This document shows positions 1 to 33,581 of a stretch of 33,581 bases of DNA, in pieces. The stretch spans positions 1 to 33,581 of the forward strand of contig JAGGAC010000039.1 in the NCBI GenBank assembly GCA_017889635.1. The letters are read 5' to 3'. Within the stretch, counting starts at the first letter, position 1; each line of letters opens with the position of its first letter. The position numbers and the translations under genes are program-made. Under the pieces are notes generated by a model. That model was not told the DNA's origin. It ran no database searches and saw nothing but the letters and a program-made list of their open reading frames with translations. This DNA is from Bacillota bacterium. Lineage in GTDB: Bacteria; Bacillota; Negativicutes; Sporomusales; CTSoil-080.

Positions 1-2
1 AA

Positions 3-1208
3 CAGGCTGACGTTATTATTATAAACACCTGTTGCGTGCGAGAAAGCGCCGAAAAAAAAATATACGGCAAAATTGGCGAGTTAAAACGTCTCAAGGCTGA
101 AAAACCCAATCTTGTTATTGGTATAGCTGGTTGCATGGCGCAAAAAGACCGGGACAAGCTGTTTAAAAAAGCGCCCCATATTGATTTTGTTATTGGCACT
201 CATAATGTTCATCAGCTTAAAGACCTCTTAAATGAAGTTGGCCGTTCCCGAGAAAAGGTCCTGGCAGTATGGGATCAAGCGGAAAGACTAGCACCGGAAG
301 TGCCGACAATCCGCAAAAATAAAATAGCAGCTTGGGTTCCCATTATGTATGGCTGCAACAACTTTTGCACATATTGCATAGTTCCGTATGTTCGAGGCCG
401 TGAGCGGTCACGTCCGGCAGAGGATATCATGAAAGAACTTGCCGAACTCGGCGCAGCAGGTTTTAAGGAAGTGACACTGCTCGGACAAAATGTTAATTCT
501 TATGGCAAGGACGGCGATAACTATCCTGATTTTGCTGATTTGCTAACAATAGCAGACGAAGCCGAGCACATTGAACGAATTCGCTATATGACATCCCATC
601 CCAGGGATATGAATGATAAAGTAATCGCCGCAATTAAAAACAGCAAAAAAATATGTGAGCACTTTCATCTTCCCATCCAATCAGGAAGCGATGCAATTCT
701 TCAAAAGATGAACCGTGGATATACCAGCGACTACTATCGCGCTTTAGTTAAGCAGATTCGCCTTGCTGTGCCTCAAGCGAGTCTGACAACTGATTTAATT
801 ATCGGTTTTCCGGGAGAAACGGAACAAACGTTCGAAGAAACACTGCAATTACTAAAAGAGATTGAATTCGATGCCGCTTATACCTTTCTTTATTCGCAAC
901 GCTCCGGAACACCGGCGTCAACCATGCCGGACCAAATACCACAGGCAGTAAAAAAAGACCGGCTAAATCGTTTGGCTGAAGTGCAAAACGAAATAAGTTT
1001 GTCGATTAATAAGCGGCTTATTGGGATAACAGTTGAAGTACTTGTTGAAGGAGAAAGCAAAAATAATCCTGATAAATTAATGGGGCGGACTAGAACTAAT
1101 AAAATAGTAATCTGGGATAAAACCGGCAAGGAAAGCATCGGTCAACTGGTCCATGTCGAAATAGAAATTGCTCAGACTTGGTTATTAAAAGGACGATTGG
1201 TTGATTAA
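3..1208 (+). CDS. miaB: tRNA-2-methylthio-N6-dimethylallyladenosine synthase MiaB (5' end missing)
   Basis: Radical-SAM methylthiotransferase that adds the methylthio group to i6A37 of tRNAs, the step after MiaA, which is encoded downstream. The frame is open from base 3, so the gene starts before the window; about 35-45 N-terminal residues are missing compared with the usual 440-450. Visible are the end of the UPF0004 domain (NTCCVRES and GIAGCMAQ, whose cysteines bind the auxiliary cluster), the radical-SAM cluster motif CNNFCTYC, and a C-terminal TRAM-like region. The stop at 1206-1208 lies 34 bp before mutS, so the two are probably co-transcribed. Assignment is firm; only the start is unknown. 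Confidence 0.96.
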   Translation, partial: QADVIIINTCCVRESAEKKIYGKIGELKRLKAEKPNLVIGIAGCMAQKDRDKLFKKAPHIDFVIGTHNVHQLKDLLNEVGRSREKVLAVWDQAERLAPEVPTIRKNKIAAWVPIMYGCNNFCTYCIVPYVRGRERSRPAEDIMKELAELGAAGFKEVTLLGQNVNSYGKDGDNYPDFADLLTIADEAEHIERIRYMTSHPRDMNDKVIAAIKNSKKICEHFHLPIQSGSDAILQKMNRGYTSDYYRALVKQIRLAVPQASLTTDLIIGFPGETEQTFEETLQLLKEIEFDAAYTFLYSQRSGTPASTMPDQIPQAVKKDRLNRLAEVQNEISLSINKRLIGITVEVLVEGESKNNPDKLMGRTRTNKIVIWDKTGKESIGQLVHVEIEIAQTWLLKGRLVD

Positions 1209-1242
1209 TTGTTGATATTTGTTTGGAAAGAGGAGAAGTCTC

Positions 1243-3843
1243 ATGACTGCTAGTTATACACCAATGATGGAACAGTACTTGGATATTAAGCGCCAGCATA
1301 AAGACAGCATTTTATTTTTCAGACTGGGCGATTTTTATGAAATGTTTTTTGAAGACGCAGAACTGGCGGCACGCGAACTGGAAATAACTCTTACAGGCAG
1401 AGATGGTGGAGCGGCAGACAAAATACCAATGTGTGGCATTCCTTATCATGCTGCCGATAACTACATAGCCCGGCTTATTCAAAAAGGCTATAAGGTAGCC
1501 ATCTGTGAACAAGTTGAGGACCCAAAACAAACAAAAGGAATTGTTCGGCGTGAAGTAATAAAAATTATTACCCCCGGAACCGTTCTTTCCGATACTTTGT
1601 TAACAGATAAAAGCAATAACTTCCTTGCTCTATTGTGCGAGGAAGACCAGACTTTGTACTTAGCGGCTGCCGATATTTCTACCGCTGAAATGATCTGGGC
1701 AGAATTTGCTGGACCGCATCGTGAGGCTGAACTCTGCGACCAGCTGTTCAGGCTGATGCCGGCAGAAATAGTTCTGACAGGAAAAATAACCGGCATCGAT
1801 TCAATTAAGAGTTTTATCGAGAGCCGTATTCCGCGCTGCACCTATACCGGCCTAGTGATTGATGATTACAACTATGTCGCCGAACTGCCCTGTCGTCATT
1901 TTAGCGGGCAAGATCTTCCTAAAGCCAGCGGTGCGACATTTGCTGTAGCTTGTTTGTTGTTTTATCTTTATCAGACAATTAAAAGCGATTTAAGTCACCT
2001 TAACCGGTTAGCTAAATATGATGCACGGGAATATCTCATATTAGACGCTGCTGCGCTTCGCAATCTAGAAGTTACTACCAATATGCGTGACGGCGGGAAA
2101 AAAGATACCTTACTGTCTGTATTGGATTATACCAAGACGGCTATGGGTGGTCGTCTTTTAAAACAGTGGCTGGAGTCACCGCTTTTAAATCCGGTTTTGA
2201 TTACCGAGCGCCAAGACGCCGTGGGAGAACTTTTGGCAAAACCAATTATCAGACGGGAACTTCACGAAGAACTCAGCCGAATTTATGACTTTGAACGTAT
2301 TTTAACCCGCATCGAAGTCGGTACTGCAAACGCCCGCGATCTTTCGGCTTTAAAGGCTTCGCTTGCTGCTTTGCCCTCCATAAAAGACCGTGTTCAGGGA
2401 TTTAAAACAAGAATGCTGGCTAATATAGGTTTAAATTTAGCTACCCATACCGATGTTGCCAATCTTATTAATACTTCGATTGTTGAAAATCCACCATTTT
2501 CAGTCCGTGATGGCGGGATGATCCGTCCCGGCTATGATCTTGAACTTGATGAACTTAGAGCACTCTCGCACGATAGTAAAGAGTGGGTTCAGAACCTAGA
2601 AACCAGGGAGCGCGAAGCCACCGGCATCAAATCGCTTAAGGTCGGATATAACAAGGTGTTCGGCTACTACATAGAAGTAACTAATGCAAATACGGCTGCA
2701 GTACCGCCGAATTATGTACGCAAACAGACACTGGCCAACGCCGAAAGATATATTACGCCGGAACTTAAAGAATTTGAATTAAAAATACTTGGTGCTCAGG
2801 AAAAAATTGTTAATATTGAATATGCTTTATTCATTAAAATACGTGACTATGTCAAGGAGCGCCTCAAGGAAATTCAGGAAACCGCCCGTCTTGTGGCAAG
2901 TATTGATGTTATCGCCTCTTTAAGTGAAGCCGCGTCCCGAAAATGTTATGTTCGCCCGACAATTAACACTACACGCGAATTTATTATCAAAGACGGGCGT
3001 CATCCGGTGGTAGAACATCTCCTAAAACAGGATATGTTTGTCCCCAACGATGTCGAACTTAACCACTATAATAGTGAGATACTAATTATCACTGGTCCGA
3101 ACATGGCCGGTAAATCAACTTACATGCGACAAGTTGCCCTATTGGCGCTAATGGCTCAGGTAGGCAGTTTTATACCTGCCAGAGAAGCTTCCATTTGCCC
3201 GGTTGACCGGATTTTTACCAGGGTTGGCGCCAGCGACGACCTATCTACAGGCCAAAGTACCTTTATGGTTGAGATGAATGAGGTTGCCCATATCCTTAAT
3301 CATGCTACCACCAATAGCCTTATAATTCTTGACGAAATAGGCCGTGGCACCAGCACCTTTGATGGTATGAGCATAGCTCGGGCAGTAATTGAATTCATAA
3401 AAGAAAAAATTAAGGCCAAAACACTGTTTGCCACTCATTATCACGAACTTATTGAACTTGAAAATTACAATAAACGAATCAAAAACTGCTCAGTAGCAGT
3501 AAAAGAGCGCGGTAATGATATTGTATTTCTCCGGCGAATCATCCCAGGCGGCGCAGATAGAAGCTATGGCATTCATGTTGCCCAGCTTGCCGGCCTACCG
3601 AAAAAGGTTGTCGAGCGCGCTCAGGAAATTCTGGCGGAACTGGAAACCAGCTCGCAACAGCCGTCAGCAAAGAAAGAGATTGCCGCGGCTACTACATCCC
3701 CAGCTGCCGAAGTATCCCTCTTTTGCAGCAGTTTAGCTGATGAGCTAATGGCACTAGATGTTATGACCATTACGCCACTAGAAGCACTCAATATTCTCTA
3801 TAAGCTGCAAAATCAAGCCAAACAGGAGGCTGGGAAATTATGA
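1243..3843 (+). CDS. mutS: DNA mismatch repair protein MutS
   Basis: Recognises mismatches and small loops and recruits MutL. I start it at ATG 1243 because GAGGAG lies just upstream; an upstream in-frame TTG at 1219 has no comparable site. The product is 866 residues, normal for MutS1. The mismatch-reading Phe-x-Glu is in GDFYEMF near the N-terminus. The ATPase domain shows Walker A GPNMAGKST and Walker B LIILDEIGRGTST. The last codons overlap mutL by ATGA, indicating translational coupling. Confidence 0.98.
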   Translation: MTASYTPMMEQYLDIKRQHKDSILFFRLGDFYEMFFEDAELAARELEITLTGRDGGAADKIPMCGIPYHAADNYIARLIQKGYKVAICEQVEDPKQTKGIVRREVIKIITPGTVLSDTLLTDKSNNFLALLCEEDQTLYLAAADISTAEMIWAEFAGPHREAELCDQLFRLMPAEIVLTGKITGIDSIKSFIESRIPRCTYTGLVIDDYNYVAELPCRHFSGQDLPKASGATFAVACLLFYLYQTIKSDLSHLNRLAKYDAREYLILDAAALRNLEVTTNMRDGGKKDTLLSVLDYTKTAMGGRLLKQWLESPLLNPVLITERQDAVGELLAKPIIRRELHEELSRIYDFERILTRIEVGTANARDLSALKASLAALPSIKDRVQGFKTRMLANIGLNLATHTDVANLINTSIVENPPFSVRDGGMIRPGYDLELDELRALSHDSKEWVQNLETREREATGIKSLKVGYNKVFGYYIEVTNANTAAVPPNYVRKQTLANAERYITPELKEFELKILGAQEKIVNIEYALFIKIRDYVKERLKEIQETARLVASIDVIASLSEAASRKCYVRPTINTTREFIIKDGRHPVVEHLLKQDMFVPNDVELNHYNSEILIITGPNMAGKSTYMRQVALLALMAQVGSFIPAREASICPVDRIFTRVGASDDLSTGQSTFMVEMNEVAHILNHATTNSLIILDEIGRGTSTFDGMSIARAVIEFIKEKIKAKTLFATHYHELIELENYNKRIKNCSVAVKERGNDIVFLRRIIPGGADRSYGIHVAQLAGLPKKVVERAQEILAELETSSQQPSAKKEIAAATTSPAAEVSLFCSSLADELMALDVMTITPLEALNILYKLQNQAKQEAGKL

Positions 3844-5651
3844 CCCAGGCGGTAATCCGTATCCTTGATATAAATACGGCTAATAAAATTGCCGCCGGCG
3901 AAGTTGTTGAACGTCCAGCTTCGGTGGTCAAAGAATTAGTGGAAAATGCGCTTGATGCATACAGCCGTAATATTGAGGTAGCAATCCAGGACGGCGGAGC
4001 CAGTCATATTCGGGTATCGGATGACGGATCAGGCATGAGCCGTGAAGACGCTGAAATGGCAATACTAAGGCATGCCACAAGTAAAATTAGTTCGGTTGAT
4101 GACATTTACAACGTGCAGTCTTTGGGGTTTCGCGGCGAAGCGTTGCCTAGCATAGCGTCTGTATCACGTTTTTCATTAACCACGCGGTTGGCTGATGCCG
4201 ACTTGGCATCTTATGTAGAAGTGACAGGCGGCGTGGTAACTGATGTTCGTGAAGCTGGTTCAAGCGTAGGAACAACAGTGATTGTCAACGAATTGTTTTA
4301 TAATACTCCGGCTAGACGAAAATTTATGAAAACAGCGGCTACCGAGAGCGGATATATTCATGACATTATTGGTAGACTGGCACTATCCCATCCTGAAGTA
4401 GCCATTAAACTCGTCAATAATGGACGGCTAGTATTGTCAACCCCAGGCAACGGCAGTTTGCTAGACACCATAGCCAGTCTCTATGGGGCGAAAACTGATG
4501 AAGCACTACTAGCAGTTGAGTACGAAGAAGAAGCTTTAAGTATAACCGGTTATGTTGCCAAACCAACCCTGATTAAAAGCAGCCGCCAATGGCAAACATT
4601 TATAATTAATGGACGAACAGTTTCCAGCCGTTTAATAGCCAAAGCGGTAGACACTGCTTATCATTCTTTATTGCCTAAAACCGGCTATCCATTGGTCGTC
4701 CTTAATATATCCTTACCACCACAGGCTATTGATGTAAATGTACATCCTCAAAAAACTGAAGTTAAATTAGAGAACGAAAATGTTATGTTTAAAGCTGTGC
4801 ATCGAGCGATTAGCGCAGCGCTCTCAAATACCGAGAGTAGTCCGGAACCGCCCTCGGTACTTATGTCCAAGTCCTGGTCAAGTCCACCGCCAGTTCAGCG
4901 TACATATGTTCCCGTGCAGCCAGCACCTGTTCATACCCAGCTATGGCGGGAAACGCCATCATCGTCACCAGCACCATCACCAGTACCGTCATTTAATGAA
5001 GTTCGTGCAATTATTCAGCAAGAAGATAATATAATCAGTCCGCCGTTTCCTGCGGAACTTACTGAAAATCAAAACGAAGCAGCAATTTTGCTGTTACCGC
5101 TTGGTCAAATTTACAATTGCTATATAATTGCCCGCGGACCTGATGGTCTTTATATCATTGACCAGCATGCTGCTCACGAACGGATAATGTATGAACGCCT
5201 TAGTAAAGCGACCGGCCGCATTCCGGTGCAGCAGCTGCTCGTACCGCTCCTCTTGGATTTTGATTCGCGGGAAACAAGAATAATCAGCGAAAACACCGAT
5301 CTTTTATATGAGCTTGGTTTTACCCTTGAGTCAATTGGTCCAAACACCTGGCGTCTGACTGAATTACCTGCTGATATTAAACCCGGCGAAGCTCGGAGCT
5401 TTCTGCTGGACGTAATGAATCTGGTACAGAATGAGCAAAATCCTACTGCATCTAAACTTCGTCATGCTTATCTCCAAACTGCCGCCTGTCGTGCAGCGAT
5501 CAAAGCTGGCGAAACACTGAACATGCGCCAGATGCAGGCGCTTATTAGCGAACTTAACGCTCAAGAATTGCCTTATACATGTCCGCATGGAAGACCGACA
5601 GTCATTAATTTTAATGCCACTGATCTTGCAAAACTGTTTAAACGTACCTGA
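3840..5651 (+). CDS. mutL: DNA mismatch repair protein MutL
   Basis: GHKL-family ATPase that couples MutS to strand incision. The 603-residue product has the N-terminal ATPase motifs ENALDA and GFRGEAL, a Pro/Ser-rich linker (about residues 330-395), and a C-terminal dimerisation/nuclease domain. The C-terminus carries the endonuclease motif DQHAAHERIMYE (pattern DQHA-x2-E-x4-E) and CPHGRP, so this MutL should nick DNA itself, as in bacteria lacking MutH. ATG 3840 overlaps the mutS stop; GGAGG lies just upstream. Confidence 0.98.
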   Translation: MTQAVIRILDINTANKIAAGEVVERPASVVKELVENALDAYSRNIEVAIQDGGASHIRVSDDGSGMSREDAEMAILRHATSKISSVDDIYNVQSLGFRGEALPSIASVSRFSLTTRLADADLASYVEVTGGVVTDVREAGSSVGTTVIVNELFYNTPARRKFMKTAATESGYIHDIIGRLALSHPEVAIKLVNNGRLVLSTPGNGSLLDTIASLYGAKTDEALLAVEYEEEALSITGYVAKPTLIKSSRQWQTFIINGRTVSSRLIAKAVDTAYHSLLPKTGYPLVVLNISLPPQAIDVNVHPQKTEVKLENENVMFKAVHRAISAALSNTESSPEPPSVLMSKSWSSPPPVQRTYVPVQPAPVHTQLWRETPSSSPAPSPVPSFNEVRAIIQQEDNIISPPFPAELTENQNEAAILLLPLGQIYNCYIIARGPDGLYIIDQHAAHERIMYERLSKATGRIPVQQLLVPLLLDFDSRETRIISENTDLLYELGFTLESIGPNTWRLTELPADIKPGEARSFLLDVMNLVQNEQNPTASKLRHAYLQTAACRAAIKAGETLNMRQMQALISELNAQELPYTCPHGRPTVINFNATDLAKLFKRT

Positions 5652-5664
5652 TATGGGGGATACA

Positions 5665-6450
5665 ATGAATCTGGTTGTTACAACTGTTTATAAACCAACT
5701 GAATCCACAAAAACTTTAGCTGCCGAACTAGCTGAAAAGCTTGCCGTTCCATTAGTCGCACGGGAAAAATGTTCGCTGGACACTATTCGCCGCAACCACC
5801 AAGTCACTAATGTACTGGTTGCAACTAAAACTGGTCCGGTAGTCCATACATCTGGCGGACAATACTTTTTTCATATCAATATGGCGGAGCTGCGTATAAA
5901 TAATCTCATAATTGGAAAACATGACCATATGATAGCTGCACTGGGGATAACTCCTGGAACTACCATACTTGACTGCACCCTGGGTCTTGGTACTGACGCT
6001 ATTGTTGCAAGTTACGCGACAGGCGATTTAGGTAGGGTAGTGGGGCTTGAAACATCGCCGGTTATTGCTGCCGTTACTGCCTTCGGGCTTCGATGCTATG
6101 ACGCTGCTGCTGACATAGTCACTTCGTCCCTGCGACGGATTGAGGTGAAGAACGCTGATTATAATGAATACCTTGATACTCTGCCTACAGCCAGCTTTGA
6201 TGTTGTATACTTTGACCCGATGTTTCGGGTACCTATTTATTCTAGTTCAAACCTTAAACCATTGCGGACCCTTGCAGACAGTAGGGCACTTACACCAGAA
6301 GCAATAACTAAAGCTTGTCGAATTGCCAAAAGGCGGGTTGTTGTAAAAGAAGCCAGAGGAAGCAAGGAGTTTAATCGTTTAGGAATTACAACAATTATAG
6401 GCGGTAAGTATAGCAGCATTCATTATGGTGTCCTGGAAACGGGGGGCTGA
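5665..6450 (+). CDS. Class I SAM-dependent methyltransferase, RsmJ-like
   Basis: Predicted cytoplasmic Rossmann-fold methyltransferase of 261 residues. SAM-binding motif I reads LDCTLGLGTDA, and the motif IV region reads VYFDPMF, which resembles RsmJ (16S rRNA m2G methyltransferase) in its DPMF signature. I chose ATG 5665 because GGGGGAT precedes it; the frame is open further upstream inside mutL, but that is overlap. It sits between mutL and miaA with a 2-bp gap to miaA, so it belongs to the same operon. The rRNA target is inference from family resemblance; a different RNA substrate is possible. Confidence 0.75.
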   Translation: MNLVVTTVYKPTESTKTLAAELAEKLAVPLVAREKCSLDTIRRNHQVTNVLVATKTGPVVHTSGGQYFFHINMAELRINNLIIGKHDHMIAALGITPGTTILDCTLGLGTDAIVASYATGDLGRVVGLETSPVIAAVTAFGLRCYDAAADIVTSSLRRIEVKNADYNEYLDTLPTASFDVVYFDPMFRVPIYSSSNLKPLRTLADSRALTPEAITKACRIAKRRVVVKEARGSKEFNRLGITTIIGGKYSSIHYGVLETGG

Positions 6451-6452
6451 CC

Positions 6453-7385
6453 ATGAACCGTCTTATCGCAATTATTGGCCCAACAGCCGTAGGAAAAACC
6501 AAAGTAGGCATTGATCTTGCGGACAGAATTTCAACTGAAATAATTTCTGGCGACTCGATGCTTATTTATCGAGGCCTAGATATCGGAACAGCCAAACCTG
6601 ACATAAGTGAACGGCGTGGAATTATTCATCACCTTATTGATATTAGAAGCGCAAACGAAGAATTTAGTGTTGTTAATTTCCAGGAAATGGCAGCTGATTT
6701 AATTGCTGATATCAATGCTCAAGGCCGCATTCCTATTATAGTTGGCGGCACTGGCCTTTATGTAAAATCGTTACTGGAAGGGTATCAATTCAACCCGGTA
6801 CCAGGCAATGATGAAATCCGCGAACGCCTTACCACACTTGCAGATCATCACGGAAATGATTTTCTTCACGCTATTTTGGCAAAGAAACTGCCTGATGTTG
6901 CAGCTAGGCTTCATCCCAATGACCGCCGCCGTATTATCAGGGCCCTAGAGGTTCATTTAAGGGGCGATAAAGTGTCCGCAGACGCTAAATCCTCAAATGG
7001 ACTTGTTTACGACACTGCTGTTATTGGTCTAACAATGAACAGAAGTGAACTTTATTCCCGTATAAACCAAAGAGTAGATGACATGATTAGCGCCGGTCTG
7101 GTGGAAGAGGTCGCTGTACTTATCAAAAAAGGCATTTCTACTGAGGCACAAGCAATGCAAGGTATTGGCTATAAGGAAATAGCCTTATATTTAAATGGTG
7201 AGCTAGAACTACCCTTAGCCATTGACAAAATTAAGCAAGCTACAAGAAACTTTGCTAAGCGCCAGTTAACTTGGTTTCGTAAAATGCCATATATCCATTG
7301 GGTAGATATCGGTGACTACGATAACCACAATGAAATTATGGCATATATTTACAGTTATGTTGCAGGAAAGTTTAACCTGGAGTAG
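6453..7385 (+). CDS. miaA: tRNA dimethylallyltransferase MiaA
   Basis: Transfers a dimethylallyl group to A37 of tRNAs, creating the substrate for MiaB. The 310-residue product has the P-loop GPTAVGKT at residues 9-16, the conserved DSMLIYRGLDIGTAKP segment and GGTGLYVKSLLEG, all typical of MiaA. GGGGG of the preceding gene's 3' end serves as ribosome binding site. Followed by hfq, the same order as in Bacillus (miaA-hfq-spoVK). Confidence 0.97.
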   Translation: MNRLIAIIGPTAVGKTKVGIDLADRISTEIISGDSMLIYRGLDIGTAKPDISERRGIIHHLIDIRSANEEFSVVNFQEMAADLIADINAQGRIPIIVGGTGLYVKSLLEGYQFNPVPGNDEIRERLTTLADHHGNDFLHAILAKKLPDVAARLHPNDRRRIIRALEVHLRGDKVSADAKSSNGLVYDTAVIGLTMNRSELYSRINQRVDDMISAGLVEEVAVLIKKGISTEAQAMQGIGYKEIALYLNGELELPLAIDKIKQATRNFAKRQLTWFRKMPYIHWVDIGDYDNHNEIMAYIYSYVAGKFNLE

Positions 7386-7465
7386 AAGTATACTTGTAAG
7401 TAGATAGAATACCGACACAGGGTAAAGTGATATTAGATAATTAAGACAGCGGAGGGGTTTGAATA

Positions 7466-7723
7466 ATGACAACAACAAAAGTAATTAATCTGCAAGACAG
7501 TTTTCTCAATCAAGTCCGGAAAGAAAATGTACCAGTAATTTTTTATTTAATTAATGGTTTCCAATTGCGCGGCTCGGTTAGAGGTTTTGATAACTTTACG
7601 GTCATCGTTGAAAACGAGGGAAAGCAGCAACTTGTTTATAAGCATGCAATTTCAACAATAACGCCCTTCCGGCCATTATCAGCCACCATGCAGGAAAAAA
7701 AGGATGATGTAATAAAATCCTAA
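7466..7723 (+). CDS. hfq: RNA chaperone Hfq
   Basis: Sm-like hexameric RNA chaperone of 85 residues. The Sm1 segment ([19 protein letters not shown]) and the Sm2 signature [10 protein letters not shown] are clear. A good GGAGGGG precedes ATG 7466. It is separated from miaA by 80 bp and followed at once by a strong terminator, so it ends the mismatch-repair/tRNA-modification transcription unit. The C-terminal tail is short, as in other Firmicutes. Confidence 0.97.
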
Positions 7724-7726
7724 TAT

Positions 7727-7769
7727 AAAAAAACACCCCAGGCCATTAGAGCGCCTGGGGTGTTTTTTT
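7727..7769 (+). terminator. Rho-independent terminator after hfq
   Basis: Perfect 16-bp stem: CACCCCAGGC flanked by A-run (7728-7743) pairing with GCCTGGGGTG (7753-7762) and T-run. A- and T-rich ends make it usable in both directions. It isolates spoVK from hfq transcription. Confidence 0.93.
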
Positions 7770-7772
7770 ATT

Positions 7773-7801
7773 CACTGTCGAAAGTGTGACCGCATATAAT
7801 G
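7773..7801 (+). promoter_or_regulatory. Candidate mother-cell (sigma-K/sigma-E type) promoter of spoVK
   Basis: CATATAATG at 7793-7801 matches the -10 style CATAnnnTA/CATAcaAT of mother-cell sigma factors. CACT lies 16 bp upstream (7773-7776), as expected for a sigma-K -35 'AC' element; a sigma-E -35 is not evident. It lies between the hfq terminator and the spoVK start. In B. subtilis spoVK is transcribed in the mother cell. Match is by eye only. Confidence 0.4.
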
Positions 7802-7835
7802 GGTATCACCAATACACCGGATGAGGTGAAATCCA

Positions 7836-8414
7836 GTGGCATATCTTTGGCCGAAGGAAGTATTATTGGCGTTGGAAACAGGGGAACTCCCGCCAATAGA
7901 AGCCATTAAATTATTGCGCGAGATGGATAATTGCCAGTCAACGACTTATTATCCTGAAACTAACGATTACCATCAGCGGATAGAGGGAGCTATTCGGGAA
8001 CTCGATGGTTTGGTTGGCTTAGCAGAAGTAAAAAAACTTGTCCGTGAAATTTATGCATTTGTACAAATTCAAAAATACCGTCAAAAAGAGAAATTGCTTA
8101 CCGAACCATTGGTATTGCACATGGTTTTTAAAGGCAATCCAGGTACTGGTAAAACCACGGTTGCTCGCATTATTGGCCGAATTTTTCGCGAAATGGGAGT
8201 TCTTAGTCGCGGTCATCTTATCGAAGTGGAACGAGCAGATATGGTGGGAGAGTATATTGGCCATACTGCACTAAAAACAAGAGAGCAATTAAAAAAAGCT
8301 TATGGTGGAATATTGTTCATTGACGAAGCCTATTCCTTAGCCCGCGGCGGAGAAAAGGATTTCGGAAAAGAAGCTATTGATTGCATGGTGAAACTCTCGA
8401 AACAATTACCTTAA
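7836..8414 (+). CDS. spoVK: SpoVK, 5' segment (interrupted AAA+ ATPase)
   Basis: N-terminal 184 codons of stage V sporulation protein K (CbxX/CfxQ AAA+ family), then eight codons read from the inserted element to a TAA. GTG 7836 has GATGAGGTGA upstream. Walker A GNPGTGKT is at residues 100-107 and Walker B ILFIDEA at about 159-165. Sensor 1, the arginine finger and sensor 2 are all missing; they are encoded 5.2 kb away at 13650-14051. Family continuity breaks exactly after Val185-Lys186 (GTGAAA, 8388-8393). Alone this segment should be an inactive ATPase. Synteny with hfq upstream and hflX downstream supports the name. Confidence 0.93.
8376..8405. other. attL: left junction of the spoVK intervening element
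   Basis: The host reading frame runs to GTGAAA at 8388-8393; immediately after comes CTCTC-G-AAACAA (8394-8405), which is one arm of an inverted repeat whose partner is at the right junction. The six-base GTGAAA is the only sequence shared by the two junctions, so the crossover falls inside it. Exact half-site limits are inferred. Confidence 0.82.
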
Positions 8415-8464
8415 TATGTTTTAGTGATACTGCTTATTTTGTGGAAGGTAACTTTAGGTGTTGA

Positions 8465-8512
8465 TATAAAAAAATGAGATACGAACTTTGTTCGCATCTC
8501 ATTTTTTTATAT
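8465..8512. terminator. Bidirectional terminator at the left end of the element
   Basis: Long inverted repeat: AAAATGAGAT-a-CGAAC pairs with GTTCG-c-ATCTCATTTT, with A-run on one side and T-run on the other. It ends the minus-strand exonuclease operon, and would also stop transcription entering from the spoVK promoter while the element is in place. Confidence 0.88.
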
Positions 8513-8516
8513 AGGT

Positions 8517-9377
8517 TCACTCTTTATTACCACAAAACAGACGATACATATGCTTACAGGGAAGTTTGCGCCGTGTAAAATCATGGCATGTACAACTGTT
8601 CAGCGTCACAGTATAACCATTGATAACAGCTGCTTGAGTAGCAGGGTCAAATTTTGCCACCGTTAGTTCTTTTGAGCGCTCTAAGCGGCTTTGCTGCTGT
8701 AGTTGGCTGTGAATAGCGATGTTCCAGTCGCCGAAGCTGGTAAAGTCAACTGCTGGTGGTATTGTGGCAATTGGCGTATGGCCGCCTGGAAAGACTTGGC
8801 CAAAGGTAATACACAGCTTGGTGTTAAGTTGGTCAAAACTATCTACATTATAGTGATTGAGCGCCTGGAGAGCAATTTGCGCGCAAGTACAGGCATCTTC
8901 ACCGGCATTATGGTGATTGAAGGTTATACCGTGATGCTCAGCCAGAGCAGCTAAATTATAACGTCTCAAGGTTGGCCAGGTTTTCCTAGCTATGCGAAGT
9001 GTGCACGAATAGTTAAGGTTAGGGTGGGGCAACCGATATCGGTCAAGAGTGCCTGTCAAGACTTTAATATCAAATTCGGCGTTATGAGCAATAACAGGGC
9101 AACCAACCAAAAATTTTTTTATCATCGGCCATAAGTCCGCGAAACTAGGCTGATGTTCAACATCTTCTGGTCGTATGCCATGAATTTTTATAAACTCCGG
9201 ATCAAAATATAGTCTGGGTGGACAAATCAACCAAGCCGGATTAGCCACAACACTGCCGTCTTTGACAAACGCTAAGCCAATGGAACACGCGCTGTCCTGA
9301 TCGCGATTGGCTGTTTCAAAGTCAAGAGCTATGAAATCTGCGTCTGAAGGCAATCTAGTCATATCTTTGTTTGGCAT
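8517..9377 (-). CDS. DnaQ-type 3'-5' exonuclease with C-terminal SWIM-like zinc finger
   Basis: 286 residues. The N-terminal two thirds is a DEDDh exonuclease: Exo I is DFET (Asp19, Glu21), Exo II is HNAEFD, Exo III is HHNAGEDA. This resembles PolIII epsilon-like exonucleases that act on single-stranded DNA ends. The last 30 residues hold CTC...PCKH, a CxC...CxH metal site like SWIM fingers, which usually bind DNA or protein. It is the last gene of a minus-strand trio with the recombinase and a secreted protein, 22 bp after the latter. No strong ribosome binding site is seen before ATG 9377. Role in the element is unknown; processing of DNA ends or a stray cargo gene are both possible. Confidence 0.82.
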   Translation of the reverse strand: MPNKDMTRLPSDADFIALDFETANRDQDSACSIGLAFVKDGSVVANPAWLICPPRLYFDPEFIKIHGIRPEDVEHQPSFADLWPMIKKFLVGCPVIAHNAEFDIKVLTGTLDRYRLPHPNLNYSCTLRIARKTWPTLRRYNLAALAEHHGITFNHHNAGEDACTCAQIALQALNHYNVDSFDQLNTKLCITFGQVFPGGHTPIATIPPAVDFTSFGDWNIAIHSQLQQQSRLERSKELTVAKFDPATQAAVINGYTVTLNSCTCHDFTRRKLPCKHMYRLFCGNKE

Positions 9378-9399
9378 ATTTATTTTTCACTACCAATCA

Positions 9400-10173
9400 T
9401 TAATTTCGCCATGTGGCAAGATTAGTTGTGCCGTATTTTTCTTTAGCCTTTTCCTTAAGCTGCTCAACAAATTGTTTCGGATCAACACCATTGTCAGGTA
9501 ACAAATAGTTGCCTGTCGTAACAAATTTCCATTGGCCATCGACCTTAGCTATTGTGAATTTCATGAGGGCATAATTGAGGTTGCCTGAAATAGACATACC
9601 GTTCACACGCTCACGACTGTAAAGACAGAAGCCGGAGATCTTTGAGTTATCGGTAAATGGACCTGAAGGAAGAGTTGTTTCCATGTAGTTAAGTGTAAAC
9701 CTGGCACTATTACCGCCAATCCAGGCTTTAAAGCGTTCTGCTGTTATATTTTTGGCTGCCACATCAATTTGTTGCAGCTTGGCTAGATCTCCGGTATTAA
9801 ACGCATCCATGCGCAATAGCAGCAGACGAATAGCTTGGCGGTCTTCGGGACTGACATATTGGGAAGCCAGAGATATACTGACAACATCAAGCGCTTTTCC
9901 ATACATGTTAGGACCAAATAAGTCTTCCCGCAAATTTCCTTCTACTATAACTTCAAGGTCATCTTTTTGAAATTTTAAGGGCAGTCTTTTGGTAGGATGA
10001 AAGCGCCGTTCATCATCACTTAATAGTCCGTAGGTATCTAGAGAGGTTAGATGTTTAACCTTTCCTTTAAACCTTACAATCTGATTTTCGGCCGCAAATG
10101 CATTGCAAGTAATGATGCTCAGCAAAAGACACAGTACCAAACTGCTAATCAATTTAATCATTGATGTTTTCAT
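9400..10173 (-). CDS. Secreted or periplasmic protein of unknown function
   Basis: 257 residues that I do not recognise. Residues 1-28 form a clear signal peptide (hydrophobic stretch around residues 8-24, likely cleavage after AFA near residue 27). The mature part has an OB/SH3-like beta-rich start and a second half (about residues 105-240) with alternating hydrophobic strands ending near DGQWKFVTTGNYLL, reminiscent of NTF2/SnoaL-like folds; this is only a pattern impression. A strong GGAGGT precedes ATG 10173. It begins 19 bp after the recombinase stop, so it is read from the same message, which is odd for an exported protein. Confidence 0.72.
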   Translation of the reverse strand: MKTSMIKLISSLVLCLLLSIITCNAFAAENQIVRFKGKVKHLTSLDTYGLLSDDERRFHPTKRLPLKFQKDDLEVIVEGNLREDLFGPNMYGKALDVVSISLASQYVSPEDRQAIRLLLLRMDAFNTGDLAKLQQIDVAAKNITAERFKAWIGGNSARFTLNYMETTLPSGPFTDNSKISGFCLYSRERVNGMSISGNLNYALMKFTIAKVDGQWKFVTTGNYLLPDNGVDPKQFVEQLKEKAKEKYGTTNLATWRN

Positions 10174-10192
10174 TGACTTACCTCCACTTGTA

Positions 10193-11725
10193 TTAGGTAA
10201 ATTTTAGTTCAACCTCAATTTCCGGTCGGCTGGCTTTGGCTTTTGTTGTATCTGTTCGCTCCGCGATTACTTTCTTCAATACCTGATGAACAGCAGCTCT
10301 CTTAGCCTCATATGAATGGTCGCCAAGAGCAAAATGTTTGGTAACAGCTGTAATAATCTCTTTTTGCGACAAGTTAGGAGAGAAGATTTCCATTTCTTCG
10401 CGTATTTTAGCTAGGTTCCGCCCGACATCATTTATTCTATCGCTAATTTCTTTTAGTTGCCTTTCAGCCTCATCCTCGGCAATCATTTGTTGCCGGTACC
10501 AACGCAAAACCATTTCTCGCTGCTTGACCAATCTGACTTCATTATCCTGCAGCCTTTCTATTGCGGTAATAAAATTTTTCGTATTGGCAGGGTGAGGGCG
10601 ATTTGACAAATATTGTTTTATCAACCGAGGATTTTTACTTAACTGATAAAGATGTTCATAGACGGTCTGATCAAGCAGCTCACAAGGAATGCGCCGAGCA
10701 CGGCAACGTTCTTTTTCTGTGTATATATAGGAGTTGCTTCGCTGACTCATGCAGACATAATAACTTTTAGGATCAGTAGCCTTACCGGCGTAGGTAATAG
10801 TCATCTTCCGACCGCATTGGGCACAATATACTAAACCACTTAGCAGTTGTTCACGTTTAAGGTTGCGTTTCGCAAGGGACTTATTGGCCTTTAATTGGCT
10901 TTGGGCAGCCTGCCAAACCTCAGTATCAACAATAGCCGGAACAGGTATGTCAATCCATTCTGATTCAGGCCGAAGAGTTCTAATTCTTTTGTTCAAGCTG
11001 ACCTTTTGATAACGGTAACGCATTGCCACATGGGTTCCACGATAAATAGGATTGGTCAAAAGACGATAAACAGCTGAAACAATCCAAGGCTTCTTCAATC
11101 TGGGCGAGGGAACGCCAATTTCATTCAACCGCCTTGCAATAGTTGCGGTACCGATTTTTTCCTCGGTAAGCCAGGTATACATTTGTTGGACAATTTGAGC
11201 TTCTGACTCATTTATTTCATAATTACTTATTTCTTTGTTGTATGTATACCCAAACGGTTTAGCGTCAGCGATTATTTTACCTTGGGCAGCTTTGCCGCGT
11301 TTGCCGCGCATAGAACGTTCTTTAATCTTTTCTTTTTCATAAGCAGAAACTGCGCCTCTGATAGAATAAAACAGTTTGCCTTCCGGGGATTGCTCGAAGG
11401 ACACTGATACAAAAAGAAGCTGGGCGCCAGCTTGTTCGATTTCATCGGTTATAATCAGTTGGTGGGCTAAATTACGGGCTAATCGGTCGGGGTCATAAAC
11501 AATTACAGCGCTAAGATTATTGTTGGCCAACATTTTTCTAAGCTGGGTGAGGGCTGGACGATCAATAAATTCGCCACTATAACCATCGTCAACAAATTCT
11601 TCAATTTTTTTTGCTCCCAGCATAGCGGCTCTTTTTCGGCAAGCATCAAGCTGTGTTGCCAAAGAATAGCCTGTTTCAGCCTGTTCCACAGTGCTTACGC
11701 GAGCATAAACGGCAACTATATTCAT
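10193..11725 (-). CDS. Large serine recombinase (SpoIVCA/skin recombinase type)
   Basis: 510 residues from ATG 11725, chosen because GGGAGG lies six bases upstream; the longer frame to 11749 lacks a site. Residues 3-150 form the resolvase catalytic domain: YARVS with nucleophile Ser11, then YDPDRLARN, and EKEKIKERSMRGKRGKAAQG leading into the recombinase domain (about 155-270). A zinc ribbon follows with CAQC and later cysteines, then a Leu/Glu-rich coiled coil near 390-450 that in this family controls directionality. Size and layout match SpoIVCA. It is the obvious enzyme for insertion and excision of the element. First gene of a three-gene minus-strand unit; I found no convincing promoter in the 110 bp upstream. 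Confidence 0.95.
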   Translation of the reverse strand: MNIVAVYARVSTVEQAETGYSLATQLDACRKRAAMLGAKKIEEFVDDGYSGEFIDRPALTQLRKMLANNNLSAVIVYDPDRLARNLAHQLIITDEIEQAGAQLLFVSVSFEQSPEGKLFYSIRGAVSAYEKEKIKERSMRGKRGKAAQGKIIADAKPFGYTYNKEISNYEINESEAQIVQQMYTWLTEEKIGTATIARRLNEIGVPSPRLKKPWIVSAVYRLLTNPIYRGTHVAMRYRYQKVSLNKRIRTLRPESEWIDIPVPAIVDTEVWQAAQSQLKANKSLAKRNLKREQLLSGLVYCAQCGRKMTITYAGKATDPKSYYVCMSQRSNSYIYTEKERCRARRIPCELLDQTVYEHLYQLSKNPRLIKQYLSNRPHPANTKNFITAIERLQDNEVRLVKQREMVLRWYRQQMIAEDEAERQLKEISDRINDVGRNLAKIREEMEIFSPNLSQKEIITAVTKHFALGDHSYEAKRAAVHQVLKKVIAERTDTTKAKASRPEIEVELKFT

Positions 11726-11859
11726 TATGATCCTCCCAGAATTAAGCATGGCTTAAATGCAATAATTCCATAAAAAGTACTTAGTTTCCTGCATTTTTTT
11801 TAGATCCGCTACCCTAATGTACAACCACTGGCGCATAGAATTATTTAGAGGTGGTGGTT

Positions 11860-12027
11860 GTGGCAGAAAAACAGCGTTTTAATATAAATAAAGCGCCTCC
11901 GGTTGTCAGAATCATTCATGGCAGTGAATGGGAAGATGAACGCCACAGTTTGTTATTTGTCAAACCTTTAATTGAAAGGATTTTAGTACAGCTGCTCCAG
12001 TTACGTCATGATAAACCAGAAGCCTGA
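11860..12027 (+). CDS. Small 55-residue protein, candidate recombination directionality factor
   Basis: Short ORF starting at GTG 11860 with AGAGGTGG five bases upstream (11847-11854), ending at TGA 12025-12027. The product begins MAEKQRFNINKAPP and ends DKPEA; it is mixed-charge with an amphipathic stretch (FVKPLIERILVQLLQL) that could be a helix. No known domain recognised. It is divergent from the recombinase, 134 bp away, and is followed by the sigma-A promoter of the riboswitch unit. Small proteins next to large serine recombinases often act as directionality factors (B. subtilis SprB is of similar size), so that is the leading guess. It could also be a chance ORF, though RBS and codon use look real. 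Confidence 0.6.
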   Translation: MAEKQRFNINKAPPVVRIIHGSEWEDERHSLLFVKPLIERILVQLLQLRHDKPEA

Positions 12028-12047
12028 TTTAAAGGTTGCAAGAGTGT

Positions 12048-12076
12048 TTGACAACATTTAATCTAATTGTTATAAT
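12048..12076 (+). promoter_or_regulatory. Consensus sigma-A promoter of the ZTP riboswitch/transporter unit
   Basis: Perfect TTGACA (12048-12053), 17-bp spacer, perfect TATAAT (12071-12076). Transcription should start near 12083, just before the first riboswitch. This is a vegetative promoter inside an element interrupting a sporulation gene. Confidence 0.9.
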
Positions 12077-12094
12077 TACACGTAGTTAAATAAC

Positions 12095-12168
12095 GATGAT
12101 ACGGAACTGGCGGATAAGTGGAATTAACCACATGAACCATATCATCATTGCAGTCGACCGCCTGGGCA
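12095..12168 (+). promoter_or_regulatory. ZTP (pfl motif) riboswitch, first copy
   Basis: P1 formed by GATGATACGG (12095-12104) and CCATATCATC with one C-A mismatch. Between them are the conserved ACTGGCGG and a GTGG-loop-CCAC hairpin; after the linker comes CCGCCTGGGCA (12158-12168), whose CCGCC can pair with GGCGG (12109-12113) as the pseudoknot. This is the hallmark of the ZTP/ZMP aptamer, which senses shortage of 10-formyl-tetrahydrofolate. The pseudoknot strand is also the 5' arm of the terminator, so ligand binding should turn expression on. Confidence 0.88.
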
Positions 12169-12210
12169 AAGAGAAGATTTGTTCTTTTGTCCAGGCGGTT
12201 TTGTGTTTCT
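12158..12210 (+). terminator. Terminator of the first ZTP riboswitch
   Basis: CCGCCTGGGCAAAGAGAA pairs with TTCTTTTGTCCAGGCGG (12182-12198), followed by a T-rich tract (TTTTGTGTTTCT). Its 5' arm overlaps the riboswitch pseudoknot strand, so aptamer folding and termination exclude each other. Confidence 0.88.
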
Positions 12211-12223
12211 ACAACTAAATAAC

Positions 12224-12297
12224 GATGATACGGAACTGGCGGATAAGTGGAATTAACCACATGAACCGTATCATTATTACAGTCGACCGCCTGGGCA
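12224..12297 (+). promoter_or_regulatory. ZTP (pfl motif) riboswitch, second copy
   Basis: Same architecture as the first copy shifted by 129 bp. Here P1 is perfect (TGATACGG with CCGTATCA). The core ACTGGCGG, the GTGG/CCAC hairpin and CCGCCTGGGCA are unchanged. RNA polymerase must pass both switches to reach the transporter gene, so the pair should give tighter shut-off and a steeper response than one. Confidence 0.88.
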
Positions 12298-12339
12298 AAG
12301 AGAAGATTTGTTCTTTTGTCCAGGCGGTTTTGTGTTTCT
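12287..12339 (+). terminator. Terminator of the second ZTP riboswitch
   Basis: Identical hairpin to that of the first switch: 5' arm starts at 12287, 3' arm ends at 12327, then TTTTGTGTTTCT. It lies 38 bp before the transporter start codon. Confidence 0.88.
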
Positions 12340-12377
12340 AATAGGTAGAAAAATATCGTAAGGAGATGTTTTTAGCA

Positions 12378-13598
12378 ATGAAAAATCGTTGGCTTATTGC
12401 TTTATCGGCGGTTGGAATTCATGTTTGTATTGGAAGTGTATATGCATGGAGCGTGTTAACGAAACCCATAATGAAAGAATTAGGGGTGGGACTAAAAGAA
12501 ACACAATGGACTTTTTCACTTGCAATTTTATTTTTAGGACTATCCGCGGCATTCTTGGGAAGCTATGTTGAAAAACTTGGTCCTAAAAAATCAGGACTAA
12601 TCTCCGCGGCATTTTTCTCTATTGGCTTGTTTGGAACAGGCGTAGCTGTGTACTTAAAAACATTGCCGCTATTATACTTATTTTACGGCATAATCGGCGG
12701 AATCGGACTTGGTATCGGCTATATTACACCAGTATCAACTTTGGTAAAGTGGTTTCCTGAAAAACGCGGGTTTGCTACAGGTATAGCTATCATGGGGTTT
12801 GGATTTGCCAGTTTTATAGCCGGACCGATTATTCAGACGCTTATCGAAAAATATAGTCTGATAGCTACTTTTGAAATTCTTGGGATTATCTATCTTTTAA
12901 TTATGACACCGTCAGCATTATACCTTGAACAGCCGCCAGAAACCTATAATGTTGTAACAAACTTAAGTATAACGCCTGTGACCGAAAGGTATCAAATGAC
13001 CTCACTTGAAGCCCTGAAGACATGGCAATTCTACGCTCTATGGTGGATGCTTTTCACCAATATCACCTGTGGCATTGGTTTATTAAGTGTAGTGTCACCA
13101 TTTGCTCAGGAAGTTATAAAGATGTCTCCAATTGCTGCTGCAACAATGGTTGGCATGGTTGGTCTATTAAACGGCTTTGGACGAATAATTTGGGCGTCGG
13201 TATCTGACTATATCGGCCGGGCAAATACTTATCTTGCTTTTTTCCTTATCCAGATTATTGCCTTCTTTTTGCTATCCCATACTACAGATAGCATTTCGTT
13301 TCAACTATTTGTCTATTTAATTATTTCGTGCTATGGCGGCGGTTTTGCCACAATTCCCGCTTTTTTAAGTGATCTTTTTGGAACGAAGGAATTAAGCGCA
13401 ATTCATGGCAAAATTCTTAGTGCTTGGGCGGCTGCAGGGGTTGTCGGTCCATTTCTGGTGGCGTGGGTTAAGGAGACGACAAACAGTTACAATGATATGT
13501 TATTGGTTTTCTCATACTGTTTTATTGTTACTTTGATAGTTGCGACCGTTGTCAAGTTTAAACAATCTCCTACTGTTAATAGCGAACAATCAGCGTAA
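12378..13598 (+). CDS. OFA-family MFS transporter (oxalate/formate antiporter-like)
   Basis: 406 residues with about 12 membrane helices. The start SVYAWSVLTKPI and the loop KWFPEKRGFATGIAIMGFG are typical of the OFA family of the major facilitator superfamily, whose known members exchange oxalate/formate or move other monocarboxylates. I take ATG 12378 (AAGGAG at 12360-12365); ATG 12366 overlaps that site. It is the last gene in the element, read toward the right junction, and its message carries two ZTP riboswitches. Formate is the one-carbon donor for 10-formyl-THF, so a formate or related carboxylate substrate would fit the regulator; the actual substrate cannot be read from the sequence. 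No terminator is seen between its stop and the 3' half of spoVK. Confidence 0.88.
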   Translation: MKNRWLIALSAVGIHVCIGSVYAWSVLTKPIMKELGVGLKETQWTFSLAILFLGLSAAFLGSYVEKLGPKKSGLISAAFFSIGLFGTGVAVYLKTLPLLYLFYGIIGGIGLGIGYITPVSTLVKWFPEKRGFATGIAIMGFGFASFIAGPIIQTLIEKYSLIATFEILGIIYLLIMTPSALYLEQPPETYNVVTNLSITPVTERYQMTSLEALKTWQFYALWWMLFTNITCGIGLLSVVSPFAQEVIKMSPIAAATMVGMVGLLNGFGRIIWASVSDYIGRANTYLAFFLIQIIAFFLLSHTTDSISFQLFVYLIISCYGGGFATIPAFLSDLFGTKELSAIHGKILSAWAAAGVVGPFLVAWVKETTNSYNDMLLVFSYCFIVTLIVATVVKFKQSPTVNSEQSA

Positions 13599-13630
13599 AA
13601 TATCTTAGAACTCAAAATAAAGTTTATAAG

Positions 13631-13665
13631 TTGTTTAAGAGAGTGTATAGTGAAAGCGATGGAAG
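13631..13665. other. attR: right junction of the spoVK intervening element
   Basis: TTGTTT-AA-GAGAG (13631-13643) lies just left of the shared GTGAAA (13650-13655); host spoVK resumes with GCGATGGAAG. Joined to the left junction this arm and CTCTC-G-AAACAA form an imperfect palindrome around the core, the expected shape of a serine-recombinase attP. Confidence 0.82.
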
Positions 13666-14051
13666 ACCATAAAGATGATCTGATATTGATTTTAGCTGGT
13701 TACCATAAAGAAATGGATAATTTTTTACAGACTAACCCAGGTTTAAGGTCGCGCTTTCCTATACATATCGAATTCCAGGATTATAGCCATAATGAACTTA
13801 TTGAAATAGCTGATCAAATGTGTACTAATCGTCAATACCAACTATCACCTCAGGCAAGGCTGGCTCTCCTATGTCGACTAAATGAACCGATAATTAGGGC
13901 CAATTCAAACTTTGGCAACGCCAGAACAGTGCGCAATCTTATCGAAAAGGCTTTTCGACTACAAGCCGTGCGTTTAGTCAAAAAAAACACGCTATCCAAA
14001 CAAGACTTAATGCTCCTTGAACCTTCAGATTTACCAGAGGTGGAGACATGA
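13650..14051 (+). CDS. spoVK: SpoVK, 3' segment (C-terminal half of AAA+ ATPase)
   Basis: 133 codons that complete the AAA+ domain begun at 7836-8387. It contains the sensor 1 strand LILILAGY, the arginine-finger region NPGLRSRFP and sensor 2 GNARTVRNLIEKA, i.e. exactly what the 5' segment lacks. GTG 13650 is the in-frame Val of the joined gene; the upstream bases AAGAGAG are a poor ribosome binding site, so separate translation is doubtful. The frame has no stops or frameshifts, so it is not decaying. The stop overlaps the next gene (ATG 14048), tying it to the GTPase operon. Confidence 0.93.
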   Translation: MKAMEDHKDDLILILAGYHKEMDNFLQTNPGLRSRFPIHIEFQDYSHNELIEIADQMCTNRQYQLSPQARLALLCRLNEPIIRANSNFGNARTVRNLIEKAFRLQAVRLVKKNTLSKQDLMLLEPSDLPEVET

Positions 14052-14650
14052 AAGAATTTGCGGTTGTAGGACGTCCCAACTCAGGGAAAACCATGTTTAC
14101 GCTCAATTTTGCCGGGTTTCTAAATTGCAAGAAGATAGATATTACTTTCCGTTCGCCTGATGGACTATTAAATTGTCGCCACTTTGCAATACCTGACGCA
14201 AAAAAAGAGCTGTGCGACAGTGAATGGCATAAAACCCGCATGGTTCAGTCAACGATACTTAAAATTCCACTGGGGAAAGCGGCAATTAGTTTTAAGCTCA
14301 CTGATACCTGCGGTGTATCAGAAGAAATTCATAGCGACGGCGCAATTAGAAAGGGCATGGCTCAAACTTTAAGCGTGCTTCGCGGCTGTGATTTTATTGT
14401 CCATATTATTGATGTGGCAACACTATCGGAAGAAAATCTGAACACGCGTGGCATCGATCAAGAAATATATGATTACGGTCTAGCTAAAAGTCGTTATCTT
14501 CTATTAGCCAACAAGATAGATTTACCGGCAGGAAAAAATAACCTGCCCAAGGTAGTAGGAGGCTTCAACAGGGCTAAGATAATTCCGATTTGTGCGATTA
14601 ATTCCCAGGGCTTCCAGGAGGTAAAAGCCTATGTTTCTCGCAACATTTGA
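14048..14650 (+). CDS. Small Ras-like GTPase of unknown role
   Basis: 200 residues, one G domain: G1 GRPNSGKT at residues 8-15, G3 DTCG, G4 NKID, and a weak G5 near the end. The G3 has Cys where many translational GTPases have Ala/Pro. It overlaps spoVK at ATGA and overlaps the next gene by 20 bp, so the set is tightly coupled. No extra domain is attached. It is not EngA, Era or HflX. Being translated directly behind spoVK, it may act in sporulation, but this is only context. Confidence 0.78.
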   Translation: MKEFAVVGRPNSGKTMFTLNFAGFLNCKKIDITFRSPDGLLNCRHFAIPDAKKELCDSEWHKTRMVQSTILKIPLGKAAISFKLTDTCGVSEEIHSDGAIRKGMAQTLSVLRGCDFIVHIIDVATLSEENLNTRGIDQEIYDYGLAKSRYLLLANKIDLPAGKNNLPKVVGGFNRAKIIPICAINSQGFQEVKAYVSRNI

Positions 14651-15224
14651 TTTTATTGCTTCTGCCTTAGCCGTAGCTTTCTCAGCAACAGCTATTAAAC
14701 TTATTGATGACTATCTGGACCGCGAAAACGATGCTGCCTGCCACCAGTTCAACTGGGCTGCTTACCTAGGACCAGGAATAGCCGTCTATGCGATGCTATT
14801 TTTTACTGTGGCAGCCTGCATCAACCCTAAACTTAGTTCGGCACTGTTTTTGGCAAGTTATGCCATAGGTATGTTGAGCGACCTTAGAACTCGCATGCCC
14901 AGCAGACTGTTGGGGTGGCAAGAGTCGATAGTTGTTTTAATTGTCTCTTCTTGTCTCTTAGGCTGGAGAATGACAGTCTTTTCAATGCTCTTTATTTTTG
15001 CTGTACAATGTATTGACGACTGCATTGATCTAAAAATTGACCGCCGGTGCGAACTTGGCACACGCAATTTGGCTTGTCGTCTGGGAATAGTTGAATGCTG
15101 TATAATAGGATTAATTGCTCTTTTAAGTGCCTGGAGGCTAAACGAGGCTTTATTCATACCAGTAATAACCGGTGCCACTATCTTTTATATTGCAATGCTT
15201 CACTTTCAGGGGGTGAAGACGTGA
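14631..15224 (+). CDS. Short UbiA-like polytopic membrane protein
   Basis: 197 residues, mostly hydrophobic with about six membrane segments. Two aspartate motifs, DDYLDREND (about residues 26-34) and DDCIDLKID (about residues 127-135), both fit the DDxxDxxxD pattern that binds Mg-diphosphate in UbiA prenyltransferases. It is 80-100 residues shorter than usual UbiA proteins (about 290), so it may be a minimal or divergent member. GGAGG precedes ATG 14631, inside the GTPase gene; its end overlaps the next gene by GTGA. Substrate unknown. Confidence 0.65.
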   Translation: MFLATFDFIASALAVAFSATAIKLIDDYLDRENDAACHQFNWAAYLGPGIAVYAMLFFTVAACINPKLSSALFLASYAIGMLSDLRTRMPSRLLGWQESIVVLIVSSCLLGWRMTVFSMLFIFAVQCIDDCIDLKIDRRCELGTRNLACRLGIVECCIIGLIALLSAWRLNEALFIPVITGATIFYIAMLHFQGVKT

Positions 15225-15445
15225 TTCTTGATGTAGTTGTGGTGGTTTTAATATTCTTTTTGCTTGGCTATATTTTTGGAAAACGAATTGGCAGGGAAGA
15301 GGGATTAGAAATCGGCCGAACCTCATTGGCGCTTACTTTACGTCAGCAATCATACGAGCAAGGTTATTGCGTTATTTGCCGCGAAACGCTACTAGATCAT
15401 AAACGTGAAATAACTAGTATAGAATCTACTCCTCCAAGCTCATAA
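15221..15445 (+). CDS. Small membrane-anchored protein, unknown
   Basis: 74 residues from GTG 15221, which overlaps the preceding stop and has GGGGGTG upstream. Residues 1-19 are a hydrophobic anchor (ILDVVVVVLIFFLLGYIFG), followed by a soluble part rich in Glu/Arg and a CVIC pair near residue 50 that could bind metal or form a disulfide. A longer frame from 15095 exists but lies wholly inside the UbiA-like gene. Not recognised. Confidence 0.6.
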   Translation: MILDVVVVVLIFFLLGYIFGKRIGREEGLEIGRTSLALTLRQQSYEQGYCVICRETLLDHKREITSIESTPPSS

Positions 15446-15467
15446 TATTGGGTGAGGAGGCATAAGT

Positions 15468-15773
15468 GTGGCTTTATCAAGATTGGAACGCAAGAAAGCT
15501 GCTGCAAGGGTTAGGCGCATACGATGGCTGAAACTGGCTGCAGCGGCACTCTTGGGGATAATTCTACTGATAACCTGGTACTATGGCGACAATCTAAGTT
15601 TTACCTTGATTGCTGTAATCTCATTTTTTGGGATTATTTTAGTCAATCCCGGAAATATTCGGGCCCATTTACCGGGTATGAATTGTTCCCAAATCTTTAG
15701 CCGAGTAATTATCAACTTTTTTTATCTTTCTACAGCCATCGCGCTTATCGCCGTGGCTGGCTGTCAGCATTAA
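15468..15773 (+). CDS. Small membrane protein, unknown
   Basis: 101 residues from GTG 15468 with GAGGAGG nearby. A basic N-terminus (about 20 residues, many Arg/Lys) precedes three likely membrane segments (residues about 22-40, 45-60 and 82-98). No family recognised. It ends the cluster that begins with spoVK; a terminator follows after 13 bp. Confidence 0.6.
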
Positions 15774-15786
15774 GAATGTAAAAACT

Positions 15787-15813
15787 AGAGGCGAAAGCCT
15801 CTATTATTTTTTT
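15787..15813 (+). terminator. Rho-independent terminator closing the spoVK-GTPase cluster
   Basis: AGAGGC-GAAA-GCCTCT (15787-15802), a stable GNRA-capped stem, followed by ATTATTTTTTT. Separates the cluster from hflX. Confidence 0.9.
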
Positions 15814-15891
15814 GTATATCCACAAGCAATATTATATTTGCAGGAATTCGACTTAATGGTACAAAATATCTTAATAAAGGAAGGTGATTGT

Positions 15892-17700
15892 GTGACCAAA
15901 ATTGAGGGAAACTTGAGCGGAATCCGCAAAAACATACTTGATATTATGGAAGGCCTTTATCAATTTACAGTGCCTGCTGGACAAACTATAACACCTGAAA
16001 TGGCTAATATCCTGGCCCAGATAACCGATCAGCTAAACCGAGAAATTGCTGTGTATTTTAACCGGCGCGGGCAGGTAATAAGTATCGCAGTGGGGGATAC
16101 AAGAACGGTGAAGTTACCTGAAACTTCATCGCGACGTTCGGCCTGGCGGCTTAGCGGCATACGTTGCATTCATACACATCCAACCGATAATAGTGCTTTA
16201 AGCAGCATGGATCTCTCTTCCCTTAAAGATATGCGGTTTGATATTATGGCGGCTCTCGGCGTATCCGGCGGCGAAGTTGTTGAGGTAAGCTTCGGTTATA
16301 TAGCCGGTTTGACTGACGATGAAGGTTTTGAAGTACAAACCGCCGGCCCGCTAACACTAGAGGACTTTGTAAACCTAAATTTGACTTTTCTTACCACGCA
16401 GATTGACCGCATTCTTGAAACCAGAGGGAGAGGCACTAAACTAGCTGAGAGCGAACGGGCTATACTAGTCGGAGTTGAGCGTCAAGGAAACTGGGATGTA
16501 ACCGATTCGCTGGCTGAATTAGCACAGCTTGCTGAAACTGCCGGAGCTGAAGTAGTAAAAGCCGTTTGGCAAAAGCGAGATAGACCGGACGCCAGTTATT
16601 TTATTGGTCGCGGAAAAGTAGAAGAAATATGTGAGCTGCGACAAATTACAGGGATTAACTTGGTTATTTTTGATGATGAACTTTCCCCGGCGCAACAGCG
16701 TAACCTTGAACAGGTAATCGGTGTAAAAGTTATTGATCGTACCGCTCTTATTCTTGATATTTTCGCCCAACGGGCCAGTACTCATGAAGGAAAGTTGCAA
16801 GTTGAACTGGCACAGCTCCAGTATAATTTGCCGCGTCTGGGAGGCCAGGGGCTGGTTCTCTCCCGACTGGGGGGCGGCATCGGTACAAGGGGGCCGGGAG
16901 AAACCAAACTTGAAGTTGATCGACGGAGGATAAGATCTCGTATCAGTGATATTAATAAGGAAATCGAGCAGATAAAAAAACATCGTGAGCTTCACCGCAA
17001 AAGGCGTAAAGAGGCTAGGATACCAAGCGTGGCATTGGTGGGATATACTAATGCCGGAAAATCAACCCTTCTGAATACCCTCAGCAATGCCGGTGTATTA
17101 GCCGAGGATAAACTTTTTGCCACCCTGGATCCTACTACAAGAAAAGTAACATTGGCGGGAGGTCAGGAACTCCTCATTACCGATACCGTAGGCTTTATTC
17201 AAAAACTGCCGCATCAATTAGTAGCTGCATTCAGGGCAACGCTAGAGGAAGTAGTTCAGTCCGATCTTTTACTCCATGTCATTGATGCAAGTCATCAGCG
17301 GTTTCAGGAACAAAGCGACGCGGTCTTTTCCGTATTGCGTGAATTGGGAATTAGTGAGAAACCAATTATTACCGTATATAATAAAATCGATAAAATTGAT
17401 AATCCCTACCTTGTGGATCGTTTGTTGCGGCAACCGGATAGTGTCGGCATTTCTGCTTTAAAGGAAAGTCAAATTGATTCTTTACTTGATATCATTCATA
17501 ACAAAGTGCGCCAGCAAGTTATTGACATGGACTTATTAGTGCCCTATAATGACAGCGGGCTTTTAGCCCGGTTATATGATTCCGGCTCAGTAAAATCGGT
17601 TGATTACGCCGCCGAAGGCATTCATATTAAAGTATCTTTACCACCGGAATTAATAAATACTTATCAAAAATATACAGCAGGAGAAATAACTAATGACTAG
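15892..17700 (+). CDS. hflX: GTPase HflX with N-terminal JAMM-like extension
   Basis: Ribosome-associated GTPase that splits stalled or hibernating ribosomes. I start at GTG 15892 (AAGGAAGG upstream), giving 602 residues versus about 420 for standard HflX. The extra N-terminal ~190 residues hold [14 protein letters not shown]: His94, His96, Ser104, Asp107 in the HxH-x7-SxxD JAMM/MPN zinc motif, with Glu51 in the strand REIAVYF as the possible catalytic Glu. The HflX part follows: [11 protein letters not shown], the GGxG-type stretch and a glycine-rich segment near [14 protein letters not shown]1 [10 protein letters not shown]3 DTVGF, G4 NKID. It overlaps the next gene by 8 bp. Same neighbour order as B. 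subtilis spoVK-ynbA(hflX)-ynbB. Confidence 0.93.
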
Positions 17701-18934
17701 TATTACCGATGCAAATCACGCTGTTATAGAACAAGTCTTGAACCAAATTCAACCAATTTACAGCGAAATTGATCGTTTGTCCCGCTATAATACCAAACGG
17801 GTTCTGGATATTTTTCGCCGCCATAAGGTATCGGAACATCATTTTCACGGCTCAAGCGGCTATGGATATGATGACAACGGGCGAGATAAACTTGACTTAA
17901 TATGGGCTGAGATTTTCGGCGCCGAAAAGGCGCTTGTACGTACACAATTCGCTTCAGGAACACACGCTCTATCCACAGTATTATTTGGTATACTAAGGCC
18001 AGGTGATGAACTTATATCGGTTACCGGAACACCTTATGATACAATGCAGACAGTTCTTGGCGTGAAAAGTAAAACACCCGGATCGCTAACAGATATCGGC
18101 ATAAACTATAACGAAGTACCAATGGGAGCGGAAGGTGTCGATTACTCGCAATTATCAAAAACGGTAACCGCTAGCACAAAAATGGTGCTTATCCAAAGGT
18201 CACGTGGTTATAGTTTGCGGCCTCCGCTTTCGGTGGATGACATAAGCCGAATATGTGCTATAGTTAAAAATATTAATCCTAATTGTATCTGCTTTGTGGA
18301 CAACTGTTACGGCGAGTTTGTGGAAGAATGTGAACCTACAGCAGTCGGAGCAGATATTTTGGCCGGATCGCTAATCAAAAATCCTGGCGGCGGAATTGCT
18401 CCCACCGGCGGTTATGTCGCCGGAAGAGCTGATTTGGTTGATCTGGCGTCTTATCGCCTGACCGCGCCTGGTATTGGCAGCGAAGTTGGTTCGTCTGTCG
18501 CTGGTTACAGGCTTTTGTACCAAGGAATTTTTCTCGCCCCGCATGTCGTAGCGCAAGCCCTTAAAAGCGCAGTCTTTGCGGCAGCATACTTTGCAGAATT
18601 TGGGTATAATACAGTTCCGCACTATAACGCGCGGCGCAGTGATATTATTCAAGCCATTGAACTAGGGACCCCTGAAAAAATGATTGCATTTTGCCAGGGG
18701 CTTCAACTTCATTCACCGGTAGACTCCCATGTTCGCCCCGAGGCAAGCGGCATGCCTGGTTACAGTGATGCTGTTGTCATGGCTGGTGGAACCTTTGTTC
18801 AGGGGTCGTCAATTGAGTTAAGTGCCGATGGTCCGATTAGGCCGCCCTTTGTTGTCTATCTTCAAGGTGGATTGTCCTTTGAACATTCGATAATAGCGAT
18901 ACAGGGAGCCAAACATGCTCTCGACAAATACTAA
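17693..18934 (+). CDS. PLP-dependent enzyme, YnbB / methionine gamma-lyase-like family
   Basis: 413 residues of the fold type I PLP family often labelled 'aluminium resistance protein'. The Schiff-base lysine is in [10 protein letters not shown]; other conserved parts are [21 protein letters not shown] (cofactor phosphate region) and FVDNCYGEF (Asp contacting the PLP ring). Overlaps hflX and has GGAG before ATG 17693, so they are translated together. The family's real substrate is not settled; carbon-sulfur lyase activity is assumed by homology. Confidence 0.85.
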
Positions 18935-19057
18935 CTATATTATTTCAAAAACAAACTTATTTGGCGAAACCAATCATATTAAACAGGAAAATGATAAAAT
19001 GCGTCGAACTTAAGCTGTAAAGAAATTGCCTATGTTAAGGCATTTTGGTGGGATTGT

Positions 19058-19924
19058 GTGGAATACATAGTAATTACATTATTAACACTATCAGTAACAA
19101 CTTTTATCGTTTATATGCTTGCTAAAAAAGTGTTCGGCATATTCCTAAAACTTAAGTCATTGCTTTTATGTGCGGCTTGCGCACTGCTGATAAGCCTTGT
19201 TTTACCACGCATTATAGTCAGCTTTGCAGGTCTGGCGGGAACAGTAATTTTTTTAGCAATATTCGCCATTGTATTTGCATATCTAGTGGCTTATTTGGAT
19301 AATCCGAACGATTTTTTCTCCGAGACTGTTGCTGCGACTACTTCAACGCAGCAAATTGCCCAAAATCCGGTTGAAAGCAGAAATACAATTATCAACTACG
19401 AACAGGCTAATGATATTCTAACATCAAAAAAGGAAACCAATATTGATACCATGCCTGATAAAGTTATGGCGCTTATATCATCGATGACTGATATAAGCGA
19501 TTTGCTTGCGTCTGCTAATGTTCCTAAACCTGCTTCGGATTCTCTGGACGACCTTATCGATTTTGCGTTTCAGCAAAAAGAATATGCTAATAATCAGGTG
19601 GCCCTTGCTACCTTTCGTCGAGCTTTTAATCTTTACCAAGATAGTGATGCGGCACCGCTCTTAGCGATTGAAATAACTAATCTCCTGATTAATCAGGGGG
19701 CATATGATGAGGCAATTTCAATTTTAACTTTAGGCCGCAACTTACCTGGCTTAAAACGTAATTCTACGTTAGACCAGGAGTTTGTCACAACGATTGCTTA
19801 CTTTCGTATCATAAAGAACACTCTAATTCAAAGACGCACCGGCTATCTACCATTTAATCAGATTCCAGTTGAAATAAATGCTGAAATAAACGCTGAATTT
19901 CGCGAATGGCGCGCTTTGGAATAA
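19058..19924 (+). CDS. Membrane protein with C-terminal helical-repeat domain
   Basis: 288 residues from GTG 19058. Three to four hydrophobic segments occupy residues 1-85, then an acidic/polar linker (about 90-150), then a helical region (about 165-255) whose pattern (FAFQQKEYANNQVALATFRRAFNLY, ...GAYDEAISIL) looks like TPR repeats, split here only for description. Likely cytoplasmic TPR domain tethered to the membrane. Function unknown. It lies 27 bp before the PRC-barrel gene. Confidence 0.65.
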   Translation: MEYIVITLLTLSVTTFIVYMLAKKVFGIFLKLKSLLLCAACALLISLVLPRIIVSFAGLAGTVIFLAIFAIVFAYLVAYLDNPNDFFSETVAATTSTQQIAQNPVESRNTIINYEQANDILTSKKETNIDTMPDKVMALISSMTDISDLLASANVPKPASDSLDDLIDFAFQQKEYANNQVALATFRRAFNLYQDSDAAPLLAIEITNLLINQGAYDEAISILTLGRNLPGLKRNSTLDQEFVTTIAYFRIIKNTLIQRRTGYLPFNQIPVEINAEINAEFREWRALE

Positions 19925-19950
19925 TTTAAACATTATTAGGAGGAATTTTA

Positions 19951-20778
19951 ATGAAAAAAAGCATCGACATTCTTGGGCTACCAATTATTAGCATTAATGA
20001 AGGTAGTGAACTTGGGACTGCAAAAGGCCTTGTAATTGATCCAGCTCAAGGAGCTGTGGCAGCTATTGTGGTCGAAGACGGCAGATGGTATCTTGGCGCA
20101 AAATTGCTTCCCTTTGCAGCAGTAGCCGGTATTGGTGAAAATGCATTAACAATTGAAAGTAGCAGCCATATAATTCCGATTGATAACGCTCCTGACTTAG
20201 AAACTCTTCTTGAGGCCGATGTGAAAGTAATTGGCGCTAAAGTATTGACTAAAAGCGGTCGGTTTAAAGGCAAAATTACCGAGATTGAAATGGATGAAGC
20301 CGGTAGAATTGTAAATTGCGAAATTTCCAATGCAGATACAAACGACAGTATTGCAGGTGAGATGGTTATTACCTATGGTAAAGGGGTAGTTATTATTAGC
20401 GACTCTGAAACAGCAACTGTTGTTAAACCTCCTGTAGCTTCACCTATTCCTGCTAAACCACCAGCCGTAACTGTACCTGAAGAAACTGTTGAACCAGTTG
20501 AAGTTAATGCAGCAACCCAACCATCACAACCTGATAAAACATCTGAACCAGCTGCAGCGCATACACCTGCTGCTCGGCCTGCAACAGAGTCTAATGATGA
20601 TTTAGCTAAAAAATTCGATGACAAACAACGTAAATATTTGCTTGGTAAAAAGGCAACAAGAAAGATTGAAACCGATAATGGTGTTATGATTGTCGAACAA
20701 AACGGTGAAATTACTGAAGAAGTAATCCAGAAAGCAAAATTAGCTGGGAAATTTGTTGAACTTTCAATGAGTATCTAA
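19951..20778 (+). CDS. PRC-barrel domain protein
   Basis: 275 residues. Two PRC-barrel modules in tandem (about residues 3-75, 'ILGLPIISINEGSELGTAKG', and about 90-150, 'VIGAKVLTKSGRFKGKITEI'), then a Pro/Ala/Thr/Glu-rich linker (about 155-215) and a short C-terminal domain. No signal peptide. PRC barrels bind RNA or other proteins (RimM, photosynthetic reaction centre H subunit), and in spore formers small ones occur in sporulation proteins (YlmC/YmxH). GGAGG precedes ATG 19951. Confidence 0.8.
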   Translation: MKKSIDILGLPIISINEGSELGTAKGLVIDPAQGAVAAIVVEDGRWYLGAKLLPFAAVAGIGENALTIESSSHIIPIDNAPDLETLLEADVKVIGAKVLTKSGRFKGKITEIEMDEAGRIVNCEISNADTNDSIAGEMVITYGKGVVIISDSETATVVKPPVASPIPAKPPAVTVPEETVEPVEVNAATQPSQPDKTSEPAAAHTPAARPATESNDDLAKKFDDKQRKYLLGKKATRKIETDNGVMIVEQNGEITEEVIQKAKLAGKFVELSMSI

Positions 20779-20786
20779 ATTATTAA

Positions 20787-20804
20787 CCCCCGCATATGCG
20801 GGGG
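20787..20804 (+). terminator. GC-rich hairpin between PRC-barrel and vanW genes
   Basis: Perfect palindrome CCCCCGCATATGCGGGGG. The downstream tract (CTTGCTGTAT) has few T residues, so it may be a weak terminator or RNA stabiliser. Confidence 0.6.
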
Positions 20805-20837
20805 CTTGCTGTATCTATTACAATAGAAAGGATTGTT

Positions 20838-22211
20838 ATGCAGAAATATAATCGCCGCTTAATTAAATTAGGATTTTTTTTAGGCGTTATCATACTTTTC
20901 AGCATTGTCAACATGTTGTCAATTAACGCCTCCTTCGCGGTTAGTGATTGCATATATAGCGGAGTTAAAGTAGGCGATATCGATGTTGGCGGTTTGTCAG
21001 AAGAGGCTGCGGCGAAAAAAATTGCTGAGACGTTTGCTGAGCGCTTTAAGCTAGCACCGATTACATTGACATATCAAGATAAAGAGTGGGTAATATCGGC
21101 TCTGGATATTGACCTTAAAATCGTTCCGGAGGATTTAGCCCGAAAAGCCTATTCAGTTGGGCGTACAGGAAACATGTTCAAACGACTTAAAGATAGATAT
21201 ATTACGATTAATTATGGCTATACAGTACCACTTACAACAATGTATAATGCCGATAAGCTTCAAGACTTGGTTACCAAAATTTCATCATCTGTGGAGAAGG
21301 AACCAATAAACGCTCATCTTACACATAACGGCTCTACCGTAACACTTGTACCGGAAACTGTAGGCGTAAAGGTGAATATTGATTCAACGTTAAACAAAAT
21401 TACTGCTACAATAAAGCAGCACTTACCGATTTCTGTGCCTCTAATAGTAGAGGAATTTACCCCAGAAATAATCCAGCATGACCTTGACGGAATTGATGGA
21501 GTCCTTGCTTCCTATACCACCCAGTTTGACCCTTGGAATAAAAACCGTGCTGCTAATATTATGTTGGCTGCTAAAAATCTAAATGGTGTTTTGGTGCATT
21601 CAGGAGAGCAATTTTCTTTTAACAACCGTGTAGGCCCAAGGCTGGCTGAATATGGTTATAAGGTAGCTCCAGTGTTTATTAATGGTAAACTGGTACCAGA
21701 CTGGGGTGGGGGAGTGTGTCAAGTCACAAGTACACTATATAACGCTGTTTTACTTGCCGATTTGGCAATAGAAGAACGTACTTCCCATTTTAGACCACCA
21801 GACTATGTGCCGCTTGGGCAGGATGCTACTGTTGCCGACAATCAGCTTGATTTTCGCTTTAGCAATACCTCCAAACATGATATTTACCTAGCTGCCGAAG
21901 TAGATGATAACCAAGTTAGCGTTTACATTTACGGAAAACTGCAAGCAGATTCGCCGCGAATTGAGATTTTATCCACCGACAAAAAAATCCTTGAGCCAAC
22001 GACAATTATCAAGCAAGATCCAGAGCTTGAGTTTGGACTGAAAGTAGTTGATACCGAAGGCCAGAAAGGGTTCCAGTTAAATATATTTCGGGTGAAATAT
22101 TGCGAGGGGAAAGAAATCTACCGCGAATACCTTTATACCGACGAATTTCCTCCTGAAGATCGGGTAATTAGGGTTGGAACTAAAAAGTCTAATCAAATAA
22201 TAACTAAATAA
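20838..22211 (+). CDS. VanW family protein with peptidoglycan-binding-like domain
   Basis: 457 residues from ATG 20838 (GAAAGGA upstream). A membrane anchor or signal segment lies at residues 12-32, then a PG_binding_4-like region (about 45-230), then the VanW domain with the signature GGGVCQVTSTLYNA, and a beta-rich C-terminal G5-like tail. Exported and probably cell-wall associated. VanW was named from vancomycin-resistance clusters, but this form is common in sporulating Firmicutes and is not evidence of resistance; no van genes accompany it. Confidence 0.86.
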   Translation: MQKYNRRLIKLGFFLGVIILFSIVNMLSINASFAVSDCIYSGVKVGDIDVGGLSEEAAAKKIAETFAERFKLAPITLTYQDKEWVISALDIDLKIVPEDLARKAYSVGRTGNMFKRLKDRYITINYGYTVPLTTMYNADKLQDLVTKISSSVEKEPINAHLTHNGSTVTLVPETVGVKVNIDSTLNKITATIKQHLPISVPLIVEEFTPEIIQHDLDGIDGVLASYTTQFDPWNKNRAANIMLAAKNLNGVLVHSGEQFSFNNRVGPRLAEYGYKVAPVFINGKLVPDWGGGVCQVTSTLYNAVLLADLAIEERTSHFRPPDYVPLGQDATVADNQLDFRFSNTSKHDIYLAAEVDDNQVSVYIYGKLQADSPRIEILSTDKKILEPTTIIKQDPELEFGLKVVDTEGQKGFQLNIFRVKYCEGKEIYREYLYTDEFPPEDRVIRVGTKKSNQIITK

Positions 22212-22226
22212 ACTTACTTAAAATAC

Positions 22227-22254
22227 AAAAAAGAGAGCATATGCTCTCTTTTTT
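22227..22254. terminator. Bidirectional terminator between vanW and lexA
   Basis: Perfect 14-bp inverted repeat AAAAAAGAGAGCAT/ATGCTCTCTTTTTT serving the convergent vanW-like gene (plus) and lexA (minus). Confidence 0.92.
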
Positions 22255-22311
22255 ATATTTTAAGCTGTCAGGTTAAGGCCTATGTCTTGGGATTTTAAAC
22301 AAAATAGGCTG

Positions 22312-22935
22312 CTAATTGATACGGCGAAATACTCCGATGACTTTTCCCAAAATGGCAACATTCTCGGAGTAAATTGGTTCAAGTAAATCATTTTCAGGCT
22401 GTAATCGAATACAATTCTTTTCCCGGAAAAATCGTTTAACTGTCGCTTCATCAGCATCTACCAATGCGACAACTATTTCACCATTATTGGCAGTGTTTTG
22501 ATTGCGCACCAGAATATAGTCTCCATCCAGTATACCAGCGTTAATCATGCTGTCACCTTGGACAGTAAGCATAAAAGTATTATCGTCGCCTACCAACTCA
22601 GTAGGGAAAGGGTAGGTATCTTCGATATTTTCTATTGCCGAAATAGGTTGTCCGGCACTAACCCGCCCGACAAGAGGAACTGGAGTCATTGCCTTCTGAC
22701 GCCACGGGGTTTCTTCTAGAACATCAATGGCTCTTGGTTTGGTGGGATCACGACGGATAAACCCCATTTCCTCAAGTTTAGCCAAATGACTATGTACTGT
22801 AGAGCTGGAGCTTAGACCGACAGCTTTGCCAATTTCTCGTACAGACGGTGGATAGCCGTTGGCTCGTAAAGAAGCTTTGATATAATCTAGAATTAGTTTC
22901 TGACGGGAACTTAATAAAGTCTCCTGGTTTTTCAA
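22312..22935 (-). CDS. lexA: SOS repressor LexA
   Basis: Represses DNA-damage genes until RecA filaments trigger self-cleavage. N-terminal winged HTH ([11 protein letters not shown]..., [24 protein letters not shown]), cleavage site Ala-Gly in GRVSAGQP, catalytic Ser in QGDSM and Lys in EATVKRF. I prefer TTG 22935 (207 residues): TAGGAG sits directly against another in-frame TTG at 22944, leaving no spacer there but nine bases to 22935. Divergent from yneA, with LexA boxes in the shared intergenic region, so it is autoregulated. Confidence 0.96.
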
Positions 22936-23089
22936 AATTATCAACTCCTAACAGCAGTCATATTTATAAGCCTTAGATTATTCGTTTACAATTGGAGTTA
23001 TAGTATCTTGAATATTTTAATGATATAGAACTAATTTCTTGAAAGATATTAAATATATAAATATCCTGGCGAAGTCAGTACTTAGCTAT

Positions 23090-23118
23090 ATTATACCAGC
23101 GAGTTTAAATATAATCAA
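23090..23118 (-). promoter_or_regulatory. lexA promoter (sigma-A)
   Basis: On the minus strand TTGATT (23118-23113), 17-bp spacer, TATAAT (23095-23090). The leftmost LexA box overlaps the -35, which is the expected autoregulatory arrangement. The leader to lexA is about 150 nt. Confidence 0.75.
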
Positions 23119-23129
23119 ACATTCGTTCG
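23116..23129. promoter_or_regulatory. LexA box A
   Basis: CAAACATTCGTTCG, one mismatch to CGAACnnnnGTTCG, over the lexA -35 element. Confidence 0.75.
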
Positions 23130-23148
23130 TATTTTTTTATTAAACCCA

Positions 23149-23177
23149 TTGACCGAACATATGTACCGTGATATTAT
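23149..23177 (+). promoter_or_regulatory. yneA promoter (sigma-A)
   Basis: TTGACC (23149-23154), 17-bp spacer, TATTAT (23172-23177). LexA box B fills most of the spacer, so bound LexA would block RNA polymerase directly. Confidence 0.78.
23154..23167. promoter_or_regulatory. LexA box B
   Basis: CGAACATATGTACC, one main mismatch to the Gram-positive SOS box, between -35 and -10 of yneA. Confidence 0.78.
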
Positions 23178-23185
23178 TAATTATA

Positions 23186-23199
23186 CGAACATACATTCT
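23186..23199. promoter_or_regulatory. LexA box C
   Basis: CGAACATACATTCT, a slightly degenerate SOS box downstream of the yneA -10 and abutting its ribosome binding site (GGAGG at 23200-23204). Confidence 0.65.
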
Positions 23200-23210
23200 G
23201 GAGGTAACAT

Positions 23211-23522
23211 ATGATAAATAAATTAATTAATAATGAATCAATAATTAAAACATTTGTTATCGCACTTATTTTGTTTTATGCCTGGTCAGCCTACGACAGT
23301 GTTCAAGCCAATTCGTGGAAGCATCCAGCTGACGGTTCTTATAAGATTGTAACGGTAGGACACGGTGATACGGTTTGGTCTATTGCAGCAAAAGAGACTC
23401 ATGACAATGAGGATATTCGCGGGTTAGTAACAGCGATTATACAAGCAAACTCTTTGTCGGATGATGTAAAAATCTATTCCGGACAAACCATTAAAATTCC
23501 CGTTTATTCACTTGCCAAATAA
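23211..23522 (+). CDS. yneA: SOS-induced cell division inhibitor YneA-like (LysM)
   Basis: 103 residues: a single membrane anchor (about residues 14-31) and an external LysM domain (about 44-99, YKIVTVGHGDTVWSIAAKE ... YSGQTIKIPV). Size, layout and position next to lexA match B. subtilis YneA, which halts septation during the SOS response. Three LexA boxes precede it. Followed by a strong terminator, so it is monocistronic; the yneB resolvase found beside it in Bacillus is absent here. Confidence 0.88.
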   Translation: MINKLINNESIIKTFVIALILFYAWSAYDSVQANSWKHPADGSYKIVTVGHGDTVWSIAAKETHDNEDIRGLVTAIIQANSLSDDVKIYSGQTIKIPVYSLAK

Positions 23523-23535
23523 ACTGATTGCTGAC

Positions 23536-23578
23536 AAAAATGCTGCACCTTATGCTTTGCATAAGGTGCAGCATTTTT
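23536..23578. terminator. Strong terminator after yneA
   Basis: Perfect 20-bp stem AAAAATGCTGCACCTTATGC, TTT loop, exact complement ending in TTTTT. Confidence 0.95.
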
Positions 23579-23749
23579 GTCCAAATATTCCTGAGTAAAA
23601 CATTAGCATTTACAAAAAGGGTTTTGACCAGGCGATCAATAATACTAAATCATTGTGGAAATAGTATGGAGAAAAATACTAGTTAGTCATTTGTATTTTA
23701 TCGTTTAACAAGAATACGGTGGTATGATAGTGCTGTGAAGGGTGGGATT

Positions 23750-25378
23750 ATGTACAAGGATGAACAGCATAATACGTCAGTAACTGGCAATCGATTTTTT
23801 AGGGGAACGATAATTCTTACTATTGCTGGGATAGTAGTAAAAGTAATTGGCGCACTAAACTGGGTCATACTTTCCCGTGTGTTAAGCGGAGAAGGCATTG
23901 GGTTGTACCAAATGGCTTTTCCATTATATCTTCTGGCACTTAGCATATCATCAGCAGGAATCCCGGTGGCTGTATCAATTATGACCGCCGAGCGGTTGGC
24001 AATTCTTGATTACCGTGGCGCAAACCGTATCTTTAAATTAGCTCTGACTATGTTGTTTATCACCGGAGCATCGCTGAGTTTATTAATGTATATTGGGTCC
24101 GAACTGCTTATCCAGGAACGACTTATTCGCGATCCACGTACATTTTATGCCTTAATTGCATTGTCGCCGGCAATTTTCTTAGTAACTATTATTTCCGGCT
24201 TCCGTGGCTATTTGCAAGGATGGCAAATAATGAAGCCTACAGCAATATCCCAAATAGTCGAACAAGTTTTTCGAGTTGGCGCAATGCTGTTCTTTGCTAA
24301 TGCTTTTTTACCACTGGGAATAGACTATGCAGCAGGCGGGGCCAGTCTGGGAGCCGCTGCTGGAGCGGCCGCCGGACTATTGGTGCTTATCTATTATTAC
24401 GTAAGATTACGAATGAATCAACCAAAATTGGCGGTCACTACAACAGAATTTGCAGTGGCACCTGTTTCAAAACTTATTCGCCGTCTTGTTGCCTTGGCGC
24501 TGCCTGTGTCTTTGTCAAGCCTTATGTTGCCGTTGGTAGCTAATTTCGACCTTGTAATTGTACCGGCAAGGCTAGAAGTTGCCGGATATACAGTCAAACA
24601 GGCTACCGAGTTGTTTGGGTATTTAACTGGTATGGCAGTACCGCTGGTTAATTTGGCGACAATTCTTACAGGATCGCTTACTGTCAGCATAGTACCAGCT
24701 ATCTCTGAGGCGTATTCCCTTGGTAAAAGCCAGTTAATCTACTGGAGAATATCTTCCGCAATTCGACTGGCAAACTTGGTTACTATTCCGGGAAGTGCTA
24801 TATTATGGCTGCTTGCTGAACCTGTGGCAGGGATTATTTACCATGCCCCTGGAGCCGCCCCTACAATAAAAGCGTTAGCAATAGCCATATTCTTTTTGGG
24901 GATTCATCAGGTAACAACTGGCGCCCTACAAGGCTTAGGACGAACAGCTATCCCAGTTATTAATATGGGAATAGCAGCACTTGGAAAAATCTCTCTAAAC
25001 TGGTTTCTTACAGCTCAACCTTCACTTGGCATTCAAGGAGCTGCCTTGGCTACAGTTATAGACATCGCTCTAGCCGCAGCCCTAAATCTATATTTTATTT
25101 ACCGTTACACCGGTTTTGTTGCAGACCTGGCAGATATATTCAAAAATATCGTTGCCGCCACTTTTATGGCTGGAGTATTGATTTTACTTCATCCAACAAT
25201 GCAAATTTATCTTAGTGCTCCAGCTGGTACGCTAACGGCTTTTTTTATTGCAATAGCAGTATATTTCCTTGTGCTCTTAGCAATAGGCGGACTTAAAGAG
25301 CGCGATATTAAGCGACTGCCGTTAATTGGAGAACAGTTGGCAAAGTCGCTTGCCCGGTTAAAATATCACTTTAAGTAA
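23750..25378 (+). CDS. spoVB: SpoVB-like MOP/MATE-superfamily lipid II flippase-type protein
   Basis: 542 residues from ATG 23750 (GGGTGGG upstream), about 14 membrane helices. N-terminal FFRGTIILTIAGIVVKVIGALNWVILSRVLSGEGIGLYQMAFPLY is characteristic of SpoVB/MurJ-like flippases (quoted only in part: start FFRGTIIL, GEGIGLYQ). B. subtilis SpoVB is required for cortex peptidoglycan. Other paralogues (YtgP, YkvU) are similar, so the exact orthology is likely but not certain. Monocistronic, bounded by terminators. Confidence 0.82.
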   Translation: MYKDEQHNTSVTGNRFFRGTIILTIAGIVVKVIGALNWVILSRVLSGEGIGLYQMAFPLYLLALSISSAGIPVAVSIMTAERLAILDYRGANRIFKLALTMLFITGASLSLLMYIGSELLIQERLIRDPRTFYALIALSPAIFLVTIISGFRGYLQGWQIMKPTAISQIVEQVFRVGAMLFFANAFLPLGIDYAAGGASLGAAAGAAAGLLVLIYYYVRLRMNQPKLAVTTTEFAVAPVSKLIRRLVALALPVSLSSLMLPLVANFDLVIVPARLEVAGYTVKQATELFGYLTGMAVPLVNLATILTGSLTVSIVPAISEAYSLGKSQLIYWRISSAIRLANLVTIPGSAILWLLAEPVAGIIYHAPGAAPTIKALAIAIFFLGIHQVTTGALQGLGRTAIPVINMGIAALGKISLNWFLTAQPSLGIQGAALATVIDIALAAALNLYFIYRYTGFVADLADIFKNIVAATFMAGVLILLHPTMQIYLSAPAGTLTAFFIAIAVYFLVLLAIGGLKERDIKRLPLIGEQLAKSLARLKYHFK

Positions 25379-25398
25379 ACTTTAGTAGTAGATTATAT

Positions 25399-25443
25399 AA
25401 AAGCGCAAGCTTGCACCTTAAAAAGGTGCAAGCTTGCGCTTTT
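25399..25443. terminator. Bidirectional terminator after spoVB
   Basis: 21-bp perfect inverted repeat (AAAAGCGCAAGCTTGCACCTT and complement, 25423-25443). It also serves the convergent small-ORF pair on the minus strand. Confidence 0.93.
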
Positions 25444-25480
25444 GCTGTTCACACTATAATACTTTAGGCTAGCCGTTTAT

Positions 25481-25642
25481 TTACAATGGAAATATTTGCT
25501 GCCCCCAAAAACTTCCGGCTTCTTCATCACCTTCACCAAGGGAGAAGCCTTCCATTTCTTCCTGCAAATTCTCTTCATCAAGGAAGCCTAACTCAAGATC
25601 ATCATATTCAGGGGTTATTCTGGGAATACTATTTTGTTCCAT
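25481..25642 (-). CDS. Small acidic protein (53 residues), unknown
   Basis: ATG 25642 is preceded by a very strong GGAGGAGG, which is also the last codons of the upstream small ORF. The product starts MEQNSIPRITPEYDD, is very acidic in the middle (DEENLQEEMEG, GEGDEEAG) and ends FWGQQIFPL. No cysteine, no membrane segment, no domain recognised. It could be a small spore or stress protein or a peptide precursor; no modifying enzyme lies next to it. Confidence 0.6.
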   Translation of the reverse strand: MEQNSIPRITPEYDDLELGFLDEENLQEEMEGFSLGEGDEEAGSFWGQQIFPL

Positions 25643-25647
25643 ATTGT

Positions 25648-25785
25648 TTACTCCTCCTCCGCAACTTTTTCTGAGGTACTTTGCGGGCTTTTATCGGGAT
25701 CAAAGCAGCCAACATCGCTGATTTCGGAGTCGCTCTCATAAAGGTGTCGGGTAGACGCCGACATGATCGATTGTTTTAGGCCCAA
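25648..25785 (-). CDS. Small acidic protein (45 residues), unknown
   Basis: Begins at TTG 25785 with AAAGGA ten bases upstream, or at ATG 25764 without a site (38 residues). Sequence starts MGLKQSIMSASTRHLYESD and ends EKVAEEE; Ser/Glu-rich with one Cys. Its terminal GAGGAGGAG codons are the ribosome binding site of the 53-residue ORF five bases on, indicating translational coupling. No family recognised. Confidence 0.5.
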   Translation of the reverse strand: MGLKQSIMSASTRHLYESDSEISDVGCFDPDKSPQSTSEKVAEEE

Positions 25786-25950
25786 GCTAATCACGTCCTT
25801 TCACTTAAATATTGGCTGTCCACAGTTAGTTTATTACTTTGATTTACTTGATATACAGGGATCTTTTACGTAAAATAACAGCAACAGTTGTCCGGAATTT
25901 TAGGGCAAAAATATTTTATAAGCTATAATAGGGGATGGGACATGCAGAAT

Positions 25951-25969
25951 ATGGAATATATTATTCCAT
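25951..25969. repeat. Short inverted repeat in the intergenic region 25786-26015
   Basis: ATGGAATA-TAT-TATTCCAT, a perfect 8-bp dyad with 3-bp centre. It lies between the divergent small ORFs and the cobalamin promoter and could be an operator. A second pair, TTACTTGAT (25844-25852) and ATCAAGTAA (25972-25980), is also inverted. Otherwise I see nothing in this AT-rich stretch. Confidence 0.45.
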
Positions 25970-26015
25970 AAATCAAGTAATTATATACCGAGCAAAATAA
26001 TCATATAGTTAAACA

Positions 26016-26044
26016 TTGACTGTTATTACCATGAATGTTATTAT
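26016..26044 (+). promoter_or_regulatory. Sigma-A promoter of the cobalamin-riboswitch transcript
   Basis: TTGACT (26016-26021), 17-bp spacer, TATTAT (26039-26044); predicted start near 26051, about 40 nt before the riboswitch core. Confidence 0.75.
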
Positions 26045-26088
26045 CTATTTAAATCAATTAAGTATTTAACAATTAAATATTTTATCGA

Positions 26089-26225
26089 GATAGGTGCCCT
26101 GAGGGGCTTAATAGGGAAGTCCGGTGTAATACCGGCGCGGTCCCGCCACTGTAATGGGGAGCAAGCCCAAGTAATACCACTGGGACAAACCTACGAGCGA
26201 TGGGAAGGGGATTATCCGTACAACA
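26089..26225 (+). promoter_or_regulatory. Cobalamin (adenosylcobalamin) riboswitch
   Basis: Core pieces in order: TAGGTGCCC, TTAATAGGGAAG, CCGGTG...CCGG helix, GCGGTCCCGCCACTGTAA (26137-26154, the most conserved part), a GGGAGC segment, a CCACTGGG-ACAA element and GATGGGAAGG. This is the B12 riboswitch class that switches genes off when the cofactor is plentiful. It governs the exported chelatase gene downstream and perhaps the rest of the block by readthrough. Confidence 0.95.
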
Positions 26226-26235
26226 GCGTATTTCC

Positions 26236-26258
26236 TTCCCGGCTATAATAGCCGGGAA
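26236..26258 (+). promoter_or_regulatory. Expression-platform hairpin of the cobalamin riboswitch
   Basis: TTCCCGGCTAT and ATAGCCGGGAA form a perfect stem. Its left side includes CCTTCCC, which can instead pair with GGGAAGG of the aptamer end (about 26202-26208), so it is a plausible switching helix. Confidence 0.6.
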
Positions 26259-26285
26259 TTATGTTGATACGATTAATATGTCAAC

Positions 26286-26314
26286 AAGAACCTTCCAACT
26301 AACGGAAGGTTCTT
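26286..26314 (+). terminator. Terminator-like hairpin downstream of the cobalamin riboswitch
   Basis: AAGAACCTTCC pairs perfectly with GGAAGGTTCTT; the following GCTTATTCT is only moderately T-rich. Probably the regulated terminator of the switch. Confidence 0.65.
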
Positions 26315-26405
26315 GCTTATTCTGAGGCATTTGTGTACAGGCGGTGATAAGTAGTACTTATTTTATATTTTCCTTGTGATCATCACTAACAAAGGGGCGA
26401 AGTAC

Positions 26406-27362
26406 GTGAAAATGAGTTTACTTATAATTTTCTTCTGTTTAGCAGTAGTACTTATCGTTGGTTTTACTATGAATCAAAAAATTTATGCCGCTGATATTAA
26501 GCAAGAGAAAAAAGCAATTTTGGTTGTAAGTTTTGGTACTACATATGCCGATACTAGAAAACTAACAACTGAAGCAGTACAAAACAAAATCAGCGCTGTT
26601 TTTCCCGATTATGAAGTTCGCCACGCCTTTACGTCCCGGATTATTATAAAAAAGCTGGCTGAATGTGACGGAATCAAGGTTGATACCGAAAAACAAGCAC
26701 TGGATAAATTAAAAGCTGAGGGTTACAAAGAAATTATTATTCAGCCCTTACATATTGAGCCTGGTGATGAGTATGAAAAATTAATGCGGGTTGTCGATAA
26801 TTATGAAAAAAGTAAGGCTTTCAACAAAATTGCTGTAGGACGCCCATTTCTCTATTATACCGGGCAGGAAGGAAAACCAGATGACTATCTAGCGGCCATT
26901 AAAGCCTTGCAAATGCAGTTTCCTAAACTAGGAAACCATGAAGCTATTGCCTTAATGGGTCATGGTGGCGTAAATCCTGCAAATACGGCTTATGCAGCAT
27001 TACAACTGAAACTAGAAGACGCCGGATTAAAAAAAGTATATATATTCACGGTTGATGGCTATCCGACATTTTATAATCTGAAAAACAAACTGAAAGAAAA
27101 CAAGATAAAAAAGGTAGTGCTAATGCCGCTTATGTTGGTTGCTGGCAATCATGCTAACGAAGATTTGGCTGGCGATAACAAAGATTCGTTTAAATCACAG
27201 CTTATCCAAGCCGGTTATACTGTTGAGATATATCTGCATGGGCTAGGAGAAAATAGCAAGGTTCAAGACATTTATGTTGAACACATAAATGATGCTATGG
27301 AAGGCAAGTATACCAAAACCGAGCGTGGTAAAGACCGGCCGCCCATCCCAATTATTGATTGA
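26406..27362 (+). CDS. cbiK: Exported sirohydrochlorin cobaltochelatase, CbiK family
   Basis: Inserts Co(II) into sirohydrochlorin in the anaerobic cobalamin route, or chelates metal to porphyrinoids outside the cytoplasm. GTG 26406 has AAAGGGG eight bases upstream; the frame's earlier GTG at 26376 lacks one. 318 residues: signal peptide (hydrophobic residues 4-22, likely cut at YAA before D), then two chelatase halves with ILVVSFGTTY, MGHGG and VAGNHANEDL; the two His positions correspond to metal ligands of CbiK. The signal peptide resembles the periplasmic CbiK of Desulfovibrio. Placed directly under a cobalamin riboswitch. Confidence 0.88.
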   Translation: MKMSLLIIFFCLAVVLIVGFTMNQKIYAADIKQEKKAILVVSFGTTYADTRKLTTEAVQNKISAVFPDYEVRHAFTSRIIIKKLAECDGIKVDTEKQALDKLKAEGYKEIIIQPLHIEPGDEYEKLMRVVDNYEKSKAFNKIAVGRPFLYYTGQEGKPDDYLAAIKALQMQFPKLGNHEAIALMGHGGVNPANTAYAALQLKLEDAGLKKVYIFTVDGYPTFYNLKNKLKENKIKKVVLMPLMLVAGNHANEDLAGDNKDSFKSQLIQAGYTVEIYLHGLGENSKVQDIYVEHINDAMEGKYTKTERGKDRPPIPIID

Positions 27363-27367
27363 TAAAG

Positions 27368-27403
27368 AAATCAACTCCTGCTAATGTTGATTGGAGTTGA
27401 TTT
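27368..27403 (+). terminator. Possible terminator after cbiK
   Basis: AAATCAACTCC pairs with GGAGTTGATTT across a 14-base loop; the T-tract after it is interrupted (GTACCTTTTCGTTTT), so termination may be partial. Confidence 0.55.
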
Positions 27404-27419
27404 GTACCTTTTCGTTTTC

Positions 27420-27428
27420 TGATATAAT
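27420..27428 (+). promoter_or_regulatory. Extended -10 promoter before cbiL
   Basis: TGATATAAT is a perfect extended -10 (TGnTATAAT). TTGTAC lies 15 bp upstream as a poor -35. It would let cbiL and the transport genes be expressed separately from the riboswitch transcript. Confidence 0.6.
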
Positions 27429-27459
27429 ATAGCAAACAAACTGTATTGGAGGAAAATTT

Positions 27460-28164
27460 ATGGCAGGAGTTTTTTATGGTGTTGGCGTTGGTCCAGGTGA
27501 TCCAGAACTTCTTACACTAAAAGCTGTCAATGTGATTCGAAAAGCTGATATTGTTATCGCACCCAAAACAGAGAAGAAAGAAGAAAGTACGGCGCTAAGT
27601 ATCGCCCAGCCGTTTTTAAAAAAAGATGTCCAGATAATAAAGCTGGTTTTCCCAATGGTGCTTGATAGCGAAACATGGTCCAATGCTTGGCAAGATAACA
27701 AAGAAATTATTCTTAATTTATTAGCCGCAGGCAAAAAAGTGGCATTTTTGACATTGGGAGATCCAATGTTTTATAGTACATATATCTATATCTTTCGGAT
27801 GCTCACTGACTGCGGCTATCATATTGAAACAATTCCCGGCATTACTGCCTTTTGCGCAATTGGCAGTAAGCTTGGTTATCCACTAGCTGAAGGAAACGAT
27901 GTTTTAAGTGTCATTCCAGCGACTATTGAGGAAGGTAAACTTGACGCTGCACTGCAAAGATCGGACAACGTAGTGCTGATGAAAGTCTACAAAAACTATA
28001 AGCAGGTAGTGGAAAAACTTGACCAACATGGACTAGCGGATAATGCAGTTATGATTAGTTGCTGCGGATTAGAAAATGAGCAGATAGTACATGATTTAAA
28101 GGAAATTGGTGAGCAAAAGCTAAATTACTTATCAACAATATTAGCCCGCAAAAGTAATTTGTAA
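27460..28164 (+). CDS. cbiL: Precorrin-2/cobalt-precorrin-2 C20-methyltransferase
   Basis: 234 residues, a tetrapyrrole methylase that methylates C20 of (cobalt-)precorrin-2. The family start GVGVGPGDPELLTLKA, FLTLGDPMFYSTY and ETIPGITAFCA are diagnostic. GGAGG precedes ATG 27460. In an anaerobe with CbiK nearby the cobalt-containing substrate (CbiL) is the better name than CobI. No other corrin-ring genes are in the window; they must be elsewhere. Confidence 0.92.
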   Translation: MAGVFYGVGVGPGDPELLTLKAVNVIRKADIVIAPKTEKKEESTALSIAQPFLKKDVQIIKLVFPMVLDSETWSNAWQDNKEIILNLLAAGKKVAFLTLGDPMFYSTYIYIFRMLTDCGYHIETIPGITAFCAIGSKLGYPLAEGNDVLSVIPATIEEGKLDAALQRSDNVVLMKVYKNYKQVVEKLDQHGLADNAVMISCCGLENEQIVHDLKEIGEQKLNYLSTILARKSNL

Positions 28165-28216
28165 CCGCTTTGCTTATACTAGCAAAATATGCAGGGAAGC
28201 CAAGAGGGGGATAGCC

Positions 28217-29194
28217 TTGAAATATTTTCTACATATTAAACTAATCTTAATATGTACTGCGATAATTACACTAATATCAGGTTGCAGCCTCCAGGCAAAA
28301 CAGCCTTCGACTGACATATCAAATGCCGGGTATCTAACCATAAAAGACGATGCAGGACGGATGGTAAGTTTAGTACATAAGCCTGAAAATATAGTAGTGT
28401 TGTCACCCTCATTTCTCGATTTACTATATGCACTTGGAGGCAAAGCAATTGGTAGGCCAAATTATAATGTTAAACTCGACACAGTGCCCGCTGAAGCCAG
28501 AAATATTCCTGATGTGGGATTTGTATATAATATAAACATTGAAAAGGTTGTAGCCTTGCAGCCTGATCTTGTTATTGCAATGCAAGGCATCCACGATAAA
28601 CTAATTCCTGTATTAGAAAGTAATAATATCCCTGTTATTGTTATAAAATACAAAACTTATAATGACGTCTTTGATAAAATTGCCTTGTTCGGGGATATTG
28701 TTGGTACGCAACAAAAGGCTCAAGAAATGATCCAAGATTTAAACCAAAAGCTAAAATTTATTAGCGATCGGCTTCCGAATAAGTCGGTTAAGATTGCTAT
28801 TTTACACGCAACCGCCAAAAATGTTACTTTAGAACTTGATACAAGTATTGCTGGCAGTACGGCAAACATTTTGCATTTACAAAATGTTGCCACGAACAGT
28901 AACTTATTGGAATCAAGTGCTGATATGGCGCCGTATAGTCTTGAAAAATTAGTTGAAAGTGATCCGGACTATCTTTTTGTTGTTACCATGGGTAACACAG
29001 CAGAAATTGAAAAAACCATGAAGGAAAATATTGAAAATAATCCGGCGTGGACTTCGCTGCGTGCAGTTCGTGATAAAAAGGTAGTATATCTGCCATCAGA
29101 TTTATTCCTTCTTAATCCAGGCATTAGGATGCCTGAGGCTGTAGAGTATATGGCAAGGGTAGTTTACCCTGAGATTTATGCTAATGACAAATAA
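28217..29194 (+). CDS. btuF: Cobalamin/corrinoid ABC transporter substrate-binding lipoprotein (BtuF-like)
   Basis: 325 residues from TTG 28217 (GAGGGGG upstream). Lipoprotein signal with lipobox LISGC (Cys23). The mature part is a class III binding protein (helical-backbone fold): DDAGRMVSLVHKPENIVVLSPSFLDLLYALG and later AEARNIPDVGFVYNINIEKVVALQPDLVIA, quoted only to show the family pattern (VVLSPS, LQPDLVIA). Neighbouring permease and ATPase overlap it. Corrinoid specificity is inferred from the cobalamin context; iron-siderophore binding proteins look similar. Confidence 0.85.
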   Translation: MKYFLHIKLILICTAIITLISGCSLQAKQPSTDISNAGYLTIKDDAGRMVSLVHKPENIVVLSPSFLDLLYALGGKAIGRPNYNVKLDTVPAEARNIPDVGFVYNINIEKVVALQPDLVIAMQGIHDKLIPVLESNNIPVIVIKYKTYNDVFDKIALFGDIVGTQQKAQEMIQDLNQKLKFISDRLPNKSVKIAILHATAKNVTLELDTSIAGSTANILHLQNVATNSNLLESSADMAPYSLEKLVESDPDYLFVVTMGNTAEIEKTMKENIENNPAWTSLRAVRDKKVVYLPSDLFLLNPGIRMPEAVEYMARVVYPEIYANDK

Positions 29195-30206
29195 TAAGTT
29201 TACAGCAACTAATAGTTCATATGAAATTAAACGAATCGTTTGGCGCAGCGGCGTGTTAATTGCTTTTGCTTTCATAGCACTGTTTAGCATCGGCATCAGT
29301 CTTGTAATAGGGGCAGTGAATATCTCCTTGCCAGATATTATTCAAGCTATTATTTTAAAAGGTACAAGCATCAAAGGACAAATTATCTGGAATATCCGAT
29401 TGCCACGTACCTTTGTAGGTGCTTTGGTTGGCTTAAACCTAGCGCTATCTGGGGCTATTCTACAGGCGGTAATGAAAAACCCGCTTGCTGATCCGCATAT
29501 CATCGGCATTTCTTCAGGCGCAGGTTTAGCCGGAATTATTGTTTTAGTACTTTTTCCTACACTAGACTACATGCTGACACCCGTAGCTTTTATTGGAGCG
29601 CTTGGAGCGGCAGCACTAATTTACTTTCTGGCATGGAAAGGCGGCATTCGTCCCATCCGAATTATATTAGCAGGAGTTGCTGTTTCCGCATTCTTGGGAT
29701 CAGGAATTTCGGCACTGCTTGTATTATATAGCGATCGAGTTCATGGAGCATTGATGTGGATGGTTGGCGGGTTAACAGCAAGAAGCTGGTCTCATGTCTA
29801 TATTATTTTTCCTTATACCATTTGCGGCAGTATACTTGCATTTTGGGGTGCGAAACACCTTAATGTGCTGAGCCTTGGCGATGAGGTAGCTCGTGGATTA
29901 GGTCTTCGAGTAGAAGCAACACGAATTATGATGACGGCAATTGCCGCTTTACTTGCCGCAAGTTCTGTCAGTGTAGTCGGTTTATTAGGTTTCGTTGGTC
30001 TAATAGTGCCGCATGCCGCAAGGCTTTTACTTGGTTCAGATTATCGTTTTTTATTGCCGGCATCAGCTTTGTTAGGCATTTCTGTGGTTACGCTCAGTGA
30101 TACGCTGACGCGGATACTTTTTTCGCCAATTGAACTACCGGTAGGAATTATTATGGCGTTTATCGGCGCACCCTTTTTCCTGTACTTATTAAGGAGAGAA
30201 TCCTAG
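29178..30206 (+). CDS. btuC: ABC importer permease, FecCD/BtuC family
   Basis: 342 residues (or 340 from ATG 29184). About ten membrane helices; family patterns RLPRTFVGALVGLNLALSG, NPLADPHIIGISSGAG and GLLGFVGLIVPHAAR are typical of BtuC/FecD. Its start lies inside btuF, and it abuts btuD. Imports cobalamin or a related corrinoid, by context. Confidence 0.9.
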   Translation: MLMTNNKFTATNSSYEIKRIVWRSGVLIAFAFIALFSIGISLVIGAVNISLPDIIQAIILKGTSIKGQIIWNIRLPRTFVGALVGLNLALSGAILQAVMKNPLADPHIIGISSGAGLAGIIVLVLFPTLDYMLTPVAFIGALGAAALIYFLAWKGGIRPIRIILAGVAVSAFLGSGISALLVLYSDRVHGALMWMVGGLTARSWSHVYIIFPYTICGSILAFWGAKHLNVLSLGDEVARGLGLRVEATRIMMTAIAALLAASSVSVVGLLGFVGLIVPHAARLLLGSDYRFLLPASALLGISVVTLSDTLTRILFSPIELPVGIIMAFIGAPFFLYLLRRES

Positions 30207-31025
30207 ATGACTATCTTATCAGCTGATGCCATAACCGTAAAATTAGGCGATAAGCTTATTATTAACAACCTAAGTATCTCTGTTGCGGCAGGAAAAATTT
30301 TGTCTATTGTCGGACCAAACGGATCAGGAAAAAGCACCTTATTAAAAGCATTATCACGCAATTTGAAGCCCAGTACTGGAACTATAAATTTATTTGGTGT
30401 TGATATCCAAAGTTATAGCGCCCAAAAGCTTGCCTGTCAAGTTGCTGTTTTACATCAAGCCGCACAAGCTCCGGGCGATTTAACAGTCCGTAATCTGGTC
30501 GAATACGGGCGTTTTCCATACCAAAAATGGTGGAAAACTAAAAATAAAGACGATGATGAGATTGTCGAGACAGCACTTATTGATACAGGATTAATTAAAT
30601 TAGCGGACAGGCTGGTAAATTCTTTATCAGGCGGCGAACAGCAACGGGCATGGATTGCAATGACTCTGGCGCAACGACCACAGATATTATTGTTGGATGA
30701 ACCAACAACCTATCTTGATGTTGCTCACCAATTGGAAATTATGGATTTAATTGCCGATTTAAACAAAAAACAAGGCATTACTATCGTTATGGTGCTCCAC
30801 GATCTGAATCATGCAGCGCAATATTCAGATACTATCGCGGTTCTCCAGCAAGGAAAATTATATTCTCTAGGAAATCCGCAACAAATCATTACTCCAGTGA
30901 TGCTCAGAGATATTTTCGGAGTAGCTGCCGATATTTGGTTGGCTGATGACGGTCGGTTGCTTTGTTTGGCCAAAAGTCGCATCACGGCCATGACGACGAC
31001 AAAAACTGGGGGAGAAAATGCTTGA
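30207..31025 (+). CDS. btuD: ABC importer ATPase, BtuD/FecE family
   Basis: 272 residues: Walker A GPNGSGKST, signature LSGGEQQRAWIA, Walker B ILLLDEPTTYLD, switch His in VLHDLNHA. ATG 30207 follows the btuC stop directly; AAGGAGAG lies upstream. Last bases overlap the next ATPase gene. Energises the importer with btuF and btuC. Confidence 0.93.
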   Translation: MTILSADAITVKLGDKLIINNLSISVAAGKILSIVGPNGSGKSTLLKALSRNLKPSTGTINLFGVDIQSYSAQKLACQVAVLHQAAQAPGDLTVRNLVEYGRFPYQKWWKTKNKDDDEIVETALIDTGLIKLADRLVNSLSGGEQQRAWIAMTLAQRPQILLLDEPTTYLDVAHQLEIMDLIADLNKKQGITIVMVLHDLNHAAQYSDTIAVLQQGKLYSLGNPQQIITPVMLRDIFGVAADIWLADDGRLLCLAKSRITAMTTTKTGGENA

Positions 31026-31860
31026 ACTTGTAGGACTAACTAAGAAATACGGCGACAGAACAGCGCTAGCCGGAATAAATTTATCTGTTAATAACGGTGA
31101 AGTTTTCGGGCTTTTAGGACCTAACGGCGCCGGTAAAACCACCACAATCAGGTTGCTTACCATGTTATCGCAGCCTACTGCAGGAAGTATTGCCATAAAT
31201 GGCTTGAGCTTATCCCATGATGGACGTCAGATTAAGGCGGTAATCGGGGTAGTACCGCAGCACCTTAATCTTGATAATGAATTAACCGCGCAAGAAAACT
31301 TAGAGCTGCATGGCAGATTACATGAAATTAATGCCCTTGAACGGAAAACAAGAATTGATGAATTGCTCGAATTTGTCGAGCTAAGCGACCGCAAAAATGA
31401 TATCGTGCAGACATTCTCTGGTGGGATGAAACGCCGATTAATGATTGCCAGAGCACTGCTTCATCGACCTAAAATATTGTTTTTGGATGAACCCACAGTT
31501 GGACTTGATCCACAAGTTCGCCGCCGGATATGGGAGCTAGTTCGGCACTTGTCCGGCGAAGGACTAACCGTATTACTGACGACGCATTATATTGAAGAAG
31601 CTGAAGCACTCTGTCAACGGGTAGCGATTCTTGACAAAGGCAGCTTGATTGCCCTAGATTCGCCGCAGGCGCTTTGCCGTGGTCTTGGTGAATATGTAGT
31701 CGAGTGGGAGGGAGAGGAGCATCTAAATACCCGTTTCTTTCCTGAACGAAGCAAAGCTGCTCAATTTTGTAATTCATTAGCTGTAACAGCTACCATTCGG
31801 CGTTCTAATCTTGAAGATGTGTTTGTTGAACTTACTGGCCGAAAGGTTGTGGAACGGTGA
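31018..31860 (+). CDS. ABC-2 type transporter ATPase (DrrA/NodI-like)
   Basis: 280 residues: Walker A GPNGAGKTT, signature FSGGMKRRL, Walker B ILFLDEPTVGLD, and a C-terminal extension of about 60 residues as in DrrA/CcmA-type exporters. Starts inside btuD (ATG 31018, GGGGGAG upstream) and overlaps the permease gene by GTGA. Export of an unknown compound; it is unusual in a vitamin B12 cluster. Confidence 0.88.
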   Translation: MLELVGLTKKYGDRTALAGINLSVNNGEVFGLLGPNGAGKTTTIRLLTMLSQPTAGSIAINGLSLSHDGRQIKAVIGVVPQHLNLDNELTAQENLELHGRLHEINALERKTRIDELLEFVELSDRKNDIVQTFSGGMKRRLMIARALLHRPKILFLDEPTVGLDPQVRRRIWELVRHLSGEGLTVLLTTHYIEEAEALCQRVAILDKGSLIALDSPQALCRGLGEYVVEWEGEEHLNTRFFPERSKAAQFCNSLAVTATIRRSNLEDVFVELTGRKVVER

Positions 31861-32597
31861 TTAGTCACATAGTAACAGTGTTTTGGCGAGACTGGATTGT
31901 GCTCAAGCGGCGGTTAACCAGATATATCCTGGCGCGAATGGTTTCACCGATATTATATTTGATTGCCTTTGGCTGGGGACTAGGCCGCAATATTACTATG
32001 ACTACCGGAAGCTATTTAGATTATATTGTACCAGGAATTATTGCCCTTAATTCGATGAATATTTGCTTTGCTGCCCTAGGTACGCCAGTTAATATGAGCA
32101 GGCTATACCATAAAACATTAGAAGAATATTTGCTTGCACCAATTAATGCATTTTCGTACGTGGTAGGAAAAGTTCTTGCCGGAGTAATGCGGGGATTGAT
32201 TTCTTCAGTAATTATTATTTTTTTTGCTTACCTTTTTGGCGCACAATTAAAAATAAATGCTTGGTTTCTTTTGGCGCTATTCATGAACTGTGCTGTTTTT
32301 GCCGCATTAGGGTTGGTGGCGGCACTGTTTATGAATTCGCATGAAGAAATGAGTAATTTTAATACATATGTACTTACTCCAATGTCATTCTTATGTGCAA
32401 CATTTTTCGCGCCAAGTCAATTGCCTGCTTTTCTGTACTGGATAATAGAAATACTGCCGCTTACCCATGCCAGTTATGCGCTTAGACAAAGCAGCTTGAC
32501 TGGAGAGATTCCAGGACTCTCACTGATTGTATTAGCAGTGTACCTAAGTTCTTTATTATGGATAGGCGTTAGAAAAATGCAGCAATTGCAGGATTAA
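31857..32597 (+). CDS. ABC-2 type transporter permease (NodJ-like)
   Basis: 246 residues from GTG 31857, about six membrane helices, with the ABC-2 pattern YILARMVSPILYLIAFGWGLG and PLTHASYALR near the end (family-typical). Partner of the preceding ATPase. The pair is followed 32 bp later by the adenosyltransferase. Substrate unknown; Co or corrinoid related cargo is possible only by context. Confidence 0.86.
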   Translation: MISHIVTVFWRDWIVLKRRLTRYILARMVSPILYLIAFGWGLGRNITMTTGSYLDYIVPGIIALNSMNICFAALGTPVNMSRLYHKTLEEYLLAPINAFSYVVGKVLAGVMRGLISSVIIIFFAYLFGAQLKINAWFLLALFMNCAVFAALGLVAALFMNSHEEMSNFNTYVLTPMSFLCATFFAPSQLPAFLYWIIEILPLTHASYALRQSSLTGEIPGLSLIVLAVYLSSLLWIGVRKMQQLQD

Positions 32598-32629
32598 TAA
32601 TATTGCATAGTAGGGCAGGAGGGGATAAG

Positions 32630-33166
32630 GTGTCAATGAGCCAAGGCTTAATTATTGTTCATACCGGAAATGGCAAAGGTAAAACGACTGCGGCCTTAGG
32701 AATGGGACTTAGAGCTTGGGGACAGGGCCTTAAAATTCAGGTTATCCAATTTATAAAAGGCAATTGCAAATATGGAGAATTAGATGCTGTCGAAGAACTA
32801 GGTCCAAGCTTTGTAATAAGACAAATGGGTAATGGATTCGTAAATAATTGTAACGATGATAATATCATGGAAACCCATCGTCTTGCTGCTGAAGAAGCGC
32901 TAAATAGCGCTAAAAACGAAATTCTGTCCGGAAACTGGGATATGATTATTTTAGATGAAATTAATTATGCAATAAGTTTTGGGCTGATACCTTTAGATGC
33001 GGTCTTAGCCGTATTAGAAAAAAAGCCGGCTTCATTACATATTGTGCTCACCGGACGTGACGCAAAGCCAGAGATTATTGAACTAGCTGATTTAGTTACC
33101 GAAATGAAAGAAATTAAACATCCCTATAAAAAAGGTATATCCGCACAAGTCGGGATAGAATTTTAG
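32630..33166 (+). CDS. cobO: Cob(I)alamin adenosyltransferase, CobO/BtuR type
   Basis: 178 residues from GTG 32630, with GGAGGGG just before; longer and shorter starts (TTG 32603, ATG 32636) are in frame. P-loop HTGNGKGKTTAALG near the N-terminus, then LDEINYAISFGL and LTGRDAKPEIIELADLVTEM, all standard for CobO. Converts imported or made corrinoids to the adenosyl form, which is the riboswitch ligand, closing the loop on regulation. Confidence 0.93.
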   Translation: MSMSQGLIIVHTGNGKGKTTAALGMGLRAWGQGLKIQVIQFIKGNCKYGELDAVEELGPSFVIRQMGNGFVNNCNDDNIMETHRLAAEEALNSAKNEILSGNWDMIILDEINYAISFGLIPLDAVLAVLEKKPASLHIVLTGRDAKPEIIELADLVTEMKEIKHPYKKGISAQVGIEF

Positions 33167-33305
33167 TATAATACGAAAGGAGCAATGTCTTATTACAAAA
33201 AGTACCTTGACATCGGTATTGTGCGTAGCAAGGGCTGTCGCATAATTTAAATATGAGGATAGGTCCTTGCGTAATCCTATTTTTTGATTATATAGGAGGC
33301 GCACA

Positions 33306-33581
33306 ATGGGCTATAAAAATGCAATTTGTGTATTGCCAGACAATTTGATTGCGGCAATACAGCAACATATAGACGGAGAATATCTTTATATCCCTCGGAA
33401 AATCGAGAATAAAAAGGTATGGGGAGAACTTAAAAATAGCAGACAACTATATGCCGAGCGAAACGCTGCTATTTTCAAAGATTATAAATGCGGCATGACT
33501 GTTGAGAAACTGGCGAACAAATATTATTTATCCCCCAAAACGGTCTATAAGATATTGTCCATGATGAAGAATAATAAATGA
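33306..33581 (+). CDS. Small HTH protein, Mor/CD3324-like
   Basis: 91 residues ending at the last base of the window. The N-terminal half resembles the CD3324/Mor activator-like family (LPDNLIAAIQQHIDGEYLYIP is the usual signature, then RKIENKKVWGE), and the C-terminus is an HTH (VEKLANKYYLSPKTVYKIL). GGAGG at 33296-33300 precedes ATG 33306. The 139-bp gap before it holds an AT-rich leader with a possible stem (GCAAGG at 33228-33233, CCTTGC at 33265-33270). Target genes unknown. Confidence 0.75.
   Translation: MGYKNAICVLPDNLIAAIQQHIDGEYLYIPRKIENKKVWGELKNSRQLYAERNAAIFKDYKCGMTVEKLANKYYLSPKTVYKILSMMKNNK

Follow-up and report, generated by a model that had tools for sequence, protein, structure and literature searches.

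The sporulation gene spoVK of a Negativicutes bacterium is interrupted by a 5,262-bp skin-like element, and very probably the element is removed by its own recombinase acting with a small accessory factor. This reaction would join attL to attR at a GT dinucleotide and would most likely take place in the sporulating mother cell. In the window (the whole 33,581-nt stretch of DNA analysed), the gene order is mutS, mutL, miaA, hfq, spoVK, a GTPase gene, hflX and lexA (names assigned by reading translations). spoVK lies there in two pieces on the plus strand. The 5' half (7836-8389, aligned to intact spoVK) starts at the GTG at 7836, carries Walker A and B and runs to the GT at 8388-8389; the 3' half (13650-14051) carries sensor 1, the arginine finger and the AAA lid (PF17866, AAA_lid_6). 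The two crossover codons, at 8388 and 13650, are 5,262 bp apart. Against the 261-position spore_V_K model of NCBIfam (TIGR02881), the 5' half covers positions 2-135 and the 3' half positions 135-261, thus no part of spoVK has been lost or duplicated. Joined, the halves form a 317-residue frame with no stop, in agreement with a preliminary description of this DNA, which had reported an element of this size between two intact halves whose exact joining restores the frame. That description had also raised the possibility of a second intact spoVK in the genome; a whole-genome search found none (next match, E=9e-4). As there is no other spoVK and spoIVA is intact, the genome has not plainly lost sporulation. 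A search of the window's own assembly for an empty site returned the integrated form only, with no excised chromosome or circle.

The same split recurs among relatives of the organism. spoVK is in two parts in 18 of 60 relatives (the window's genome included), broken at the same valine codon with very different spacing between the parts; the other spoVK genes in this set are single full-length frames, the uninterrupted form that the preliminary description had proposed seeking in related genomes. A split at the same codon in 17 further genomes is far beyond chance. Across the class, a 250-genome sample (which overlaps the 60 relatives, with counts taken from a table) held 23 two-part spoVK genes versus 22 uninterrupted short ones, and 2 more genomes with one spoVK half only. 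The element is thus no rare strain-level accident: of the genomes of the class sampled that carry spoVK, about half have it. In the rest of the phylum the gene is almost always a single frame. Named carriers include Propionispora sp. 2/2-37 together with Pelosinus fermentans JBW45, P. propionicus DSM 13327 and Sporomusa acidovorans Mol, the last three of which make the spoVK element directly testable. One further two-part spoVK, in genome G003, was rejected as a case of the same split because it is an overlapping frameshift.

The element carries its own site-specific recombinase, whose presence tracks the spoVK split in the 60 genomes. The large serine recombinase of the window (510 aa, 10193-11725, minus strand), noted in the preliminary description and proposed here as the excisionase, is read from the ATG at 11725, has Resolvase, Recombinase and zinc-ribbon domains (PF00239, PF07508, PF13408; Pfam, all above cut-off) and matches an integrase family, PHROG 95. 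An orthologue (over 500 bits to the window's recombinase; about 47-100% identical) occurs in all 18 genomes with a split spoVK and in no other genome of the 60. It was absent from every genome of that set with an intact spoVK, other serine recombinases scoring at most 400 bits, and occurred nowhere else in a 199-genome sample of the phylum. In a tree in which several outgroup branches are long, the spoVK-embedded recombinases form a single group apart from the other recombinases included.

We used the ratio of nonsynonymous to synonymous change to examine both halves of the gene, relying on closer pairs among the relatives since distances to the window are saturated at synonymous sites. Median dN/dS between split genes was 0.052 for the 5' half and 0.078 for the 3' half, against 0.069 and 0.089 for the same two halves of intact spoVK. 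Both halves are therefore under strong purifying selection, as in uninterrupted spoVK, with no relaxation, which bears out the preliminary argument that a gene with its frame preserved is still in use. Every element-carrying assembly has spoVK interrupted, as would be expected if a mobile element had disrupted the gene and left it to decay; however, dN/dS is as low as in intact spoVK, the joined frame is open in 20 of 20 elements and the split is shared by whole families. Selection and conservation in practice exclude a dead gene, and we rejected this reading as scarcely credible. Purifying selection on both halves would also be expected if they acted as two separate polypeptides, a split AAA ATPase with no rejoining of the DNA. 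Against this, the short tails that end the 5' half differ between genomes, the 3' half opens with a non-start codon (GTT, GTA or GTC) in 9 of 20 cases, and in-frame candidate starts near the junction have at most 4 of 6 Shine-Dalgarno matches; the association with the recombinase and the intact attP would, in addition, go unexplained. The variable tails and the non-start valine codons make function as two polypeptides unlikely, and we rejected it too, considering it extremely improbable.

To define the attachment sites, 20 elements were cut within the ID[CV][MLI]V motif, at its valine codon, with the two host arms rejoined taken as attB and the two element arms as attP. Comparison of these sites places attL, made of the left arm of spoVK and the left arm of the element, at 8358-8419 of the window (GT at 8388-8389), and attR, made of the right arms of the element and of spoVK, at 13620-13681 (GT at 13650-13651). 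The bases common to attL and attR number from 2 to 9 per element, and GT is the only sequence common to all 20, from which we infer that the crossover point is this GT dinucleotide within the spoVK valine codon. A two-base overlap agrees with the mechanism of serine recombinases. Thus GTGAAA, at which the preliminary description had placed the junction, does overlap locally in the window and is best seen as such, around a GT crossover, rather than as a core shared by the elements.

The attP sites form an imperfect palindrome centred exactly on the GT, with a mean of 12.3 of 20 position pairs complementary over the 20 elements. Shuffling the arms lowers this to 6.8 +/- 0.4 (pooled z about 13), and any other choice of centre gives 5-7. 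The symmetry of attB is slight, at 6.2 versus 5.3 +/- 0.4 when shuffled. The window's attP by itself gives a modest 10 of 20 pairs (p about 0.055), so that the strength of the palindrome evidence lies in the pooled set. In that set the sites have the short shared core (GT) and inverted repeats expected of skin-like elements, and together with the recombinase these GT-centred sites are a candidate for a new integrase system.

Beside the recombinase lies a small open reading frame of 55 aa (11860-12027, plus strand, from a GTG at 11860; the frame is open from 11851). Recombinases of the spoVK group fall into subclades A (which includes the window's), B (Sporomusa and others) and C (Pelosinus), and an ORF of 50-60 residues has been kept beside the recombinase in the first two, divergent from it in clade A, and co-directional with and upstream of it in clade B. 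The clade A and clade B ORFs are homologous as profiles (hhalign, probability 89%, E=2e-6); no equivalent could be established in the Pelosinus clade. The predicted fold of the window's small ORF is of low confidence (pLDDT 65), and its profile gave only chance matches to solved structures (E over 1). By its size and position, which fit the known factors of such elements, this ORF is a candidate recombination directionality factor.

In the favoured reading, the small element-encoded factor would be made in the mother cell and would steer the recombinase towards excision; the recombinase would then recombine attL with attR at the GT within the valine codon, the 5.26-kb element would leave as a circle, and the spoVK halves would be joined in frame. 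The terminal chromosome of the mother cell could lose the element, while that of the forespore would keep it and pass it on. Excision in the mother cell at the time of sporulation is the most likely course, by analogy with known elements, from the expression of spoVK in B. subtilis, where it is a mother-cell gene (PMC517825), and from conserved promoter-like motifs. In that species spoVK and spoIVCA, the recombinase gene of skin, are the two sigma-E genes that depend almost wholly on SpoIIID (PMC517825); C. difficile expresses its recombinase constitutively and places the factor CD1234 under the control of sigma-E and SpoIIID (PMC5025042).

When all promoters were scanned for generic sigma-E sites, no match common to them emerged, and informative patterns came only from alignments made clade by clade. 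Upstream of the operon of small ORF and recombinase in clade B, AGACAACC-N7-8-GCATACGATT is conserved in most members and resembles the core of a SpoIIID site together with a sigma-E -10 element. The window's clade has no clear sigma-E sites; possible -10 elements of the CATA type precede both spoVK and the small ORF, and the recombinase has a conserved upstream AGGAAA...GAA(T/C)T that looks more like sigma-H. We infer from these motifs and analogies that the element may be under developmental control. The lack of a clear mother-cell promoter in the window's own clade would suit excision untied to sporulation, a low-frequency flip-out in all cells with spoVK function as a mere by-product. Such population heterogeneity has been proposed in part for yin of C. 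botulinum, in which mixed populations are seen at all time points (PMC10747680). However, each of our assemblies shows one state, genomes with intact spoVK have no orthologue of the recombinase, the SpoIIID/sigma-E-like motif is conserved in clade B, and mother-cell expression of spoVK in B. subtilis (PMC517825) points the same way. We therefore regard sporulation-independent excision as improbable, and favour excision in the sporulating mother cell.

Within clade A the recombinase and spoVK trees agree, joining the window with L059, then L067, then five members of the L060 group. This agreement is what long vertical inheritance of the element in the window's clade, from the ancestor of two families onwards, would produce. 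In clade B, split and intact spoVK genes are mixed, so losses or regains have happened, and the spoVK tree as a whole requires 9 changes of state. In one relative (G024, contig C4), the spoVK halves, both intact, lie 292 kb apart in opposite orientation (L072 and L073, at 734.6 kb and 442.9 kb). Site-specific recombination there may invert the 292-kb segment and rejoin spoVK; a misassembly is also possible. A broader and tentative proposal, which we entertain without favouring it, sees the element as an ancient developmental DNA switch of the Negativicutes, passed on mostly by vertical descent. The recombinase, the small factor and the att sites would have persisted through divergence at family level as one set of cargo genes gave way to another, so that the host would by now depend on the element for timing; at least one relative (G024) would perhaps rejoin spoVK by inversion of the chromosome and not by excision.

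From left to right the window's element holds, on the minus strand, an exonuclease gene, a gene for a 257-aa protein and the recombinase gene, followed by the 55-aa ORF on the plus strand, a sequence of about 125 bp in duplicate and, again on the plus strand, an MFS transporter gene. The first (8517-9377) encodes a DEDDh 3'-5' exonuclease (RNase_T) with a C-terminal SWIM zinc finger, as assigned from Pfam and ORF clusters; the 257-aa product (9400-10173) has a signal-peptide-like N-terminus and no family match; the transporter (12366-13598) exceeds the cut-off of NF049980, an L-lactate transporter model. By eye, the sequence of about 125 bp occurs twice in tandem at 12085-12340, in the interval that separates the small ORF from the MFS gene, and both copies seem to form a hairpin, ACCGCCTGG...CCAGGCGGT. 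No phage-related gene beyond the recombinase was recognisable in this element with Pfam, NCBIfam or PHROG. The 21 elements compared have no gene but the recombinase in common, and only the eight of clade A share the exonuclease and the 257-aa protein; cargo turns over and is mostly unrelated between spoVK elements, whose sizes range from 2,969 to 23,103 bp. The preliminary remark that 5 kb is very small thus holds for published elements and does not hold for spoVK elements.

The closest parallels are the skin elements in sigK of B. subtilis and C. difficile (skinCd), in which a sporulation gene is likewise split, a large serine recombinase is present and excision restores the frame; skinCd also has a small directionality factor, CD1234, under sigma-E and SpoIIID (PMC5025042). 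The skin-like reading given in the preliminary description is supported on every point examined by sequence: many species have the same target codon, the recombinase accompanies each split spoVK and no other in the 60 genomes, joining the element ends gives an intact palindromic attP, all 20 joined frames are open, both halves are under purifying selection and there is a single spoVK. The spoVK element is, however, far smaller than skin (48 kb in B. subtilis), its target is an AAA ATPase gene and not a sigma factor gene, the window's copy has no recognisable phage structural genes, and its recombinase and small ORF belong to other families. The gin element in gerE of B. cereus ATCC10987 is also a non-phage intervening element with a serine recombinase and extra factor (GirC, GirX) that is developmentally excised, but it is 28.6 kb long, has three recombinases and a 9-bp overlap, and occupies a different gene in the Bacilli (PMC5595907). 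Similarly, vfbin (spoVFB), vrin (spoVR), SP-beta in spsM and yin in yabG are recombinase-bearing elements in mother-cell or spore genes, though neither the genes nor the lineages are those of the spoVK element. The description of yin comes from one strain; spoVK elements, in contrast, occur repeatedly in several families within a class. The XisF element of cyanobacterial fdxN restores its gene by serine-recombinase excision in a terminal cell, though in heterocysts and in nitrogen-fixation genes. The window's recombinase matches the XisF model with E=7e-35 but does not reach the cut-off of that model.

We found no report of an intervening element in spoVK in the open-access literature searched. 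The kind of mechanism is already known from skin and gin; as far as can be told, the target gene, the bacterial class, the small size and the persistence are new. The element extends programmed DNA rearrangement in sporulation to a further gene, spoVK, and to a further class, the diderm spore formers of the Negativicutes. With split and unsplit sister species and elements of 3 to 23 kb, the class also offers many natural replicates for asking why such an element persists, whether as a parasite, a passenger or a useful timer.

Additionally, related recombinases and other arrangements were noticed. In another lineage of the phylum (G358, contig C60, 6032-81686; L106-L110), about 75.6 kb of DNA interrupts spoVK near the same VKAM[ED] motif. 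This DNA contains genes for polysaccharide synthesis, IS genes and conjugation-like genes, and another type of serine recombinase (28% identical) adjoins the 3' half; this is apparently an independent insertion at the same place. An IMG/VR contig with phage-type genes (IMGVR_UViG_3300021518_000003, L094) encodes an integrase 48% identical to the spoVK recombinase, which hints at a phage ancestry for the latter. The part of this contig examined has no spoVK and, by a position matrix of clade B attP, no similar attP, so its integrase probably uses another target. A 39%-identical recombinase (L053:7995-10143) abuts the C-terminal part of a protein resembling an intact 308-aa SH3-bearing protein (L084:6186-7112), and is possibly another case of an interrupted gene. 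The window's own genome has, at about 171 kb of contig C68 (G000; L084), a prophage-like region with a recombinase 43% identical to that of spoVK, just after a 280-aa kinase-like gene.

Follow-up and report, generated by a model that had tools for sequence, protein, structure and literature searches.

What does a bacterium gain from two nearly identical ZTP riboswitches in series upstream of a single transporter gene, and how did such a leader come to lie where it does? These questions are raised by a 33,581-nucleotide contig from a member of the Negativicutes (hereafter the window), in which a perfect sigma-A promoter followed by two pfl-motif aptamers, each with its own terminator, had been predicted from the letters alone. 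We followed up this original prediction, whose coordinates were right to within a few bases, by covariance-model searches, comparison with related leaders and genomes, and a simple response model. The features of the locus are collected in Table 1.

Table 1. Features of the tandem ZTP riboswitch locus and of the surrounding spoVK element (window coordinates)
Feature	Coordinates	Strand	Evidence or remark
spoVK 5' part	7836..8414	+	TIGR02881 positions 2-136
5262-bp insertion splitting spoVK, carries riboswitches and transporter	8388..13649		GTGAAA at both borders
Large serine recombinase of the element	10193..11725	-	78% identical in G290
55-aa ORF, candidate recombination directionality factor	11860..12027	+	Divergent from recombinase
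Consensus sigma-A promoter (TTGACA-17 bp-TATAAT)	12048..12076	+	12/12 positions match
ZTP aptamer copy 1	12093..12174	+	Rfam cmscan RF01750, 55.1 bits, E 1.7e-6
Terminator 1	12158..12208	+	Hairpin 12158-12198, U-rich tail 12199-12208; overlaps pseudoknot 3' arm
ZTP aptamer copy 2	12222..12303	+	Rfam cmscan RF01750, 60.7 bits, E 1.2e-7
Terminator 2	12287..12337	+	Hairpin 12287-12327, U-rich tail 12328-12337; built on CCGCC
OFA/SfMCT-type monocarboxylate MFS transporter, 406 aa	12378..13598	+	NF049980
spoVK 3' part	13650..14051	+	TIGR02881 positions 135-261

Two complete riboswitch units in one leader

The promoter matches the consensus at every position, as had been predicted, and TTGAC-type promoters also lie upstream of related leaders. 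The covariance search proposed as a check recovered both copies above the RF01750 gathering score of 39, with all 86 model positions aligned, and these two are the only ZTP aptamers found in the genome. The repeat units (12087-12211 and 12216-12340) are separated by 4 bp and are identical at 122 of 125 positions (97.6%) at an offset of 129, in agreement with the offset and the three differences originally noticed, which fall at 12139, 12146, and 12150. The sequence immediately upstream is distinct for each unit (12079-12086 versus 12208-12215). A chance repeat was rejected, as the best other 125-bp self-match in the window at offsets of 80-300 bp reaches at most 58/125. An AATA-like sequence is found approximately 15 bases 5' of P1 in both units, in the window as well as in four related loci (L066, L067, L068, and L081).

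The pseudoknot arms are complete in copy 1 (5' GGCGG at 12109-12113, 3' CCGCC at 12158-12162) and in copy 2 (12238-12242 and 12287-12291, respectively). Each CCGCC also forms the 5' base of a 41-nt hairpin (-26.7 kcal/mol) that ends in GGCGG and is followed by TTTTGTGTTT, so that the CCGCC of each copy does lie within a terminator stem of its own, as originally described. The U-tracts of TTTTGTGTTT are short and broken by G, which counts against the terminator reading, and a simple terminator scan listed no site in the tandem leader, probably because the stem is bulged. Since both structures use CCGCC, pseudoknot and terminator are mutually exclusive, which is the usual ON layout for the ZTP class; predicted terminators overlap many pfl RNAs, and the ligand likely raises expression (PMC2864571). 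By this architecture, both units are predicted to be transcription-terminating ON-type switches, and they differ structurally from the RF01750 ZMP/ZTP (pfl) riboswitch, with which they share the full model, the overlapping terminator, and the predicted direction, only by the duplication and by a C.A mismatch in P1 of copy 1.

Comparison of related leaders supports the functional integrity of the two structures. The GRCGG/CCGYC pairing is supported by covariation in 20 of 20 units, in all of which the fourth base of CCGYC covaries with its partner in the pseudoknot and with its partner in the terminator. The triple formed by the pseudoknot 5' arm, the 3' arm, and the terminator arm is G/C/G in 9 units and A/U/A in 11, one of the latter having a G in the terminator, i.e., a wobble. 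Within the tandem leader of L081, unit 1 has A/U/A and unit 2 has G/C/G, and direct reading of the tandem leader in genome G317 gave the same result. Such unit-specific triples imply that pseudoknot and terminator are preserved separately in each unit, and on this comparative evidence both units of the tandem are maintained.

Each of the two units, which share a predicted ligand, has an expression platform of its own, and no ORF lies between them. This arrangement was named 'pseudo-cooperative' in a 2022 study describing five tandem ZTP cases (PMC9481103), and the tandem in the window therefore does not represent a new principle. Those cases likewise consist of two complete ZTP riboswitches with their own expression platforms before one gene; four of the five sit at folate-metabolism genes and are predicted to be of the ON type, and tandem OFF-type ZTP switches are predicted before moeA, so the direction of switching is not fixed by class alone. 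In contrast to these folate genes and moeA, the target here is a monocarboxylate transporter, and the tandem recurs in six genomes, in two of them inside an element that splits spoVK.

Expected response of the tandem

Based on these features, we consider it very likely that the locus comprises two complete ZTP/ZMP ON-riboswitches in series that, behind one strong constitutive promoter, gate a monocarboxylate transporter, the pair serving mainly to cut leak. Judging from what is known of the ZTP class, in the absence of ligand the terminator would form by pairing of CCGCC with the downstream GGCGG, whereas on binding of ZTP or ZMP, which would signal a shortage of 10-formyl-folate, the aptamer pseudoknot would hold CCGCC and allow readthrough. 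Readthrough at both units would be needed before the transporter is made, so the readthrough of the two units is expected to multiply, and the pair should mainly suppress leak and only moderately steepen the response. In a two-in-series model with equal affinities, the 10-90% ligand range narrows from 81-fold for a single unit to 40- to 63-fold, depending on leak, whereas induction rises, for example, from 8-fold to 64-fold. The main gain expected from the model is thus a tighter OFF state. The 'digital-like' response originally proposed, a word that PMC9481103 also applies to such pairs, is too strong for this modest narrowing and for two P1 stems of unequal stability.

The unequal stability results from two of the three bases that distinguish the copies. 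Base 12139 gives a C.A mismatch with 12102 in P1 of copy 1 and a C-G pair in copy 2, and base 12146 forms a G-C pair in P1 of copy 1 and a G.U pair in copy 2; the predicted P1 energies are -9.9 and -13.4 kcal/mol, respectively. With two of three differences on P1 pairs and unequal P1 energies, the copies may respond non-identically. One consequence could be a difference in ligand affinity that broadens the response rather than sharpening it, and in the model a 10-fold affinity gap already yields a range of 88.7-fold, wider than the 80.9-fold of a single unit. However, a difference in P1 stability does not necessarily mean a much altered affinity, and the binding core is identical in both copies, so we regard broadening as rather unlikely. 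We give less credence still to the idea that the downstream copy alone switches, the mismatched upstream copy being a decoy, weak or largely OFF, that lowers transcription. The weaker P1 of copy 1 and its lower Rfam score (55.1 versus 60.7 bits) agree with it, but copy 1 scores well above the gathering threshold with a complete pseudoknot and terminator, and the first units at the remaining tandem loci are intact and show covariation of their own. Two working switches in series, possibly of unequal response, remain the preferred reading.

Distribution and age of the tandem arrangement

The survey of tandems before OFA transporters that had been suggested revealed compact tandems in 6 of 380 genomes of the class (G000, G290, G311, G313, G316, and G317), all before this transporter; four other pattern matches in the set were without leader context. 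A scan of genome contigs for the transporter, followed by Rfam analysis, found the tandem at L066, L067, L068, and L081. Single ZTP units precede the transporter at ten Phascolarctobacterium-type loci (among them L071, labelled Negativicutes only, and L075, Acidaminococcaceae), in P. faecium (L082), and in Propionispira (L083). The Rfam scan found no ZTP aptamer near transporter relatives in Brevibacillus, Marinoscillum, an Acidobacterium, and Evansella, nor at L073, where the contig starts at the transporter gene. Among 398 genomes sampled phylum-wide, no recognisable compact tandem was found beyond the window's own, and the other pattern matches, being without terminator or P1 context, look like chance. 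The pattern was strict, and these counts are lower bounds. Together with the five published ZTP cases, they bear out the view that tandems are uncommon for this class. A looser tandem ZTP pair that escapes the pattern was observed in genome G298 (L050, 1501-1752), where it precedes a moeA-like gene with a five-codon ORF between the units and resembles the case given in PMC9481103. The bare pattern also had 92 matches on viral contigs. What is new here is the recurrence of a tandem before the same OFA/SfMCT-type transporter in six genomes of the class.

Near-identity of the copies had been taken to imply recent duplication or gene conversion. The near-identity does appear recent, but a recent origin of the tandem itself was rejected: it is kept in five further genomes, and in the four loci measured (L066, L067, L068, and L081) unit 1 and unit 2 are only 59-77% identical. 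These diverged tandems imply that the arrangement is older than this genome and that the near-identity is local, probably reflecting recent homogenisation of an old tandem by gene conversion or by loss and re-duplication. Each G290 copy resembles the window copies to about the same degree, so the template copy is not singled out. Near-identical copies, where other tandems have diverged, would also arise if the assembly were at fault or if a single unit had expanded in this strain, and the near-identity is that of the assembled contig; nevertheless, the three distinguishing bases within the unit, the distinct sequence upstream of each unit, and the conservation of the two-unit architecture in G290, a genome of the same family, render this explanation highly improbable. 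Homogenisation of an old tandem accounts for the observations best.

Regulated transporter

Translation of the transporter probably starts at 12378, preceded by AAGGAG at 12360, and the ORF start listed at 12366 is probably too early. The protein scores 407.3 bits (cut-off 320) with NF049980, the model of the L-lactate MFS transporter SfMCT, and 206.7 bits with the model of the oxalate/formate family, which does not reach the cut-off of 374.85. Among solved structures, an L-lactate transporter (6g9x) and an oxalate:formate antiporter (8hpj) are closest. The binding-site arginine of OxlT and SfMCT is conserved as R269. In contrast to OxlT, the transporter and its relatives have a tryptophan (W350) at the site of the second basic residue, which we take to be K355 in literature numbering. 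By sequence, the retained R269 together with W350 favours a monocarboxylate as the predicted substrate.

Genome context adds a hint towards formate. In G290, genes for a HydN-like Fe-S protein and for the alpha subunit of a formate dehydrogenase (TIGR01591, 899.7 bits, cut-off 666) lie downstream of the transporter (L116, 7253-9966), inside the spoVK element, and no terminator was found on the transporter strand before this pair. On another contig, the window genome encodes an 85% relative of the G290 formate dehydrogenase. The G290 neighbourhood makes formate an attractive substrate; formate dehydrogenase as a general partner is not supported, since the pair occurs in G290 only among the loci checked, and the NCBIfam name, L-lactate rather than formate, counts against formate. 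The transporter probably moves formate or lactate, formate being a plausible candidate. Most likely it would import a one-carbon precursor, either formate itself or lactate/pyruvate as a source. The classic ZTP targets are fhs, pfl, and similar folate/formate genes (PMC2864571).

A recombinase element splitting spoVK

The original prediction overlooked that the whole locus is cargo of a recombinase element that splits spoVK. When the spoVK flanks are joined at GTGAAA, they give an open 317-residue protein that scores 414.1 bits with TIGR02881 over positions 2-261, within the 410-430 bits of intact spoVK relatives; precise excision would thus restore the reading frame, and the element encodes a large serine recombinase. 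Across the order, spoVK is split at the same codon in 14 genomes and intact in 11, and the same split was found in sampled genomes from other families of the class (G071, G075, G079, G093, and G318). The recombinase is 78% identical in G290, about 66-70% in family f7, and 47-51% in most of family f5. A 48% relative is present on one viral contig, with no match to spoVK or the transporter in the available stretch.

The 55-aa ORF has no family match. A pattern I-x-H-x-x-x-W ... RH-x-x-x-F-x-x-PL is common to the short ORFs of families f1 and f7, which are divergent from the recombinase; in f5 the short ORF lies upstream on the same strand. The short ORF could be a directionality factor. The region 8517-10173 on the minus strand encodes two proteins that are conserved cargo of the element in f1 and f7: one is a DnaQ-type exonuclease that has a SWIM finger, and the other, of 257 aa, matched no family. 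In G298:C4 (L128 and L129), the spoVK halves lie approximately 292 kb apart in inverted orientation, so that recombination between them would lead to inversion of the intervening DNA instead of its excision. Elsewhere in the window, a cobalamin riboswitch (26075-26282, 47.3 bits) precedes a 328-aa ORF at 26376, which on visual inspection looks like the CbiK type.

Comparable intervening elements have been described in sigK, gerE, spsM, and yabG (PMC5595907, PMC10747680). Like skin (sigK), gin (gerE), SP-beta (spsM), and yin (yabG), the present element carries a recombinase and interrupts a sporulation gene, in frame and at a short core that both borders share; it differs in its target, spoVK, and its excision is predicted. 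No report of a spoVK-intervening element was found in the open literature searched, and the insertion looks like an unreported skin-like element recurrent across the class. The ZTP-transporter module was found inside the element in G000 and G290 only; in G311 and G313, the module is on a different contig from spoVK. On balance, and with some reserve, we favour the view that a recurrent, class-wide Negativicutes spoVK element, excised at sporulation to restore spoVK, has in one lineage captured a folate-stress module composed of the tandem ZTP riboswitch, a monocarboxylate/formate transporter, and, in one genome, formate dehydrogenase. The interval from the transporter stop at 13598 to the spoVK 3' half at 13650 yielded no terminator, and riboswitch control may therefore extend by readthrough to this half and to the genes behind it.

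Implications

The locus is a well-conserved case of tandem ZTP riboswitches that is directed at a transporter and lies in unusual genomic surroundings. Since this one transporter is preceded by single units in some genomes, by diverged tandems in others, and by a near-identical tandem in one, nature provides a set that is suited to testing what riboswitch doubling buys: leak, steepness, or range. The arrangement links the ZTP alarmone to the import of a small carboxylate; a plausible candidate is formate, from which the missing 10-formyl-folate is directly made. The interruption of spoVK suggests a site of developmental rearrangement across the Negativicutes that has apparently gone unreported, and, if the proposed capture is true, a metabolic ON-switch would be carried there as cargo inside a developmental split gene.
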